Positions 1 through 64,000 of a stretch of 64,000 bases of DNA are shown here, one piece after another. Numbering within the stretch: the first letter of the stretch is position 1; each line of letters opens with the position of its first letter. Where the stretch lies: NCBI RefSeq assembly GCF_019039035.1, contig NZ_JAHNZT010000039.1:1-64000 (forward strand), given 5' to 3'. The notes beneath the pieces were generated by a model. It did not search any database and was not told where the DNA came from. It saw only the letters and a program-made list of their open reading frames with translations. Made by a program: the position numbers and the translations under genes. The stretch comes from Citreicoccus inhibens. Lineage in GTDB: Bacteria > Myxococcota > Myxococcia > Myxococcales > Myxococcaceae.

Positions 1-86
1 CCTCGCTTCGAGCGCGGGCCAGTCCTGGGACTCAGGACCGCCTCAATGCGGCTCCACTCGGCATCGCTCAGCTCATGTCGGCGCAT
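1..86 (-). CDS. IS5-family transposase, N-terminal fragment (runs off window)
   Basis: Only 28 codons are visible, reading MRRHELSDAEWSRIEAVL and then SPRTGPRSKR. This is the typical opening of IS5/IS4-family transposases with an N-terminal DUF4096-type domain (pattern ELSDEEWxxIxPLLP...RGxxR). The DDE catalytic domain would lie beyond position 1. The ATG start sits just inside the element's end, as expected for these compact elements. Whether the element is intact cannot be judged. It is too short for a general ORF scan but its family is recognisable. Confidence 0.7.
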   Translation of the reverse strand, partial: MRRHELSDAEWSRIEAVLSPRTGPRSKR

Positions 87-138
87 AGGCCTGTGCTGAG
101 CACCCAGGGCCCCTACCAGCAACCGCGAGCGATTGGGA

Positions 139-165
139 GTTGACCGAACTGAACGTTCGGCCAAC
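139..165. repeat. subterminal inverted repeat of the IS end
   Basis: Arms GTTGACCGAAC and GTTCGGCCAAC are separated by five bases and pair over all but one position. It lies between the IS tip and the transposase start, so it may be a transposase-binding element or a structure limiting read-through into the transposase gene. Confidence 0.5.
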
Positions 166-203
166 CCCGAGTTGTTTTCCGAACGCGAGACCAGGGACAG
201 CCC

Positions 204-2624
204 CTAGTGCTTCGCCGTGCCCAGTCGGTACACGTAGCCGGTGTGAGTGAAGAGGTAGAGCGTCTCCGTTCCGCTCGGGTCCTTCACCACGTCGATGCTG
301 GCTCCAGTCAATCCATTCGCGGGCAGCTCCGCCGGCGCCTCCAGTGCCTTCCAGCGCAGCAGCCCCTGCTTCCCGTCCGCCCGCTTCGAGACCTCCGTCG
401 CCGCGTAGAGCCGATGCTCCGTCAACGCCACCGGCCAGCCCGCCAGCGACGCATAGCCCACCACTCGCTCCCCCTCCTGCAACGGCTCCGTCAGGGGCAG
501 CCCCGCGGGCAGCCGCAAGACCAACCCGTCTCGCAACCCCACTCGCCCATAGCTGGCGCCCGCTCCGTCCAGACTCCACACCGCCACCGGCTCGCCCGTC
601 CCCAGTGGCAGCGGCGTCAAGGCCCACTTGCCGTCTGCGGCCTGCGTGAACTCGAACAGGCTGCGACCCGTGGCCAGCCACCCGCGCACTCGCGGCGACG
701 CGCTCCCCGTGAAGCTCACCGTCCGGTCTCGCGCGAGCGAGCGCACCGGGAAGCCGGGCTCCGGCGTCAGCCGAGGCAACAACCCCGGCAACTGCTTGGG
801 CTCGGCCCCCAACGCAGACAGGTCCTGCTCCAACACATACACCTGATCATTCGCGCTGATGATCAGCGAGGCCTTGCCGTTCTCCGACATGCCCTGCCCC
901 AAGAAGGGCCCCGTGGCCTGCTCTCCGCTCGGCGCCAACAAGGGCGGCCCATACCCCACGCCCAACGTCCCAACCCCCGCCCCGTCCCGCTGCACGCGCA
1001 CCAGGTGCCCCGAGTCCTCCACCAGCCAACCCGGTATCCCTTCAATCAACGCCCCCAACCGGCGCGGCTCCGTCGCGCCCAGGTCCGAGGGCGGCACCAC
1101 CGACAAGCCCACACGCGCCGGCTCGCTCAGGTCCGGGAGATCCAATGCGAAGTAGTCCCGCGTCACCGTGAGCAAGCCGTCCGCGAACGGCGCGGCGCCC
1201 ATCGGCACTCGGTCCAGATACAGCGGTCGCAACGTGGACAGCGTGTGCCCTCCCCAGAGCTGCCCGTGCGCTCCGCCCAACCACGCACCCGAGCCCGTGG
1301 TCATGTCCACCGCGCCCGGCCTCACGTCGTGGCCCGTGCTCCCGTCCAGACTCGCCACCTCGGAGAAGTCCACCGGCGCGTCCAATGACTGTCGCTTGCA
1401 CGTGTCCAGCGGCGACACCACCGAGGACGCCACCACGCGGAACAAGCTCCGCGACCCCTGCGGCGACCGACACAGCACCTCCACGCTCATCGTCCCCTCC
1501 GACACCGGGGAGAACGAGATCAGCTTCCCGTCCGAGCACGGCGCGCAGTCATCCCACGCTCGCTCGAACACGGGCCCTTGCGCCGTCCGACGCAGCCCCC
1601 ACGTGCTCAGCACATCGCGATTCCCCACCGGCCGCCGCACCGCCCACAGCGCGGCGCTCTCGCTGTGGCGCAGCAGCCAATCCTCGCGAGCCGGACTCTC
1701 CGGCCCACCGCTCGAAATCGGGTCCTCCGGATTCATCACGCGCCACGTGCCGGGGAGCCCCGTCGCGCTCGGCGGCGTGCGCCAGAAGAAGAACTCCGGC
1801 GTGACGACCACCGGCACCGCCACCGCGGGGTCCTCGCCTCCGTCGCGGCGCCCCGGCAGCGTCAACAGCGCCGACGATACCGGCCGCACGTCCAGGTACC
1901 GCACCAGCCCCGCCGAGCCCGGACACGGCGGCAGCGGCGTGATGCCACACAACACCGGCCCCGCGTCCGCGCTCACATCCAGACTGCCCGGATACGCCTG
2001 ATACGTGCCCGAGGACAGGTCCACCTCGCCCGCCGAGAAGCCCTTGCCCAACGCCGCCATCACGTCTCGGCCGTTGGCCCCAGGCGATACACGCAGCGCG
2101 CGCAGCCCTGTCACTCGCGTGTCCTCTGGACCGAACGTGAGCTGACCCGCGCTCGCCTCCAGCGTCCCCAGTCGCACGCTGCCCTGCGCCGTGAGCAGCG
2201 CCACGCGCTCCCCCGCGAACGCAACCGTGTCCCCCAGCTCCGCGTTGGAGAGGACCGGCCGAACCACGCGGCCGTTGGTGACGAAGACACCGCCATCCGT
2301 GTAGCCCACCAACAGCTGCACACCGCGCGGGTCATACGCCACCACCCGAGCCTCGCCGTCGAGCCGCTCCGGATACCGCCGCGACACCTCGAAGCTCGGT
2401 GGCGCGCCCAGCGACACCGCTTCGGCGCCGTCCTCCTGACAGTGATTGTCGATGCCACACCGCCACGCCGCGGGGCAGGCCGTGTCCCGCGTCTCCACCG
2501 CTTGCGTGAAGTCACACGGATAGGGATTGCCCGCGTCCACCTTCAAGCCACCCGAGCACGCCAGCGCCACCGCGAGCGCCCCCGCCGCGACCCCCAGCCC
2601 CACGAAGCCACGCGCCGCGCTCAT
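204..2624 (-). CDS. large lipoprotein of unknown function
   Basis: An 806-residue protein beginning with a signal peptide and a lipobox, VALAC with Cys23, so it is probably anchored to the inner or outer membrane. Cys pairs lie close to the mature N terminus (C37, C49 and C55 region). The rest is rich in beta-strand-like stretches, Gly and Pro, with no catalytic motif I recognise; a beta-propeller-like fold is possible but unproven. Its ATG overlaps the stop of the upstream CsgG/FlgO-like gene by four bases, so the two are probably translated together and may act together at the envelope. The last codon is followed directly by the tip of an insertion sequence, which touches the stop codon. 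Confidence 0.8.
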   Translation of the reverse strand: MSAARGFVGLGVAAGALAVALACSGGLKVDAGNPYPCDFTQAVETRDTACPAAWRCGIDNHCQEDGAEAVSLGAPPSFEVSRRYPERLDGEARVVAYDPRGVQLLVGYTDGGVFVTNGRVVRPVLSNAELGDTVAFAGERVALLTAQGSVRLGTLEASAGQLTFGPEDTRVTGLRALRVSPGANGRDVMAALGKGFSAGEVDLSSGTYQAYPGSLDVSADAGPVLCGITPLPPCPGSAGLVRYLDVRPVSSALLTLPGRRDGGEDPAVAVPVVVTPEFFFWRTPPSATGLPGTWRVMNPEDPISSGGPESPAREDWLLRHSESAALWAVRRPVGNRDVLSTWGLRRTAQGPVFERAWDDCAPCSDGKLISFSPVSEGTMSVEVLCRSPQGSRSLFRVVASSVVSPLDTCKRQSLDAPVDFSEVASLDGSTGHDVRPGAVDMTTGSGAWLGGAHGQLWGGHTLSTLRPLYLDRVPMGAAPFADGLLTVTRDYFALDLPDLSEPARVGLSVVPPSDLGATEPRRLGALIEGIPGWLVEDSGHLVRVQRDGAGVGTLGVGYGPPLLAPSGEQATGPFLGQGMSENGKASLIISANDQVYVLEQDLSALGAEPKQLPGLLPRLTPEPGFPVRSLARDRTVSFTGSASPRVRGWLATGRSLFEFTQAADGKWALTPLPLGTGEPVAVWSLDGAGASYGRVGLRDGLVLRLPAGLPLTEPLQEGERVVGYASLAGWPVALTEHRLYAATEVSKRADGKQGLLRWKALEAPAELPANGLTGASIDVVKDPSGTETLYLFTHTGYVYRLGTAKH

Positions 2625-3553
2625 GGCAGCACCCCCGCCACACCCAGGCCATTGTGCGACGGCACCAAGGCCACGCGTGGCCCGCCCTCGGGTGGCGGCA
2701 TGAAGTGCAATCCCGCGCCCGCCAGCAAGACGCCCACGGCCATCAGCCCCACCGCCAGCGTCTTGTCATTGCCCAGCTTGCGGTCCTGCTCGCGGTAGTA
2801 CGACAGCGGGCGCAGGTTCTGCCCGTCACAGGCGTTGCCCTTGCCCGGGCAGAGCTCGTCGTTGAGCACCTTCTGGCGTGACAGCGTGATGAGCCCATAC
2901 ACGCCACCGCCGAGCAGCACCGCGCCACCGCTCGTGAGGAGCGAATAGGGCAAGAGCCGCGACGCGGGCGGCGGCAAGGGAGAGCCGCTCGCCTCCGCCA
3001 CCACCCACGGCACCAATTGCCGGAGCGTCTCCGGATCCTTCGCCAACCGCGTGCTGCGTCCCACCGGCAGGCTCTTCACCGTGTCGAGCACCTGAAGCGA
3101 CAGCTCGTACACCGCGCCCAATCTGGACAGCGAGCCCGTCATCACGTAGCGCGCGCCCAGCGTGCTGCCCAGGTCGGTGGCGCACGCGGAGGGGTCCTCG
3201 TCGCACGCGCCCAGGAGCTGACGCTGCCGCTCGGTGCTCAGCACCGTCTGGATGTCCTTGCGCGAGAGAACCTGGAACAAGGCCCGCGCGTTGAGCGTCT
3301 GCACCACCGCATCGGTGAGCGCCGCGGCCTGCGCGGGCTCGGTGCCCTGCGCCGCCAGGTCCGACACCACGAGCCTGGGCTTCTCGCCGTCCTTCAAGGG
3401 AAGGATGGGTGCGGCGCCGCTCCCCGCGGGCATGCACACCAGGGGGCGCGTCACCTGCGCGGGACACTGATTGTTGCCCTCGCCCGCGGCCCGCGCGCTC
3501 CCCGCCCACAACCCCACGAGAACCACCACGAACTTGCCCAAGGCCCCTCCCAC
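2621..3553 (-). CDS. CsgG/FlgO-like secreted protein with C-terminal membrane segments
   Basis: 310 residues from a GTG start. There is a signal peptide (residues 1-22, ending SARA) and a conserved-looking domain at about 55-170: it opens with LVVSDL, then an AALTDAVVQTL helix, then FQVLSRKDIQTVL, and GARYVMTGSLSRLG. This layout resembles the curli-type CsgG/FlgO/TolB-N fold used by periplasmic or outer-membrane assembly proteins. Two hydrophobic segments follow at about 203-225 and 266-285, with a short Cys-containing loop between (ELCPGKGNACDG). Downstream the lipoprotein gene overlaps by four bases. I infer an envelope role; the exact function is unknown. Confidence 0.7.
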   Translation of the reverse strand: MGGALGKFVVVLVGLWAGSARAAGEGNNQCPAQVTRPLVCMPAGSGAAPILPLKDGEKPRLVVSDLAAQGTEPAQAAALTDAVVQTLNARALFQVLSRKDIQTVLSTERQRQLLGACDEDPSACATDLGSTLGARYVMTGSLSRLGAVYELSLQVLDTVKSLPVGRSTRLAKDPETLRQLVPWVVAEASGSPLPPPASRLLPYSLLTSGGAVLLGGGVYGLITLSRQKVLNDELCPGKGNACDGQNLRPLSYYREQDRKLGNDKTLAVGLMAVGVLLAGAGLHFMPPPEGGPRVALVPSHNGLGVAGVLP

Positions 3554-3662
3554 TCAGGTGCTCCAGGAGCGGCCCTCTCCTGGCTTTGAATCGGCGTGAC
3601 GCCGCGGCAATGTAGCGGAGGGTCCCAGACCCGCGCGAGTCACCCACCGCCCACGCAGCGCC

Positions 3663-4859
3663 TCAACCCGGGCGAAGGGCCGCCTGCCTCGCGGCTCGCG
3701 CGAGCGCGGGCAGGTCGTCCCCCTCGGCGGACTCGGCATCCGAGGAGACTGGCACCCGCGCGCGCTCCGGCGAGAACAAGCGCGCGGGCGTCCGCGACTG
3801 GCCTCGCAGCCGGATGAACAGGAGCAACTGCGCTCGCAAGGCATCCACCTCCGGACCGGCTTCGTCCCGCGCGCGCCGCGCCGCCGCGTCCAGCCGAGCC
3901 CACGCGGCTTCTTCGTTCCACGCGCCCACCGGCCGCGCACGAGACAGAGACGCCAGCGCCGCCGCCGCTTCGAAGAGGCCCGCCCTTCCTTCCGTGAAGT
4001 CCTCACCGGAGGGCAGACGCGCTTCGGGAGAGGACTCGCGCGCGGCCAGCCAGGACAGCAGCGCGGGCACCTCCGACTCGCGCGGCACCGCGGGCGCGAG
4101 CCATGCCTCCAACACGGCTTGCACCCGGGCGCGCGCCACATCGCTCCAGAAGGCCGCGTGCAGAAGCAGCTCCGGACCGCTGCGCGCTGCCCGCTGCGGC
4201 GCGCGCCGAGCCCGCTTCAAGAGGAAGTCCTTCACCCGGCCGCTCGCGTCGAAGCGCGCCAACCGCTCCCACAGCGCCGCCAGCGCCACGTTCGCCAAGG
4301 GTAGCGCGCGAGCCAGCTCGTCGGCCTCGGCGGAGGTGAACGGCAGCGCGCCCTCGCGCACGGGACGCTTGAAGACGTGCTCGAACACCTCGGCGGCGGC
4401 GCAGGCCGCGCGCAGCTCCGGCAGGTTGCGTGGCAACAGCTCCACCGCCCGCGCCCACTCGCGACGACCGAGGAGCGGGCCCGCGTCCAGCACCACCGTC
4501 TCCAGCCGCAGCAGCGCGCTGCCCAGCACATCCTCGGGCGCCGCGTCCGGCAGACGCTTCAGCACCGCCTTGCGCACGGCAGCGCGCAGCCGCTCCACCT
4601 CCTCCATCAACTTCACCGGCGAGGAGGCGCGCGGCCAGCCCTCGGCGGCGGCGCGGCGCCGGAGGGCCACGAGCGCGGCGTCCACCTCGGGCTGCGCCGT
4701 GGCCACCTCGCGCAACAGCTCCACGTCCGCGCGCAGCCGTTCCTTCCAGAAGAAGGCCTCCAGCAGTCCCTTCAGCGCGCGGTAGCGCAGGCGCGTGGCC
4801 TCCAGGAGGTCCGCTCGGTCCTCCAGCCGCGCCCGCAGGTCCTCGGGATGGGTGGCCAC
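3663..4859 (-). CDS. unknown protein, alpha-helical, Ala/Arg/Leu-rich
   Basis: 398 residues from a GTG start. I do not recognise a family. The sequence is almost wholly helical in character, very rich in Ala, Leu, Arg and Glu, without signal peptide, membrane segment or nucleotide-binding motif, so a soluble cytoplasmic protein is likely. It lies 114 bases downstream of dnaN on the same strand and may share its transcript. Coding on this strand is supported by regular G/C third positions; long open frames on the other strand here are mirror images of the same bias. No Shine-Dalgarno is obvious at the chosen start, so the N terminus is uncertain. Confidence 0.65.
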   Translation of the reverse strand: MATHPEDLRARLEDRADLLEATRLRYRALKGLLEAFFWKERLRADVELLREVATAQPEVDAALVALRRRAAAEGWPRASSPVKLMEEVERLRAAVRKAVLKRLPDAAPEDVLGSALLRLETVVLDAGPLLGRREWARAVELLPRNLPELRAACAAAEVFEHVFKRPVREGALPFTSAEADELARALPLANVALAALWERLARFDASGRVKDFLLKRARRAPQRAARSGPELLLHAAFWSDVARARVQAVLEAWLAPAVPRESEVPALLSWLAARESSPEARLPSGEDFTEGRAGLFEAAAALASLSRARPVGAWNEEAAWARLDAAARRARDEAGPEVDALRAQLLLFIRLRGQSRTPARLFSPERARVPVSSDAESAEGDDLPALARAARQAALRPG

Positions 4860-4973
4860 CGGCGCATCATAGAGAAGCGCGCGCGTGCTCGTCCCGAACG
4901 ACGCCGGGCGCGCCCGTTGAGTGAACGGAGCGCGCCCGGAGATGAACCGCAGTGGACGGAGACCGCGGTCGGC

Positions 4974-6080
4974 TCACACCCGCATGGGCATGACCACCGC
5001 GGTGAAGCTCCGGTCGCCGGGGCCGTGGAGCACGCCCGGGCTGTGCTCATCGCCCAGCTCGAAGCTGACCTCGTCCGTGTCCGTGACGCCCAGCACATCC
5101 ATCAGGTAGCGCGCGTTGAAGCCCACCGTGATGTCCGAGCCCCGGTACGCCAGCTCCAGCTCGTCCTTGGCCTCGCCCAGGTCCGGGTTGCTGGCGGTGA
5201 TGATGAGCTTGTTCTGCGCCAGCCCGATGCGCACCGCGTTGCTCTTGTCCGCGGACAACAGCGCGATGCGCTTGAGGCTCTCCAGCAGCCGCGTCTTCGG
5301 AACGAGGACGACCTTCTCGCCCTCCTTGGGGATGACGCGCTGGTACTCGGGGAACTGGCCGTCGATGAGCCGCATCACCATCGTGAGGCCCGGCTTCTTG
5401 AACAGCGCCGAGTTCTCCGCGAAGCCCAGGTGGCACTCGGCGTCGGGCGCCTCGTCCAACAGGCGCTTGAGCTCCATCAATCCCTTGCGCGGGATGATGA
5501 CGCCGCTCTTCAGCTTGAAGTCACCGGGCAGCTCGCGCTCGATGAGCGACAGGCGGTGGCCGTCCGTCGACACCATGCGGACCTTGCCGTTCGCCTGCGG
5601 CTCGAAGAAGACGCCGTTGAGGATGTAGCGCGTCTCGTCGCTGGAGATGGCGAACTGCGTCTTCTTGATCATCTCCAGGAGGATGTTCCCGGAGATCTGC
5701 ACCAGCGGAGCGCTCTCCTCCTTGGGGAGCTTCGGGTACTCCTCCGCCGCCATGCCGACAATCTTGAAGTGGGCCGAGCCGGAGCTGATGTCCACGTAGT
5801 TGTTCGCCAGCTTCTTCAGCGTCACCTGCGCATCCGGCAGGTTCTGGACGATGTCGAAGACGTACTTGGCGCTCAGCGTGACGGCGCCGGGCTTGGTGAC
5901 CTCGGCGGGGTGCTCGGAGACGACACCGATGTCCAGGTCGAACGCCGTGACGGTGACGCCCCCCTTGTTCGCCGTGACGAGCACGTTGGCGAGGATGGGC
6001 ATCGTCGTCTTGCGCTCCACGATTCCCTGGGCGCGATAGAGGGCCTTCTTCAGCTCGTCGGCGGCGATGCGGAATTCCAT
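4974..6080 (-). CDS. dnaN: DNA polymerase III sliding clamp (beta subunit)
   Basis: 368 residues, the normal length of bacterial beta clamps, with the three repeated clamp domains. Diagnostic stretches are MEFRIAADELKKAL and TTMPILANVLV near the N terminus, TDGHRLSLIE in the middle domain, FPEYQRVIPKE, and the C-terminal tail ending MPMRV, which forms part of the hydrophobic pocket that binds polymerase and loader peptides. The clamp encircles DNA and gives the replicative polymerase its processivity. The start has a good ribosome site (AAGGAC) nine bases upstream. dnaA and recF are not adjacent in this window. No oddities seen. Confidence 0.97.
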   Translation of the reverse strand: MEFRIAADELKKALYRAQGIVERKTTMPILANVLVTANKGGVTVTAFDLDIGVVSEHPAEVTKPGAVTLSAKYVFDIVQNLPDAQVTLKKLANNYVDISSGSAHFKIVGMAAEEYPKLPKEESAPLVQISGNILLEMIKKTQFAISSDETRYILNGVFFEPQANGKVRMVSTDGHRLSLIERELPGDFKLKSGVIIPRKGLMELKRLLDEAPDAECHLGFAENSALFKKPGLTMVMRLIDGQFPEYQRVIPKEGEKVVLVPKTRLLESLKRIALLSADKSNAVRIGLAQNKLIITASNPDLGEAKDELELAYRGSDITVGFNARYLMDVLGVTDTDEVSFELGDEHSPGVLHGPGDRSFTAVVMPMRV

Positions 6081-6479
6081 CGGGGGTCCTTAACGGGTCG
6101 CGGCCCACGGGGTCGCGAGGCGACGCCGGATGTAGCCCGCACGAGGGGGGGCGTCAATCAACGGCGCATGCCCTCCGCCCCTCGTCCCACGCTCGCCACG
6201 CCCCCCTCCCCCGCGCCATCACACTGACTGGGCGTTCAGCCCACACCCCCAGGAAATCCAGGGGGTTCCAGGACGAACTGCCCCCAAGAGGCCCGCCGAG
6301 GCCTCCCCGCCCGGACATCCGGAGGCCGCCGTGGGAAGTCCCCCGTCGAACGGTGTGTCCACGCAACAGGGGACGGGGGCGCCTCGTGGTTTCCCGAAGG
6401 GGGTTCGGCCGCGCCACGGAGGACTGGCCCCCGGGGCGGGGGCAGGTGAGACTGCCGCACTCTTTCCACCGGAGTTGCC
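6081..6479. other. divergent intergenic region, dnaN to lipoprotein
   Basis: About 400 bases between two divergent genes. Apart from the candidate dnaN promoter at 6129-6157 I see no gene, RNA or strong repeat. The short open frames here lack ribosome sites. Confidence 0.5.
6129..6157 (-). promoter_or_regulatory. candidate dnaN promoter
   Basis: On the minus strand TTGACG (6157-6152) is followed after 17 bases by TACATC (6134-6129), a near-consensus -35 and a weak -10 for the housekeeping sigma factor. It lies about 50 bases upstream of the dnaN start. The spacer is a run of seven C. Based on sequence match only. Confidence 0.35.
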
Positions 6480-6989
6480 ATGACCGTCCGCACGATGCTG
6501 CTCTCCGCCGTCCTCGCGCTCGGCCTCGCCGCCGGGTGCAGCAAGCCGCCCTCGCCGTCCGCCCACCCGTCGAGCGAGCCGGGCGCCGAGGCCGTCCCCA
6601 CCGAGGCGAAGCAGCCCGACACGAAGCAACCCGACACCGCGCCGGCGCCCAGCGAGCCGGGCACGGCGCCCAGCGCAGGAGGTCCCGAGATGAAGAAGGG
6701 TGAGCCCGTGGTCTACATCATCAAGAACAGCGGCGTGCGGTGCATCACCACGCCGTGCCCCTACTACAACGCCTTCCGGGCGGATGATCCGAGCGCGGAC
6801 CCCATCCCCGTGCACGAGCTGGACCTCACCGCGGTGACGGGTGGACAGCAGGAGCGCCAGGACTCGCTCGTGAACCAGACGACCGCGAAGGACGGCCTGC
6901 GCGTGGAGGCCACGCTGGACAAGCGCGAGCACGCGGGCCCCGCCGGCACCGCGACCGTGCTGCGCGCCAGCAAGCTCGTCGGCGGCTGA
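6480..6989 (+). CDS. small lipoprotein with DUF6748-like domain
   Basis: 169 residues. Signal peptide with lipobox LAAGC (Cys20), then a 50-residue Pro/Ala/Glu-rich linker carrying short KQPDT repeats, then a compact domain (about residues 78-168). The domain has the signature VVYIIKNSGVRCITTPCPYY, with two Cys around a TTPCP turn, which I recall from the uncharacterised DUF6748 family of secreted proteins; the family name is from memory and not checked. A ribosome site (CCGGAG) precedes the ATG. Downstream are strong hairpins at 6982-7049, and the next gene converges. Function unknown; an envelope location is likely. Confidence 0.8.
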   Translation: MTVRTMLLSAVLALGLAAGCSKPPSPSAHPSSEPGAEAVPTEAKQPDTKQPDTAPAPSEPGTAPSAGGPEMKKGEPVVYIIKNSGVRCITTPCPYYNAFRADDPSADPIPVHELDLTAVTGGQQERQDSLVNQTTAKDGLRVEATLDKREHAGPAGTATVLRASKLVGG

Positions 6990-7015
6990 GTCAGCCGCGC
7001 GTGAAAGCGCGCGGC
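6982..7015 (+). terminator. two overlapping hairpins after the lipoprotein gene
   Basis: GCGGCTGA/TCAGCCGC (6982-6989 and 6991-6998) and GCCGCGCG/CGCGCGGC (6994-7001 and 7008-7015) share bases 6994-6998, so only one can form in a given RNA. The first includes the stop codon. No clear U-tract follows. Confidence 0.5.
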
Positions 7016-7017
7016 CA

Positions 7018-7049
7018 GGACGTGGGAGCGCAGCACCGCTCCCGCGTCC
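7018..7049 (+). terminator. 12-bp stem hairpin between convergent genes
   Basis: GGACGTGGGAGC and GCTCCCGCGTCC pair over 12 positions with one mismatch (a G-U pair in plus-strand RNA, an A-C mismatch in minus-strand RNA), loop of eight. It lies between the convergent lipoprotein and caspase genes and is better formed in the plus-strand transcript. Confidence 0.55.
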
Positions 7050-7052
7050 GGC

Positions 7053-9311
7053 TCACAGCCGCAGGCCCACCTGGAACCCAGGCCAGTTCTGCAGCCGGGT
7101 GCTCAGGTCCCGCTTCGTGTGCACCCGCAGGGTGGTGATGGATTGGAAGTCCGGCGTTTCGCCCCAGGTGGCGAACACGTTGTAGGTCGGCCCCGCGAAC
7201 ACGGCGAGCCGCGGCAGCACCTGGAAGCCCACCATCGCCCGGAGCTGGCCCAACAGGGGAATGGTGTCCTCGAAGGGCTTGCGCATGAGCGTGACCGCGT
7301 GGGCCGCCACGTCCACGTCCACCCAGAAGCGCTCGCTCACGGGGATGTGGCCGCCCAACCCGATGCCCAGGCTGAAGCGGTCGAGTCGATCATCCGGCCC
7401 CATGCCCGCGATGAGCGTCGTGTAGAGGTAGCGCCCGCCGAACTTCAGCCCCAGGTTGGTGAGCTGGATGTCGCTGGACCACACCTCCAGGTGGAACTGG
7501 CCCTCGCGCTCGATGCTCAGCAATCCGAGCGGCACGCCCGTCATCCGGTCGGAGAGGTTGAGGAGGCCCACCTGCGTACCCGTCACGTGCGCGGCCACGT
7601 TGAGCAACCCGAGCTGAATGCCCGTCACCTCGTTCGCCACGTTGAGCAGCGCGACCTGCCCGCCCGTGACTCGCTCCGCGCGGTTCAGCCCCATCGCGGC
7701 CTGCACGCCCGTCAGGTCGGACTTCGTCGAGTTGATGCCGAGGGCCCCTTGGAAGCCCTGCATCGAACCCTTCACCTGGTTGAAGCCCAAGGCGGCCTGG
7801 AAGCCCCTCGCGTCCCCGCCCACGTAGTTGAGGACCGTGGCACCCTGGAAGCCCACGAAGTCCCGGCGCGCCACGTTGACGCCACCCGCGAGCTGCCCCA
7901 CGACGTGGACGTCATCGCCCGCGTAGTTCACGCCGAACGTGCCCTGGAAGCCCCGCATCTGGCCGCCAGCCACGTTGGTGAACAGGGACAGCTGCGCGCC
8001 GGTCATCTCGCCGCGCGCCACGTTGACGGCCCCGGCCAGCATCACGCCCTGGGCCTCCGCGTCGTACCAGTTGCTCACCAGCCCGAGCGCCAGCCCGCCC
8101 CCGAGCGACTCGCCGCCGTTCACCACGCCCAGCGCCAGCCGGTTCTCCACCGGGGCAGAGCCCACGGCCATCGTGTTGGTGCTCAGCGCGGGCACGAGGC
8201 TCAGGTTGATGGGCAGGCGCACCCGCCCACCCGCGCTCGCCAGCGCTCCCGCGGGGGCGGGTCCACCGCGCAGCGCGGTCAGCTCGCCCTGCACGGCCAC
8301 GAAGTCCGCGGGCGCCAACGGCGTGCGCTCGTTGTCTCGCAGCACGAAGGCCGCCTCGGCCACCGTGCCGGACAGCTCCCGCCGCGCCGTGTAGCGACCG
8401 GGCGCGAGCCCCAGCTCGGTGAGGCGGCCGGGGGACTTCTGCACCTCGACCACCAGCGTGCCCGCCGCGTCGCGCACGTACAGCCGGCCCTCCAGCGGCT
8501 CGGTGAGCACCAGCCCCGCGGACGTGGCCCGCAGGTCCGTCATCACCAGGTCGCCCGTGCCCGCCAGCTCGATGTCATACGCCGGATGCTGCGCGCCGCC
8601 CTGCGTGCGCTCGGTGCGCGCGAGCGTCTCGTGGAAGGCGAACTGGTACGCCTCCGTCAGCGTCACGCGGCCATCGTGCGTGGCGTCCGCCGCGCCACGC
8701 AGGCCGGACACCAGGTTGTGCGTGAAGTACGAGCCGCCCAGGCGATCCGACTCCTGCGACGCCTCGCTCTCGCTGGAGGACGTGAGGATGGCGTGGCCCT
8801 TCACCTGGTTGCCCACATCCACCAGGAACGCCGGCCGCGCCACGCCGCCCTTGCGCCGCGCGAACGCGCCTGACGCGCACGAGTCCAGCACGGCGATGCG
8901 CACGTCCGCCGGCAACGCGTCCAGCGCGCGGCGCAGCTCGCCATAGTCCACGCGCTGGCCCTGGAGCAGCAGGCCCTCTTCGTCCGAGTGGCCCGAGTAG
9001 TACAGCAACACCTCCACCCGCAGCGCCCCGGAGTCCCGCGCGCCCTCGGCCAGCCGCCGCACGCGGTCGAAGCCCGCCAGCAGCCCCTGGCGATCCACAT
9101 CCAGGAGCAGCACCCGGTCCGAGGCCGCCACACCGCCCAGCTCGCCCAACACCTGCGCGAAGGCGCGCGCGTCCGTGGCCGCGTACTGCAGCCGCGTGCG
9201 GCCCGGCCCTCCGTCGTTCACCCCGACCAACAGCGCGAGCCGGCGCACCGGCTCCGCCTCAGCGGCCGCCGTTGCCGACCACAACGCCACCAGCAGGGCG
9301 AGTCCCCTCAT
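7053..9311 (-). CDS. secreted caspase-like (peptidase C14) protein with Gly-rich repeat/barrel C terminus
   Basis: 752 residues with an N-terminal signal peptide (cleavage near residue 18). A caspase/metacaspase fold occupies about 22-250, with the His of YYSGHS (His108) and the Cys of LDSCASG (Cys145) as the predicted dyad. A beta-rich segment at 260-350 follows. Residues about 390-600 are roughly ten imperfect repeats of 20-22 residues in which G-x-Q/N and N-V-A recur, as in beta-solenoid or surface repeats. The last 150 residues alternate like an outer-membrane barrel. Its start overlaps the anti-sigma-like gene by four bases, so it belongs to the sigma-factor operon. Substrate unknown. 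Confidence 0.85.
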   Translation of the reverse strand: MRGLALLVALWSATAAAEAEPVRRLALLVGVNDGGPGRTRLQYAATDARAFAQVLGELGGVAASDRVLLLDVDRQGLLAGFDRVRRLAEGARDSGALRVEVLLYYSGHSDEEGLLLQGQRVDYGELRRALDALPADVRIAVLDSCASGAFARRKGGVARPAFLVDVGNQVKGHAILTSSSESEASQESDRLGGSYFTHNLVSGLRGAADATHDGRVTLTEAYQFAFHETLARTERTQGGAQHPAYDIELAGTGDLVMTDLRATSAGLVLTEPLEGRLYVRDAAGTLVVEVQKSPGRLTELGLAPGRYTARRELSGTVAEAAFVLRDNERTPLAPADFVAVQGELTALRGGPAPAGALASAGGRVRLPINLSLVPALSTNTMAVGSAPVENRLALGVVNGGESLGGGLALGLVSNWYDAEAQGVMLAGAVNVARGEMTGAQLSLFTNVAGGQMRGFQGTFGVNYAGDDVHVVGQLAGGVNVARRDFVGFQGATVLNYVGGDARGFQAALGFNQVKGSMQGFQGALGINSTKSDLTGVQAAMGLNRAERVTGGQVALLNVANEVTGIQLGLLNVAAHVTGTQVGLLNLSDRMTGVPLGLLSIEREGQFHLEVWSSDIQLTNLGLKFGGRYLYTTLIAGMGPDDRLDRFSLGIGLGGHIPVSERFWVDVDVAAHAVTLMRKPFEDTIPLLGQLRAMVGFQVLPRLAVFAGPTYNVFATWGETPDFQSITTLRVHTKRDLSTRLQNWPGFQVGLRL

Positions 9312-10135
9312 TGCGCGGGCTTCTCCAAGAGGAACGAAGTCTGCTCCAGCCCCTCGGGCAGCGCGAGCGCCCCCGTCCTCGCTTCCGGAGACGCGACCAG
9401 CGCGCGTGCCGCGGCCAACACCGGCTCCAGCTCGAACGGCTCCGCGGAGGTGATGAGGAAGAAGCGCTCGAAGCCCGGCGCGTCATCCAGCTCATAGGCA
9501 CCCGACAGCGAGTGGCGCGCGGAGGGCTCCAGCACCGCGGACGCCGCGCCGCTCTCGGGCAGGTGCCGGGTGACGGCGCCGCGCCCATCCACCGACAGGA
9601 TGAGCCCATGTCCGCGGCCCGCCGCCACATAGGCGAGCTGCACCACGTCACCGGCGACGGCGTGGGCCCCGGTATCCAGGCGCTCGGGGGCGCCGGCGCC
9701 CTGCCGGTGGACGACGAGTTGGGGCGTCAGGCCCTTGATGCGGGTGACCTCGGGCACATCCCCCGACACGCCTCCCCCCGCCCCGGCGCCGCCCCGCAGG
9801 GCCTCGGGCCTCACGAGGACGAAGAGGGCCATGGCGGCCAGCACGGGCACCAGCCCGAGGACCGGACCGAAGCGGAACAAAGGGCGGGAGGTGTCCCGTC
9901 GCGCGGCCTCCACCCGAGCGGAGCGCTCGGCACGGGCCTTCACCTCGCGAGCCACGGCCTCGGGGGGCAGCTTCTCCAGGGTGACGCGGTTGTCGGCCTC
10001 CAGGGCCGCCAATCGCGCGGCGCCATCCGGCTCACGGGCCAGGCGGTCCTTCGCGGCGGCCAGCTCGGCGGGGGGCAGGTCGCCCAGCGCGATTCGCTCC
10101 AGCAGCCAATCCGGGGTGCGTTGGGGGGACGTCAT
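9308..10135 (-). CDS. anti-sigma-like membrane protein with DUF4384-like C-terminal domain
   Basis: 275 residues. The N-terminal 80 residues are a soluble helical domain that opens TPDWLLERIALGDLP, like zinc-free anti-sigma domains of ECF systems. One membrane helix at about 89-108 (GPVLGLVPVLAAMALFVLV) follows, then an extracytoplasmic beta-rich domain (about 130-270) with a VVQLAYVAAG...GLILSVDGRGAVTRHLP segment typical of DUF4384 sensor domains. Overlaps of four bases with the sigma factor upstream and the caspase gene downstream mark one operon. I infer that it holds the sigma factor inactive until an envelope signal is sensed. Confidence 0.75.
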   Translation of the reverse strand: MTSPQRTPDWLLERIALGDLPPAELAAAKDRLAREPDGAARLAALEADNRVTLEKLPPEAVAREVKARAERSARVEAARRDTSRPLFRFGPVLGLVPVLAAMALFVLVRPEALRGGAGAGGGVSGDVPEVTRIKGLTPQLVVHRQGAGAPERLDTGAHAVAGDVVQLAYVAAGRGHGLILSVDGRGAVTRHLPESGAASAVLEPSARHSLSGAYELDDAPGFERFFLITSAEPFELEPVLAAARALVASPEARTGALALPEGLEQTSFLLEKPAQ

Positions 10136-10617
10136 GCAGCCTCCAGCTCCAGCTCCTGCAACACGGCGGACAGCGCCCGCAGCCGCTTGCGCACGCCCGA
10201 GACGGACAAGCCCACCTCGCGCGCCGTTTCCTCCAACGTCATGCCATCCACCAGATGGAGCACGGCGATGTCCCGACTGGACGCGGGCACCCGACCAAAG
10301 AGCCGGTCGAGCAGGCCCTTCGCGGCGGTCCGGGCCTCGGTGTCCTCGGCCGAGGCGATCCTCAGCACCAGCTCATCCTCGCGGTCCTCGGGCCTGCGCT
10401 TGGCGCCGCGCAGGCGGTTGAGGCACACCCGGGTGGCAATCTGGTGCAGCAGGCTCGACGGCGCGGTGTCCTTCAGCGCCGACTGGTACCGCAAGAGCTG
10501 CACGAAGACGTCGTGCATCGCATCCACGGCCTTCTCCTCGTCCCGCAGGAGGAAACGGCAGCGCCGGAGCACCTGGGGGCCGTAGCGGCGGTAGTAGGCC
10601 TCCACATCGAGTGACAC
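10132..10617 (-). CDS. ECF-type RNA polymerase sigma factor
   Basis: 161 residues from the GTG at 10617, chosen because a perfect AGGAGG lies eight bases upstream; the longer frame to 10671 lacks a site. Region 2 spans about 10-70 (YYRRYGPQVLRRCRFLL and EKAVDAMHDVFVQLL), and region 4 about 105-155 with the helix-turn-helix DGMTLEETAREVGLSVSGVRKRL. These are the core-binding and -35-binding parts of ECF sigma factors. It heads the operon with its putative anti-sigma and the caspase-like protein, so it probably activates its own operon and an envelope regulon. Confidence 0.9.
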   Translation of the reverse strand: MSLDVEAYYRRYGPQVLRRCRFLLRDEEKAVDAMHDVFVQLLRYQSALKDTAPSSLLHQIATRVCLNRLRGAKRRPEDREDELVLRIASAEDTEARTAAKGLLDRLFGRVPASSRDIAVLHLVDGMTLEETAREVGLSVSGVRKRLRALSAVLQELELEAA

Positions 10618-10632
10618 CGGGCACGCCTCCTG
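10618..10632 (-). promoter_or_regulatory. ribosome binding site deciding the ECF start
   Basis: Minus strand AACAGGAGG followed by eight bases and GTG at 10617. This site supports the shorter ECF reading frame over the upstream ATG. Confidence 0.75.
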
Positions 10633-10870
10633 TTCGGCGAGGGAAACACCGGTGCCCAGGAAAACTGTCACCCGCCCTCGAACGAGGCCGCGTGCCTACC
10701 CGTTTTTCGGGCGCCGGACCATTGCAACCCCGCACCCGACCGCCCGCTCCCCCGGCTTCTGGGTCATCCCACCGGAGACCCGGGTGAGGCGCCATCGTCC
10801 CCCGGGAGGGGCGGGCCCCTCGGGAGGCGCACACGGCAGGGGACCCGGGTCAGGGCCCTCCCACCGGTGC

Positions 10871-11239
10871 TCAGCGCCGCATCAGCGCGTTGGCCACCAG
10901 GCCCAGCAACTTCACCTGCGCCGGATCCAACTGACGCACCCCGCGCAGCAGTCGGCGCACCTCCGGCCGCTCCTGGGCATGCGGGGGCGGCTCGCTCGAA
11001 CGGGAGAGGGCGCTGGCGCCATGGGACACCAGCCCCAGCAGCTCGTCCGCGGAGACTTGCAGCTCATGACACAGCTTCAGCAGCGTCTGCACGCTCGGCA
11101 GCATGCCGCCGCGCTCCAGCCGACCGTAGACTTCGGTCGCGACGTCGATGCGCTCGGCCACGTCGGCCTGCGTGAGCTCCAGGCGGGCCCGGGCGACGCG
11201 CGCTGCCGCTCCGATGGTGGTTGCGAGTTTCTTGTCCAT
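10871..11239 (-). CDS. XRE-family helix-turn-helix regulator
   Basis: 122 residues. The N-terminal 65 residues form a Cro/CI-type helix-turn-helix: AARVARARLELTQADVAERI, then TEVYGRLERGGMLPSVQTLL, then LCHELQVSADELLGL. The C-terminal part is a short helical tail (EVRRLLRGVRQLDPAQVKLLGLVANALMRR) seen in other small myxobacterial regulators and likely used for dimerisation. I chose the ATG at 11239, just before MDKKLATTIG; the open frame extends further upstream without a ribosome site. It stands alone between the ECF operon and the efflux operon; its target is unknown. Confidence 0.85.
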   Translation of the reverse strand: MDKKLATTIGAAARVARARLELTQADVAERIDVATEVYGRLERGGMLPSVQTLLKLCHELQVSADELLGLVSHGASALSRSSEPPPHAQERPEVRRLLRGVRQLDPAQVKLLGLVANALMRR

Positions 11240-11607
11240 GCCTTGCTTGCCGACCCGAAACGTTTGGCCGACGGCATAGGACGTATGGAGGCAGACAGAC
11301 AGAACTTGCCGGGTTAGCCTCCAGTTATCCACCCATGGGGTTGCCGTTCCCGAGGGAGACTTTCGGAGTCTGGGCGGGCCCGACACCGCCCCTGTTCCGA
11401 GACGAGACTCCCTCGAAGACAGCGCCATCACGGGCTCGCGAAAACACGAGGTCGCCGCGGAACCGTGGCGACCTCATACGTTGGACCCCGCATTTCCTAC
11501 GGTGCCGAGGAGTCCTGCCGTCACTGCCTCCCCTCAGGGTTGGCTCGACTTGGCGGCGTGGACGCCATGCATTGCGCGCAACGCCAGCCACCGTGAAGCC
11601 GTCTCGG
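11240..11607. other. intergenic region between XRE regulator and tolC-like gene
   Basis: About 370 bases without a gene. It should contain the promoter of the XRE regulator and the end of the efflux transcript. The only strong structure is the inverted repeat at 11448-11475. Confidence 0.5.
11448..11475 (-). terminator. 9-bp perfect inverted repeat downstream of the efflux operon
   Basis: GAGGTCGCC and GGCGACCTC with a ten-base spacer, itself partly self-complementary. It lies about 130 bases past the stop of the last efflux gene. It could end that transcript; a protein-binding palindrome is the alternative since no U-tract follows. Confidence 0.45.
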
Positions 11608-12932
11608 CTACCGCGCGGCCACCGCCGTCTTGAGCGCCTCCGAGCCCAGCGCGCGAGCCAGCGTGGCGCGCGACGTGGCGAGGTCGTAGTTGGCCTGGAC
11701 ATGCTGAGCCGCGGCGTTGGTGTAGGCCACCTGCGCATCGCTCAGCTCGATGATGTTGCCCACCCCGGCCTGATAGCGGCCTTCGGCCAATCGCAGCCGC
11801 TCGCGTGCGTTCACCTGCGCCTCCTCCGCGGCGGAGAGCGCCTCGCGCGAGGCCACCACGGCGAGCCGCGCCTGCTCCACCTGGAGCCGCACCTGCTGCC
11901 GCAAGAGGTCGCGCTGCGCCTGGAGGTCCCGCAGCGTGGCGCGCTGCTCGCTCACCTGCGCGCGCGTGAGCCCGCCCTGGAACAACGGCCAGCTCAGCGA
12001 CAAGCCACCGGTCGCGTTGAGGCGGTTGTCCACCACGGGGTCCTCGCCCGTGTCCGCCACGTTGGCGGTGGCGTTCAGGCTGGGCCAGTACCCGCCCCCC
12101 GTCGCGCGCACGGTGAGTTCCTGCGCTTGGATCTGCCGGTCCCTCGCGGCCACGTCCGAGCGGGCCGCCAGCGCGCGCGTCACCAGCGGATCCAACGGCT
12201 GGTCCTCGCCCTCCAAGGGCACCACGGACACATCCTGCACGGAGTAGTCCGTGGGGGTCTCCACGCCCATGGCCTGGTTGAGCTGGGCCTTGGCGGTGGC
12301 GTAGGCGTTCTGCGCGCGGATGTTCGCCACCTGCGCGTTGGCGCGCGCGGTGCGCTGCTGGAGCAGGTCAATCTCCGGCCGGCTGCCCACCTGCACCGCG
12401 GCCGTCACCTGCCGCAGCCGCGCCTCCTCGCTCTGGAGCGTCTCGCGCGCCACGTCCAGCAGCGCCTTCTGCGTGAGCACGTTGAAGTACGCCGAGCGCA
12501 CGTCGAGCAGCACGTCCTGGAGCACCTGCTCCTGGTTCTGCGTCTGGGCTTCCGCGCTCTGCTTGGAGGCGTTGTAGCGGCCGGTGGTACGGCCAAAGTC
12601 ATACAGGAGCTGGGTGGCGGTCACGCCCGCGCTGAACCGCCGCGACGTCCCGGTCACCGTGGGGTTGGAGCCCGTGCCCGGCGCGGTCTGCACCACGTTG
12701 CGGTTGTTCGTCCCCACCTCGTAGCTGGCGTTGGCGTTCACCTGGGGCAGCAGGCCGGAGCGCGACTGGTCCACCCGCGCCCGCGCCGCGTCGGTGCCCG
12801 CCTGGGCCGAGCGGAGCTGGGGCTGGTGCTCGCGCGCGGAGGACTCCGCGTCCTCGAGCGACAGGATCCGGCTCTCCGGAGCCTGGGCGCCGGCGGGAAG
12901 GGCCAGCAGCAGCATCAACGGAAGCGCGCGCA

Positions 12933-12936
<4 letters not shown>
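11608..12936 (-). CDS. TolC-family outer-membrane efflux protein
   Basis: 442 residues with a signal peptide ending near ALPAGAQA. Two copies of the OEP domain are visible, each with long helices (for example ESSAREHQPQLRSAQAGTDAA and EARLAVVASREALSAAEEAQV) and the recurring GLLPQ / GGYWPS turns of TolC barrels. The protein forms the trimeric outer-membrane channel of a tripartite exporter. It is the last gene of the operon and overlaps the MacB-type permease by four bases, so its partners are the ABC subunits and the adaptor encoded upstream. Confidence 0.92.
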
Positions 12937-14920
<1,984 letters not shown>

Positions 14921-14940
14921 CCGGCTCTCCTTCCCCTCGC

Positions 14941-16281
14941 CTAGAACGGTCCGCGACGCATGCCCGGCGGTCGTCCGCCACCGAGTCCACCGGGAGGCGC
15001 TCCCGGGGCGGGCGGAGTCGTAGCGCCAGGGGTCGTGGAGCTCGTGATGATGGCGTCGCCCGCCTTCAGCTCTCCCTCGACAATCTCCGTGTACGTGCCG
15101 TCCGTCATGCCGGTGCGCACGCGCACGGGCTCGGGGTGGGCCTGCTCGCCCTCGCCGCGCAGCACATACAGCGCCCGCGTGCCGTCCGGCGCACGGTCCG
15201 GCGCCATGGGCGCGGCCGGCGTCTGACCCGGCGCGCCCGTCGTGGGCACCACGGGCCGGAAGCGCAGCGCCGCGTTGGGCACGGACAGCGCATCATGCTT
15301 CTCGCCGGTGATGATGGTGGCGTTGGCCGTCATGCCCGGCTTGAGCTTGAGGTCCGGGTTGCTCACGTCGATGACGGCGTCGTACGTGACGACGTTCTGC
15401 ACCGTCTGCGCCGCGTTGCGAATCTGCCGGATGACGCCGGTGAAGCGCTCGCCGGGATAGGCATCCACCGTGAAGCTGGCCTTCATGCCCGGCTCCAGCC
15501 GGCCCACGTCGGACTCGGCCACGCTGGTGTCCACCTGCATCTTGCGCAGGTCCTCCGCGATGGTGAACAGCGTGGGCGCCTGGAGCGAGGCGGCCACCGT
15601 CTGCCCCACGTCCACGCTGCGCGAAATCACGATGCCGTCGGTGGGCGAGACGATGGTCGTGTACTTCTCGTTGACCTCGGCCTCGTTGAGCGCGGCCTGC
15701 GCCTGCGCGAGCGAGCCCTCGGAGGCCATCACCTCGGCCGCCGCGCCCGCGGCGCTGGACTCGGCCGTGTCCAACTCCGACTGCGAGATGAACTGCTGGG
15801 CCCGGAGCGCGCGCGAGCGGTCCGCCTGCTTGCGCGCCACGTCCGCCATCACCTTCGCCTTCTGGAGATTGGCGCGCGCCGCGGTCATGTTCGCCTTCGC
15901 CCGCGCCAGCGCCGCCTGCACCAGCTGCGGGTCGATGCGGGCGATGATCTGCCCCTTCTTCACCGGCGAGTTGTAGTCGACGTTGATCTCCTGGATGCGG
16001 CCGGAGACCTGGCTGCCGACCTGCACCGTCACCAGGGCGGACAAGGTGCCGGTGGCCGTGACCTTTGACACCAGCCGCCGCGGCTCCACCTTCGCCGTCT
16101 CGTAGGTCGGGAGCGCCGCCTTCGCGGACGCCTGCACGCGCCACCAGCCCAGCGCGCCCAACCCCACCACGCCCACCGCCACCCAGACCCAACGGGGGAT
16201 CCGCCGCGCGCGGCCCTCCTCCTCGAAGGAGGCCGGCACCGGCTGCGCCACTTCTCTTGGCATCTCGTTCACGACCTTCAT
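14941..16281 (-). CDS. MacA-type periplasmic adaptor protein
   Basis: 446 residues. A single membrane anchor lies at about 30-49. Next come the split lipoyl domain (VQVGSQVSGRIQEINVDYNSPVKK as the first half, and a TTIVSPTDGIVISRSVDVGQTV-like second half), a helical hairpin at about 115-205, a beta-barrel, and the membrane-proximal domain. The tail (430-446) is an odd Gly/Pro/Met/Arg-rich stretch. The adaptor bridges the inner-membrane ABC transporter and TolC. First structural gene after the two-component genes; a 45-base gap separates it from the kinase gene. Confidence 0.92.
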   Translation of the reverse strand: MKVVNEMPREVAQPVPASFEEEGRARRIPRWVWVAVGVVGLGALGWWRVQASAKAALPTYETAKVEPRRLVSKVTATGTLSALVTVQVGSQVSGRIQEINVDYNSPVKKGQIIARIDPQLVQAALARAKANMTAARANLQKAKVMADVARKQADRSRALRAQQFISQSELDTAESSAAGAAAEVMASEGSLAQAQAALNEAEVNEKYTTIVSPTDGIVISRSVDVGQTVAASLQAPTLFTIAEDLRKMQVDTSVAESDVGRLEPGMKASFTVDAYPGERFTGVIRQIRNAAQTVQNVVTYDAVIDVSNPDLKLKPGMTANATIITGEKHDALSVPNAALRFRPVVPTTGAPGQTPAAPMAPDRAPDGTRALYVLRGEGEQAHPEPVRVRTGMTDGTYTEIVEGELKAGDAIITSSTTPGATTPPAPGAPPGGLGGGRPPGMRRGPF

Positions 16282-16326
16282 GCTACTGGTGTAGGTGCTG
16301 GGGCATTACGGTGAATCTCGCCCGTA

Positions 16327-17739
16327 TTACGAAAGATGACGGGCGTCGGGGCTGGCTGCCTGCCCGGCATCCTGCGGGACCCCGGGGAGCGTGACGCGCG
16401 CGAGCGTCCCCTGCCCTGGCCGACTCTCCAGCGTGAGCGTGCCCCCGTGGGCATCCACGATGCGCCTCACCAACGTGAGCCCCATCCCCACGCCGCCCGT
16501 GGTGCGCGCGCGGCTGCGGTCGGTCCGGAAGAACGGCGTGCCAATGCGAGGCAGGTCCCCCGAGTCGATGCCGATGCCTTCATCAGACACCTCCACGCGC
16601 AAGCCCTCGCCCTCGGGCTTCGCCGTGAGGCGCACCTGCGTGCCCGGCTCGGAGTACTTGCCCGCGTTGTCGAGCAGATTGTCGAGCACCCGGCGCAACA
16701 GCACGGGGTCCGCCACCAGCGACGGCAGCGGCTCCTCCACGCGCACGTCCAGGTGATGACGGCTCCATGAGCTGCGGAAGCGCTGCGCGGCCTTGTCCAC
16801 CAGCACCCGAGGGTCCACCCGCTGCACGCGCAGGGGCGGCGTCGCGCCCATGGAGCCTTCGGCGCCCAGCTCCAACCGCGACGTGGTCAGCACGTCATCC
16901 ACCAATCGCTCCAGCTCGGACAAGTCCTCCGCGATGTCCGCGAGCGATTCGCGCGCCAGGGTCGCGTCGCCCTCGGAGGCCAGGTCCAACGCCACGTGGA
17001 TGCGAGACAGCGGCGTGCGCAGCTCGTGCGACACGTTGGCGAGCAGCTCCTTCTGCGAGCGCAGCAACAAGGTGATGCGCCCGGCCATCTCGTCGAAGGC
17101 CTCGGACACCTCGCCCAGCTCGTCCTGGCGTCGCAGGCCCGTGCGCACATCCAAGCGTCCCGCGCCGAACGCGCGCGCCGCGGCCGCCAGCTTCAACAGC
17201 GGCACCGCCAACGTGCGCGCGAAGAGCACGGAGGTGATGGCCGTGCACACCAACACCAGCCCCACGAAGAAGGGCATGTGGCCATCCGGCGGCGGAGGCG
17301 GCGGCCACGACACGCTCGTGTACACCTGCATGGAGCCCGGCCAGGGCCCCAACGCGGTGAACGGCCCCGGTGGGCCAGAGACCCTCCCGGGCCGGCCCGC
17401 CACGACCTCCAGCTCGGACCTCGGCAAGGGCGGCGCGGGAATGGGCTGCGTGTTGGCGAGCAGTTGGCCATCCACCCGGCGCACCGTCACCTGCACGCCC
17501 ATGCGCGAGCGAGCCCGCTCCAGCGAGGCCTGGAGTGCGGCGGGGTCCTCCGCCTGCCGAGCCCACTCATCGCTGAGATAGGAGACCTCCTCGATGAAGC
17601 GCGTCTTCCACGGCTGGTCGCGCAGGAAGTCACGCGCCACCGCGAGCGTGACGGCGACGAGCACGAGCTGCGCCACGCCCACCAGGTAGATGCGCGGCAG
17701 CAAGCCCGTGGGGAGACGAAGCCAACGACGGAGGTTCAC
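16327..17739 (-). CDS. sensor histidine kinase of the efflux module
   Basis: 470 residues. Membrane helices at about 15-37 and 155-177 flank an extracytoplasmic sensor of some 115 residues with a Pro-rich stretch (WPPPPPPDG). A HAMP linker (178-230) is followed by HisKA with His238 in NVSHELRTPLSR, and an HATPase domain (N box DNLLDNAGKYSEPG, G boxes DEGIGI and GVGMGLTLVRRI). This is the CpxA/EnvZ architecture. Its start overlaps the regulator gene by four bases. It probably senses envelope stress or an exported compound and phosphorylates the OmpR-type partner. Confidence 0.93.
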   Translation of the reverse strand: MNLRRWLRLPTGLLPRIYLVGVAQLVLVAVTLAVARDFLRDQPWKTRFIEEVSYLSDEWARQAEDPAALQASLERARSRMGVQVTVRRVDGQLLANTQPIPAPPLPRSELEVVAGRPGRVSGPPGPFTALGPWPGSMQVYTSVSWPPPPPPDGHMPFFVGLVLVCTAITSVLFARTLAVPLLKLAAAARAFGAGRLDVRTGLRRQDELGEVSEAFDEMAGRITLLLRSQKELLANVSHELRTPLSRIHVALDLASEGDATLARESLADIAEDLSELERLVDDVLTTSRLELGAEGSMGATPPLRVQRVDPRVLVDKAAQRFRSSWSRHHLDVRVEEPLPSLVADPVLLRRVLDNLLDNAGKYSEPGTQVRLTAKPEGEGLRVEVSDEGIGIDSGDLPRIGTPFFRTDRSRARTTGGVGMGLTLVRRIVDAHGGTLTLESRPGQGTLARVTLPGVPQDAGQAASPDARHLS

Positions 17740-18467
17740 GACTCATCCCCTGTCGCGAGCATGTAGCCCGCGCCCCGCACCGTCTTCAGCAGGCGCGGAT
17801 TGCGCGGATCCTCCTCCAGCTTCTGGCGCAGCCGGAAGATGTGCACGTCCACCGAGCGGTCGAACACCTCCTCCGCGCTGCCCTTCACCAAATCCAGGAG
17901 CTGCTCGCGGCTGAGCACCCGGCCGGCGCGCTCGGCGAGCACGCGCAGCAGGCTGAACTCATACGTGGTCAGCGCGAGCGCCTTTCCATCCAGCGTGGCG
18001 CGGAGGCTGCGGGGGTCCAATACCAGACGCCCCGCCTGCACGGGCTGACTGGAGGGCCCCACCTTGCCGCGCGCGCGCCGCACCTGCGCGCGGATGCGGG
18101 CCAGCAGCTCGCGCGACGAGTAGGGCTTGGGCAGGTAGTCATCCGCGCCGGACTCCAGCCCGAGCACGCGGTCCGCCTCCTCGCCTCGGGCGGTGAGCAT
18201 GATGATGGGCACGTCCGTGCGCGTGCGCAGCTCGCGGCAGACCTCCAGGCCGTCGCGGCCCGGCAACATCAGGTCCAGGAGGATGACGTCGAACGCGTGG
18301 CGCGTGGCCTCGAAGAGGGCGTCCGCGCCGTTGTGCGCCACGGTGATGACCAGGCCATGCTCTTGGAGGTAGCGCGAGGTGAGCCGGGCGAGTCGCTCGT
18401 CATCCTCCACGAGCAGCACCTGGACAGTGCCCTCGTCGGAAGGGGTGGGGCGTGTCGTCGTCTCCAT
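17736..18467 (-). CDS. OmpR-family response regulator
   Basis: 243 residues. Receiver domain (about 15-130) with acidic pocket EDD (21-23), phosphoacceptor Asp65 in LLDLMLPG and Lys of LPKPYSSREL; winged-helix DNA-binding domain at about 145-240 (LTTYEFSLLRVLAERAGRVLSR and SVDVHIFRLRQKL). First gene of a run that continues with the kinase, adaptor, ABC subunits and TolC, so it most likely controls that operon. A direct repeat AACTTGC, 20 bases start to start, lies 35-61 bases upstream of its start and is a candidate binding site. Confidence 0.93.
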   Translation of the reverse strand: METTTRPTPSDEGTVQVLLVEDDERLARLTSRYLQEHGLVITVAHNGADALFEATRHAFDVILLDLMLPGRDGLEVCRELRTRTDVPIIMLTARGEEADRVLGLESGADDYLPKPYSSRELLARIRAQVRRARGKVGPSSQPVQAGRLVLDPRSLRATLDGKALALTTYEFSLLRVLAERAGRVLSREQLLDLVKGSAEEVFDRSVDVHIFRLRQKLEEDPRNPRLLKTVRGAGYMLATGDES

Positions 18468-18790
18468 GGACCATCTCTCCCGCGTGTGCTGGCCGTCCTC
18501 CGCAAGTTAGCCGCGCTGAAGGCAAGTTGCGGCCCGGAGACGTCGAGGGGGTCCGATCTCCTCTCCGAAGACCAGCACTGGCATGTCCGCCTCCGAGCCG
18601 CGCCATTCAACGTCGCACCGGCATGTGTCCGGGAAGCTACCGCCGCATGACGAAATATTACGGCCAGCCAACCCGACATCCACCGTAACGCGCCGTTCAT
18701 GGCGAGGACATGACAGGTCGCCAGCGTGCCCGGATGCCATCCCTGGAAGGCCTCGTCAGACTGGGAATGGCTCGCGTCACGAGGAACCGC
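18468..18790. other. divergent control region, two-component genes to Spy-like gene
   Basis: About 320 bases. It holds the AACTTGC direct repeat, an AT-rich spot near 18652-18660, and a spaced inverted repeat TTACGG (18658-18663) / CCGTAA (18683-18688). No coding sequence with a ribosome site is seen. Confidence 0.5.
18502..18528 (-). promoter_or_regulatory. candidate response-regulator binding site, direct repeat
   Basis: AACTTGC occurs twice on the minus strand (18528-18522 and 18508-18502), spaced 20 bases, i.e. two helical turns, on the same face of DNA. OmpR-family regulators bind direct repeats. It is placed between the regulator gene and the divergent Spy-like gene and could serve both. 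Confidence 0.45.
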
Positions 18791-19411
18791 ATGTCTCGCC
18801 CGCTGCTGCCTCCCTGGCTCTTGCTGTCCCTTCCCCTGCTCGCTTGTTCCCACTCGCCCCCCGCGCAGCCCGCGCCCGAGGCCGAGCGCTGGAGCAGCCC
18901 CGCCTTCCGCTCATCCCTCGCGCTGTTGTTGGACCACCGCGCCGAGCTTCAACTGAGCGACGAACAGGTCCCTCGCCTGCAGGACCTGGAGCGAGCGCTT
19001 CAGGACAAGAACGGCCCCTTGCGCGACAAGCTCCGCGACCTGCGCCCGAAGCGCGCGGACAGCGAGGGCCGACACGGCGGCGGTGGCTTTGGCCCACCGG
19101 GCGGAGGTCGCATGGGAGGAGGCATGGGCGGCGGAATGGGCGGTGGCCACGTCGGCGGCAGTCACGTGGGCGGCATGGGCGGAGGTCGCGGCATGGGCGG
19201 CCCGCGCGGTGGCTCCGACGACGGAGACCGTCAGTCGCGCATGAAGGAGGCCGAGGCCCTCTGGCAGCAGATGGAGGACAACGACACGCAGGCCTATCTG
19301 GAGGCGGAGAAGGTGCTGAGCGAGCAGCAGCAACCCCGCGCCCGCGAGCTGGTGTCCCAGCAGCGCGAGGCCCTGCTCCAGCTGCGCGAGCGGATGCGGG
19401 AGAATCGCTGA
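18791..19411 (+). CDS. Spy/CpxP-like lipoprotein with Gly/Met/His-rich insert
   Basis: 206 residues from the ATG at 18791, supported by GAGGA upstream. Signal peptide with lipobox (LPLLAC, Cys19 region). A Spy/CpxP/ZraP-like helical body is split: QLSDEQVPRLQDLERALQ near the N terminus, and a second long helix at the C terminus (EQQQPRARELVSQQ). Between them is a low-complexity segment of about 40 residues made of GGGMGGG units with Met, His and Arg, which could bind metal. Such proteins are periplasmic chaperones or metal buffers under envelope-stress two-component control, matching the divergent kinase/regulator pair. Confidence 0.75.
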   Translation: MSRPLLPPWLLLSLPLLACSHSPPAQPAPEAERWSSPAFRSSLALLLDHRAELQLSDEQVPRLQDLERALQDKNGPLRDKLRDLRPKRADSEGRHGGGGFGPPGGGRMGGGMGGGMGGGHVGGSHVGGMGGGRGMGGPRGGSDDGDRQSRMKEAEALWQQMEDNDTQAYLEAEKVLSEQQQPRARELVSQQREALLQLRERMRENR

Positions 19412-19536
19412 TGCTCTGGGCCTGCTTCTGGCTCCTGCCGCCAGAGTCGCCGCCTGCGCCACGGCCGCGCCCGCGCAAGAAGCCCGCGCCACGGCCGCGC
19501 AAGAAACAGCTCAAGCCTCGCCGTGTGCCGCGCTGA
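19411..19536 (+). CDS. possible small basic peptide, overlaps Spy-like gene
   Basis: 41 codons, ATG overlapping the preceding TGA (TGATG), so translation could be coupled. The product starts with a short hydrophobic stretch (LWACFWLLP) and continues with Pro/Arg/Lys repeats (PRPRKKPAPRPRKK) made by a DNA tandem repeat. The 3' end overlaps the convergent acyl-CoA ligase gene by 26 bases. It could be a membrane-anchored basic microprotein or simply read-through sequence; I am unsure. Confidence 0.3.
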   Translation: MLWACFWLLPPESPPAPRPRPRKKPAPRPRKKQLKPRRVPR

Positions 19537-21025
19537 GCGCACGGCGATCCACCTTGCCCGCGGACGTGCGCGGCAGCGCCTCCAGGAAGCGCACCGAGCG
19601 CGGCGTCTTGTAGCGAGCCAGCCGCCCGCCGCAGAACGCCAGCAGCGCCTCCGCGGACAGCGAGGCGCCCGCGCGCGGCACGACCAGCGCGCGCGGCGTC
19701 TCCCCCCAGCGCGCATCGGGCACGCCAATCACCGCCACCTCGGAGACATCCGGATGGCCAGCGAGCACGCTCTCCACCTCGGCGGGATAGATGTTCTCAC
19801 CGCCGGAGATGATGAGGTCCTTGCTCCGTCCGACGATGCGAAACGCGCCGTCCTCATCACGCGTGGCCAGGTCTCCCGTGCGCAGCCAGCCCTCCACGAA
19901 CGTGCGCGCGGTCTCCTCGGGACGGCGCCAGTACCCCGCGCACAGGTGCGGCCCGCGCAACAGCAGCTCCCCCACGTCACCAGGGCGAAGCGCGCCATCC
20001 AGCCTCGCCTCGACGTGGAAGAGCGGCACGCCCACCGCGCCCGGCTTGCGGCGCGCGTCCTCTGGCGGCAACCAGAAGTTGTTGGGCCCGGCCTCCGTGA
20101 GCCCATAGCCCGTCTTGAACGCCACCCCGCGGGCGAAGAAGCGCTCGAACACGGGCGCGGGGCACGGCGCGCCGCCGCTGATCAACAGCTTCACCCGCGA
20201 GAAATCCACCGCATCGAAGCGCGCGTGGCGCTGCATCTCGATGAACATGGTGGGCACGCCGAAGACGAGGTTGACCTCCCCCCCATGGATGGCCTCGAGC
20301 ACCTGCGCCACATCGAAGCCTCGGCACACGCGTGACGCGCCGCCCGCGTACACCAACGGCGTGGTGAAGACATTCAACCCGCCGGTGTGGAACAGCGGCG
20401 CGTTGAGCAATGCCACGTCATCGGGCGTGAGGCCCCAGCTCACCACGGTGTTCGCCGCATTGGCGGTGATGGCGCCATGCGTGAGGATGGCGGCCTTGGG
20501 CAACCCCGTGCTGCCCCCCGTGTAGCAGAGCACCCACGGCGCATCCGCCTCCAGCGACAGCTCCGGCAACAAACCCTGCGGTACCCCGTCCCGACTGGAG
20601 AACGGAAGCTCTCCCGTGCCCGGCTCACCCAAGGACACCCAGTGCCGCACGCTGGGCGCCTCGGGCCGCACGGCCTCCACCTGCGCGCGGAACTCCGGTC
20701 CAAACACAAGCACCCACGGCTCCGCGTCCGCCAGCAACGCCCGCAGCTCCACGGCGCTCAAGCGCCAGTTGAGCGGCTGGAGGATGGCCCCCAGCTTCGC
20801 GCAGGCGAAGAGCAGGTCCAGGAACTCCACGCAGTTGTGCGCCAGCACCGCCACGCGCGAGCCGCGCTCCACGCCCAGCTGCCGCAGCAGGAGCGCGGTG
20901 CGATGCGCGGTGGCATCCCACGCGCGCCAGGAGATGCGACGTCCCCCGTGAATCGCGTCGATGAGCGCGGTGCGCTCCGGCGCGAGCTGTGCTCGGCGGG
21001 CCAACCAGTCATGGACGATGGGCAT
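19511..21025 (-). CDS. acyl-CoA synthetase (AMP-binding)
   Basis: 504 residues from the ATG at 21025. ANL-superfamily motifs: the P-loop-like LCYTGGSTGLPKAA, the GYGLTEAGPN motif (A5), TGD in GWLRTGDLATRDEDG (A7), and the C-terminal GRSKDLIISGGENIYP and PRTSAGKVDRR with the catalytic Lys (A10). It activates a carboxylic or fatty acid to an acyl-adenylate and then a CoA thioester. It resembles the second ligase in the window (28052-29617) along its length, so the two are paralogues. The reductase gene 21095-22132 lies 69 bases upstream on the same strand and may be cotranscribed. Confidence 0.9.
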   Translation of the reverse strand: MPIVHDWLARRAQLAPERTALIDAIHGGRRISWRAWDATAHRTALLLRQLGVERGSRVAVLAHNCVEFLDLLFACAKLGAILQPLNWRLSAVELRALLADAEPWVLVFGPEFRAQVEAVRPEAPSVRHWVSLGEPGTGELPFSSRDGVPQGLLPELSLEADAPWVLCYTGGSTGLPKAAILTHGAITANAANTVVSWGLTPDDVALLNAPLFHTGGLNVFTTPLVYAGGASRVCRGFDVAQVLEAIHGGEVNLVFGVPTMFIEMQRHARFDAVDFSRVKLLISGGAPCPAPVFERFFARGVAFKTGYGLTEAGPNNFWLPPEDARRKPGAVGVPLFHVEARLDGALRPGDVGELLLRGPHLCAGYWRRPEETARTFVEGWLRTGDLATRDEDGAFRIVGRSKDLIISGGENIYPAEVESVLAGHPDVSEVAVIGVPDARWGETPRALVVPRAGASLSAEALLAFCGGRLARYKTPRSVRFLEALPRTSAGKVDRRALSAAHGEA

Positions 21026-21094
21026 GCGCCCGAGGCTAGAGCGAACCGAGCCGGCGTGACATTGCCTTTTCACGACGGCCCGCGTCGCGTGGCC

Positions 21095-22132
21095 TCACGG
21101 TATCAACACCAGCTTGCCCACCGTGGTGCCGGACTCCAACGCGCGGTGCGCATCCGCCACCTGGTCGAGCGGGAACGTCGTCACCCGAGGCGCCACCAGC
21201 CGCCCCGCCTCCACCCACCCGAGCAAGCGCGTCATCGCCTCCTGCAAGACGCCGCGCGACTCGAACAGGTACGACAGGTTGAAGGCGAGCACGCTCGTGT
21301 TGTCATTCGTCAGCGCGAGCGGATTGAACCGCGGCGTGCGCAGCCAATCCCAGGCGAGCCTGGCGAAGTTCGGCCGCCCGCCCTGACGCGGCAACATCGA
21401 GTGGAAGCCGTAGATGATCAACTTCCCCGGGGACGCGAGGTGCCGGTAGCTCTCGCGCAGCGTGGAGGGACCGTTCGCATCCAACACCACGTCATATCCA
21501 CGCGGCGCGGCGTGCTGCGCCACCACCCACAAATCCTCGCGGCTCTTGTCGATGACGACCTCCGCGCCCAGCTCGCGCGCGACCGCCACCTTGTGCGGCC
21601 CGCCCACCACGCCCACCATCCGGCACCCAGCGATGCGCCCAATCTGGAGCAGCGCGCCGCCCACCCCGCCCGCCGCCGAGTGCACCAGCACATTCGCGCC
21701 CGGCTTCGGATGCGCCAGCTCCCACAGCGCGTAGTACGCCGTGAGGAACACCGCCGGGAATCCCGCCGCCTGCGCCATCGTCCAACCCGCAGGCAGGGCG
21801 AACACCTGATGTCTGGGGATGCGCACATGCGTGGCATAGCCATCGAAGCGCGTCACCCCGAACACACGCATGCCGGGTGACACATCCGTTACATCCCGGC
21901 CCACCGCCGCCACGGTCCCGGCGACCTCGAAGCCCGGGGTGATGGGCCATCCCACGTATTCCCTGGCGGAGGCATACAAACCCATGCGGACGACACAGTC
22001 CGCGTAGTTCACGCCCACTGCCTCGGTCGCGATGACCACCTCGCCCGCGCCGGGTTCCGGCACGGACATGGGTTCAATCAACAGCCGCTCATGACCGCCT
22101 GCTTTGTGAATGACGACCTTTCGCGCGCGCAT
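21095..22132 (-). CDS. quinone-oxidoreductase-type NADPH-dependent reductase (zinc-free MDR)
   Basis: 345 residues of the medium-chain dehydrogenase/reductase superfamily. N-terminal GroES-like domain with GVNYADCVVRMGLY and PGFEVAGTVAAVG; Rossmann domain with AAGGVGGALLQIG (about 157-170). The zinc ligands of alcohol dehydrogenases are absent, so it belongs with QOR/VAT-1-like enzymes that reduce quinones or enoyl compounds. It lies directly upstream of an acyl-CoA ligase on the same strand, consistent with acyl metabolism. Substrate cannot be told from sequence. Confidence 0.88.
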   Translation of the reverse strand: MRARKVVIHKAGGHERLLIEPMSVPEPGAGEVVIATEAVGVNYADCVVRMGLYASAREYVGWPITPGFEVAGTVAAVGRDVTDVSPGMRVFGVTRFDGYATHVRIPRHQVFALPAGWTMAQAAGFPAVFLTAYYALWELAHPKPGANVLVHSAAGGVGGALLQIGRIAGCRMVGVVGGPHKVAVARELGAEVVIDKSREDLWVVAQHAAPRGYDVVLDANGPSTLRESYRHLASPGKLIIYGFHSMLPRQGGRPNFARLAWDWLRTPRFNPLALTNDNTSVLAFNLSYLFESRGVLQEAMTRLLGWVEAGRLVAPRVTTFPLDQVADAHRALESGTTVGKLVLIP

Positions 22133-22220
22133 AGGCTCGCTCTACACTACGCAACGCGCTCGATGAACACTCCAAAGGGTTCCGCGCGCGATCCCCCCCA
22201 CCACATCAAGGAGCAACACC

Positions 22221-23240
22221 ATGCGATTGCGACACTCGCTCCCCCTCGCTGGCGCCCTGCTGCTCGGCCCTCTGACGGGCTGCGGCACGGAGACGGACGC
22301 CCCTCTCACCCCTCAAGAGACAGGTGATGTGCGCGCGACCCAGGCGGCGCTCACCGCCACCACCGGCTTCACCTCGCACTTCCGCCAGTGGTTGTCAGAC
22401 AATGGCTACGAGCCCACCTACAACCTCATCCGAGACGACCTCTCGGGCGGCAGCTATGGCGGCAAGTCCAGCGCCAGCGATACCGTGGTGAATCAGCCGG
22501 TGATTTTCATTCACGGCAACTCGGACAAGGCGGTGGGCACCGGCACGGCGGGACAGACGGGCTGGAATGCCTCGCTCGATTACTTCCTGGCCAATGGCTA
22601 CAAGACGAGCGAGCTGTATGCGACGACCTGGGGCCCGGCCAACGCCGCCATGTCCGCATACCAATACCATTCCAAGACGAATGTGATGAAGGTCCGCAAG
22701 TTCATCGAGGCGGTGAAGGCATACACCGGCGCCACCAAGGTGGACATCGTCACGCACTCCATGGGCGTGACGCTGGCCCGCAAGGCCATCCTCGGCGGCT
22801 GGGCGCGCGACGCGGCGGACGGCGGCGACTACTACGTGGGCGCACCGCTCACGTCGTCGGTGGATACCTTCGTCGGTATCGCGGGTGCGAACCTCGGGCT
22901 CACCTCCTGCTACCAGACGGGCCCCAGCACCCCGACGTGCGGCTCCACCAATGGCTTGTACCCGGGCTACCTCTACTTCGGCTTCGTGACCGGGCGCTCC
23001 GAGTACCTCAATGACTTGCTCGCCACGTCCGGCTACGAGGGGGCGTACCGCTACAGCATCTACTCCACCGCGGACGAGGTCATCGGCTACGGCGGCATCG
23101 TCTACGGCGGCTACACCTCACGCCTCCCCGGGCAGACCGGTGAGAAGGTCTATTCCGCGTATCCGTATGGCCACTTCAACAGCAAGGACCTCACCGGGAG
23201 CGTCCAGTTGAGCATGGTCAAGAACCACACCATCCCGTAG
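22221..23240 (+). CDS. secreted lipase (class 2 type), lipoprotein
   Basis: 339 residues. Signal peptide with lipobox LTGC (Cys21). Alpha/beta-hydrolase core: oxyanion turn FIHGN (96-100), nucleophile Ser180 in VTHSMG, candidate acid Asp285 in STADEV, His318 in YGHFNSKD. The THSMG elbow and overall length fit the EstA/LipB class 2 lipases (PF01674). Two Cys (230, 240) may form a disulphide. A clear AAGGAG precedes the ATG. Being secreted or surface-bound, it probably digests lipids from prey or medium, which the acyl-CoA ligases nearby could use. A strong terminator hairpin follows. Confidence 0.88.
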   Translation: MRLRHSLPLAGALLLGPLTGCGTETDAPLTPQETGDVRATQAALTATTGFTSHFRQWLSDNGYEPTYNLIRDDLSGGSYGGKSSASDTVVNQPVIFIHGNSDKAVGTGTAGQTGWNASLDYFLANGYKTSELYATTWGPANAAMSAYQYHSKTNVMKVRKFIEAVKAYTGATKVDIVTHSMGVTLARKAILGGWARDAADGGDYYVGAPLTSSVDTFVGIAGANLGLTSCYQTGPSTPTCGSTNGLYPGYLYFGFVTGRSEYLNDLLATSGYEGAYRYSIYSTADEVIGYGGIVYGGYTSRLPGQTGEKVYSAYPYGHFNSKDLTGSVQLSMVKNHTIP

Positions 23241-23256
23241 TCGCAACGAGCCTGGG

Positions 23257-23286
23257 TGCATCCCGAAGCCGCGGCCTCGGGATGCA
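23257..23286. terminator. bidirectional terminator hairpin, 10-bp stem
   Basis: TGCATCCCGA and TCGGGATGCA pair perfectly around a ten-base GC-rich loop containing GCCGCGGC. It sits between the stops of the lipase gene (plus) and the hydrolase gene (minus) and can serve both strands. Confidence 0.7.
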
Positions 23287-23295
23287 TCGCTCACC

Positions 23296-24342
23296 CTACT
23301 CCTGCTTCTCGGCGGGGACCGCCTGAAGGAACGACGTCAGCGCGGCGTTGAAGGGGCCAGGGCAGTCGAGTTGGAGGATGTGTCCGCACCCCGGGAAGCC
23401 CACCAGCTTCGAGCCGGCGATGTGCGCGTGCCCATACTCGAAGATGTCTCGTGAGAAGCCGCCGTGCATGAACGGGTTGGGAATCAACCGGTCGTTCTCG
23501 CCGAAGAGGATGAGCGTGGGCGCGGTGATGTGCTGGAGGTTGTCGCGCACGAAGTCATCATGGGCGAGCCCCGACACCGAGCGGACGTTCGCATAGGCAT
23601 ACGCGTCGAACTCGGGCGCCTTGGAGAGGCGCACGCGCTCCTCGATGAGCCACTCCAGCTCCGGCCGCCACTGCTGGAAGTTGGCCTGTCGCACGCTGCC
23701 CCAGATGGCGTACTCCGGCGCGGTCTTGATGAACTCCGTGCTCATGACGCGCGCGAACCACGCCTTCTCCTTCGGCGTGAACTTCTCGAAGCCTGCGGGC
23801 GACACCAGCACCACTGCCGCCGGCTCGCTCGGGTAGCGAATGGCATACGACAGCACCGTCTGCCCGCCCATGGAGTGCCCCACCAGGATGGGGTGCTCGA
23901 TGCCCAGCCCCTGGGTCAGCTCGCGCACCGCGTCCGCCATCGCCTCCATGGTGTACGGGAAGGTGCCGGGCTTGTCTGACTTGCCGAAGCCCGGCAGGTC
24001 CACCGCGATGACGCGGTAGCCCGCCTGGCTGAGCACATCCAGCTGCGCCTGCCAGAACTTCAGGTAGCTGCCCAAGCCATGGACGAGCACCACGGTGCGC
24101 GCGCCGGGCGCGGCGGGCATGTCCACGTAGGCCATCTCGGGCACGCGGGACAGGCCATAGGTGGCCGCCGTCTTCGGCAGGGCCACGCGGTTCAGGGGCC
24201 AGGGCTTCTTCGTCTCCGCGGACGAGTAGTCCAGGTCCTGGAACGACAGGGCTGGGGCGCTCGCATAGGAGCGGACGCAGCCGGATGCAGAGGCGAGCCC
24301 CGCCGCGAGCAGCAGGGCCTTGAGGGCGCGGGAGGTGCTCAT
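23296..24342 (-). CDS. alpha/beta hydrolase, lipoprotein
   Basis: 348 residues with a lipobox (ASASGC, Cys22). Hydrolase fold with VLVHGLGSYLKFW, VDLPGFGKSDKP, nucleophile elbow GHSMGGQ, FGENDRLIP carrying the acid, and GCGHILQLDCP carrying His. The last gene of the TetR-headed cluster, two bases after the barrel gene. It may release a carboxylic acid at the envelope for uptake by the barrel and MFS carrier and activation by the CoA ligase. Substrate not known; esterase, lactonase and haloalkane-type activities are all possible for this fold. Confidence 0.85.
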   Translation of the reverse strand: MSTSRALKALLLAAGLASASGCVRSYASAPALSFQDLDYSSAETKKPWPLNRVALPKTAATYGLSRVPEMAYVDMPAAPGARTVVLVHGLGSYLKFWQAQLDVLSQAGYRVIAVDLPGFGKSDKPGTFPYTMEAMADAVRELTQGLGIEHPILVGHSMGGQTVLSYAIRYPSEPAAVVLVSPAGFEKFTPKEKAWFARVMSTEFIKTAPEYAIWGSVRQANFQQWRPELEWLIEERVRLSKAPEFDAYAYANVRSVSGLAHDDFVRDNLQHITAPTLILFGENDRLIPNPFMHGGFSRDIFEYGHAHIAGSKLVGFPGCGHILQLDCPGPFNAALTSFLQAVPAEKQE

Positions 24343-24344
24343 GG

Positions 24345-26006
24345 TCAGAACGCGTACCAGGTGAAGGTGGTGAAGGCGGCGAAGGGGTTCGTCTTCACCG
24401 TGGTGGAGCCGTCATAGAAGCTGCCGCGGAACAGGTAGCCCGCGTGCAGGCCCACCGTCATGAGATAGCGAATCGTGTAGCGGAGCTCCGCGTTCACCTC
24501 GGCGCCAATGAAGCGCCCGCGCCGCACCCCCGGGTCCCAGCGCGGCGGCGTGGCGCCCGAGTTGGCCAGGCCCGTGGCCAGCTTGAGGTTGAGCTTGTTG
24601 GGAACCACGTCCCACGCGGCGCTCGCGATGCCGGTGCGCAGGCCGTAGCCCTGGTTGGAGATGTCCGTCACCGCGCCCGTGTAGTTGTTCACGGTGCTGG
24701 TGAAGGGGAACAGCAGGAGCATCTTGTGGTCGAACCACACCGAGCCCGGCAGACCGTACTGGTTCAGCGTGAAGGCGCCGGTGTAGCGGTCGTCATCCAG
24801 GTTGCTGTCGCCGGTGGTGAACATGCCCTCCAGCGTCACCACGTCCGAAGGGCCACGGCCCCACTGGTAGAGCAACTCCAAGTTGGCCGACAGGCCGGAG
24901 ATATCCACCTTCTTGTTGAAGGTCGTGTCCTCGCGGGCGCTCTTGTAGCTGCCCGCGTTGTACATGACGAAGCCCGAGGCTCCGAAGCGGCCGGTGCGGA
25001 AGTCGATGTTGTGGTGGAAGTTCGCGCCCAACCAGAAGACGCTGCCGGTGGGCCGCTCGATGTTGAAGCGCGGCGTGCCCACGAACCCGCCCAGGCCCGT
25101 GGACGAGGGACCGCTCTTGACGATTCCTTCATAGGCATACGCGTCGCCCTTGGTGTCATCGCGCATGAACCAGAAGGACAGGCCCACGTTCGTCCCGGGC
25201 TGCACCGGGTACGCGTAGTCCGCGGTGAGCAGGTAGATGAACTTGAGGCGAGGGTCGTCCTTGGCCGCCTTGTCCGACTGCGCGCTGCCCAGCGGCAGCA
25301 GGCTCAGCTTCGACAGGCCCTTGTAGTTGCTGAACAGCGTCAGGCCCGTGGCGTCGCTGCCCAGGAAGGCCAGCTTGTAACCCGTACGGATGATGTCGTT
25401 GAGGGGCGTGCGCGTCGGGTCGAAGATGGAGTCATAGACGGGCTGCGTGCCGATGAGCAGCGTCAGCCGCGCCGGGTTGCGCGTGGGGTACAGCGCGACG
25501 TTGACGTTCTTCGTCTGGATGTTGACCTGGTCGGCGTTGAAGCCGCCGCCCTCGTTCTGCTGCGAGGCATTGGCCGCGCGGCCCCAGAGGTAGTCCACCT
25601 CGAACTGCGCGCGGAAGGACGCCAGCCCATCCACGAAGGACGGGCTGTACTCGAGGACCGGGATCCAACGCTGCTCGACGTAATACGCCGAGCGCCCCGG
25701 CTCCACGCGCACCGCGCTGCCGGCCAATGAGCCGATGGGCCCCAGCGACACGCCCTTGAGGCCCGAGGGGTCACCGATGCTGTTCGTCACCGACAGCCGG
25801 GTGAAGAAGTAGTTGATGAGGACGAACTCGCGAGGCTTCGCGTCCTCCTCGCGGTCCTTCGCATCCAACCAGTCGCCGTAATACAACCCCGGCACCGTGG
25901 AGGTCTGCGCCACGGCGGGCCATGACAGCCCCGCCAGTCCGAGCGCCACCCAGGCCGCGCTCCGGCGCAATCCCTTGCGTGCTGCGCCCAACCACCCTCC
26001 CGACAT
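24345..26006 (-). CDS. outer-membrane beta-barrel protein, porin-like
   Basis: 553 residues from the ATG at 26006 (GAGGTG upstream). Signal peptide ending PAVAQ. The mature protein alternates polar and hydrophobic residues throughout, with many aromatic girdle positions, and ends in WYAF, the C-terminal Phe recognised by the Bam complex. Predicted as a large barrel (16 strands or more) of the long-chain or hydrophobic-substrate porin type, but I cannot name the family. Its place between a lipoprotein and a lipoprotein hydrolase in a cluster with an MFS carrier and acyl-CoA ligase suggests import of the cluster's substrate. Confidence 0.75.
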   Translation of the reverse strand: MSGGWLGAARKGLRRSAAWVALGLAGLSWPAVAQTSTVPGLYYGDWLDAKDREEDAKPREFVLINYFFTRLSVTNSIGDPSGLKGVSLGPIGSLAGSAVRVEPGRSAYYVEQRWIPVLEYSPSFVDGLASFRAQFEVDYLWGRAANASQQNEGGGFNADQVNIQTKNVNVALYPTRNPARLTLLIGTQPVYDSIFDPTRTPLNDIIRTGYKLAFLGSDATGLTLFSNYKGLSKLSLLPLGSAQSDKAAKDDPRLKFIYLLTADYAYPVQPGTNVGLSFWFMRDDTKGDAYAYEGIVKSGPSSTGLGGFVGTPRFNIERPTGSVFWLGANFHHNIDFRTGRFGASGFVMYNAGSYKSAREDTTFNKKVDISGLSANLELLYQWGRGPSDVVTLEGMFTTGDSNLDDDRYTGAFTLNQYGLPGSVWFDHKMLLLFPFTSTVNNYTGAVTDISNQGYGLRTGIASAAWDVVPNKLNLKLATGLANSGATPPRWDPGVRRGRFIGAEVNAELRYTIRYLMTVGLHAGYLFRGSFYDGSTTVKTNPFAAFTTFTWYAF

Positions 26007-26076
26007 ACGCACCTCGACCCCGCGCGCGGGGCGCTCCTGGCCCCTCACGCCGGGCCGCTCTCACTGGCTTCGAGAA

Positions 26077-26103
26077 GGGACCGGGGACACCCGCCCCGGT
26101 CCC
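26077..26103 (-). terminator. 10-bp stem hairpin between lipoprotein and barrel genes
   Basis: GGGACCGGGG and CCCCGGTCCC pair perfectly with a seven-base loop. It is in the 111-base gap after the lipoprotein gene, inside the TetR-headed cluster, with TTCTC following on the minus strand. It may be a partial terminator that lowers expression of the last two genes, or a transcript-stabilising end. Confidence 0.6.
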
Positions 26104-26117
26104 GTGTCTGCTCGCGA

Positions 26118-26735
26118 CTAGTTGATGACGTAGACCTGCACGGCGTTGCCGCTGAAGGCCACGCCCGCCGTCTTCACGCTCTGCGCGCCCACCGCGCCGT
26201 CCGCGCAGTGCCAACCCGTGGCCTTGGTCTCGAAGTACAGCTCCATGGAGAGCTTCTTCGCGTCCTCGGAGAAGCGGACCCGGCCCTCCTGCTTGAAGCT
26301 GCCGTAGTCCACCAGGACCTCGAAACAGCTCCCGTCCGCGGCGATGTTGCTGATCGTGACCGCCTTGGAGTCGAACGTCAGCGCGTTCTGCGGCGCGTCG
26401 TGGTCACAGGTGCTGCCCGGCTTGCCCACGCCCGTGGAGTTGCGAATGGTGCCCGGCGTGCTCGTCACGTGGAAGTTGCCACCGCCCACGCCGATGGAGA
26501 CCTTCTGGAAACACTGGGTCGCCGAGCCCCAGTCGATGTCCTCGTCAATCGACAAGGGATGGCTGGGGATGTTGGCGCCCTCCATCACGAGCGTCTTGCC
26601 CTCCAGGAACGCCAGGATGTTGGCCTGGGTGTCCAGCTTGGGCTTGGTGTCCACCGGCGTCTCGGTCTTGTCATCCCCACAGCCGGCGAGCCCCAGCGTG
26701 CACACCATCATCGCGGACCAGAACGTCTTCTTCAT
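26118..26735 (-). CDS. small lipoprotein of unknown function
   Basis: 205 residues from the ATG at 26735 with a good GAGGAG site. Lipobox GLAGC (Cys19 region), then GDDKTETPVDTKP and a linker. The body is beta-rich with several Cys (in CFQKVSIG, STCDHDAPQ, GSCFEVLV and WHCADG) that could pair. No known domain is recognised. It sits between the MFS carrier and the barrel genes of the TetR-headed cluster and may bind the same hydrophobic substrate in the periplasm. Function is inferred only from position. Confidence 0.75.
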   Translation of the reverse strand: MKKTFWSAMMVCTLGLAGCGDDKTETPVDTKPKLDTQANILAFLEGKTLVMEGANIPSHPLSIDEDIDWGSATQCFQKVSIGVGGGNFHVTSTPGTIRNSTGVGKPGSTCDHDAPQNALTFDSKAVTISNIAADGSCFEVLVDYGSFKQEGRVRFSEDAKKLSMELYFETKATGWHCADGAVGAQSVKTAGVAFSGNAVQVYVIN

Positions 26736-26795
26736 GTGAGTGCTCCTCGTAGCTTCCGGCGACAGCGCCGGGGGGTGACAACACAGACGCAAAAC

Positions 26796-28055
26796 TCAGT
26801 GCATGGCCGGCGCGGGGCTCGACTCCACCGCGCTTCCGGTCGCGTCCTTCGGGCGCAGCAGGTACACGCCGAGCATCAACACGCCGCCGCCCGCCGCCGT
26901 GATGGCGATGACCTCCGACAGCGACAGGTTCGCCTTCTCGTGGAGCGCGGCCATCGCGGTGGGTACGCCCGCCGCGAGGAAGGCCCCCACGTGGTAGACC
27001 AGCCCCACGCAGCGCCCCCGCACGTGGGCCGGGAAGATGGACGTGAGCAGCATGGGCGTCACCCCCGTGATGCCCGCGCCCAGCACGCCTCCCGCCAGCG
27101 CGCCCAGCCACAGCGCGGACGGCACCAGGCCGACATACAGCGGGATGAAGGGCAGCGACCCCAGCACGGGGATCGCCAGCGCCAGCCCCGGGCCCCGCCG
27201 CGCCGCCAGGCTGCCGCAGAAGATGGCGCCCACCAACATCCCGATGTTGAACAGATACAAGAGCGGCGCGAGCTCTTGCTGCGTCATCCCCAACTGCTTC
27301 TGGAGCAGCGTGGGATAGAGGCTGGTGTAGCCGTAGTACGAGACGAAGCCGAAGCCGAGCAGCACCGAGGCCCAGACCAACCGGACGCCCAGGCCCTGGC
27401 GCACCAGCGACATCAACGAAGGCTCCGGCTGCTTCGACTCGGCCGCCTTCTTCCAGTCCGGGCTCTCCGGCACCCAGAAGCGGATGGGCAGCACCATCAG
27501 CGCGGGCGCTGCGGCGAGCAGGAAGAGCGCGCGCCAGCCCCACAGGGGCACCACCACCGCGGCCACCGCCGTGGCGAGCAGGTAACCCACCGCCCAGCTT
27601 CCCTGGAGGATGCCGGACGCGATGCCTCGGCTGCGCTCCGGCCAGTTCTCCATCGCGAGCGTGGCGCCGCTCGTCCACTCCGCGCCCATGCCAAAGCCAA
27701 ACAGCGTGCGCAGCACCAACACCATGGTGAACGAGTGCGAGAACGCCACCGCGCCGTCACACGCGGCGAACCACACCACGGAGATCATCAACGGCAGCTT
27801 GCGGCCCCACCGGTCCGACGCCCACCCCGCCACCACGCCGCCCACCAATCGCAACAGCAGCGTGAGGGTGATGGAGAGCGACGTCGCCGTCATCGTCGCG
27901 CCGAACTCCTTGGCGATGGCCGGCATGACGAGCAGGAAGATGGTGAAGTCGAACGCGTCGAGAATCCAGCCAATCCACGCCGCCAGGAAGGACATCCACT
28001 GGCCCTTCGTGGGCTCCTTCCACCAGGGCATCTGCGCCGGGCTCTGCGTCGTCAT
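26796..28055 (-). CDS. MFS transporter
   Basis: 419 residues with twelve predicted membrane helices. Signatures: LDAFDFTIFLLVMP in helix 1, GWASDRWGRKLPLM between helices 2 and 3 (the G-x-x-x-D-R-x-G-R-K motif A), and GFGMGAEWTSGATL in helix 4. LDAFDF and the helix-4 motif are shared with sialate/aromatic-acid/shikimate-type symporters, so a carboxylate or aromatic acid is a reasonable guess. Start overlaps the acyl-CoA ligase stop by four bases, pointing to uptake coupled to CoA activation. Confidence 0.9.
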   Translation of the reverse strand: MTTQSPAQMPWWKEPTKGQWMSFLAAWIGWILDAFDFTIFLLVMPAIAKEFGATMTATSLSITLTLLLRLVGGVVAGWASDRWGRKLPLMISVVWFAACDGAVAFSHSFTMVLVLRTLFGFGMGAEWTSGATLAMENWPERSRGIASGILQGSWAVGYLLATAVAAVVVPLWGWRALFLLAAAPALMVLPIRFWVPESPDWKKAAESKQPEPSLMSLVRQGLGVRLVWASVLLGFGFVSYYGYTSLYPTLLQKQLGMTQQELAPLLYLFNIGMLVGAIFCGSLAARRGPGLALAIPVLGSLPFIPLYVGLVPSALWLGALAGGVLGAGITGVTPMLLTSIFPAHVRGRCVGLVYHVGAFLAAGVPTAMAALHEKANLSLSEVIAITAAGGGVLMLGVYLLRPKDATGSAVESSPAPAMH

Positions 28056-29617
28056 GGGGACTCCTGCTTCGCGCGGGTTGCCGCGGCGATGGCCGCCTCG
28101 CGCAGCTCGCGCTTGAGAATCTTTCCGGCCGGGGACACCGGCAGGCGCTCGACCAGCTCCACCTGCTTGGGCACCTTGAAGCGGGCCACGCGTCCCCGCA
28201 CGTGCTCCAGCAGCGCCTCGGGCGAGGCGGCCTGCCCGGGCTTGAGCACCACGAAGGCGCGCCCCACCTCACCCCACTTCGCGTCGGGCACGCCGACGAC
28301 CGCGCACTGCTGCACGGCGGAGTGCGCGTAGAGCGCGGACTCCAGCTCCAGCGGGTACACGTTCTCTCCACCGGAGATGAACATGTCCTTCTTGCGACCC
28401 GCGATGGTGAAGAACCCATCCGCGTCCTGGCTCGCCAGGTCTCCGGTGCGCAGCCACCCATCCGCGCCAATGGCCTCGCGCGTGGCCGCCTCGTCCTCGA
28501 AGTAGCCCGAGCACATCGAGGGCCCCTTCAGCCACAGCTCGCCCACCGCGCCCACGGGCACCGTCGAGCCGTGGTCGTCCACCAGCTTCGCGTCGACGAA
28601 GTAGTTGGGCCGGCCAATCGAGCCCGCCTTCGACACCGCGAACTCAGGCCCCATGCTGAAGATGCCGGGCCCGAACTCGGTCATCCCAAAGCCTTGCTTG
28701 AAGGGCACCGCGTGCACGGCCTGCCACGCCTGGAGCAGCGGAACGGGCAGCGGCGCGCCTCCGCTGGTCATGAAGCGCACGGAGGAGAAATCCGTGCTCC
28801 GCCAGCGCGGAGAGTCCAGCAGCTGCTGATACTGCGTGGGCACCGCGAAGAAGAACGTCACCTTCTCGCGGGCGATGAGCGCGAGCAGCTCCTCCGGCTC
28901 CCAGCGCCGCATGATGACCACCGTGCCGCCCACGGTGAGCAGCGGCACCGAGTACACGAGCAGCCCCCCCGTGTGGAACATGGGCGTGTGCGTGAGGGTG
29001 ACGTCGCCCGGACGCAGCTCATGCACCAGCGTGTTGAGCGTGTTCCACGCCACCATGCGGTAGGACACCTGCGCGCCCTTGGAGCGCCCCGTGGTGCCGC
29101 CCGTGAACAGCAGACAGACGATGTCCTCCGCGTCCACGGAGGGATTGGACACGGGCGTCGCCGAGGTGTGCGCCAGCACCGCCGCGTAGGCATCCGCGCC
29201 CGGCAGGCCCACGGACTCCAGCGCCACCAGCCGCGGCCCGCCGACGACGTGCTCGCGCACGTGCGCCACCGCGTCTCGGAAGTCGTCGCCGAAGAGCAGC
29301 ACGCTCGGGCGGACGGAGCGCACCAGGTCCGCGAGCTCGGCCGCGTGCAGGCGCCAGTTGTACGGCACGAAGATGGCGCCCAGCTTCCCGCAGGCGAAGA
29401 AGGCGTCCAGGTACTCCACGCCGTTGTGCGCCACCAGGCCCACGCGGTCGCCGCGCTTCACGCCGGCCACGTCGCGCAGCCATGCGGCCAGGGCCTCACA
29501 GCGCGCGTTCAGGGCGCGGTAGGTGAAGCGGCCCGCGTCGCCTCGGGCCACATCCACCACGGCGAGCTGCTCCGGCCAGTAGAGCGCGCCCCGTCCCATC
29601 CAGTCTCCGATGAACAT
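28052..29617 (-). CDS. acyl-CoA synthetase (AMP-binding)
   Basis: 521 residues from the ATG at 29617, with AAGGAG upstream. ANL motifs: LLFTGGTTGRSKGA (P-loop), GFGMTEFGPG, GWLRTGDLASQDADG, GRKKDMFISGGENVYP and PVSPAGKILKRE (catalytic Lys). Fatty- or aryl-CoA ligase. It resembles the ligase at 19511-21025. Its stop overlaps the MFS gene and a KASIII-like gene lies 37 bases upstream, so activation of the imported acid followed by a thiolase-type reaction is a natural reading. Confidence 0.92.
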   Translation of the reverse strand: MFIGDWMGRGALYWPEQLAVVDVARGDAGRFTYRALNARCEALAAWLRDVAGVKRGDRVGLVAHNGVEYLDAFFACGKLGAIFVPYNWRLHAAELADLVRSVRPSVLLFGDDFRDAVAHVREHVVGGPRLVALESVGLPGADAYAAVLAHTSATPVSNPSVDAEDIVCLLFTGGTTGRSKGAQVSYRMVAWNTLNTLVHELRPGDVTLTHTPMFHTGGLLVYSVPLLTVGGTVVIMRRWEPEELLALIAREKVTFFFAVPTQYQQLLDSPRWRSTDFSSVRFMTSGGAPLPVPLLQAWQAVHAVPFKQGFGMTEFGPGIFSMGPEFAVSKAGSIGRPNYFVDAKLVDDHGSTVPVGAVGELWLKGPSMCSGYFEDEAATREAIGADGWLRTGDLASQDADGFFTIAGRKKDMFISGGENVYPLELESALYAHSAVQQCAVVGVPDAKWGEVGRAFVVLKPGQAASPEALLEHVRGRVARFKVPKQVELVERLPVSPAGKILKRELREAAIAAATRAKQESP

Positions 29618-29654
29618 GCGCGTCCGCTCCTTCCGGGTGGGGGTGCTCGAAGGC

Positions 29655-30650
29655 TCAGGCCGTCCAGCGGTACAGCGCGGAGGCCATGGCGAGTCCGCCG
29701 CCGCTGGCACAGAAGGCCACCAGGTCGCCGCGCCGGACCTTGCCCTGGAGGACCGCGTCATCGAGCGTCATGGGGATGCAGGCCGAGCCCGTGTAGCCCC
29801 ACTTGTCCATCGTGTAGTGGGCCTTGGCCATGGGCTGCTGCATCGCCTTCATGGTGGCCTCGATGGTGCGCAGGTTGAGCTGCGTGAAGACGAACAGCTT
29901 CACGTCATCCAGCGACTGGTCCGCGCGCTTGAGGAGTTGGTCCAACAGCATGGGCCAGCGCTCGGTATTGAAGGTCGCGGGGAACTTGCGGACGAACTGC
30001 ACCGCGGGCTTGCCGCCGGTGAGCGCCAGCGACTCGGCGGTGGCCGGGCGGTGCGTGCCGCCCGTGTAGATGCCGAGCGCGTCGTGGTACTCGCCGTTGG
30101 CCAACAGCCTGGCGCCCAGGAAGCCGGGCGTGGTGCCCGCGCCCAGCACCACCGCGCCCGCGCCATCCGCGAACAGGGTGCAGGTCTTCTTGTCCTTCCA
30201 GTTGATGTAGCGGCTCATCCCGTAGGCGCCCACCACGAGGATGCGGCGGTAGCTGTCGTCCGCGGCGATCGTCTTGGAGCCCACGTCGAGCGCCGTCACC
30301 CAGCCGGCGCACGCCGCGTTGATGTCATACGTGCCCGCGTTGGCCGCGCCCAGCTTCGCCTGCACCACGGACGCGGTGCCGGGGCTCAGATAGTCCGGCG
30401 TGTCCGTGGAGACGATGATGAGGTCCAGGTCGCTCGCGGTGACACCGGCGCGCTCCATGGCCTGGCGCGCGGCGGCCACGCACAGGTCGCTGGTCGCCTG
30501 GTCGTCCGCCATGTGGCGGCGCTCCTTGATGCCCACGTTCTGCTGGAGCCACTCGTCCACCGGCTCGCCGAGAATCTTCTCGACGTCCGCGTTGGTGATG
30601 AGCTTCTCGGGGACGTAGCGACCAGTGGAGAGGATCTGCGCGTATCGCAT
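29655..30650 (-). CDS. KASIII-like (FabH family) protein lacking the canonical His and Asn
   Basis: 331 residues from the ATG at 30650, the usual FabH length. Thiolase fold with nucleophile Cys114 in DINAACAGW and the ADGAGAVVLG motif. In FabH the other two active-site residues lie in HQANxR and GNTSAA; here the matching stretches read TQLNLR (Thr256 for His) and GYTGSA (Tyr286 for Asn). The protein therefore cannot use the normal Cys-His-Asn decarboxylative mechanism and may do transacylation, ester formation or a condensation of another type. It is clustered with TetR, acyl-CoA ligase and MFS genes. Confidence 0.85.
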   Translation of the reverse strand: MRYAQILSTGRYVPEKLITNADVEKILGEPVDEWLQQNVGIKERRHMADDQATSDLCVAAARQAMERAGVTASDLDLIIVSTDTPDYLSPGTASVVQAKLGAANAGTYDINAACAGWVTALDVGSKTIAADDSYRRILVVGAYGMSRYINWKDKKTCTLFADGAGAVVLGAGTTPGFLGARLLANGEYHDALGIYTGGTHRPATAESLALTGGKPAVQFVRKFPATFNTERWPMLLDQLLKRADQSLDDVKLFVFTQLNLRTIEATMKAMQQPMAKAHYTMDKWGYTGSACIPMTLDDAVLQGKVRRGDLVAFCASGGGLAMASALYRWTA

Positions 30651-30658
30651 GAGAGGGT

Positions 30659-31354
30659 TCAGCTCCGGGCGCCGCGCGCGGGTCGGCGGGCGGCGGGACG
30701 CAAGGTGTTCTTCAACGTCTGCTTCTTCTTCGGCGGAGACTTCTCGACGCGAGCCTGGAGGCCGTGGCGGATGAGGGTCATGGCCGTGTCGAGCACGCGC
30801 TCCAGGCCCGGGTCCTCCTCCCACATCACCCACCGCATCCCCAGGAAGTCGCCAATGCCCATCAGGCAGTACGCCAGGGCCTCGGCGTCCATCTGCCTCA
30901 CCTCGCCGTCCTCCATGGCGCGCGTGAGGCCGCGCACGTAGCCCTTGGCGAAGCGGTCGTAGTAGCGGCGGTAGCAGGCCTCATCCACGAACTCCGCCTG
31001 GCGCACCACGCGGTAGAGGTTCGGGTGCTGGCGCGCGAACTGGAAGAACGCGCGCAGGCCCTCGCGCTCGGTGTCCATCCGATTGTCGCAGGCCACGGTG
31101 GACTCCGCGATGAGCCGCCGCAGCCGCGCGCCCAGCTCGTCCACCACCTCGACGAAGATGGACTGCTTGTCCGGGAAGTACACGTAGAACGTCCCGAGCG
31201 CGACTCCACCCTTGCGCGTGATGTCCGCGATGGACGCACGCTCGTAGCCCTTCTCACCAAAGACCGACTCGGCGGCCTTGAGCAGCTTCTGCCGCGTCCG
31301 CTGACCTCGCGGCGTGACGGGAACCCGCTCCTGGGAAGTTGAAGGCCGATTCAT
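30659..31354 (-). CDS. TetR-family repressor of the acyl cluster
   Basis: 231 residues. N-terminal helix-turn-helix (residues 15-65): TRQKLLKAAESVFGEKGYE, SIADITRKGGVALGTFYVYF and PDKQSIF. The C-terminal ligand/dimer domain is helical and ends in a basic tail (KKKQTLKNTLRPAARRPARG). First gene of the cluster, eight bases before the KASIII-like gene. Two palindromes upstream (31362-31371 and 31378-31395) are natural operators. An acyl-CoA or the free acid is a plausible inducer, as for FadR-type TetR proteins; this is inference. Confidence 0.9.
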   Translation of the reverse strand: MNRPSTSQERVPVTPRGQRTRQKLLKAAESVFGEKGYERASIADITRKGGVALGTFYVYFPDKQSIFVEVVDELGARLRRLIAESTVACDNRMDTEREGLRAFFQFARQHPNLYRVVRQAEFVDEACYRRYYDRFAKGYVRGLTRAMEDGEVRQMDAEALAYCLMGIGDFLGMRWVMWEEDPGLERVLDTAMTLIRHGLQARVEKSPPKKKQTLKNTLRPAARRPARGARS

Positions 31355-31361
31355 GTTTCAC

Positions 31362-31371
31362 CTACCGGTAG
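31362..31371. promoter_or_regulatory. candidate TetR operator CTACCGGTAG
   Basis: A perfect 10-base palindrome seven bases upstream of the TetR start, overlapping its ribosome site region. Its ACCGGT core is also found in the control region of the second TetR gene (36135-36140). Confidence 0.5.
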
Positions 31372-31377
31372 CATTCG

Positions 31378-31395
31378 TTTGACAGCCTTGTCAAA
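31378..31395. promoter_or_regulatory. candidate operator, TTTGACA inverted repeat
   Basis: TTTGACA and TGTCAAA arms around GCCT form a perfect 18-base inverted repeat in the TetR control region. One arm also contains TTGACA, a consensus -35 on either strand, so a bound repressor would mask the promoter. Confidence 0.55.
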
Positions 31396-31598
31396 AGACA
31401 GACGATGACCTTCCGCGTCAAGGATTCACACCAACGCGGGGCGTCAGCGACTCACGGTGAGTCGCGTGCAAGCGTGGCCGCGACGTCACGACCCGATGCT
31501 CCGCGGCGTGGGGCTCCTCGCGCATCCGTGCGCGTCACTCGACGCCTCGGGGCGCTCGGTGGTTCGATGCGCGCCTCGTCCCTGGGAGTCCCGTCACG

Positions 31599-32549
31599 AT
31601 GAAGCGTCCGTTTCCCCTGAAGCTCCTGCTGCTCTCCGTGCTGCTCGGCGTGGGCTGCGCCACCGCGCCTCGCGCCGTGCCGGACTCCGCGCCCGAACCC
31701 AAGCAGCGGGCCATGCTGTGGGAGGTGAGAGGCCCCAGCGGCGCCACCGCCTACGTGGTCGGCTCCGTCCACGTCGCCAAGGACGGACAGCTCGAGCTGC
31801 CTGGCTCCATGGAGAGCGCCTTCTCACGCGCGGACACGCTCGTGGTGGAGTTGGACAGCACCGCGATCGACAAGACCGAGATGCAGCAGCTCGTTCAGCG
31901 CCACGGCATGCTGCCGCGCGGCCAGCGCTTGTCCGAGCACATCGAGCCCGAGACGAACGCGCTGCTCGTCCCCGCGCTCTTGCGCGTGGGCATCCCTCGC
32001 TCGACCCTGGAGCCCATGCGGCCGTGGCTCGTGTCCCTCACGCTCACCATGGTGGGGCTGATGCGCGCGGGCTATGACGGGAACAAGGGCGTGGACCAGA
32101 CCTTCTTGAAGCGGGCGCACGCCGCGTCGGACTCGGGGCTGCGCGGCAAGGACATCATCCCGCTGGAGACCGCCGAGCAGCAGCTCATGCTCCTCGCCGG
32201 AGTGCCCGAGCCGCTACAGGACCTGATGCTGCGCGAGCAGTTGCAGAACGACGAGGAGCAGACCACCGCGTACTTCGAGAAGATGATGGGCCTGTGGAAC
32301 GAAGGCGACGCGGCGGGGCTGGCCGCGATGATCTTCCCCTCGTCCGCGGATCCGAAGTACCAGCCCGTCTACGAAGAGGTGTACTTCAAGCGCAACGAGC
32401 GCATGGCGCACCGCCTGGATGGACTGCTGCGCGAGCAGCCGCGCACGCACTTCGTCGTGGTGGGCGCGGGCCACGTGGTGGGGCCGCGAGGCATCCCCGC
32501 CCTGCTCAAGGCGCAAGGCTACGAGGTGCGCCAGCTCGGGCGCGACTGA
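31599..32549 (+). CDS. TraB/GumN-family lipoprotein
   Basis: 316 residues with lipobox LLGVGC (Cys20). The TraB/GumN (PF01963) signatures are visible: YVVGSVHVA with His58 near the N terminus, SRADTLVVELD, and a second conserved GAGHVVGPRGI near the C terminus. The family resembles metalloproteases of the erythromycin-esterase/Tiki clan, with paired G-x-x-x-H motifs, but bacterial members are poorly characterised. Probably periplasmic. A GGGAG site precedes the ATG. Divergent from the TetR gene, so it may share the control region. Confidence 0.88.
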   Translation: MKRPFPLKLLLLSVLLGVGCATAPRAVPDSAPEPKQRAMLWEVRGPSGATAYVVGSVHVAKDGQLELPGSMESAFSRADTLVVELDSTAIDKTEMQQLVQRHGMLPRGQRLSEHIEPETNALLVPALLRVGIPRSTLEPMRPWLVSLTLTMVGLMRAGYDGNKGVDQTFLKRAHAASDSGLRGKDIIPLETAEQQLMLLAGVPEPLQDLMLREQLQNDEEQTTAYFEKMMGLWNEGDAAGLAAMIFPSSADPKYQPVYEEVYFKRNERMAHRLDGLLREQPRTHFVVVGAGHVVGPRGIPALLKAQGYEVRQLGRD

Positions 32550-32615
32550 CGAGCTGCCGCGAGGGCGGTGGGCGCGCTATGAAGGCTCCTTCGCGACCTC
32601 CCAGGAGCCTTCAGC

Positions 32616-33437
32616 GTGACGAGCCTCAAAGGAAAGACCCTCTTCATCACCGGCGCCAGCCGGGGCATCGGCAAGGCCATCGCGCTGCGCGCGGCACGTG
32701 ACGGCGCCAACATCGCCATCATCGCCAAGACGACCGAGCCGCACCCGAAGCTGCCCGGCACCATCTACACGGCGGCCGAGGAGATCGAGCAGGCGGGAGG
32801 CAAGGCCCTGCCCTGCGCCGTGGACATCCGTGACGAGCAGGCCGTGGCCGCCGCCGTGGCCAGGACGGTGGAGACGTTCGGCGGCATCGACATCCTCGTG
32901 AACAACGCGAGCGCCATCAGCCTCACGGGCACGCTGGAGACGCCCATGAAGCGCTATGACCTCATGCACGGCATCAACACGCGCGGCACGTTCGTCTGCT
33001 CGCAGGCGTGCATCCCGCACCTCAAGCGCTCCAGCAATCCGCACATCCTCAACAACTCGCCGCCGCTCAACATGGAGCCCCGCTGGTTCGGGCCTCACGT
33101 CGCGTACACCATGGCCAAGTTCGGCATGAGCATGTGCGTGCTCGGCATGGCGGATGAGCTCAAGTCCGACGGCATCGCGGTCAACGCCATCTGGCCGCGC
33201 ACCGTCATCGCGACCGCCGCCGTGCAGAACCTGCTCGGCGGCGACGAGACCCTCCGCGGCTGCCGCAGCCCGGAGATCATGGCGGACGCCGCCTACGCCA
33301 TCCTCACCAAGCCCAGCCGCGAGTTCACCGGCAACTTCTGCATCGACGAGGACGTCCTGCGCGGCGTGGGCGTCACCCAGTTCGACAAGTACCAGATGGT
33401 CCCCGGCGCCGAGCTGCTCCCCGACTACTTCATCTGA
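32616..33437 (+). CDS. SDR-family oxidoreductase (HSDL2-like)
   Basis: 273 residues from a GTG start with AGGAG upstream. NAD(P)-binding TGASRGIGKAIALRAA, NNAS motif, and YTMAK active-site Tyr/Lys. The extended HPHL-type stretch KTTEPHPKLPGTIYTAAEEIE is characteristic of the HSDL2/SDR-C subfamily associated with peroxisomal or fatty-acid metabolism in eukaryotes. The Ser of the triad falls in NNSPPLNM. Sits 66 bases after the TraB gene on the same strand. Substrate unknown; an acyl or hydroxyacyl compound is likely. Confidence 0.92.
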   Translation: MTSLKGKTLFITGASRGIGKAIALRAARDGANIAIIAKTTEPHPKLPGTIYTAAEEIEQAGGKALPCAVDIRDEQAVAAAVARTVETFGGIDILVNNASAISLTGTLETPMKRYDLMHGINTRGTFVCSQACIPHLKRSSNPHILNNSPPLNMEPRWFGPHVAYTMAKFGMSMCVLGMADELKSDGIAVNAIWPRTVIATAAVQNLLGGDETLRGCRSPEIMADAAYAILTKPSREFTGNFCIDEDVLRGVGVTQFDKYQMVPGAELLPDYFI

Positions 33438-33462
33438 GCCGCCAGCGCTGAACCGCCGCGCG

Positions 33463-33500
33463 CGAGGCCCCTCCCGGAAGCGACTGCTGGGCGGGCCTCG
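33463..33500 (+). terminator. hairpin after the SDR gene
   Basis: CGAGGCCC (33463-33470) and GGGCCTCG (33493-33500) pair perfectly with a 22-base loop, 25 bases after the SDR stop. Probable terminator without U-tract. Confidence 0.45.
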
Positions 33501-33652
33501 TGAGCGCGCACTCGCCGCACCGCCGTCCCCGAGCGAGGAGCCGCAGGCCCTCCCCCACCGCGCCAGCCTCCCCATCAGGTCGCTGACGCGCCGTCAGGCC
33601 GCAGGCCCCACGTCGTCCGCCCCCGCCGCCCTTCCACTGCCTGAGACATTTC

Positions 33653-33688
33653 ACCCGGATTTTATTGCCCGGGGGATTTTATCCGGGT
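33653..33688. promoter_or_regulatory. operator-like repeat upstream of DUF2239 gene
   Basis: ACCCGGAT (33653-33660) and ATCCGGGT (33681-33688) form a perfect inverted repeat with a 20-base spacer. The spacer carries a third CCCGG box, and GATTTTAT occurs twice (33658-33665 and 33675-33682). It is an AT-rich island in a GC-rich window, 23 bases before the first possible start. It probably holds the promoter and a multi-site operator. Confidence 0.6.
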
Positions 33689-33710
33689 AAATACTGCGAG
33701 CCGGACGAAC

Positions 33711-34352
33711 ATGAGGCACCCCACCCACATGGACGCACCTCCCTTCCCTGATTGCACGGCCTTCGCCGGGCCTCGCCGCATCGCCTCGGGCGACCTGCTG
33801 CGCGTGGCGCTGAGGACGAAAGAGGTCCTCGACCAGGGGGAGCAGGCCCCGGTCCTCATCTTCGACGAGACGACCGGCGAGGCCATCGACGTGGACTTCC
33901 GCGGCGAGGCCGACGAGGTGGCCAGGCGCCTGACCGAGCGGTTCGGCGCGCGGCCCGCCCCGGAACCCCGGCCGGAGACGCCCCGGGGCCCCGGCCGCCC
34001 GAAGCTGGGCGTGGTGGCCCGTGAGGTCACCCTGCTCCCCCGCCACTGGGAATGGCTGAGCAGCCAGCCCGGCGGCGCCTCCGTCACCCTCCGCAAGCTG
34101 GTGGAGGAGGCCCGGCGCACCCACGCGGGCAAGGATCGGATCCGCCAGGCGCAGGAGGCCACCTACCGCTTCATGCAGGCCCTGGCCGGCAACCTCGTGG
34201 GCTTCGAGGAGGCCACCCGAGCCCTCTTCGCCAGCAACCCTCAGCGCTTCGACTCCCTCATCCACACCTGGCCCGAAGACATCCAGGTGCACGCCCGCAA
34301 GCTCGCGGCCCCTGCCTTCCAGACCACCGCGCCCTCGGAGACCCCAACGTGA
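33711..34352 (+). CDS. DUF2239-type protein with ribbon-helix-helix-like segment
   Basis: 213 residues (207 if the second Met at 33729 is used). The N-terminal part reads CTAFAGPRRIASGDLLRVAL and APVLIFDETTGEAIDVDFRG, a pattern I associate with DUF2239. After a Pro-rich linker comes GRPKLGVVAREVTLLPRHWE (95-114) and a second helix, ASVTLRKLVEEARR. Strand-helix-helix in this order, with the GASVTLRKLV turn, looks like a ribbon-helix-helix DNA-binding fold. The stop overlaps the GTG of the MATE gene by four bases, so it may regulate that exporter through the repeats upstream. Confidence 0.8.
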   Translation: MRHPTHMDAPPFPDCTAFAGPRRIASGDLLRVALRTKEVLDQGEQAPVLIFDETTGEAIDVDFRGEADEVARRLTERFGARPAPEPRPETPRGPGRPKLGVVAREVTLLPRHWEWLSSQPGGASVTLRKLVEEARRTHAGKDRIRQAQEATYRFMQALAGNLVGFEEATRALFASNPQRFDSLIHTWPEDIQVHARKLAAPAFQTTAPSETPT

Positions 34353-35701
34353 CGCCCTCGTCGCCCCCCACGTGGAAGACGTTCCTCGCCTTCCTCGGCC
34401 CCTTGATGTTGAGCAACGTCCTGCAGTCCCTCTCGGGAACCCTGAACAACGTCTATCTGGGCCAGATGCTCGGGGTGCAGGCGCTCGCCGCGGTGACGGC
34501 GTTCTTCCCGGTCCTGTTCTTCTTCATCTCGTTCATCATCGGGCTGGGCGCGGGCGCCTCGGTGCTCATCGGCCAGGCCTACGGCGCGCGCAACCCCGAG
34601 CGGGTCAAGGCCATCGCGGGCACGGCGCTGTCCGTCACCTTGATGGCGGGCTTCGTGGTGGCGCTCTTCGGCGGCACGTTCACGCAAGTGCTGCTGACGT
34701 CGCTGGGCACGCCCGCCAACATCCTCCCTGACGCCACGGCCTACGCGCGGGTGATGTTGCTGTCCATGCCCGCCATGTTCACGTTCCTGCTCCTCACCGC
34801 GATGATGCGCGGCGTGGGGGACACCGTGACGCCCCTGCTCGCGCTCATCCTGGCGACGGTGATTGGCCTGCTCGTGACGCCGGCGCTCATCCGCGGCTGG
34901 GCCGGACTGCCCATGCTGGGCGTCCGCGCGGGCGCGTATGCCTCCATCATCAGCGCGTTCGTGACGGTGGTCTGGCTCGCGTTCTACATGCGCCGGCGCA
35001 AGCACCCGCTGGCGCCGGACGCCACCCTCGCGCGCCACATGTGGATCGACTGGAACATCCTCAAGACGGTGCTGCGCATCGGCGTGCCCAGCGGCGTGCA
35101 GATGATCGTGCTCTCGCTGTCGGAGCTGGCCGTGCTGTCGCTGGTCAACCGCTTCGGCTCGGACGCCACGGCGGCCTACGGCGCGGTCACCCAGGTGCTG
35201 AGCTACGTGCAGTTCCCGGCCATCTCCATCACCATCACCGTCTCCGTGTTCGGCGCCCAGGCCATTGGCGGCGGCCACGTGGACCGGCTGGGGGGCATCA
35301 CCCGCACGGGCGTCCTGCTCAACCTGGTCATCACCGGTGGACTCGTGGCGCTGACCTCGCTCGGCGCGCGCACCCTCGTCGGGTTCTTCATCACCAACCC
35401 GGAGGTGGTCGAGATGGCGGTGGGCCTGCTGCACATCGTCCTGTGGAGCTCCGTCGTCTTCGGACTGGCCGGCGTGTTCTCCGGCATGATGCGCGCCAGC
35501 GGCACGGTGCTGGCCCCGACCGCCATCTCCATCTTCGCCATCCTCGCCGTCGAGATCCCCGTCGCCTACGTGCTCAGCGGGCGCATGGGCCTCAACGGCA
35601 TCTGGATGGCGTATCCGGTGGCCTTCGCCACCATGCTCATCCTGCAGGCCACGTACTACCGGATGGTGTGGAGCCGGCGCGCCATCCAGCGGCTCGTCTG
35701 A
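34349..35701 (+). CDS. MATE-family multidrug exporter
   Basis: 450 residues from a GTG overlapping the previous stop, the usual MATE length. Twelve membrane helices in two related halves; the first begins FLAFLGPLMLSNVLQSLSGT and LNNVYLGQMLGVQALAAV, and GLGAGASVLIGQAYGARNPE is the loop-2 motif. The second half starts near residue 225 with RIGVPSGVQMIVLSLSELAV. It exports cationic or lipophilic compounds by Na+ or H+ antiport. Coupled to the DUF2239 gene, which could be its regulator. The next gene converges nine bases after the stop. Confidence 0.93.
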   Translation: MTPSSPPTWKTFLAFLGPLMLSNVLQSLSGTLNNVYLGQMLGVQALAAVTAFFPVLFFFISFIIGLGAGASVLIGQAYGARNPERVKAIAGTALSVTLMAGFVVALFGGTFTQVLLTSLGTPANILPDATAYARVMLLSMPAMFTFLLLTAMMRGVGDTVTPLLALILATVIGLLVTPALIRGWAGLPMLGVRAGAYASIISAFVTVVWLAFYMRRRKHPLAPDATLARHMWIDWNILKTVLRIGVPSGVQMIVLSLSELAVLSLVNRFGSDATAAYGAVTQVLSYVQFPAISITITVSVFGAQAIGGGHVDRLGGITRTGVLLNLVITGGLVALTSLGARTLVGFFITNPEVVEMAVGLLHIVLWSSVVFGLAGVFSGMMRASGTVLAPTAISIFAILAVEIPVAYVLSGRMGLNGIWMAYPVAFATMLILQATYYRMVWSRRAIQRLV

Positions 35702-35710
35702 GCGACGCGG

Positions 35711-36100
35711 TCAGCCGAGCAGCGCGGCGATGATGGCGATGGCGGGAGGCCCCGCCTGCATCATCGCCGCGCGCAGGAACCGGCGGTCGCTGCTCAACAG
35801 CACGGCCCCCGCGCCCACCATGACGGCCATGGAGAAGAGCACCAGCGTGCGCCCCTGAACCACCGCCCCCGCGAGCACCGCGCCCACGCCCACCAGCGCG
35901 CCCACCGCGAGGAAGAGGTTGTAGAAGCCCTGGTTGTAGGCCATGCGGCTCAGCGTGTCGGCATCCGCCTGAGAGGCGATGCCAAAGCGCTTCCACGTCG
36001 CGGGCTTCCGCCACAGCACGCTCTCGAACACGAAGAACAGGATGTGAAGCAGGGCGGCAAGCCCCGTCGCGACCAGGGACACGGCGAGAAGGACGGACAC
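35711..36100 (-). CDS. DUF1304-type small membrane protein
   Basis: 129 residues from the GTG at 36100, chosen for the GGAG eight bases upstream. Four predicted membrane helices. ALLHILFFVFESVLWRKP in helix 1 and MAYNQGFYNLFLAVGAL in the middle are the hallmarks of DUF1304 (PF06993). Function unknown. It is divergent from a TetR gene with a shared control region of about 110 bases, so it is probably that regulator's target. Confidence 0.88.
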   Translation of the reverse strand: MSVLLAVSLVATGLAALLHILFFVFESVLWRKPATWKRFGIASQADADTLSRMAYNQGFYNLFLAVGALVGVGAVLAGAVVQGRTLVLFSMAVMVGAGAVLLSSDRRFLRAAMMQAGPPAIAIIAALLG

Positions 36101-36131
36101 GGCGGAATCTCCAGGGTGGCGAAAGTGTATG

Positions 36132-36147
36132 TGTACCGGTCGATACA
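36132..36147. promoter_or_regulatory. candidate TetR operator between DUF1304 and tetR genes
   Basis: TGTACCGGTCGATACA: outer TGTA/TACA arms and a central ACCGGT palindrome (36135-36140). Further ACCGG/CCGGT half-sites lie at 36151-36156 and 36169-36173. Located between two divergent genes. Confidence 0.5.
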
Positions 36148-36209
36148 GTTTACCGGGACCATGGAGCATCCGGTACGGTCCCGTCAACAGGAGCGGGCAA
36201 GGAGCGAGC

Positions 36210-36803
36210 ATGGCGCGCACGCGCACCTTCAATACGGATGAGGCCGTTCGCGCGGCGCGGGACCTCTTCTGGGAGCGCGGCTACGAGGCGACGTCGCTGG
36301 CGGACCTGGAGGAGGCCACGGGGCTGGGGCGCTCCAGCCTCTATCAAGCGTTCGGCAGCAAGCGCGGCCTCTATGATGCCGCCGTCGAGCACTACCTGCG
36401 GCACGTCATCGCGCCGCTCATCACGCCGCTCGAGGCGCCGGGCGCCACGCACCAGGACGTCGTGGGCTACTTCCGGACCCTCGCCGGACTGCTGTCGCGC
36501 CAGCTCAACCTGGGCGTCGGGCGCGGCTGCCTCATCCTGCAGACGACCAGCGAGCTGGCGGTGCGGGACGCCGCGGCCCGTGAGGTCGGGCGCACGTACC
36601 GAGCGCGCCTGCTGGCGGCGTTCCTCCATGCCCTCACCCCGCCGCGCGGCGCGGGGACGGACGCGGCCCGAGCCACGCGGGAGCGCCGCGGCCAGCTCCT
36701 GGTTGGCGCCGTCACGGCCATCCTGGTCACCACGCGCATCGACCTGAAAGCGGCGCTCGCGCTGTGCCAGGCCACACTCGCGGAGGTCGACGCCTGGGCC
36801 TGA
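36210..36803 (+). CDS. TetR-family regulator
   Basis: 197 residues from the ATG at 36210 (AAGGAG upstream). Helix-turn-helix at residues 8-55: NTDEAVRAARDLFWERGYEA, SLADLEEATGLGRSSLYQAF and GSKRGLYDAAV. The C-terminal domain with RGCLILQTTSELAVRDAAAR is the TetR_C_16/YxaF-like type that senses small organic molecules. Divergent from the DUF1304 gene; likely represses it and itself. The inducer is unknown. Confidence 0.92.
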   Translation: MARTRTFNTDEAVRAARDLFWERGYEATSLADLEEATGLGRSSLYQAFGSKRGLYDAAVEHYLRHVIAPLITPLEAPGATHQDVVGYFRTLAGLLSRQLNLGVGRGCLILQTTSELAVRDAAAREVGRTYRARLLAAFLHALTPPRGAGTDAARATRERRGQLLVGAVTAILVTTRIDLKAALALCQATLAEVDAWA

Positions 36804-36911
36804 CCGGCCGCCGCCCGGACGGGTGAACGGGAGAGCCAGACCTTGCGGCCCTCGCCCGCCGAGCCGACCTCAAGGGGAGAACTCCTGCTTCTCCCACGAC
36901 GAGGGACCGCC

Positions 36912-37379
36912 ATGGCCACCATCGACAACGCCGCCATCCTCCGAGACATCTACCAGGCCTTCAACGAGAAGGACGTGAAGCGCGTGGGCGCGCGGGCCTC
37001 CCCTGACGCGCGCATCGTCCGCGTGCCCTCGGGCGAATCGCTGGGCGTCATCGAGGACTTCCAGGGCTGGGCCACCGCCTTCCCGGACGGTCAGGTCGAG
37101 GTCACCCAGATGGTGGCCCAGGGCGACTGCGTGGTGGCGGAGATCATCGGGCGGGGCACGCACCAGGGGCCGCTCAGCAGCCCCCAGGGCCCCATCGCCC
37201 CCACGCAGCGCCGCGTGGAGATGCGGCTGGTGGACGTCTACTTCTTCCGAGACGGCAAGGTCACCGGCGGGCGCACATACTTCGACGCGATGAGCCTCAT
37301 GCGGCAGCTCGGCCTGCTGCGCGCGCCCGAGGCCCCCGCGCCCACGGCCTCCGAGCCACGCCCCGAGGCCCGACACTGA
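36912..37379 (+). CDS. SnoaL/NTF2-like protein
   Basis: 155 residues. N-terminal IDNAAILRDIYQAFNEKDVKR is the opening helix of SnoaL-like/ester-cyclase folds, followed by the cone-shaped fold's strands (VEVTQMVAQGDCVVAEIIGRGTH, cut short here; and MRLVDVYFFRDGKVTGGRTY). The catalytic Asp/His set of true polyketide cyclases is not clear. Could be a hydrolase, isomerase or binding protein. GAGGGA lies upstream of the ATG. A Pro/Ala-rich tail of 20 residues ends the protein. Confidence 0.8.
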   Translation: MATIDNAAILRDIYQAFNEKDVKRVGARASPDARIVRVPSGESLGVIEDFQGWATAFPDGQVEVTQMVAQGDCVVAEIIGRGTHQGPLSSPQGPIAPTQRRVEMRLVDVYFFRDGKVTGGRTYFDAMSLMRQLGLLRAPEAPAPTASEPRPEARH

Positions 37380-37418
37380 GCCGCGCCGCGCGAGGGCGTC
37401 TCGGCTAGAAACGGATCC

Positions 37419-38051
37419 ATGACCTCCCCTGCCGTTCGCCCGACTCCGTACCAGCTCCGCACCCCTCGCCTGCTCCTGCGCTGCGTGTCTCCCTCGGACG
37501 CGGAGGCGCGCAAGGAGGCCTTCGACTCCAGCGGCACCCACCTGGACCACCTGTTCCCCCCGCCCCCCGAGGGACGCCTGACGCTGGACGCGCACGCCGC
37601 CATCCTGCGTCGGTACCGAGGGAGCTTCGACCTGGACCAGGACCGCTTCTACGGCGCCTTCGACCCGACCACGGGCAAGCTCCTGGGCGAGACGGGCGTG
37701 CTGCGCCGCGCCGGCATCCGCGCGCTGGAGCTGTCGTACTGGCTGCGACGCGACGCGGTGGGACAGGGCTACGCCGTGGAGATGGCGCGGGCGATGATGA
37801 AGGTCGCCTTCGTGTTCGACCAGGCGACCCGCATGGACCTCACCTGCGATGTGGCCAACACGCAGAGCGCCGGGGTGGCCCACCGCCTGGGCTTCACCCT
37901 GGAGGGACGCCTGCGCGACCGTCAGCTCGCGCCCCACCACAAGCGCGGCGACATCCTGTGCTTCACGCTGCTCGACACCGAGTACGCGAAGGAGCCCGCG
38001 CACCATCTGCCCATCGAGGCCTTCGACCTGCTGGGCCGTCGCATCGACTGA
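37419..38051 (+). CDS. GNAT-family N-acetyltransferase (RimJ/RimL-like)
   Basis: 210 residues. Opens with YQLRTPRLLLRCVSPSDAEA, the typical beta1-alpha1 of RimJ/RimL-type acetyltransferases. The acetyl-CoA pyrophosphate loop is in YWLRRDAVGQGYAVEMARAM, and TCDVANTQSAGVAHRLGFTL is the conserved helix before the end (N-x-x-S-x-x-V-x-x-x-x-G-F). Acts on protein N termini or small amines. It ends one base before the convergent methyltransferase gene. Confidence 0.9.
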   Translation: MTSPAVRPTPYQLRTPRLLLRCVSPSDAEARKEAFDSSGTHLDHLFPPPPEGRLTLDAHAAILRRYRGSFDLDQDRFYGAFDPTTGKLLGETGVLRRAGIRALELSYWLRRDAVGQGYAVEMARAMMKVAFVFDQATRMDLTCDVANTQSAGVAHRLGFTLEGRLRDRQLAPHHKRGDILCFTLLDTEYAKEPAHHLPIEAFDLLGRRID

Positions 38052-38052
38052 G

Positions 38053-39051
38053 TCAGGTCGCGGCCACCCGCCAACGCCAGCCGTTCACATCCTCCAGCCG
38101 CGGCACGGAGAGCTGGAGGGTGAGCAGGTCGCCGGCCCGCACCGTCTGAGGCTCCACGCGCAGCAGCATCATCCCCCAGTGCGTGCGCGGCGAGCCCGGT
38201 CCGGTGTCGAACGCGTTGTGCTCATCGAACGCGGCGCGGAAGTACACGACGAACCCGTCCAGCATCCCGCCCAGCCGGACCTCGCGGCGGTAGGAGAGCG
38301 AGGTCGGAAGCTGCTCGGCGTCCAAGGTGTCCAGGTCCACCGACAGCACGGGGGCAGGCTTGCAGAGGAGCGCCTCCACCTCGTTCTGCCGGATGAGCTT
38401 GCGGAAGTACGAGGGCGGCAGCGACGTGTACCGCGAGCGCAGGCTGGAGAAGTCCACCGGCCCCACCTTCTGCGTCCAGAGGAAGGGCGTGCGGAACTCG
38501 GGCCGCAGGCAGACGGGCTCGACGAAGAGCTGGAAGCGCGCGGGCAGGATGCGCCCCTTCGGCTTGAGCAGCCGCGCCCGCGCGTCCATCAGGTTCTCCA
38601 CCAGCCGCTCGTTGAAGAGCGCGTCCCCCAACTGCTCGTGGATGATGACGTCCACCTTCTGGGGCAGCACCAACCGCTGGCTGTGCATGCGGTGGAAGTG
38701 GATGCGCCGGGCCAGTCCGTTCGCCTCCGCCACCGACTGCGCCGCGGCGATGATGGGCGAGTGGTCCACCGCGTGGACCTCGGCGCCTTGGGCGGCGCAC
38801 AACAGGGCGAGCACTCCGTTGCCCGTCCCCAGGTCCAGCACCGTCTGCCCCGGCATGACGTGCTCGGTGATGGCCCTCTGGTAGGCCGTCATCCGCACCC
38901 GGTCCGCCAGCATCCGGTCGTGCTCGTAATAGTCGGCGAACTCGCGGGCATTGAGCGCCTTGTCATAGGCGTTGCGAAGCCCGGGCATCCGCACGAGGCG
39001 ATCCTTGAGCTCCACCAACACCTTCATCGGGACATCCACCAGGTCGAACAT
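38053..39051 (-). CDS. class I SAM methyltransferase, PRMT-like
   Basis: 332 residues from the ATG at 39051. Motif I VLDLGTGNGVLALLCAAQGA binds S-adenosylmethionine; YYEHDRMLADRVRMTAYQRA before it and HEQLGDALFNERLVENLMDA after it match the layout of protein arginine methyltransferases, where the double-E loop (SEWMGYxLL) sits in the same place. Only one Glu of that loop is obvious (HEQ). The C-terminal beta domain includes FVVYFRAAFDEHN, resembling the PRMT barrel. Bacterial PRMT-like enzymes are little studied. No good ribosome site at the chosen start. Confidence 0.78.
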   Translation of the reverse strand: MFDLVDVPMKVLVELKDRLVRMPGLRNAYDKALNAREFADYYEHDRMLADRVRMTAYQRAITEHVMPGQTVLDLGTGNGVLALLCAAQGAEVHAVDHSPIIAAAQSVAEANGLARRIHFHRMHSQRLVLPQKVDVIIHEQLGDALFNERLVENLMDARARLLKPKGRILPARFQLFVEPVCLRPEFRTPFLWTQKVGPVDFSSLRSRYTSLPPSYFRKLIRQNEVEALLCKPAPVLSVDLDTLDAEQLPTSLSYRREVRLGGMLDGFVVYFRAAFDEHNAFDTGPGSPRTHWGMMLLRVEPQTVRAGDLLTLQLSVPRLEDVNGWRWRVAAT

Positions 39052-39210
39052 GGCCGCGACACGTAGGGCCGACGACTGCCTGGCGGAAGGGCTCGCGAGG
39101 GTGGCTGCCCATCCGTGAACAGGCCATGTGTCGCCTGACCGCCGCGGCGCCGTGCGCACGCCCTCGCCCAAATCCCTGGAGCGCCCCGTCCGCATCTGTG
39201 GCACTATTCG

Positions 39211-39243
39211 TTTGAATGCAAACGGGCTTGCCTTCCAGGCAAG
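39211..39243. promoter_or_regulatory. AT-rich control region of the Lrp/AsnC gene with two inverted repeats
   Basis: TTTGAATGCAAA (39211-39222) is a short inverted repeat like Lrp-type half-sites; CTTGCC/GGCAAG around TTCCA (39227-39243) is a perfect 6-bp stem. Both lie within 90 bases upstream of the regulator start and are candidates for autoregulation. Confidence 0.45.
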
Positions 39244-39300
39244 GGGCATATAAATTCACTGTCCATCGAGAGAAGCGCCTATAAAAATAAGGTTCATCTC

Positions 39301-39771
39301 ATGGACGAACTCGACTATCGCATCGTGGACCAACTCCAGCGTGACGGCCGCGCCACGCAGCTGGAGCTGTCTCGCAGCGTCGGGTTGTCGCAGCCAGCGG
39401 TGGCGGAGCGGATCCGCAAGCTGGAGGAGCGCGGGGTCATCACCGGCTACACGGCGCGCGTGGACGCGACGAAGCTGGGCAAGGACATCACCGCGTTCAT
39501 CGGGGTGAGCATCGAGCACCCGAAGCACTTCGAGGGCTTCGCGAAGAAGGTGCTCGCGCTGCCCGACGTGCTCGAGGCGCATCGGGTGGCGGGGCAGGAC
39601 TCGTACATCCTCAAGGTGAAGACGGCGAACACGCGGACGCTGGACACGCTCCTCGTGGAGACCCTTCGCACCATCCCCGGCGTCACCCGGACAAACACCA
39701 CCATCGTCTTGTCGACCCTCAAAGAGGACACGCATGTGCGCGTCCTTCCCGAGCAGCTGAAAGGAGCCTGA
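39301..39771 (+). CDS. Lrp/AsnC-family regulator
   Basis: 156 residues. N-terminal helix-turn-helix (residues 2-60): LDYRIVDQLQRDGRATQLEL, SVGLSQPAVAERIRKLEERG and VITGYTARVD. C-terminal RAM domain (about 70-145) with GVSIEHPKHFEGFAKKVLAL and HRVAGQDSYILKVKTANTRT, which binds amino acids and assembles octamers. Four bases separate it from the aminotransferase gene downstream, whose ribosome site lies in its 3' end; it probably controls that enzyme in response to an amino acid. Confidence 0.95.
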   Translation: MDELDYRIVDQLQRDGRATQLELSRSVGLSQPAVAERIRKLEERGVITGYTARVDATKLGKDITAFIGVSIEHPKHFEGFAKKVLALPDVLEAHRVAGQDSYILKVKTANTRTLDTLLVETLRTIPGVTRTNTTIVLSTLKEDTHVRVLPEQLKGA

Positions 39772-39774
39772 ACC

Positions 39775-40992
39775 ATGAGTGCGGACGGTATGAGCGCATC
39801 CCTCCCCCCTGTGCCGGGCATCCGGCTGGCCCAGCGCATGTCGCGGATGAAGACCTCCGCGGTGCGCGAGATCCTCAAGGTCGCCGAGCGCCCGGACATC
39901 CTCTCCTTCGCGGGCGGCCTGCCCGCCCCCGAGCTCTTCCCGCTGGAGGCCATTGCCCAGGCGCACGCGGAGACGTTCGCCACCGAGGGCCGCGCGGCGC
40001 TCCAGTACAGCACCACCGAGGGCTTCGCGCCCCTGCGCGAGTGGATCGCCGCCGACCTCGGCCGGCGCGGTCGCGCGCCGCATCCGGACCAGGTGCTGAT
40101 GACGAGCGGCTCGCAGCAGGGCATCGACCTGGTCGCCAAGGTCCTGTTGGATCCCGGCGACGTGGTGATGGTGGAGAACCCCAGCTACCTGGCCGCGCTC
40201 CAGACGTTCGGCGGCTACGAGGTGGAGTTCGCCACCGTGAACAGCGATGAGCACGGCATGCGCACGGACGACCTGGAGCGCATGGTGCGCGAGCGGCGCC
40301 CGAAGCTCGTCTACCTCATCCCCAACTTCCAGAACCCCTCCGGCACCACGCTGTCGCTGGAGCGCCGCAAGGCGCTGGTGCGGCTGGCGCAGGAGCACCG
40401 CTTCACCATCCTCGAGGACGACCCGTACGGCGAGCTGCGCTTCCGCGGCGAGCACCTCCCGTCGCTCTTCTCGTTGGATGACCAGGGCGTGGTCGTCTCG
40501 CTGGGCACCTTCTCCAAGACGCTGGCCCCGGGCCTGCGGCTGGGCTGGGTGACGGGCCCGCGCGACATCCTCAAGGGGCTCACCATCGCCAAGCAGGCCA
40601 CGGACCTGCACACGGCCACGCTCGCGCAGCGCGCCACCGCGCGGCTGCTCACGCGCTTTGACTACGCCGGGCACCTGAGCGCCCTACGCCCCGTCTACGG
40701 CGAGCGCGCCACCGCGATGATGACCGCGCTGGAGCACCACATGCCCGCGGGCACGCGCTGGACGCGCCCCGAGGGCGGCATGTTCCTGTGGGTGGAGCTG
40801 CCGCGCGGGCTGGACGCCGCCGCGCTGCTGCCCAAGGCCCTGGAGCAGAAGGTCGCCTTCGTCCCCGGCGCGCCCTTCTTCGCCGCGGAGCCGCGCACGG
40901 AGTTCATGCGCCTCAACTACTCCAACCGCTCGCCCGAGTTCATCGCCGAGGGCATGCGCCGCCTGGGCGCCGTCATCGCCGAGGCCCGCTAG
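39775..40992 (+). CDS. PLP-dependent aminotransferase (class I/II, LysN/2-aminoadipate type)
   Basis: 405 residues. Fold-type I motifs: ILSFAGGLPAPELFPLEAI, ALQYSTTEGFAPLRE, TSGSQQGIDLVAKVL, IPNFQNPSGTTLS, EDDPYGELRF, and the PLP lysine in GTFSKTLAPGLRLGW (about residue 247). This set is that of the multispecific LysN/kynurenine-2-aminoadipate subgroup related to MocR C-terminal domains. Cotranscribed with the Lrp/AsnC gene. Substrate probably an aromatic, branched or 2-aminoadipate amino acid. Confidence 0.93.
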   Translation: MSADGMSASLPPVPGIRLAQRMSRMKTSAVREILKVAERPDILSFAGGLPAPELFPLEAIAQAHAETFATEGRAALQYSTTEGFAPLREWIAADLGRRGRAPHPDQVLMTSGSQQGIDLVAKVLLDPGDVVMVENPSYLAALQTFGGYEVEFATVNSDEHGMRTDDLERMVRERRPKLVYLIPNFQNPSGTTLSLERRKALVRLAQEHRFTILEDDPYGELRFRGEHLPSLFSLDDQGVVVSLGTFSKTLAPGLRLGWVTGPRDILKGLTIAKQATDLHTATLAQRATARLLTRFDYAGHLSALRPVYGERATAMMTALEHHMPAGTRWTRPEGGMFLWVELPRGLDAAALLPKALEQKVAFVPGAPFFAAEPRTEFMRLNYSNRSPEFIAEGMRRLGAVIAEAR

Positions 40993-41197
40993 GCCCCTGG
41001 GGTTTCCCTCCGGCCCCACAACGCGCCGCGTTGTCATGCGCGGCGCGCGGGTGGGGCCGGGGAAGTTGAAGCTTGATTCAGGTTTCAGGTGTCTCCGCGC
41101 TGGCCACGGCGCCGGGGGTTGCGTAGCCTGCGCGCAACTTTTCCGGCGGCGGGCGGGCGCAATGCCTCCGCGTGTCGCCCCACTCGTGGAGAGGCAG

Positions 41198-41944
41198 ATG
41201 CAGCTGAAGGACCTGAAGATCATCGTGACCGGCGGCGCGCAGGGCATGGGCGCGCACTTCGCGACGCGCATCGCGGAGGCGGGTGGCCAGGTGGCCGTGG
41301 GTGACGTGAACGAGGAGCGCCTCGCCGCGCTGCCCGCGGGCATCCACCGCCGCAAGCTGGACGTGTCCAGCGAGGAGGACGTCACGGCCTTCGTGCAGTG
41401 GGCGCACGGCGCCATGGGCGGCCTCAACGGCCTCATCAACAACGCGGGCATCCTGCGCGACGCGCTGCTCGTGAAGAAGGACCGGACCACCGGCCAGGTG
41501 AAGAAGCTGTCCACCGCGGACTGGAACGCCGTCATCGGCGTCAACCTCACCGGCGCCACGTTGATGGTGCGCGAGGTGGTGGCGAAGATGGCCGAGACGG
41601 ACCAGGGCCCCGGCGTCATCGTCAACATGTCCTCCATCGCGCGGCACGGCAACCGCGGCCAGTCCAACTATGTGTCCGCCAAGGCCGCGCTCGCCGCCAA
41701 CACCGTCACCTGGTCGCGCGAGTTCGCCCCGTTCCGCATCCGCGTGGGCGCCGTGGCCCCAGGCATGATTGAGACGCCCATGACGCAGGGCATGAACCAG
41801 AAGGCCCGCGACGCGCTGGTGGCCAGCATCCCCGTGGGCCGCATCGGCGTGCCCGAGGACATCTGGGTCGCCGTGAAGTTCATCATCGAGTGCGACTACT
41901 TCAACGGCCGCACCATCGACGTGGACGGCGGCCTCAACTTCTAG
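41198..41944 (+). CDS. SDR-family oxidoreductase (FabG-like)
   Basis: 248 residues from the ATG at 41198 (GGAGAGG upstream). TGGAQGMGAHFA cofactor loop, NNAGILRD, the Ser of NMSSIARHG and YVSAK with catalytic Tyr/Lys; PGMIETPMT and DVDGGLNF close the fold. A classical FabG-like 3-oxoacyl reductase by layout; the true substrate is unknown. Stands alone; the next gene converges beyond a strong hairpin. Confidence 0.92.
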   Translation: MQLKDLKIIVTGGAQGMGAHFATRIAEAGGQVAVGDVNEERLAALPAGIHRRKLDVSSEEDVTAFVQWAHGAMGGLNGLINNAGILRDALLVKKDRTTGQVKKLSTADWNAVIGVNLTGATLMVREVVAKMAETDQGPGVIVNMSSIARHGNRGQSNYVSAKAALAANTVTWSREFAPFRIRVGAVAPGMIETPMTQGMNQKARDALVASIPVGRIGVPEDIWVAVKFIIECDYFNGRTIDVDGGLNF

Positions 41945-41957
41945 CCACGCGCCCCAC

Positions 41958-41998
41958 GGGCTGTCGGCCACGAAACACAGTCGTGCGACCGACGGCCC
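41958..41998. terminator. long two-part hairpin between convergent genes
   Basis: Outer arms GGGCTGTCGG (41958-41967) and CCGACGGCCC (41989-41998) pair with one G-U; inner arms CACGA and TCGTG (41969-41973, 41981-41985) pair around a seven-base loop. It follows the SDR stop by 14 bases and also lies downstream of the convergent operon. Confidence 0.6.
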
Positions 41999-42217
41999 AA
42001 TGGCCGGATGGCGAAGCAATCCCGAACTTCTAGGTTAATCGGGAAGAAGCAGCCCTTCCGTCTGTTCCAAACTGGCGAGAACGACGGGCACGGCCACTTC
42101 CCATCAGGGCGGCCACGACACCGCCCACGCGGGTGGTGCGAAGAGACCACCTGGGGTCGCCTTCCGTGTCACGGGAAGCGGGGCCCAGACGAGGGGCGCG
42201 CGGCGAGGGGCGCCCGA

Positions 42218-42664
42218 CTAGGAGTTGCGGTCGAGCGGCATCATCGTGCCTGCTTCGAACTCCGGCGTCCGGCGAAGTTGGTCCAACACGCGCGGAGAAC
42301 AGCGAAGGTGGAGCATGGGCAAGGAACCGCCCGGCTCGCTGACAGCGCGAACCGCGCCAATGAGCTGATGCGCTTCCAGCCAGCGCATGAAGCTCTCGCG
42401 GAAGCGCGCGTGCTCGGCGAGGCCGGATTGATAGACCTCCGCCCTGGAGCGCGCGGGCGCGGGTGAGGGCACACGTCCGCGCGGAGCCGGATGCTCCCGG
42501 GGCATGACGGTGACGTCAATCCAGTCGGCGGAGACCTCCATGCCCGACGAGCCGGGCAACGGGCGCACTCCTCCCGACATCCCTCCCGGCAAAGGACGGA
42601 CCGTCGAGGTCGTCCGGGGCGGCATCTCACCAGGCTCGCCCGGCACGCCAGCTTTCCTGCTCAT
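42218..42664 (-). CDS. small protein with I9-propeptide-like fold, paired with subtilase
   Basis: 148 residues from the ATG at 42664 (GAAGGA eight bases upstream); a GTG at 42727 that overlaps the subtilase stop (GTGA) is the alternative. The first 42 residues are low-complexity with a repeated RPLPG. From residue 46 the order is strand (DWIDVTVMPRE), helix (ARFRESFMRWLEAHQ), strand (AVRAVSE), strand (MLHLRCS), helix (PRVLDQLRRTPE), strand (FEAGTMMP). This is the ferredoxin-like beta-alpha-beta-beta-alpha-beta order of I9 propeptides of subtilases. I infer a chaperone or inhibitor acting in trans on the protease of the upstream gene; not proven. Confidence 0.65.
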   Translation of the reverse strand: MSRKAGVPGEPGEMPPRTTSTVRPLPGGMSGGVRPLPGSSGMEVSADWIDVTVMPREHPAPRGRVPSPAPARSRAEVYQSGLAEHARFRESFMRWLEAHQLIGAVRAVSEPGGSLPMLHLRCSPRVLDQLRRTPEFEAGTMMPLDRNS

Positions 42665-42723
42665 GGCCACATCCTTCCCAGGTCCGGTGCTCCACACGGC
42701 ACCGGCCCCGGCAGCTACCGCCG

Positions 42724-44139
42724 TCACCTGAACACAGCCAGGCCCCTCCCCGTCCGGTGGTTCCCCGAGCGAGGGAGCTTGAGCGCATTGGCCAAGATCA
42801 AATCCCGCACCTCGAGCGCCGTCAAGTCAGGAGCACGGCACCGGTACAGTGCTGCAATACCGGCTACATAAGGCGCCGCCATGCTCGTGCCACTCATTCG
42901 CTCGTAGAACGCCTGGTTGTTGCAGCGGCGCTCGGTGCTGGAATACACGTTCACTCCGTAACCCATGACGTCGGGCACACTTCGCCTACCCACGACGCCG
43001 CTGGCCGAGAAAGTGGCCACGTTGCGCTCGAAGTCGACTGCACCGATGGCCAGTGCCTCGGGAAAGGCCGCTGGGTAACCAACCGTGTCGGGTCCACTGT
43101 TGCCCGCCGCGACAACGGCCAGGACGTTGCTGTCCTGCAGGCGACGAATCATGGTCTGGAGCGCGCGCAGGTTGAGCTGGTAGTCCGCGTCGCTGATGCC
43201 GGGCGGCGGCTGGAGCGGGAAGCCGAGCGACAGGTTCACGACAGCCGGACGCGTGGCGTTCTCCGGGCGGCTGAACTGATGCAGCAGCCACTCCATGCCG
43301 GCGGCCACGCGGCCGAGGCTGGTGCGGATGGTCTCCGACTCGATGACCGACGCGACGTAGAGGTCCACCTCCGGCGCGACGCCGTGGTGAACCCCCGCCG
43401 CGATGCCGCACACGTGGGTGCCGTGGCCATCCGGGTCGAAGCCGCGCACGTCCCGCGCGGGGTTGTGAGGTGAGTTGGGGAACAGCGACACGTAGCGGAA
43501 CTGGATGACCTTGCTGGCGTGCTCGGGGTGGTCCGCGTCCACGCCGGTGTCGAGGATGCCGAGCATCACGCCGGCGCCCCGGATGCCCTGGGCATGAGCC
43601 AGGGGCACGCCGCACTCCTCGGGCCACTCGCGCTCGGCCAGCGAGCTCATGCCGCGGTTGCGCGGCCCCGTCTGTCCCGCGGACACCGGTCCGGGGAACG
43701 ACAGGGGGACCACGTCCGGGATGAACTCGAAGTCCTGCGCCAGCTCCCCGCGCGCGGCCTCCTCGGCCTTGGGCGAGTAGAAGTGCGCCATGGTGGCGCC
43801 GATGAGCGGCATGTAGCGGAAGCTGCCCTCCTCCGCCCCCGTCTGCTCCGTGACGGGCGAGCCGGGCAGCGGCACGGTGGTGGCGTCCGCGCCTCGGGTG
43901 AGGCGTTTGGACGCCCCGGCCTTCTTCGACAGCTTGCGCCCGCTCACCTGGGGCCGAGGCCCCGGCAACGTGGCCGAGCGCAGGCCGAGACTCGCCAGCG
44001 CATCCGGCGCCTTCTGTGACACCGAGAAGCGCAACGCCGTGTTGCGCAGGAGCACCCGCTCGCCCTGCTCCGTGCCGCGTACGCCGGGCCGGGCCTGCGA
44101 TTCGATGGACTCCTTCGGAACCAAGAGAAACGACTTCAT
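42724..44139 (-). CDS. S8-family serine protease (subtilase)
   Basis: 471 residues from the ATG at 44139 (AAGGAG nine bases upstream). Catalytic triad Asp197 (GILDTGVDADH), His239 (DGHGTHVCG) and Ser419 (SGTSMAAPY); oxyanion Asn347 (AAGNSG). There is no signal peptide: the protein starts MKSFLLVPKESIE, and a long Ser/Lys-rich N-terminal region (1-150) ends in a stretch like the tail of an I9 prodomain (ELAQDFEFIPDVVPL). It is therefore perhaps cytoplasmic or exported by an unusual route. A small propeptide-like protein is encoded just downstream in the same operon. Confidence 0.92.
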   Translation of the reverse strand: MKSFLLVPKESIESQARPGVRGTEQGERVLLRNTALRFSVSQKAPDALASLGLRSATLPGPRPQVSGRKLSKKAGASKRLTRGADATTVPLPGSPVTEQTGAEEGSFRYMPLIGATMAHFYSPKAEEAARGELAQDFEFIPDVVPLSFPGPVSAGQTGPRNRGMSSLAEREWPEECGVPLAHAQGIRGAGVMLGILDTGVDADHPEHASKVIQFRYVSLFPNSPHNPARDVRGFDPDGHGTHVCGIAAGVHHGVAPEVDLYVASVIESETIRTSLGRVAAGMEWLLHQFSRPENATRPAVVNLSLGFPLQPPPGISDADYQLNLRALQTMIRRLQDSNVLAVVAAGNSGPDTVGYPAAFPEALAIGAVDFERNVATFSASGVVGRRSVPDVMGYGVNVYSSTERRCNNQAFYERMSGTSMAAPYVAGIAALYRCRAPDLTALEVRDLILANALKLPRSGNHRTGRGLAVFR

Positions 44140-44991
44140 GGGTTGTCTGCTCCTTGGACTACCAATCCACGTCGGGAGCGTGGTGTTGAGGGCTCCCGAA
44201 TGACGACCGCGTCCGCCGGGCATCCGGAGCCTCTCGGCCCCAGCGGTGATGTCGCGGTGGGCAGGCGCACCGCCCTCGCCTCCGCGACCTGGGGCCTCGC
44301 GGCGACTGTCTTCGCGCCGCGCGCCCTCGTGACCGAGGCCCGGGGACTTCCCGCCCGGCGCCTCACCTGCGCATCCGGCCCTCCTTCCCGCATGGCGCGG
44401 GCACGACACGTGTTGCCATGCGGGGTCTCCCCGCGTGGGGTGTCCGGCCTGGGGCTCGTGCGATGGGCCAGAGGCGGCGGCAGGGCCTCCGTCGCGGGTT
44501 GCGTCCCGCCGCGCGCGCAGGGGCAGTCCCGCATCGGCCGGGACCCACCGGGCCGAGCTCCCCTCACGCTGTCTCCCGCGCCGTGCGCGCCGGGAGGTGT
44601 CTGCTTGCCCATCAGGTCTTCCCCGTCCCGAGCGAGGCCTCCCTCGCATGGTGCGATTGGAACGCAGCCCCCTGACAAAAACTCACGGAATTCCAGCAGT
44701 AGACGCCCCTGACCGGGGGTAACGGTCCTATCAGACCTTGCCAGAACGTCCGGAAGTATGAGCGATTCTCCGGGGGAAGGAGCAAAGTGCCGGCATCCGC
44801 ACAGGGGCGGTGTCCTCCAGCGGACCTGGAGGGGCGGGTGAGAAGCGGGCGAATGGGTGCGCCGGAGCCCGAGGAACCGGCCTGCGGACCGAGCTCAAGA
44901 AAGAAATGGGGGAAGGGCGAGCCCCGCCAATTGTTCCCCTAGACCCCAAGGCGGACTAAGGGAGAGGCCTCCGCCTCATTGGAGCACCGAC
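44140..44991. other. long divergent non-coding region, subtilase to Lgt
   Basis: About 850 bases, unusually long for this window. Open frames exist on both strands but lack ribosome sites and have the skewed composition of mirrored frames. Visible structure: GCGGGG-TCT-CCCCGC (44420-44434), a GACCG/CGGTC hairpin (44711-44727), and an AT-richer patch at 44672-44705. It must carry two promoters and could hold a small RNA, but I see no specific evidence for one. Confidence 0.45.
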
Positions 44992-45795
44992 TTGATTCCT
45001 TACTGGCATGCCCCGTCGCTCAAGCTGGGGCCCCTCGAGCTGAACCCGTTCAACATCCTCGTGGCCGCGGGCATCCTGCTGGCGGCCCGGCTGCTCGGCA
45101 AACAAGCGGAGCGGGAGGGGTTGGACCCGGACCCGCTGGCCGACTTCGCCATGTGGGGCGTGGCGGCGGGCATGCTCTTCGGGCACTGGGTGCACCTGTT
45201 CTTCTACCACCCGGAGGAGCTGGCCAAGAGCCCGTTCCAAATCCTGAAGTTCTGGGATGGGTTGTCCTCGTTCGGCGGTCTGCTGGGCGGCATCCTGGCG
45301 GCGGTGGTGTTCTTCCGGATCCGCAAGCTGCGCTTCTCGGACTACGCGGACTCGTTCGCGCTCGGCGTGGCGCCGGGGTGGGCCGTGGCCCGCCTGGGAT
45401 GCTTCGCGGTGCATGACCACCCCGGCGTGCTCACGGACTTCTTCCTCGCGGTGCAGTTCCCCTCGGGCAACCGGCACGACCTGGGCCTGTACGACGCCAT
45501 CGTGCTCTTCTCCATCACCGGCGTGCTCTATGCGCTGCGCAACGCGGGGAAGCTCAAGGGGCGCCTGTTGCCACTGCTCGCGCTGATGTACGCGGTGTGC
45601 CGCTTCGGCTTGGACTTCCTGCGCGCGAGCGACCTGTCGTACGTGGACGGGCGCTACTTCGGGCTGACGCCCGCGCAGTACGGCTCCATCCTGCTGGTCC
45701 TCTACGGAGTCTGGGGCCTCGTGCGCAAGCTCGCCCCCAGGGCCGCGCCCACCGCGCCGCCGTCGTCGCCTCGGTCCGTGCAGGCCGCGCGCTGA
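44992..45795 (+). CDS. lgt: prolipoprotein diacylglyceryl transferase (Lgt family)
   Basis: 267 residues from a TTG start (GGAG seven bases upstream, and the protein aligns from LIPYWHAPSLKLGPLELNPF, the usual Lgt opening). Seven membrane helices. The Lgt signature region reads ARLGCFAVHDHPG: the catalytic Arg (134) is kept, while the Asn and Glu of the E. coli form are replaced, as in some other delta-type sequences. The second essential Arg falls in CRFGLDFLR. Lgt adds diacylglycerol to the lipobox Cys of prolipoproteins, of which this window encodes many. A terminator hairpin follows. Confidence 0.88.
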   Translation: MIPYWHAPSLKLGPLELNPFNILVAAGILLAARLLGKQAEREGLDPDPLADFAMWGVAAGMLFGHWVHLFFYHPEELAKSPFQILKFWDGLSSFGGLLGGILAAVVFFRIRKLRFSDYADSFALGVAPGWAVARLGCFAVHDHPGVLTDFFLAVQFPSGNRHDLGLYDAIVLFSITGVLYALRNAGKLKGRLLPLLALMYAVCRFGLDFLRASDLSYVDGRYFGLTPAQYGSILLVLYGVWGLVRKLAPRAAPTAPPSSPRSVQAAR

Positions 45796-45806
45796 CGTTC
45801 GTTCCT

Positions 45807-45837
45807 CCCCGCCGCGAGCCCTGAGCCCGCGGCGGGG
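45807..45837 (+). terminator. 10-bp stem hairpin after lgt
   Basis: CCCCGCCGCG and CGCGGCGGGG pair perfectly with an 11-base loop, 11 bases after the lgt stop. Confidence 0.6.
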
Positions 45838-45851
45838 GCCTCGCGCTTCGT

Positions 45852-45871
45852 GCCGCGCGGATCCGCGCGGC
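45852..45871. repeat. 20-bp perfect palindrome
   Basis: Half-site GCCGCGCGGA followed by its exact complement, with no spacer, 14 bases after the lgt terminator. Too tight to fold into a hairpin efficiently; could be a protein-binding site. Confidence 0.5.
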
Positions 45872-46171
45872 GCGCCTCGCCTGATGGACCGGTCTGGCAA
45901 CGACTGGGGTCCCGCGCGGCGCTCCCTGACACCCGCGCGCGCGACGCAACCGAGGGCCCCACGGCCCTGGCTGACGCCTCCGCGCGCGGCGCTTCGTCGC
46001 GCTCCGTGGCGTCGTCTCCCGAGCACCAGACAAAGGGTCCACGGCGCCCCATGTGCCGAGTGACGCCTCACCCACCGCGTCATGCGCCCCCAGGCAATGT
46101 CAGAGGTAGTCGTAAGATTGCCGTTGTGCCACGGCGGACTTTCCCGCCCCCACGCACGAGGCAATGCACGA

Positions 46172-47173
46172 ATGACCCGACTGCTCACCGCCCTCCTCAC
46201 CGTCTCGATGCTCGTTGCATGCGGCCCTGGCTCGGAGGCGCAGGCTCCCGCGACCGCCGAGGCAGCCCGCGCCACGAACGCGGAGGGCCTCGCGCGCCAG
46301 GCCGAGGGGTTCGCCGTCGACGCGGCGGAGGACGACGCGGAGGCCACCGCGCAGGCTCGCGGGAGCGACGACGCGCGACGCGAGGGCTCGGTCCGCCTGA
46401 GCACCGGCGTGACGCTGCGCTACGTGGAGCAGGGCGACCGCCACGGGCCCGTCGTCGTGTTCCTCCACGGCTACACGGACTCGCATCACACGTGGGACCT
46501 GGACCTGCCCCGCTTCCCCCGCGACTTCCACGTCTACGCGCTGGACCAGCGCGGCCACGGCGACTCCGAGCGCCCCTCCTGCTGCTATGCCCAGCATGAC
46601 TTCGCCGCGGACGCGGCGGCGTTCCTCGACGCGATGGGCGTGCGGCGCGCGGTGTTCGTGGGCCACTCGATGGGCAGCTTCATCGCGCAGCAGGTCGCGC
46701 TGGACTTCCCCTCGCGCGTGAAGGCCCTGGTATTGGTGGGCTCCGCGCCCACGGTGGCGGGCAACGAGGTGGCGCTGGGGTTGGAGTCCGTCGTGGACAC
46801 GCAGACGGACCCGGTGGATCCGCAGTTCATCCACGACTTCCAGGCCAGCACCTTCTACCAGCCCGTGCCCGCGGCCTACCTCGCCACGCTCGTGGCCGAG
46901 AGCTCCAAGCTGCCCGCGCGCGTGTGGCAGGCGACGCTGGACGGGCTGCTCGCCGAGGACCACACCGCGCGGCTGGGGACGATTCGCGTGCCCACGCTCA
47001 TCATCGGGGGAGACCAGGACGGCTTCTTCGCGGTCACCCAGCAGCAAGCGCTCGCGCACGCGCTCCCGAACGCCACCGCCCTGCTCTACCGCGACACCGG
47101 CCACGCGCCCCACGCCGAGCGCCCGCGCCAGTTCGTCCACGACGTGCGGCACTTCCTCCAGCGCGTGCGGTAG
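46172..47173 (+). CDS. alpha/beta hydrolase, lipoprotein
   Basis: 333 residues from the ATG at 46172. Lipobox MLVAC (Cys15), then an Ala/Glu/Asp-rich linker to about residue 70. Hydrolase core: VVFLHGYTDSHHTWD, LDQRGHGDSERP, nucleophile elbow VGHSMGSF, IIGGDQDGFF with the acid, and DTGHAPHAERP with His. A family of esterases, epoxide hydrolases and C-C hydrolases; the HGYTDS and SCCYAQHDF segments do not tell me the substrate. Envelope-anchored. Convergent with the EamA gene seven bases downstream. Confidence 0.88.
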   Translation: MTRLLTALLTVSMLVACGPGSEAQAPATAEAARATNAEGLARQAEGFAVDAAEDDAEATAQARGSDDARREGSVRLSTGVTLRYVEQGDRHGPVVVFLHGYTDSHHTWDLDLPRFPRDFHVYALDQRGHGDSERPSCCYAQHDFAADAAAFLDAMGVRRAVFVGHSMGSFIAQQVALDFPSRVKALVLVGSAPTVAGNEVALGLESVVDTQTDPVDPQFIHDFQASTFYQPVPAAYLATLVAESSKLPARVWQATLDGLLAEDHTARLGTIRVPTLIIGGDQDGFFAVTQQQALAHALPNATALLYRDTGHAPHAERPRQFVHDVRHFLQRVR

Positions 47174-47180
47174 TTCGCGC

Positions 47181-48077
47181 TCACGCGGCGCCGTCACCCG
47201 GGGCGGGGGGCTCCGGGCGGCGGCCCCCTTCCGAGCGCGCCAGCAGCACCACGGCGGTCAGGATGAGCACGCCGCCCAGGCCCTGCCGGATGTCCAGCCG
47301 CTCCCCGAGGAACAGCGCGCCCAGCAGCACCGCCATCACGGGCTCGAGCGTGGACAAGAGCGAGGTGGGCACGGGCCCGATGCGCTCCAATCCCGCGAAG
47401 AACGTGAGCACCGCCACCACCGTGGACAGCAGGGAGAGGCCCGCCACCGCCAGCCACCCGCGGAGCGTGCCGGGGGGGACGGCTCCGTGCACCAGCACCC
47501 AGATTCCGAAGGCGACTCCCGCCGAGAGCAGCACCACGGTGCTCGCCGCCAGCGGCCCCGCCGGGCCCACCACGCGCGAACTGGTGATGATGTACGCGGT
47601 GTAGATGAACGCGGACAGCACGCCCAGGGCGATGCCGAGCGGGCGCGCGTCCGTGCCGGGATTCACGGTCAGCGCCGTGCCGCCGAGCGCGAGCCCCACG
47701 GCGATCCACTTCACGCGACTCAGGTGCTCACGCCCGAGCGCCACTTGCGTGAGCGCGACCAGCGCGGGGAAGAGGTACAGGAGCAGCGCCACCAAGCCGG
47801 CGGAGGCGTATTGCAGGGCGGTGAAGTACACGGCCGCCTCGCTCCCATAGCCCACGGCGCCCAGCAGCATGAGCCCGACGAGCACTCGGCCGCGAGGCCA
47901 GGTGCCCCGTCGCGCGAGCATCACCGCGCCCAGCAGGAGGCCCGCGGAGGTGAAGCGGAGGAACAACAGCGTGGGCATGTCCGCGCCCGCCGCGTAGGCG
48001 AGCCGGCCAAAGAGGCCAATCGCGCCAAAGCAGGCCCCGGAGAGGGCCACCAGGAGATAACCAACGGTGCGTTTCAT
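47181..48077 (-). CDS. EamA/DMT-family transporter
   Basis: 298 residues from the ATG at 48077 (an upstream ATG at 48101 is possible). Ten membrane helices in two EamA repeats: the first starts VGYLLVALSGACFGAIGLFG, the second ALGVLSAFIYTAYIITSSRV, and each ends in the EamA loop (LYLFPALVALTQVALG; LSTLEPVMAVLLGALFLGE). Probably exports amino acids or other metabolites. No ribosome site is clear at either start. Confidence 0.92.
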   Translation of the reverse strand: MKRTVGYLLVALSGACFGAIGLFGRLAYAAGADMPTLLFLRFTSAGLLLGAVMLARRGTWPRGRVLVGLMLLGAVGYGSEAAVYFTALQYASAGLVALLLYLFPALVALTQVALGREHLSRVKWIAVGLALGGTALTVNPGTDARPLGIALGVLSAFIYTAYIITSSRVVGPAGPLAASTVVLLSAGVAFGIWVLVHGAVPPGTLRGWLAVAGLSLLSTVVAVLTFFAGLERIGPVPTSLLSTLEPVMAVLLGALFLGERLDIRQGLGGVLILTAVVLLARSEGGRRPEPPAPGDGAA

Positions 48078-48137
48078 GGAAGCGCGCGCACGCTGCTCCA
48101 TGCGCGCGCGCGTGTCACGCGGTCCGCTGTGCGGGGA

Positions 48138-48428
48138 CTACCAGTTGCGCACGGACTGGAGGTCGAACACGTCCGGATAACCGGTGCGGCGAAGCAGGTC
48201 CGCGGCGACCGCGCTGCGTCCACCGGCGGCGCAGTACACCACCACGCGCGTGCCGGGCGGGCCCACCTCGGAGAGTCGCCGCGCCAGCTCCTGCACGGGG
48301 ATGTTCCGCGCGGGCTCGGGGTGCCCCTGGCGGAATTCGTCGGGAGTGCGCACATCCAGCAGCACCGCGCCTTCGGCGACGAGCTGCCGGGCCTTCTGAG
48401 AAAGCTCCTGGGGCGTCATGTCATCCAT
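48138..48428 (-). CDS. rhodanese-domain sulfurtransferase
   Basis: 96 residues (ATG at 48428; the ATG at 48419 is a second option). Single rhodanese domain: GAVLLDVRTPDEFRQGHPEP, NIPVQELARR and the active-site loop VVYCAAGGRSA with the persulfide-forming Cys. Such small proteins transfer sulfur to cyanide or thiol acceptors (PspE/GlpE type). No signal peptide is visible. Divergent from the Gre-like gene. Confidence 0.92.
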   Translation of the reverse strand: MDDMTPQELSQKARQLVAEGAVLLDVRTPDEFRQGHPEPARNIPVQELARRLSEVGPPGTRVVVYCAAGGRSAVAADLLRRTGYPDVFDLQSVRNW

Positions 48429-48512
48429 CGTACCCCGGCCGGGTCCGGGCGGAGGGAGGCCGTGCGGAAAACTGGAGCTGTCGAACACGGGCGCTACAGT
48501 TCTGTATCCCTC

Positions 48513-49028
48513 ATGAAACTCGACAAGCACACCCTGCTCGCACAGCTGGCCGAGCGGCTCCAGCAGAGCGACCGGCTCGCCCACCGCGCGGAGGCGGACG
48601 CGCGTGAGGCGGCGCGCAGCCTGGCCACCGAATCCGAGAAGAAGGAGGACGGTCGCGCGGCCATCGAGTACGGCAGCCTCGCCAGCGGACAGGCGGCCCG
48701 GGCGCGGCGGCTCCAGGAGGAACTGCAGGCGCTGACGGCGTTCGGCGAGGGCTCGATTCCGCGCTTCACGCGCCAGGCGCCGGTGGCGCTGGGCGCCATC
48801 GTGGACGTGAGCACCGAGGACGATGACGGCTTCGCGGAGCGCACCTTCTTCGTGCTCCCCGCGGGGGCGGGCACGGAGCTGACGGGCCCGGGCGGCGACG
48901 GCTTCCTGTCCGTCATCACGCCCGCGTCCCCCGTGGGACGCGCGCTCATGGGACGGCGCGCGGGGGACACCGTGGAAGTGACCCTGGCGGGCGAAGTGCG
49001 TGAATGGACGGTGCTCGAGGTGGCCTGA
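48513..49028 (+). CDS. GreA/GreB-family transcription factor
   Basis: 171 residues. N-terminal coiled coil (residues 3-75) with LAQLAERLQQSDRLAHRAEA and acidic/basic tip residues ESEKKEDGRAAIEYGSLASG; C-terminal FKBP-like domain (76-171) with LGAIVDVSTEDDDGFAERTF, VITPASPVGRALMGRRAGDT and EWTVLEV, the hallmark of Gre factors. Classical GreA has DLSENAEY at the coiled-coil tip, which is not matched, so this is a Gre paralogue that may not stimulate RNA cleavage and could compete at the secondary channel. Overlaps nothing; the kinase gene follows 7 bases later. Confidence 0.88.
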   Translation: MKLDKHTLLAQLAERLQQSDRLAHRAEADAREAARSLATESEKKEDGRAAIEYGSLASGQAARARRLQEELQALTAFGEGSIPRFTRQAPVALGAIVDVSTEDDDGFAERTFFVLPAGAGTELTGPGGDGFLSVITPASPVGRALMGRRAGDTVEVTLAGEVREWTVLEVA

Positions 49029-49035
49029 TGTGGAG

Positions 49036-51642
49036 ATGACCTCGCAGAGCGCGCGGCGTGTCGGGAGCCCGACGGATGGCGCGGGGGCAGTGGAACCCCC
49101 GAGAGCCGTGGGGCGTGATGCGTCGTGGATGTCTCCCGCCTCCCTGCCGAGGTCACCCGAGTCACACACGCCGCACCGCCCCCTTCCGCTCACCTGGGCG
49201 GTGGCCGGCATCGGGCTCCTGTTCGGCGTGCTGATGACGTACGTGCCCTACGAGTTCCGCATCGTCTCGTTCCGGCCGCTGTACCCGTACGTGCGCGTGC
49301 TCGGGCTCGTCTACCTCACGGGCAGCATCGCGCTCCTGGGCGTCCTCTTCTATCCGCGGGCCCCGCGCTGGTTGGACTGGGGCTCGCGCGCCGCGTTGGG
49401 CGCGGCCATGTCGCTGTACTGGTGGGTCCTCAACGTCCGGACCCACACCTTCACCGGCATCATCCTGTACCCGCTCGCGGTGGTGGGCCTGGGGCTGGAG
49501 GCCTTCCCCGCCTTCCAACGGCGCCCGGTGTTCCGAGGCTTCGCGGCCCTCACCGGCGCGGGCTTCGGCGTGGCCATGCTCGCCGCGCCGGAGCACTTCC
49601 CGCTCACCGTGTACGCGCACCTCGCGCCGGTGATGCCGCTGGCGGGCGCGCTGTTCGCGCTCGCGGGCACGGGACTCCTCCTGCCCTCGGGGCACGTGCA
49701 CCCGCGGCTGCCTCGCGTGCTCCTCGCCGTGCTGGCGGTGCCCTTCTGCCTCCTGGCGTACACGCTGGGCCGAGGCGAGTCGTGGCTGGGGACGGGCGTG
49801 TACACGGTGCTGATGCTGGCGTGCGTGGCGGAGGCGTTCGAGTGGCGGCCGCGCGCGCCGCGCACGGTGGGGTGGAAGCTGCTGCGCGGGCTGGCCTTCG
49901 CGGGGCTGGTGCCGCTGCTGGCGCTGGGTGGACTCGCGGCCTATCTCGCCCAGCGCGCCATCGAGCAACAGGTGCGCGACGACACGCAGCACGCCGCCGC
50001 GGGCGAGGCGGACTTCCTCAAGCGCTACCTGGACGATGCGCGAGAGTCGCTCCTCCTCCTGCTCGAATCTCCGGGCTTCCGCGCCGCGTTCGTCACGCAT
50101 GAGCGCGCGCGGCTGGAGCCCTACCTGCGCAACCTCCCCGAGCAAGCGCGCGCCTTCGACGCGGCGCTCGCGGTGGCCGCGGATGGGCGCGTGCTGGCGG
50201 CGTCCGGGACGGGCGCGCCGGACAGCACCCCGCCGTCGCTCTTTCCCCAACTGCCCACGCGCGGGCACCTGCTGTCCTCGCCCTTCTTCGGGCGCGGGGG
50301 CAAGCCGCTGGTGGCGGTGGCGCTGCCGTTCCAGGAAGGAGACCAGGTGCGGGGCCTGCTCGTGGGCCTGCTGTCCCTGGAGCGACTGAGCGAGGCCACC
50401 ACGCCCGCCTCGCGGCGCTTCCGCGTGCAGGTGCTGGACCGGCGCGGCTTCAAGGTGCTGCGAGACACGGCACCCGGCGCGGCGCTGCTCGGCGAGGCCC
50501 ACCTGCCGGACGCGCTGCGCGGCGAGCTGACGCTGAACGGCGGCGGCGTGCTGGAGGCGTTCGACGCGAGCGACCGGCGCATCCTCACCGCCGAGGCCCC
50601 CGTGGAGGGCTCCGACTGGAACGTGGTGGTGACGCAGGAGCTGGGCGTGGCCTACGGCGCCGTCACGCACATGAGCGCGGCGGTGGTGGGGCTGGTGCTG
50701 CTGGGAGTGCTGCTGACGCTGCTGCTGTCGCAGGTCGTCGCGCGCGACGTCATCCGACGACTGTCCTCATTGCGCGAGGCCACCTCCGCGCTGGCCGCGG
50801 GCGACCTGCAGCGGCGCGTGGAGGTGGGCGAGGACGACGAGTTGGGCGAGCTGGCGCGCAGCTTCAACGAGATGGCGGCCCGGACCGGCGCGGCGCAGGA
50901 GGACCTGAAGGCGGCGGTGCGCGCGCGAGAGGAGTTCCTCAGCGTGGCCAGCCACGAGCTGCGCACGCCCCTCACCCCGCTCAAGGGCTTCGCGGCGCTC
51001 ACGCTCCAGCGGCTGGAGAAGTCCGGCGAGTTCCCCGAGCGCGAGCGGCTGCTCAAGGCCCTGCGCTCCATGGCGCGGCAGACGGAGCGACTGGCGCGGC
51101 TGGTGGATGACCTGCTCGACACGGCGCGCATCCAGGGCGGGCGCTTCGATTTGGAGCGCCAGCCCATGGACCTGGTGCCGCTGGTGCGCGAGGTGCTGGA
51201 GCGCTTCGAGCTGCGCGCCGAGAACCCCCTCGCCTTCGCCCTGACACTCCCCTCCGAGGCCCTGGAGGGGGAGTGGGACGCGCCTCGCCTGGACCAGGTG
51301 CTCACCAACCTGCTCAGCAACGCCGTGCGCTACTCGCCGCAAGGCGGCACCGTGCGCGTGTCGCTCGAAGCGGACGCCACGCACGTGGTGATGTGCGTGG
51401 AGGACCAGGGCATCGGCATTCCACCCGAGAGTCTGGCCGGCCTCTTCCGCCCATTCGCGCGCGCGTCCAACGCCACCGCGCGCCACTACGGCGGCCTGGG
51501 GCTGGGCCTGTTCATCTGCCACGAAATCGTGGAGCGCCACGGCGGCACCATCTGGGCCGAGAGCCCGGGGCCGCAGCAGGGCAGCAGCTTCCGCGTGAGG
51601 TTGCCGCGAAGGCCACCGCCGTCGTCCGCGAAGGCCGCCTGA
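49036..51642 (+). CDS. membrane sensor histidine kinase with multi-helix N terminus
   Basis: 868 residues from the ATG at 49036 (start uncertain; other ATGs at 49000 and 49129). After about 45 soluble residues there are roughly nine membrane helices (about 55-320) of MASE-like layout, then an extracytoplasmic domain (about 325-540) of Cache type, a further helix (AVVGLVLLGVLLTLLLSQVV), a HAMP linker, HisKA with FLSVASHELRTPLTPLKGF, and HATPase (NLLSNAVRYSPQGG, DQGIGIPPE, GGLGLGLFICHEI). No receiver domain. The stop lies one base from that of the convergent soluble kinase. Partner regulator not adjacent. Confidence 0.9.
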   Translation: MTSQSARRVGSPTDGAGAVEPPRAVGRDASWMSPASLPRSPESHTPHRPLPLTWAVAGIGLLFGVLMTYVPYEFRIVSFRPLYPYVRVLGLVYLTGSIALLGVLFYPRAPRWLDWGSRAALGAAMSLYWWVLNVRTHTFTGIILYPLAVVGLGLEAFPAFQRRPVFRGFAALTGAGFGVAMLAAPEHFPLTVYAHLAPVMPLAGALFALAGTGLLLPSGHVHPRLPRVLLAVLAVPFCLLAYTLGRGESWLGTGVYTVLMLACVAEAFEWRPRAPRTVGWKLLRGLAFAGLVPLLALGGLAAYLAQRAIEQQVRDDTQHAAAGEADFLKRYLDDARESLLLLLESPGFRAAFVTHERARLEPYLRNLPEQARAFDAALAVAADGRVLAASGTGAPDSTPPSLFPQLPTRGHLLSSPFFGRGGKPLVAVALPFQEGDQVRGLLVGLLSLERLSEATTPASRRFRVQVLDRRGFKVLRDTAPGAALLGEAHLPDALRGELTLNGGGVLEAFDASDRRILTAEAPVEGSDWNVVVTQELGVAYGAVTHMSAAVVGLVLLGVLLTLLLSQVVARDVIRRLSSLREATSALAAGDLQRRVEVGEDDELGELARSFNEMAARTGAAQEDLKAAVRAREEFLSVASHELRTPLTPLKGFAALTLQRLEKSGEFPERERLLKALRSMARQTERLARLVDDLLDTARIQGGRFDLERQPMDLVPLVREVLERFELRAENPLAFALTLPSEALEGEWDAPRLDQVLTNLLSNAVRYSPQGGTVRVSLEADATHVVMCVEDQGIGIPPESLAGLFRPFARASNATARHYGGLGLGLFICHEIVERHGGTIWAESPGPQQGSSFRVRLPRRPPPSSAKAA

Positions 51643-51643
51643 G

Positions 51644-53383
51644 TCACTCGCCCTGGGTGGGCCCGGGTGCGGCGTGCGCGGTCAGCCACTCGTCGGGGAT
51701 GTCCTCGCCGCGCGGCAGCTCCAGGATGAACGTGGAGCCCTCGCCCAGCACGCTGGTGGCGCGCACGTTCCCGCCGAAGGCCTCGACAATCTGCCGGGTG
51801 ATGTAGAGCCCCAGGCCCAGGCCGCCGTAGTGGCGATCCGACACGGCGCGCTCGAAGCGCTCGAAGATGCGCGCCAGGTCCTCGCGCGAGATGCCGATGC
51901 CACCGTCGCGCACCGTGAGGCGCGCGAGGCGCCCCTCGGACTCCACGCTCAGGCTGATGGGATTGCCCGCGCCATACTTCAGCGCGTTGGACAGCAGGTT
52001 CGTCACCACCTGCTCCAGCCGCAGTCGGTCCCACCGGCCCACCACCGGCACCGGCGCGTGCAGCTCGAGCGTCGTCTCGTGCTGCGCGGCGGAGGGCGCG
52101 AAGCGGTAGAGAATCTCGGCGGCCACGCTGGCCAGGTCCATCTCCTCCAACTCCAGCCGCAGCCGGCCCGCGGTGATGCGCGACACGTCGAGCAGGTTGT
52201 CCACCAGGCTCGTGAGCCGGCGCACCTGACGCTGCACGACCTCCAGGGTCTCCGCGACGCGCTCGACGGGCAGCGTCTTGCCCTGCGTCGTCAGCACCTC
52301 GAGCTGCTTCTGCAGCATCTGGACCTTGAGGCTCAGCGGCGTCAGCGGCGTCTTCAGCTCGTGGCTGGCGATGCCCAGGAACTCGTCGCGCAGGCGCACG
52401 GCCTCGCGGGACTCGCGCAGCAGCCGCGCGTTGTCCACGCAGAGGGCCGTGCGGTCCGCCAGCTCCTCGGTGAGCTGCTCCTCCTCGGCGCTGAACGCGC
52501 GCACCACGTCCGAGCGCAACAGCGCGAGCACCCCGATGACGCGGCCACGCGCCACCAGCGGCACGGCCAGAAGACAGTGGGGCCGCAGCCCTTGGAGCAT
52601 CCGCGCGTGCTCGGCGTCCCGAGCGCCCAGCGCCAGCGCCTCGTCCGACGCGAGCACCGTGCGCTCCGTCACGTTCGCGGTCAGCGCGCCCGGCAGGCCG
52701 CGCCCGGATGGCGAAGGCTCGGGAGGGTAGCGTCGGAGAAGCTCGGTCAGCAGGACCTGCTTCGTGGGGTCCACGTGCACCGCCGCCGCGACCCGCGCGG
52801 TCTCCCCCGGCAGGCCCAGGCACAGCACCGCGGCCTCCGCGAGCGCGGGCACCAGGAGCCGCAGCAAGGGCTCCAATCGCTCGTCGGTCTCCAGCGTGGC
52901 GCCCAGCAGCGCGCCGGCCTCCGCCAACAGGCGCGAGGTCTCCAGCGGCAGCGGGGACTCCTCATGCGTGCGCAGCAGCACCGCCGCGGCGCGCCCACGC
53001 TCGCCCATCACCGGCAGCGCCGAGCCGCGCAGCACCACCCGCCGCCCGTCCGGACGGCGCAGCTCCCAGCGGCCCTCGGAGACGCGCTCCCCGCGGAGCG
53101 CTCGCGCCAGCGGCGAGGACTCCTCGGACAGCGGGCCTCCATCCGCGCGCACCCACTCACAACCCGGGAGCTGGCCGCGCTCCAGGAAGGCGGGCGGAGA
53201 GATGCCGAAGTGCCGCGAGGCCACCGGGTTGAAGGCCAGCACGCGCCCCGACACCTGGACGAGCACCACGCCCTCCGAGGCCCCCTCCACCAGCAGGTGG
53301 AGCAGCTCGCCTCGCAGCAAGTCCTCCGCCCCATCGCTCAAGGGGTCGGCGCTCGGCCGGTGTTGGGCTGCGACGGAAGACAT
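51644..53383 (-). CDS. soluble histidine kinase, PAS-GAF-HisKA
   Basis: 579 residues from the ATG at 53383. No membrane segment. PAS domain at about 25-140 (EGASEGVVLVQVSGRVLAFN), GAF at about 150-320 (RLEPLLRLLVPALAEAAVLC and GRVIGVLALLRSDVV), HisKA with His341 in GIASHELKTPLTPLSLK, HATPase (NLLSNALKYGAGN, DGGIGISRE, GGLGLGLYITRQI). The phospho-His motif closely matches that of the neighbouring membrane kinase, suggesting paralogy. Divergent from the hybrid kinase. Signal and partner unknown. Confidence 0.9.
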   Translation of the reverse strand: MSSVAAQHRPSADPLSDGAEDLLRGELLHLLVEGASEGVVLVQVSGRVLAFNPVASRHFGISPPAFLERGQLPGCEWVRADGGPLSEESSPLARALRGERVSEGRWELRRPDGRRVVLRGSALPVMGERGRAAAVLLRTHEESPLPLETSRLLAEAGALLGATLETDERLEPLLRLLVPALAEAAVLCLGLPGETARVAAAVHVDPTKQVLLTELLRRYPPEPSPSGRGLPGALTANVTERTVLASDEALALGARDAEHARMLQGLRPHCLLAVPLVARGRVIGVLALLRSDVVRAFSAEEEQLTEELADRTALCVDNARLLRESREAVRLRDEFLGIASHELKTPLTPLSLKVQMLQKQLEVLTTQGKTLPVERVAETLEVVQRQVRRLTSLVDNLLDVSRITAGRLRLELEEMDLASVAAEILYRFAPSAAQHETTLELHAPVPVVGRWDRLRLEQVVTNLLSNALKYGAGNPISLSVESEGRLARLTVRDGGIGISREDLARIFERFERAVSDRHYGGLGLGLYITRQIVEAFGGNVRATSVLGEGSTFILELPRGEDIPDEWLTAHAAPGPTQGE

Positions 53384-53607
53384 GAAGGGTTTCCCGCGTG
53401 CATCATGGTGGCATCCCCGCCTTGGCGGAAGGAAGACGGCCACCCCGCGGTCCCGCATGCGGGGCGAAGACTTCCTCTGCTCGCCCGTTGGGGTGTCAGG
53501 CGAGCCCCCTTGCCTGCATGGCAGGGATACAGAATTGTTGTCTGAGCGAAAAACCACATCGGACGCCCCGGTGTCCGGACGGCCCGGCCCCTTCTTCGAG
53601 CCACTTC

Positions 53608-56463
53608 ATGCAGACGCCGCCCGACAGGCCCGACTGGGCCGCCAGCAAGCGCCGCTATCGACTCGTCATCGACAACCTGCGCGAAGTCGTCTTCCAAACA
53701 GATGCGCGGGGGGCGTGGGACTTCCTCAACCCCGCCTGGACGGAGATGACGGGCTTCACCCTGGAGGAGAGCCTGGGTCGCGGCGTGCTCGACTTCGTCC
53801 ACCCCGAGGATCGCGAATGCACGCTGGAGTTGTTCCAGCGGCTGATGGAGCGCCAGCGCGAGCCGAGCCACCACGAGGCGCGCTACCTGACCCGTGAGGG
53901 CGGCTTCCGGTGGGTGGAGGCCTTCGCGCGGCCCGCGCTGGGTGAGGACGGAACCGTGTTGGGGCTGGTGGGGACGCTCAACGACATCACCGAGCGCAAG
54001 CGGGCAGCGGACGCCTTGGCGCGGCGCGAGCGCTACCTGACCGCGCTGGTGGAGATTCAGCAGCGGCTCCTGGCGGCGGAGCCGGGCGCGGACCTGTACG
54101 CGCCGGTGTTGCCCGCGCTGGGACAAGCCTCGGGGGCCAGCCGCGTCTACGTGTTCGAGACGCACCGCGACGACGCGGGCACGCAGCTCTGCAGCCAGCG
54201 CGCCGAGTGGTGCCTGCCCGGCGTGAAGCCTGAAATCGACAACCCCATGCTCCAGAACCTGCCGCTGCTGCCGGACCTGGAGCGGTGGATGGGCCTGCTG
54301 GAGCGCGGCGAGGTCGTCTCGGGGTTGGTGTCGGGCTTCCCCGAGGTGGAGCGCGCGTACCTGGAGCCGCAGGGCATCCTGTCGCTGCTGGTGCTGCCGC
54401 TGCGCGTGCAGGGCGCGCTGGTGGGCTTCGTGGGGTTCGACAACTGCACGGAGGCGCGGCCGTGGGACCGGCTGGAGGTGGACCTGCTGTTCGCGGCCGG
54501 CGGCGCCATCTCCCTGGCGCTCGAGCGGCGCGAGTCCGAGCGCGCGCTGAGGGAGCGCGAGCGGCGCTTCCGTCAGCTGGCGGAGAACGCCTCGGACGTC
54601 TTGTACTTCTATCGGCGCGAGCCGCCGCGAGGCTTCACCTTCGTCAGCCGCGTGGCGCACGCGAAGCTGGGCCTGGAGCCCGAGGCGCACTACGCGCGGC
54701 CCGACCTGTGGCACCAGCACGCGCACCCCGAGGACCGTGAGGCGCTGGCGCGGCTGCTGGAGGTGCCCCAGGACTCGGGAGGCGCGCCCGTGGCGCTGCG
54801 CTTCATCCATCCAGACGGGCGCACGCTGTGGTTGGAGCACGTGGTCGCGCCCGTGAAGGACGCCTCGGGCCATGTCGTGGCCGTGGAGGGGCTGGCGCGC
54901 GACATCACCGAGCGGCGTCAGGCCGAAGAGGCCCTGAAGCGCTCCGAGGCGAGCTTCCGCGTGCTGCTGGAGGGCGTGCCGGACGCGGCGGCCATCGAGC
55001 GCGACGGGCGCATCGTGTACGCGAACGCGGCGCTCGTCTCCACGTTGGGCGTCGAGCGCGCGGAGCGGCTCGTGGGCCGGGCGCTGTCGGAGTTCGTGAA
55101 GGACGCGCCCGGCACGCCACCGCCGGGCGAGGTCGCGGCGCTCACCGGCGAGCGCCGGCTGGTGCGCGAGGACGGGCGCACGCGCGTGGCGGAGGTGGTG
55201 TCCCTGCCGCTGCGCTTCGATGGCCAGCCCGCGGTGGTGTCCATCGCGCGCGACGTGACGGAGCAGCGGCAGCTCCAGGCGCGGCTGACGCTGGCGGATC
55301 GGCTCGCGTCGGTGGGCACGCTGGCGGCGGGCATCGCGCATGAAATCAACAACCCGCTGGCCTTCGTGCTGTCCAACCTGGGCTTCCTGTCGGAGGAGTT
55401 CCGCCACCACCTGCCCCCGGGCGACGGGGCAACGGCGCTGCGCCAGCGCGTGCGCGGCGAGCCCGACCTGGGAGAGTGGCAGGAGGTGTTGGGCGAGGCG
55501 TGCGAGGGCGCCGAGCGCGTGCGGCAGATCGTCCGGCAGCTCAAGACGTTCTCGCGCCCCGACGAGGAGCGCATGGCGCCGGTGGACGTGCACGCGGTGC
55601 TGGACTCGGTGGCGATGATGGCGGCGAACGAGATTCGCCACCGCGCGCTCCTGCGCAAGGACTACGGCGCCATCCCTCCCGTGATGGCGGACGAGGGACG
55701 GCTGTGCCAGGTGTTCCTCAACCTGGTGGTGAACGCGGCGCAGGCCATCCCCGAGGGCATGGTCCACCGCCATGAAATCCGGCTGGTGACGCGCAGCGAT
55801 TCGCAGCGCGTGGTCGTCGAAGTGCGGGACACGGGCGTGGGCATCCCGCGCGAGGTGTTGGGCCGCATCTTCGACCCGTTCTTCACCACCAAGCCGGTGG
55901 GCGTGGGCACGGGCCTGGGGTTATCCATCTGCCACGGCATCATCACGGGGCTGGGCGGCGACATCACCGTGGAGAGCGAGCTCGGACGGGGCAGCGTGTT
56001 CCGCGTCGCGATGCCCATCCCTCGGCCCGAGCGGCGCGGCGATGACCCCACGAGCGCGCCGCGCGCGGCGCCCGCGCCGCTCAAGGGCCGCGTGCTCGTG
56101 GTGGATGACGAGCCCGCCGTGGGGCGCGTGTTGCAGCGGCTGTTGCGCGAGCACCACGTGGAAATGGCCACCAGCGGTCGTCAGGCGTTGGAGCGGCTGG
56201 CGAAAGGGCCGGACTTCGACGCGGTGCTGTGCGACGTGATGATGCCGGACCTGGCGGGGCGCGATGTCTACGAGGCCGTGCGACGCGAACATCCCGGCCT
56301 GGAGCGGCGCTTCGTGTTCGTCTCGGGCGGCGCGTTCACCGCGGGCGCGCGCGAGTTCCTCGCCAGCATCCCCAACGTGCTGCTGGAGAAGCCCTTCGAC
56401 GAGGCGCGCGTGCGCCGCGCCGTGGAAGAGCTCGTGCGAGACGGCGCCGCCACATCGCGCTGA
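53608..56463 (+). CDS. soluble hybrid histidine kinase, PAS-GAF-PAS-PAS-HK-REC
   Basis: 951 residues from the ATG at 53608. Domains in order: PAS/PAC 15-135 (ends GTLNDITERKRAADAL), GAF 145-308 (LVGFVGFDNCTEA), PAS 315-440 (ends GLARDITERRQAEEAL), PAS 443-558, HisKA_4-type with His578 in GTLAAGIAHEINNPLAF, HATPase (LNLVVNAAQAIPEG, DTGVGIPRE, GVGTGLGLSICHGI), and receiver 827-945 with Asp876 in AVLCDVMMPD. Architecture typical of myxobacterial cytoplasmic hybrid kinases that relay phosphate to a separate output. A terminator hairpin follows. Confidence 0.93.
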   Translation: MQTPPDRPDWAASKRRYRLVIDNLREVVFQTDARGAWDFLNPAWTEMTGFTLEESLGRGVLDFVHPEDRECTLELFQRLMERQREPSHHEARYLTREGGFRWVEAFARPALGEDGTVLGLVGTLNDITERKRAADALARRERYLTALVEIQQRLLAAEPGADLYAPVLPALGQASGASRVYVFETHRDDAGTQLCSQRAEWCLPGVKPEIDNPMLQNLPLLPDLERWMGLLERGEVVSGLVSGFPEVERAYLEPQGILSLLVLPLRVQGALVGFVGFDNCTEARPWDRLEVDLLFAAGGAISLALERRESERALRERERRFRQLAENASDVLYFYRREPPRGFTFVSRVAHAKLGLEPEAHYARPDLWHQHAHPEDREALARLLEVPQDSGGAPVALRFIHPDGRTLWLEHVVAPVKDASGHVVAVEGLARDITERRQAEEALKRSEASFRVLLEGVPDAAAIERDGRIVYANAALVSTLGVERAERLVGRALSEFVKDAPGTPPPGEVAALTGERRLVREDGRTRVAEVVSLPLRFDGQPAVVSIARDVTEQRQLQARLTLADRLASVGTLAAGIAHEINNPLAFVLSNLGFLSEEFRHHLPPGDGATALRQRVRGEPDLGEWQEVLGEACEGAERVRQIVRQLKTFSRPDEERMAPVDVHAVLDSVAMMAANEIRHRALLRKDYGAIPPVMADEGRLCQVFLNLVVNAAQAIPEGMVHRHEIRLVTRSDSQRVVVEVRDTGVGIPREVLGRIFDPFFTTKPVGVGTGLGLSICHGIITGLGGDITVESELGRGSVFRVAMPIPRPERRGDDPTSAPRAAPAPLKGRVLVVDDEPAVGRVLQRLLREHHVEMATSGRQALERLAKGPDFDAVLCDVMMPDLAGRDVYEAVRREHPGLERRFVFVSGGAFTAGAREFLASIPNVLLEKPFDEARVRRAVEELVRDGAATSR

Positions 56464-56468
56464 AGCCC

Positions 56469-56507
56469 CATCCGTCATCGGGAGGACCCTCCCCCTGCTG
56501 ACGGATG
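56469..56507 (+). terminator. nested hairpin after the hybrid kinase gene
   Basis: CATCCGTCA (56469-56477) and TGACGGATG (56499-56507) form a perfect 9-bp stem; inside it GGGAG/CTCCC (56480-56484, 56489-56493) pairs. Starts six bases after the stop. Confidence 0.6.
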
Positions 56508-56567
56508 CGAGCGCATGCGGAAACAGGAGAGCGTCCCGGCCGAACGTTGCTTCTGCCGGGGCCCCTC

Positions 56568-58037
56568 ATGAATCGCACGCTGCTGTTGCTGTCCGCCGCG
56601 GGACTGCTGACCATCGCCGCGCTGCTCTTGGGGCAGGGTGGACTTGCCAGCGCGCCGTCGGCGCCCTCACGGAGCATCGCCGCCGCGCCGGCCGCTGCGC
56701 TGGACACCACCCACACCGTCATCCTGCCAGGCGAGGAGCCCACGCAGCTGGTGCTGCCGGTGCTCACCGGCGAGCCCGTGGGCGGCGCGCTCACGCTGAC
56801 GGGCAAGCTGTCCGGCGCCTATGTGAAGGCGGGCGACAGCGAGGCCTTCGCGTGGTTCGAGCTGAAGGCGCGCAAGCCCGAGAAGCTGAAGCGCGTGCCG
56901 GTGAACCTGGCCCTGGTGGTGGACCGCTCGGGCTCCATGGCCGGGCAGAAGCTGACGGATGCGAAGCGCGCGGCGGCGGAGCTGGTGCGGCAGCTCCACC
57001 CCGGGGACCGACTGGCCCTGGTGCACTACGGCACGGACGTGAAGGCGCTGCCCAGCGCGGTCATCTCCGAGGCGACGCGCGCGCACCTGCTCGAGGAGAT
57101 CGCCGCCATCACCGACCAGGGCTCCACCAACATCAGCGGCGCGCTGACCCGGGCGGCCGAGGCCGTGAGGCCCTTCGCGGCGAGCTATCCCGTCAGCCGC
57201 GTCATCCTCGTCAGCGATGGCCAGCCCACCGAGGGGCTGACGACCACGCCCCAGCTGCTGGGCGTGGTGCGCCACATGCGCGACGAGGGCATCACCGTCA
57301 GCGCGCTGGGCGTGGGCCGGGACTTCAACGAGGTGCTGATGCGCGGCATGGCCGAGCAGGGCGGCGGCTTCACGGGCTTCATCGATGACTCGGCGCAGCT
57401 GGCGGAGATCTTCACGCAAGAGCTGGAGCAGGCGGCCGGCACGGTGGCGCGAGGCGTGGAGCTGTCGCTGGAGCTGTCGTCCTCGGTGCAGGACGTGGAG
57501 GTGATGGGCCTGACCGCCACGCGCTCGGGCCGGAACGTGCGGGTGCCGCTGTACGACCTGGCCGGCGACCAGTCCGTGCGGGTGGTGGTGAAGCTCACCC
57601 TCACCACGCGGGTGGTCGAGGGCTGGCCCTCGACCGAGGTGGTGACCGCCGAGGCGAACTACCTGGACGTGGCGCGCGACACGCCGGCCAAGTCGAGGCT
57701 GGCGCTCTCGGCCGAGGTGACGACGGACGACGCCCGGGTCCGCGCCCACCTGGACCGGGACGTGCGCGTGCACGCCATCCGCGCCCTGGGGGCCAAGCAG
57801 ATGCTCCTGGCGGCCGACGAGATGCGCAAGGGCAACCAGCAGGAGGCCATGGGGATGCTGGACAACGTGCGCAGACTATTTGGCAGCTCGTCGGCCGCGC
57901 TCGCCGGAGAGCTTGCGGAACTGGACGAGACGCAGGCAGCCTATGGTCAGGCCCGGGATGAAGGGACCAAGCGCCGTGAGCTCCTGAATCTTCAGAAGAA
58001 GACGATGAAGAACTTCGGCCAGAGCAACAGCTACTAG
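56568..58037 (+). CDS. VWA-domain protein, membrane-anchored or secreted
   Basis: 489 residues from the ATG at 56568. One N-terminal hydrophobic segment (5-27) acting as signal or anchor. VWA domain at about 112-290 with the metal-binding MIDAS DRSGSM (Asp119, Ser121, Ser123), the later Thr (GSTNISG) and Asp (VSDGQP). A beta-rich domain follows, then a helical end with KRRELLNLQKK. The layout matches secreted VWA proteins (YfbK/TerY-like) that bind partners through a metal. Twelve bases upstream of the next gene, so the two are an operon. Confidence 0.88.
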   Translation: MNRTLLLLSAAGLLTIAALLLGQGGLASAPSAPSRSIAAAPAAALDTTHTVILPGEEPTQLVLPVLTGEPVGGALTLTGKLSGAYVKAGDSEAFAWFELKARKPEKLKRVPVNLALVVDRSGSMAGQKLTDAKRAAAELVRQLHPGDRLALVHYGTDVKALPSAVISEATRAHLLEEIAAITDQGSTNISGALTRAAEAVRPFAASYPVSRVILVSDGQPTEGLTTTPQLLGVVRHMRDEGITVSALGVGRDFNEVLMRGMAEQGGGFTGFIDDSAQLAEIFTQELEQAAGTVARGVELSLELSSSVQDVEVMGLTATRSGRNVRVPLYDLAGDQSVRVVVKLTLTTRVVEGWPSTEVVTAEANYLDVARDTPAKSRLALSAEVTTDDARVRAHLDRDVRVHAIRALGAKQMLLAADEMRKGNQQEAMGMLDNVRRLFGSSSAALAGELAELDETQAAYGQARDEGTKRRELLNLQKKTMKNFGQSNSY

Positions 58038-58049
58038 GGACGGGACGCC

Positions 58050-59153
58050 ATGTCGCTCACCCTGCAGGTGCTCCACCGCGAGGAGTTCGAGTCGCGGACC
58101 TTCCGTGCGCTGGCGGGCGCCGGGGCCATGGGAGTCCTCGCGGCGATCGCCCTGCGGGTGCACGTGCACGTGGAGCCCGGGTTCTTCGCCGTGGTGGCCG
58201 CGGCGCTCGCCGGCGCACGGCCAAGCGCGGGCTACGCGTTGGCGCTGCGCTCGGCCCTGCTGGTGCTGCCCATCGTCCCGCTGCTGCTGGAGCTGCCCGA
58301 GCCGCTGCCGCAGGGCCTGGCGGCGGCCATCACCGCCGCGCTGGTGGCGTGGCTGGGCAACGGCCGCGAGGGCGCGGGCACGCCGCTCCAGGTGGGCGCG
58401 AGCGCGCTGGCCGCGATGGTGACGGCGCCCCTGGGCCTGTACGTGCGACAGGTGATGGAGACGCGCTTCCTCCCCGGCACGGGCGTGCTGTCCACGCTGT
58501 TGGGCTTCGGGGTGATGGGCCTCTTCTGGTCGGTGGGCACGCTGCCAGCGAACCTGGCGCTGCACCTGGACGCGGTGACCGCGCGAGGCAGCACGCTGGT
58601 GGGCGCGCTCGAAGGCGAGGTGCGCGAGCTGGTGGAGCGCGCGCTGGGGCTCTATCGCCAGTGCATGGACGTGGTGAAGAAGCTGCCCGCGAGCGCCGGG
58701 CGCGGCGAGCTCCAGAAGGTGCTGAGCACGCTGGCGCAGGAGGCCTTCTCGCTCGCCGAGTCCCACGCCGCGCTGGAGTCCCAGCTCGACGCCATCTCCC
58801 AGGGCGACGTGGACGCGCAGGTGCGTGAGCTGCGGGAGCGCGCGGCGCAGACGCAGGACGGGCTCGCCCGGCGTCAGCTCGAGCTGGCCGCGTCCTCGCT
58901 GGGTGAGGAGCTGAACCGGCTGGACACCCTCACGCGCCGCCGCGAGCGCATGCTGGCGCAGCTCCACGCCCAGGTGGCGCAGTTGGAGCGCGCCCGCGTG
59001 TCCTTCATCGGGGTGCAGGGCAGCGAGCTGAGCGCCAAGGGTGAACAGGCGGTGCAGCTCGCCCGCAAGCTGTCCGCGCTGGGCCAGGAGGCCGCCCCGG
59101 AGGAGTCGGCGTCGGTGCCACAGCCCCCGCAGGGCACGCGCAACGTCTCCTGA
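58050..59153 (+). CDS. membrane protein with long C-terminal coiled coil, unknown function
   Basis: 367 residues. Four to six membrane helices at about 20-170 (GAMGVLAAIALRVHV, GYALALRSALLVLPIVPLLL, GLAAAITAALVAWLG, LLGFGVMGLFWSVGTL), then a predominantly helical region (about 180-345) with heptad-like Leu/Glu/Gln patterns. I do not recognise a family; a FUSC-like membrane part is conceivable. Probably works with the VWA protein encoded 12 bases upstream. Confidence 0.7.
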   Translation: MSLTLQVLHREEFESRTFRALAGAGAMGVLAAIALRVHVHVEPGFFAVVAAALAGARPSAGYALALRSALLVLPIVPLLLELPEPLPQGLAAAITAALVAWLGNGREGAGTPLQVGASALAAMVTAPLGLYVRQVMETRFLPGTGVLSTLLGFGVMGLFWSVGTLPANLALHLDAVTARGSTLVGALEGEVRELVERALGLYRQCMDVVKKLPASAGRGELQKVLSTLAQEAFSLAESHAALESQLDAISQGDVDAQVRELRERAAQTQDGLARRQLELAASSLGEELNRLDTLTRRRERMLAQLHAQVAQLERARVSFIGVQGSELSAKGEQAVQLARKLSALGQEAAPEESASVPQPPQGTRNVS

Positions 59154-59180
59154 ACCCCACCTCCGCGGTCGGAAGGCGGA

Positions 59181-59492
59181 CTACCTCACACGCGCGCGCC
59201 CACGCTTGCGCGCCGGGGGCTTCCTCGCTCGCCGAGGCGTGTGCAACTCGCTGGCGATGCGCTGTTCGATTTCCTCGCGGGTGCGCCGGCTGACCTCCAG
59301 CGCCGCCTCGATTTCCTGGCGAACCCGCCCCGCCTGCGCCTCGGCCGCCGCGCGGTACTCCGCGATGTCCCGCCGCACCGCCAGCCGCCCCTGCTCGCGC
59401 CCCGCCGCCTCCGCCTCCGTCACCCCAGGCCGCTTCCGAGACCGGGACGCGCTCACCTTCCTCGGCCGCTGGACCTTCGCCTTCGCCCCCAT
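59181..59492 (-). CDS. small basic coiled-coil protein, unknown
   Basis: 103 residues, starting MGAKAKVQRPRK and ending in an Arg/Lys cluster. The centre (about 25-85) is a helical, heptad-rich segment (EAEAAGREQGRLAVRRDIAE; RVRQEIEAALEVSRRTREEI). Both ends are strongly basic, compatible with nucleic-acid binding. Convergent with the membrane protein gene. No family recognised; coding is supported mainly by length and composition. Confidence 0.5.
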   Translation of the reverse strand: MGAKAKVQRPRKVSASRSRKRPGVTEAEAAGREQGRLAVRRDIAEYRAAAEAQAGRVRQEIEAALEVSRRTREEIEQRIASELHTPRRARKPPARKRGRARVR

Positions 59493-59795
59493 CGCCTACC
59501 TCCCCAGGTGTCTGCGTGCCCCTCGAAGGTGGTGGGTGCAGGGGCGACACGGAAGCCCACCCGTGGGACGCACTCCCAGCGCGAGGCGCGACACTCCCGC
59601 ACGGCGAAAGCAGCGCGGCTTCTCACTGATCCAAGAAAAACGGTATGAAGGCGGTGGACGTCCCAGAGCCAGGGGCGTTCCAGCCTGCTACTTCAGGGCG
59701 CCGCCGTCTGCCAACGAAGGGCCGGGGCAGGACGGGTCAGCCCATTCCTGCCCCCCTCGCTCCCTGGGGCGCAGCGGCTTCAAGAGAGGACTCCC
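59493..59795. other. intergenic region before the fatty-acid-hydroxylase gene
   Basis: About 300 bases between divergent genes; I see no clear gene, hairpin or repeat. AGAGGA directly upstream of 59796 is the ribosome site of the next gene. Confidence 0.45.
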
Positions 59796-60578
59796 GTGGC
59801 CTTCCTGAACCGGAAGCACAACCTGGACCGGATGACGCTCGGCGATCTGGTCTTCAGCTTCTTCACCTACTACGCCGTCGTCGCCTACATCGCGATCGGC
59901 ATCACCTGCCTCGTGTTGTCGGTGAAGTGGTTCGAGAACCCGCTGCGCATGCTGGCCGCCGTGGGCGTGGCGAGCGTGGCGTTCCCGTTCGGCTGGTACC
60001 TGTCGCACCGGTACATCCTGCACTCGCGCTTCCTCTACAAGACGCCGTTCACGGCGGTGACCTGGAAGCGCATCCACTTCGATCATCACCAGGACCCGAA
60101 CGACCTGCGCATCCTGTTCGGCGCGCTGCACACCACGCTGCCCACCATCGCCGGGGTCATCACGCCGCTTGGCTACCTCATCGGCGGGCGCTCGGGCGCC
60201 GTGGCCGCGCTGGGCTGGGCCATGGTCATCACGTGCTTCTACGAGTTCTGCCACTGCGTGCAGCACCTGAACTACACGCCGTCGCTGAAGTTCCTGAAGG
60301 ACATCAAGAAGCTGCACCTGTCTCACCACTTCCACAACGAGCAGGGCAACTACGGCATCACCAACTACTTCTGGGACCGCCTCTTCGGCACGTACTACGC
60401 GAAGGCCTCGGACCTGCCCAAGAGCCCCACCGTCTTCAATCTGGGCTACACGGCCGAGGAGGCCGCCAAGTACCCCTGGGTGGACAAGCTCTCCGGCGGC
60501 ACCCGTGGCGATGGCCACCCGCGCCGCTTCTGGCAGAACGAGGGCCAGGAGACGTCCGCCGTCACCGGCGAGAACTGA
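59796..60578 (+). CDS. fatty-acid hydroxylase / sterol desaturase superfamily membrane enzyme
   Basis: 260 residues from a GTG with AGAGGA upstream. Membrane helices at about 20-45, 52-70, 105-135 and 138-155. The eight-histidine diiron signature is present: HRYILH (71-76), HFDHH (94-98), HCVQH (153-157) and HLSHHFH (174-180). Members hydroxylate or desaturate sterols, fatty acids or carotenoids. Myxobacteria make sterols and unusual lipids, so either is possible. A strong terminator follows. Confidence 0.88.
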   Translation: MAFLNRKHNLDRMTLGDLVFSFFTYYAVVAYIAIGITCLVLSVKWFENPLRMLAAVGVASVAFPFGWYLSHRYILHSRFLYKTPFTAVTWKRIHFDHHQDPNDLRILFGALHTTLPTIAGVITPLGYLIGGRSGAVAALGWAMVITCFYEFCHCVQHLNYTPSLKFLKDIKKLHLSHHFHNEQGNYGITNYFWDRLFGTYYAKASDLPKSPTVFNLGYTAEEAAKYPWVDKLSGGTRGDGHPRRFWQNEGQETSAVTGEN

Positions 60579-60588
60579 AGTCGCCTCG

Positions 60589-60611
60589 GTGCCCTGGGAC
60601 GCCCAGGGCAC
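60589..60611 (+). terminator. 10-bp stem, 3-base loop terminator hairpin
   Basis: GTGCCCTGGG and CCCAGGGCAC pair perfectly around ACG, 11 bases after the hydroxylase stop. Confidence 0.7.
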
Positions 60612-60732
60612 TCCCCGGTCGCGAGCGGCCCCATCCTGCCCGCTCGCGCCCCGCCGCACCGGCAGCGCTCCGCCCCCGCGTCGACGCGCGCCGCCCCACC
60701 CCGCTCCCCCTCCACCCTGACGTGCCTTGTCT

Positions 60733-60769
60733 ACGAAGCCCTTCGTTGACATCTACGAAGGGGTTCGTA
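60733..60769. promoter_or_regulatory. two BlaI-type operators
   Basis: Site 1 ACGAAG-CC-CTTCGT (60733-60746) and site 2 TACGAA-GGGG-TTCGTA (60754-60769) are perfect palindromes whose centres are 22 bases apart, i.e. two helical turns. They resemble the TACA/TGTA-type dyads of BlaI/MecI in layout but have their own core. Bound repressor dimers would cover the promoter. Confidence 0.75.
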
Positions 60770-60773
60770 TGAT
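60746..60773 (+). promoter_or_regulatory. promoter of the BlaI/BlaR1-type operon
   Basis: Consensus -35 TTGACA (60746-60751), 16-base spacer, -10 TATGAT (60768-60773). The best sigma-70-like promoter in the window. Operator 2 fills the spacer; operator 1 abuts the -35. Confidence 0.75.
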
Positions 60774-60809
60774 GCGACCTCGAAGCTGAGGGAAGGAGGA
60801 ACCCAACCG

Positions 60810-61202
60810 ATGAGCGAGACGAAGCTGCCCCGCCCCACGGACGCCGAGTTGAGCATCCTGCGGGTGCTGTGGGAGCGTGGAGACAGCACGGTGCGGGAGG
60901 TACACGAGGTGCTCAACCGTCACGTGGACGGCACCGGGTACACGACGGTGCTGAAGATGATGCAGATCATGACGGACAAGGGCCTCGTGGAGCGTGACGA
61001 GTCCCAGCGCGCGCACGTGTACCGGGCGCGCGCCACCGAGCAGCGGACGCAGCGGCAGTTGGTGGCGGACCTCGTGGAGCGCGCGTTCGGCGGCTCGACG
61101 GCGAAGCTGGCCATGCAGGCGCTCTCCTCTCGGAAGACCTCCCCCGAGGAGCTCGCGGAGCTGCGGCGGATGCTGGACGCCATGGACGGAGGCGACGAAT
61201 GA
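60810..61202 (+). CDS. BlaI/MecI/CopY-family repressor
   Basis: 130 residues, with AAGGAGG upstream of the ATG. Winged helix at residues 8-75: PTDAELSILRVLWERGDSTV, VREVHEVLNRH, GTGYTTVLKMMQIMTDKGLV. C-terminal helices (80-128) for dimerisation, including the stretch RAFGGSTAKLAMQAL where family members are cut by the BlaR1-type protease. Overlaps the M56 protease gene by four bases, the standard gene order of beta-lactamase regulator pairs. Confidence 0.95.
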   Translation: MSETKLPRPTDAELSILRVLWERGDSTVREVHEVLNRHVDGTGYTTVLKMMQIMTDKGLVERDESQRAHVYRARATEQRTQRQLVADLVERAFGGSTAKLAMQALSSRKTSPEELAELRRMLDAMDGGDE

Positions 61203-63325
61203 GTGGCCACCTGTGGGAGTCGCTGGGTTGGGCGCTGCTGCATTCGCTCTGGCAGGGCGTGGCGGTGGCGGTGCTCCTCGTCATGGCGCTCGCGGCGGTG
61301 GGCAGGAACGCGGCGCGGGCGCGCTACGGGTTCGCCTGCGCGGCGATGCTGACGATGCTCGCGCTGCCGGTCGTCACCGCGTGGCACCACGCCGCCACCT
61401 CGCCGACGACGCCCGTGGCGCTGTCGCCCGTGGCGCCTCGCGTCCATCCCCCCGTCACGAAGGCGCAGCCGGTGGTTCAAGCGCAGCCGGACGCGGTGGT
61501 GGAGGATGGCGCGTGGGTGGAGCAGGCGCGCACGCGGGTGACGGAGAACCTCCCCTGGCTGGTGCTCGCGTGGGTGTTGGGCGTGGCGGTGGGCTCGGCG
61601 CGGCTCGCGACGAGCTGGCTCCGCGTGCAGCGGTTGGCGCGCAATGCGGTGCCGGCGCCCAAGGAGTGGCAGGCGCGGCTCGACGCGCTCTCGCGTCGGC
61701 TGGGCCTGCGCCGCGCGGTTCGGCTGCTTCAGTCGGCCTCGCTCGACGTGCCCGCCGCGGTGGGCTGGCTGTCCCCGGTGGTGCTGCTCCCCGTGTCCAC
61801 GCTGACGGGGCTGCCCGCGAAGCAGCTGGAGATGGTGCTGGCGCACGAGCTGGCCCACATCCGTCGCCACGACTTCGCGGTGAACCTGGCCCAGGTGCTG
61901 GTGGAGACGCTGCTCTTCTACCACCCGGCCATCTGGTGGATGACCCGCGTGGTCCGCGTGGAGCGCGAGAACTGCTGCGATGACATCGCGGTGGCCTCCA
62001 GCGGCAACTCCGTCTCCTACGCCCGCGCCCTCACGGCGCTCGAGTCCCTCCGCGTGCTGCCCATGGAGGAGCCGACGCCCGCGCTCTCCGCGCTCGGAGG
62101 CTCCCTGCCGCAGCGCGTGCGCCGCCTCATCGCCGCACCGAAGGCGCGCTGCTCGTCGCGCTGGGTGGCGGGTGCGTCCGTCCTCACGCTGGTCAGCAGC
62201 CTCGCCGTGGCGGCGCCGCTGACCTCGCTGGTGCTGGGCCAGGCGCCCGTCCCGCCCACTCCGCCGAGCCTCCTCCCGCTCCCGTCGGCCACGCGCGCCA
62301 ACATCGAGAACGCCGACTCCGCGCACGGCTTCAGCGTGGCTCCGGCGCCCACGCCGCTCGCGAAGGGCCTCGGCTCGCACGCCACGCCGCCGCGCGCCCC
62401 TCGGCACCCGGTGGCCGCGGTGGCCGCCCCGCCCGCGCCGCCGCTGCCCACCCCGCCGGTGCCGCCGCTGCCCGCCATGCCGGCCTTCGCCGCCCAGGGG
62501 AACCCGCTGCCCACGCCGCAGCCCATGGCCAGCCCCCACCCCACCCCGAATCCCCGGCCGCACCCGATGCCGGGGCACGAGGACGGCGATGACGAGGACG
62601 GCGACGAGGATGACCGCACCGAGGTGGGCAAGTCCGACCTGACGGTGGATCAGCTCATCGAGCTGAAGGTCGCGGGCGTCACGCCCGAGCGCGTGAACGA
62701 GATGAAGTCCATGGGCTACGCCCCCACCGTGAGCGCCCTGGTGGAGATGGGCCACGCGGGCATCACCGCTGAGTACGCCCGGGACATGAACACGCGGTTC
62801 GGTCGCAAGCTGGACACGGATGACCTGGTCGCGATGCGGCACCTCGGCGTCACGCCGGAGTTCATCGCCGCGCTGAAGGCCCAGGGCTTCTCCGTGAGCG
62901 ACCCGGATGAAGTGCAGCAGGCGCGCGCGGTCGGCGTGGACGAGGCCTATGTCCGCGGCCTGAAGTCCGCCGGCTTCTCGGGCCTGTCTCTGGAAGACCT
63001 CGTGCAGATGCGCGCGGTGGGCGTGGACCCCGCGTACATCGGAGACATGAGCAAGCTGGGCCTGTCGAAGATGGACGCGGACACGCTCATTCAGATGCGC
63101 TCGGTGGGCATCACCCCCGCGTGGCTCACGGCGATGCGCAAGGCCGGCTTCCAGACGCAGGACACGGATGAGCTGGTCCAGCTGCGGGTGCTCAACATCA
63201 CCCCGGAGTTCGTGCGCGAGCTGAAGGACGCCGGCATGAAGGACCTGTCCGTGGATGAAATGGTGCAGCTGCGCAATGGCGGCGTGGACGCGGAGTTCAT
63301 CCGCAAGCTCCGCGGCCAGAAGTAG
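61199..63325 (+). CDS. M56 (BlaR1/MecR1-type) membrane metalloprotease with C-terminal repeats
   Basis: 708 residues. Membrane helices at about 10-35, 43-61, 117-135 and 323-347; zinc motif HELAH (216-220) with a third ligand probably Glu in ERENCCDD (about 255-262). Residues 350-480 are a Pro-rich linker then an acidic patch. Residues 481-706 hold eight repeats of about 28 residues (D-x-L-x-x-M/L-R-x-x-G-V-T-P-E-F/Y-I-x-x-L-K-x-x-G-F). There is no penicillin-binding domain, so the sensed signal is something else, probably bound by the repeats in the periplasm. Overlaps the repressor gene by four bases. Confidence 0.92.
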   Translation: MSGHLWESLGWALLHSLWQGVAVAVLLVMALAAVGRNAARARYGFACAAMLTMLALPVVTAWHHAATSPTTPVALSPVAPRVHPPVTKAQPVVQAQPDAVVEDGAWVEQARTRVTENLPWLVLAWVLGVAVGSARLATSWLRVQRLARNAVPAPKEWQARLDALSRRLGLRRAVRLLQSASLDVPAAVGWLSPVVLLPVSTLTGLPAKQLEMVLAHELAHIRRHDFAVNLAQVLVETLLFYHPAIWWMTRVVRVERENCCDDIAVASSGNSVSYARALTALESLRVLPMEEPTPALSALGGSLPQRVRRLIAAPKARCSSRWVAGASVLTLVSSLAVAAPLTSLVLGQAPVPPTPPSLLPLPSATRANIENADSAHGFSVAPAPTPLAKGLGSHATPPRAPRHPVAAVAAPPAPPLPTPPVPPLPAMPAFAAQGNPLPTPQPMASPHPTPNPRPHPMPGHEDGDDEDGDEDDRTEVGKSDLTVDQLIELKVAGVTPERVNEMKSMGYAPTVSALVEMGHAGITAEYARDMNTRFGRKLDTDDLVAMRHLGVTPEFIAALKAQGFSVSDPDEVQQARAVGVDEAYVRGLKSAGFSGLSLEDLVQMRAVGVDPAYIGDMSKLGLSKMDADTLIQMRSVGITPAWLTAMRKAGFQTQDTDELVQLRVLNITPEFVRELKDAGMKDLSVDEMVQLRNGGVDAEFIRKLRGQK

Positions 63326-63425
63326 ACGAAGTCCCCTCCCCTCCCTTCTTCCCGGTCCGAACGGCCGCGCCTCTCCGGCGCGCGCCGAACGGCCGGGGCC
63401 TGCCCGAAGCACCGAGGTAACCGCC

Positions 63426-64000
63426 ATGACTCGCCTCTTGTCCCTCTGTCTGCTCGCGGCCACGTGGCTGCTGGCCTCGCCCGCGCACGCCGAGGCGCCG
63501 TGGAAAGGCACCTGGAGCGCCACCACCGAACACGCGGGCTCCCTCCACCTGAACTTGCGCCTGTCCGACCACGAGAACTGGGGCAATGACTTCACCCTCT
63601 CGGAGTTCCAGGGCCTGAACACCGCCACCGCCCCCACCGCCGTGTTCTCGCTGGCGCGCGAGGCAGGCACCTTCCGCTTCGACGGGCGCTTCCAGGACGG
63701 CACCGGCACGGGCTTCGTCCGCTTCGAGCCGAACGCCGACTACGTCAAGGCCATGAGCGCCCTGGGCTTCCCCAAGCTGACCACCGAGGACCTCGCGATG
63801 TTCGCGGTGACGAACGTCTCCACGCAGCGGGTGAAGGACCTGATGGCGCTTGGCTACAAGGACGTGTCGCGCGACGACCTCATCCAGGTGGGCATCTTCG
63901 AGGTCACCGCCGACTATGCGCGCGCCATCAACAAGGCGGGCTACGAGCACCGGACGCTGTCGCAGCTGGTGCAGAGCCGCATCCACGGCGTCACGCCCGA
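63426..64000 (+). CDS. secreted protein with the same repeats as the M56 protease (partial)
   Basis: 191 codons are visible before the window ends. Signal peptide (residues 1-22, cut after SPAHA). A beta-rich domain (about 25-100, APWKGTWSATTEHAG to FQDGTGTGFVRF) is followed from about 102 by the same ~28-residue units as in the protease C terminus: ADYVKAMSALGFPKLTTEDL, then RVKDLMALGYKDVSRDDLIQ, then ADYARAINKAGYEHRTLSQL. The sequence continues past the window end. 100 bases after the protease stop, likely the same operon. Probably a periplasmic partner or decoy of the protease. Confidence 0.85.
   Translation, partial: MTRLLSLCLLAATWLLASPAHAEAPWKGTWSATTEHAGSLHLNLRLSDHENWGNDFTLSEFQGLNTATAPTAVFSLAREAGTFRFDGRFQDGTGTGFVRFEPNADYVKAMSALGFPKLTTEDLAMFAVTNVSTQRVKDLMALGYKDVSRDDLIQVGIFEVTADYARAINKAGYEHRTLSQLVQSRIHGVTP

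Follow-up and report, generated by a model that had tools for sequence, protein, structure and literature searches.

The question raised by this locus is how a subtilase is controlled when a gene just downstream encodes a small protein with the predicted fold order of a subtilase propeptide. The window (the whole stretch of DNA that was analysed, 64,000 nucleotides) carries both genes on the minus strand; their coordinates are given in Table 1. The initial annotation had described a protease with a separate, co-encoded regulator and had considered the arrangement an unusual control device. The first part of this description stands. The locus is very probably a popCD operon, whose PopD holds PopC back until starvation, and belongs to a bacterium of the Myxococcus/Corallococcus family. 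The novelty does not stand: a protease with this separate regulator is the published PopC/PopD system. The present analysis shows what the locus is, how its genes are ordered, how conserved it is and which fold is predicted for PopD.

Table 1. Features of the popCD locus and examples of PopD-like paralogues. Positions are those of the window unless a locus is named.
Feature	Position	Strand	Basis
popC: S8 subtilase, 471 aa, 50.2 kDa	42724..44139	(-)	Pfam S8 domain, triad Asp197/His239/Ser419; matches at 76-100% identity in 64 genomes
popD: partner/inhibitor, 148 aa	42218..42664	(-)	NF048005, conserved ATG start, AlphaFold2 model
GC-rich hairpin, popC-popD intergenic, abutting the popD ribosome site	42678..42711	(-)	26-sequence comparison
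Likely popD Shine-Dalgarno (GAAGGA), 5' of ATG 42664	42672..42677	(-)	sequence reading
Likely popC Shine-Dalgarno (AAGGAG)	44150..44155	(-)	sequence reading
PopD-like paralogues	L065:4522-4827; L066:4343-4603

A Pfam search of PopC returned Peptidase_S8 alone (residues 188-455). The catalytic residues were found where they had been annotated, Asp197 in LDTG, His239 in HGTH and Ser419 in GTSM; the N-terminal part (to about residue 180) has no Pfam match. By eye, no signal peptide is obvious in the N-terminus MKSFLLVPKES, as had been noted at first and as is published for M. xanthus PopC (PMC6434023). The protein thus has the traits of PopC: a complete S8 triad, a size of 50.2 kDa (against about 50.8 kDa) and a domainless N-terminal part. 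No Pfam match was found for the 148-aa protein encoded downstream, which matches the curated NCBIfam equivalog model NF048005, "PopC secretion inhibitor", at 213.8 bits (E 9.2e-64; cut-off, 200 bits). Gene order, protein sizes, S8 domain, domainless N-terminal part, lack of an obvious signal peptide and a PopD above the NF048005 cut-off are shared with the M. xanthus pair. The differences from the M. xanthus-labelled locus L020 (identities of 86% for PopC and of 72.5% over 120 residues for PopD) are those of ordinary sequence divergence; the N-terminal glycine/proline-rich stretch is longer in PopD here.

The popC gene of M. xanthus is taken here to be MXAN_0206. Its product (50.8 kDa) is described as a protein with a subtilisin domain at the C-terminus, no domain recognised in the N-terminal part and no signal peptide; the full-length protein is secreted by starving cells, retains its N-terminus once secreted and needs the TonB-dependent transporter Oar for secretion (PMC6434023). 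According to the same source, CsgA p25 is cut by PopC outside the cell to give the C-signal p17; PopD complexed with PopC inhibits secretion in fed cells, and the stringent response leads to its degradation; PopC is enriched in the periplasm, fed cells included (PMC6434023). popC and popD are reported to form an operon (popD: MXAN_0207); FtsH-D is important for PopD degradation and ppGpp is involved (PMC4320627). The pair is placed in the C-signal pathway in two further papers (PMC11821767, PMC9548883).

The complex, the secretion block, the degradation, the export and the substrate are carried over from M. xanthus and would, by analogy, be the same here. PopC would be synthesised as a subtilisin-like protease lacking a signal peptide. 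PopD, for which translation begins at a separate start just downstream, would bind PopC and stop its secretion in the fed cell. Starvation would lead to the degradation of PopD, for which M. xanthus uses the stringent response and the protease FtsH-D; full-length PopC would then leave through the TonB-dependent transporter Oar and cleave CsgA p25 to the C-signal p17. The periplasmic enrichment of PopC in fed cells is not easily reconciled with a PopD in which, as in PopC, no signal peptide is obvious.

A short-chain dehydrogenase gene lies beside the operon (window 41183-41944 (+)), convergent with popCD, and a similar gene is found at the same place in L075, L076, L077 and L079. CsgA, the substrate of PopC, belongs to the same superfamily; the gene at 41183-41944 is at most a candidate for it.

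The adjacency of the two genes, which the initial annotation had proposed to test by a survey of related genomes, is conserved. When the PopD protein was used to scan 84,980 species genomes, 20 named loci were obtained; the titles of 19 are Corallococcus, Myxococcus, Pyxidicoccus or Myxococcaceae bacterium, and that of one is Comamonas. PopC is encoded directly upstream and on the same strand in 20/20 (partly missing in L015). Among 145 genomes of the order, 64 have PopC (E <= 1e-60) and 66 have matches to the PopD model (E <= 0.001; 53 above the cut-off); extending the survey to 195 genomes of the phylum leaves the latter count at 66. The best PopD match lies 3' of popC, on the same strand, in 64/64 PopC genomes. 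The ends of the PopC and PopD matches are 58-69 nt apart in all but one genome, which has a partial PopC match and a distance of 216 nt; the PopC-linked PopD falls under the NF048005 cut-off in 11 of these 64 genomes. PopD matches without PopC (G092 and G142) are single and marginal (E about 1e-3). That popC and popD are unrelated neighbours, with a fold order read by chance, would agree with the weak fold match described below; this reading is already refuted by the adjacency, runs against the above-cut-off match to the PopD model and the published complex, and has next to no probability.

Two loci call for separate mention. L018 (title, Comamonas sp. KCTC 72670) has a popCD locus closely like the Myxococcus loci and probably comes from a mislabelled myxobacterium. 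The sole unpaired PopC-like place in the 145 genomes of the order is that of G082 (L142:4334-6982 (-)). It encodes a protein of 882 aa that resembles PopC in its C-terminal part (75% identity) and whose S8 domain has lost the triad Asp (LATG) and His (DGFGTH): a PopC-like pseudoprotease. No Pfam match at E <= 0.01 was found in the remainder of this protein, nor any PopD match on its contig.

Coupling of popD to popC through a GTGA overlap, as initially suggested, is unsupported; the conserved popD start is an ATG further downstream with its own ribosome site. This ATG lies 59 nt past the popC stop and is preceded by GAAGGA; an ATG is found 55-66 nt past the popC stop in 54/54 loci read. The NF048005 match begins at residue 22 of the GTG reading (MSRK). 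In seven of the 20 named relatives, the popD frame upstream of the ATG either has no start codon between the popC stop and the ATG (L016, L023, L025, L027) or is interrupted there by a stop codon (L017, L019, L020). These sequences place the start of popD not at the overlap but at the ATG, which follows the hairpin and a ribosome site.

The hairpin has 13 pairs. In 26 chosen sequences, 99.4% of the cells are paired, against at most 51.5% in slid registers. Eleven cells, at two pairs, are changed on both sides (0/500 shuffles as high). Counted by pair, such double-sided changes are no more numerous than in shuffles (361/500 as high), nor are pair types (496/500 as high); eight pairs are invariable. 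Single-sequence folding of the window hairpin gives a z-score of only -1.41. The comparison makes a real, conserved popC-popD hairpin likely, not proven, and this hairpin might set the PopC:PopD ratio.

The AlphaFold2 model of PopD (21 sequences; mean pLDDT 68.2, pTM 0.51) consists of about 45 low-confidence residues followed by a predicted ferredoxin-like domain (residues 48-142). Its elements (E49-55, H74-98, E105-109, E118-122, H124-132, E136-140) follow the beta-alpha-beta-beta-alpha-beta order that had been read from the 148-residue sequence; block-mean pLDDT is 80-92 at residues 81-140 and 63-74 at the first strand. This order is that of Inhibitor I9 (PF05922) propeptides and is a very common fold. 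No PDB match at E <= 0.001 was found by Foldseek for the model. The Tk-subtilisin propeptide 2z57_B was ranked 44 (E 0.86), with the highest target-normalised TM-score (0.59) among the 50 rows listed; by VIA-align it was ranked 10 (Z 5.3, 64/65 residues, rmsd 3.1), a Z of such size possibly meaning a common arrangement only. 8u45_A and 8gkp_J (Foldseek ranks 18 and 34), short chains (91-92 residues) in entries for the alkaline protease of Aspergillus fumigatus, are presumably propeptides. All these propeptide rows (Foldseek E 0.54-0.86) are level with Lrp proteins, aspartokinase ACT domains, RRM and other ferredoxin-like proteins. The fold order named in the initial annotation is predicted, and its propeptide matches are tied with those of unrelated proteins. 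Folding of popCD as a single chain was possible because popD shares the frame of popC in 17/20 named loci; the resulting model, from popC through the stop to popD of in-frame relatives, had a mean pLDDT of 39.7, too poor to read.

These matches bear on the reading of PopD as a detached I9-type propeptide. In that reading, its beta-sheet would pack against the pair of surface helices of PopC and the tail at its C-terminus would enter the active site, so that PopD would inhibit catalysis and perhaps aid folding in trans. The predicted order, the ranks of 2z57_B and the presence of the two presumed propeptides are in favour of it, and the ties with other ferredoxin-like domains are against it. 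Pfam PF05922 matched 0/21 and 0/26 PopD-family members at E <= 10, a search in which HMMER filters drop many weak matches. Only five unrelated families were listed in the 26-member Pfam search (best: DUF6343, E 0.013, four members). Sequence-profile searches of the PDB with PopD gave three chance matches (E 1.3 or worse) in one case and none in the other.

Profile comparisons were made by hhalign with 14 myxobacterial I9 domains, chosen from 30 loci as full or nearly full above-cut-off matches (omitted: L085, which lies at the end of its contig, and 15 loci with weaker or partial matches). The PopD profile scored 10.4 against I9, which was equalled by 22/60 column shuffles, and 11.2 with a wider alignment (27/100 shuffles as high); a split-half I9 control scored 173. 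The signal is somewhat better for the C-terminal halves (11.6), where just 6/100 shuffles were as high. The tail is similarly divided: TMMP is near-invariant in the close PopD group, which speaks for the I9 reading, but has been lost from the PopC-linked PopDs of greater distance, L075, L076 and L079, which speaks against it.

A further I9 criterion, applied before to SUB1-ProM (PMC6993865), is an acidic pair after the last strand (Glu69/Asp71 in BPN'), by which the two helices on the surface of the protease are capped. In the register of a gapless last-strand match, these places are acidic in 0/26 PopD-family rows, vs 11/14 and 9/14 I9 domains; in the same register, an acidic residue does lie three places further on in 18/26 rows. 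SUB1-ProM of Plasmodium, a stand-alone propeptide-like inhibitor of SUB1, is likewise a separate small protein encoded beside subtilase genes (PMC6993865). It differs in that its own capping Glu is kept and inhibition of SUB1 has been shown (PMC6993865), whereas PopD lacks this residue and is known for a secretion block. The I9-like stretch in which the N-terminal 150 residues of PopC had been said to end is not confirmed: no Pfam I9 match was found in the N-terminal part, 32/60 shuffles were as high against I9 and 87/100 against the I9 C-half, and model confidence is low.

An I9-type propeptide acting in trans, as initially put forward, thus retains its fold order and loses the backing of PF05922, of the profiles (bar the weak C-terminal half) and of the capping residues; it is rather unlikely. 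From sequence and model, PopD may be propeptide-like in action. It is not filed as an I9 propeptide because the sequence signal is not firm, the structural matches are tied with unrelated proteins and the capping residues are absent. Among the papers searched, none combines PopD, myxobacteria and propeptide; the I9 idea is not claimed to be unpublished.

A better, if still less than even, prospect is that PopD acts against export and not against catalysis, by binding the N-terminal part of PopC and hiding determinants of membrane crossing. The published phenotype is inhibition of secretion (PMC6434023), and the N-terminus stays on secreted PopC; some stretches of the N-terminal part are invariant among 17 relatives. 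The paralogues described below point the same way, as PopD-like domains where no subtilase was found argue against a fixed link between this domain and S8 catalysis. As to how PopD contacts PopC, we favour a mode of binding peculiar to PopD over a plugging of the active site in the manner of I9.

Besides popD itself, this genome has two PopD-like places (E 1.2e-31 and 1.6e-16), and two or three PopD matches in all are present in 61/64 genomes. Thirty paralogue loci, a subset of those detected, were examined (L065-L074, L078, L143-L161). The paralogues have about 85-130 residues and sometimes occur as two in tandem (L067, L078, L143). With PopC and seven further S8 domains as tblastn queries (E <= 1e-6), a subtilase was found near them in 0/30 loci, 6-10 kb being covered at each; a very divergent one could escape this search. 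Their neighbours include M28 peptidases, large Ig-domain proteins and histidine kinases, the last recognised by sequence motifs and similarity, not by family search. A putative S8 protease flagged in L070 by a loose regex is, by Pfam, an M28 peptidase. Seven PopD-family proteins searched against NCBIfam all match NF048005, all below the cut-off, including the PopC-linked L076 and L079. It is conceivable, though quite doubtful, that proteins with the PopD domain form a broader group of small myxobacterial regulators that act in trans and share a propeptide-like fold. On this view one line would have become the partner of the S8 protease PopC that is degraded on starvation, and sister lines, those next to M28 peptidases, large Ig-domain proteins or histidine kinases, would restrain other proteins likewise.

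What the locus encodes is a switch already known, the one that sets the timing of the C-signal in fruiting-body formation.
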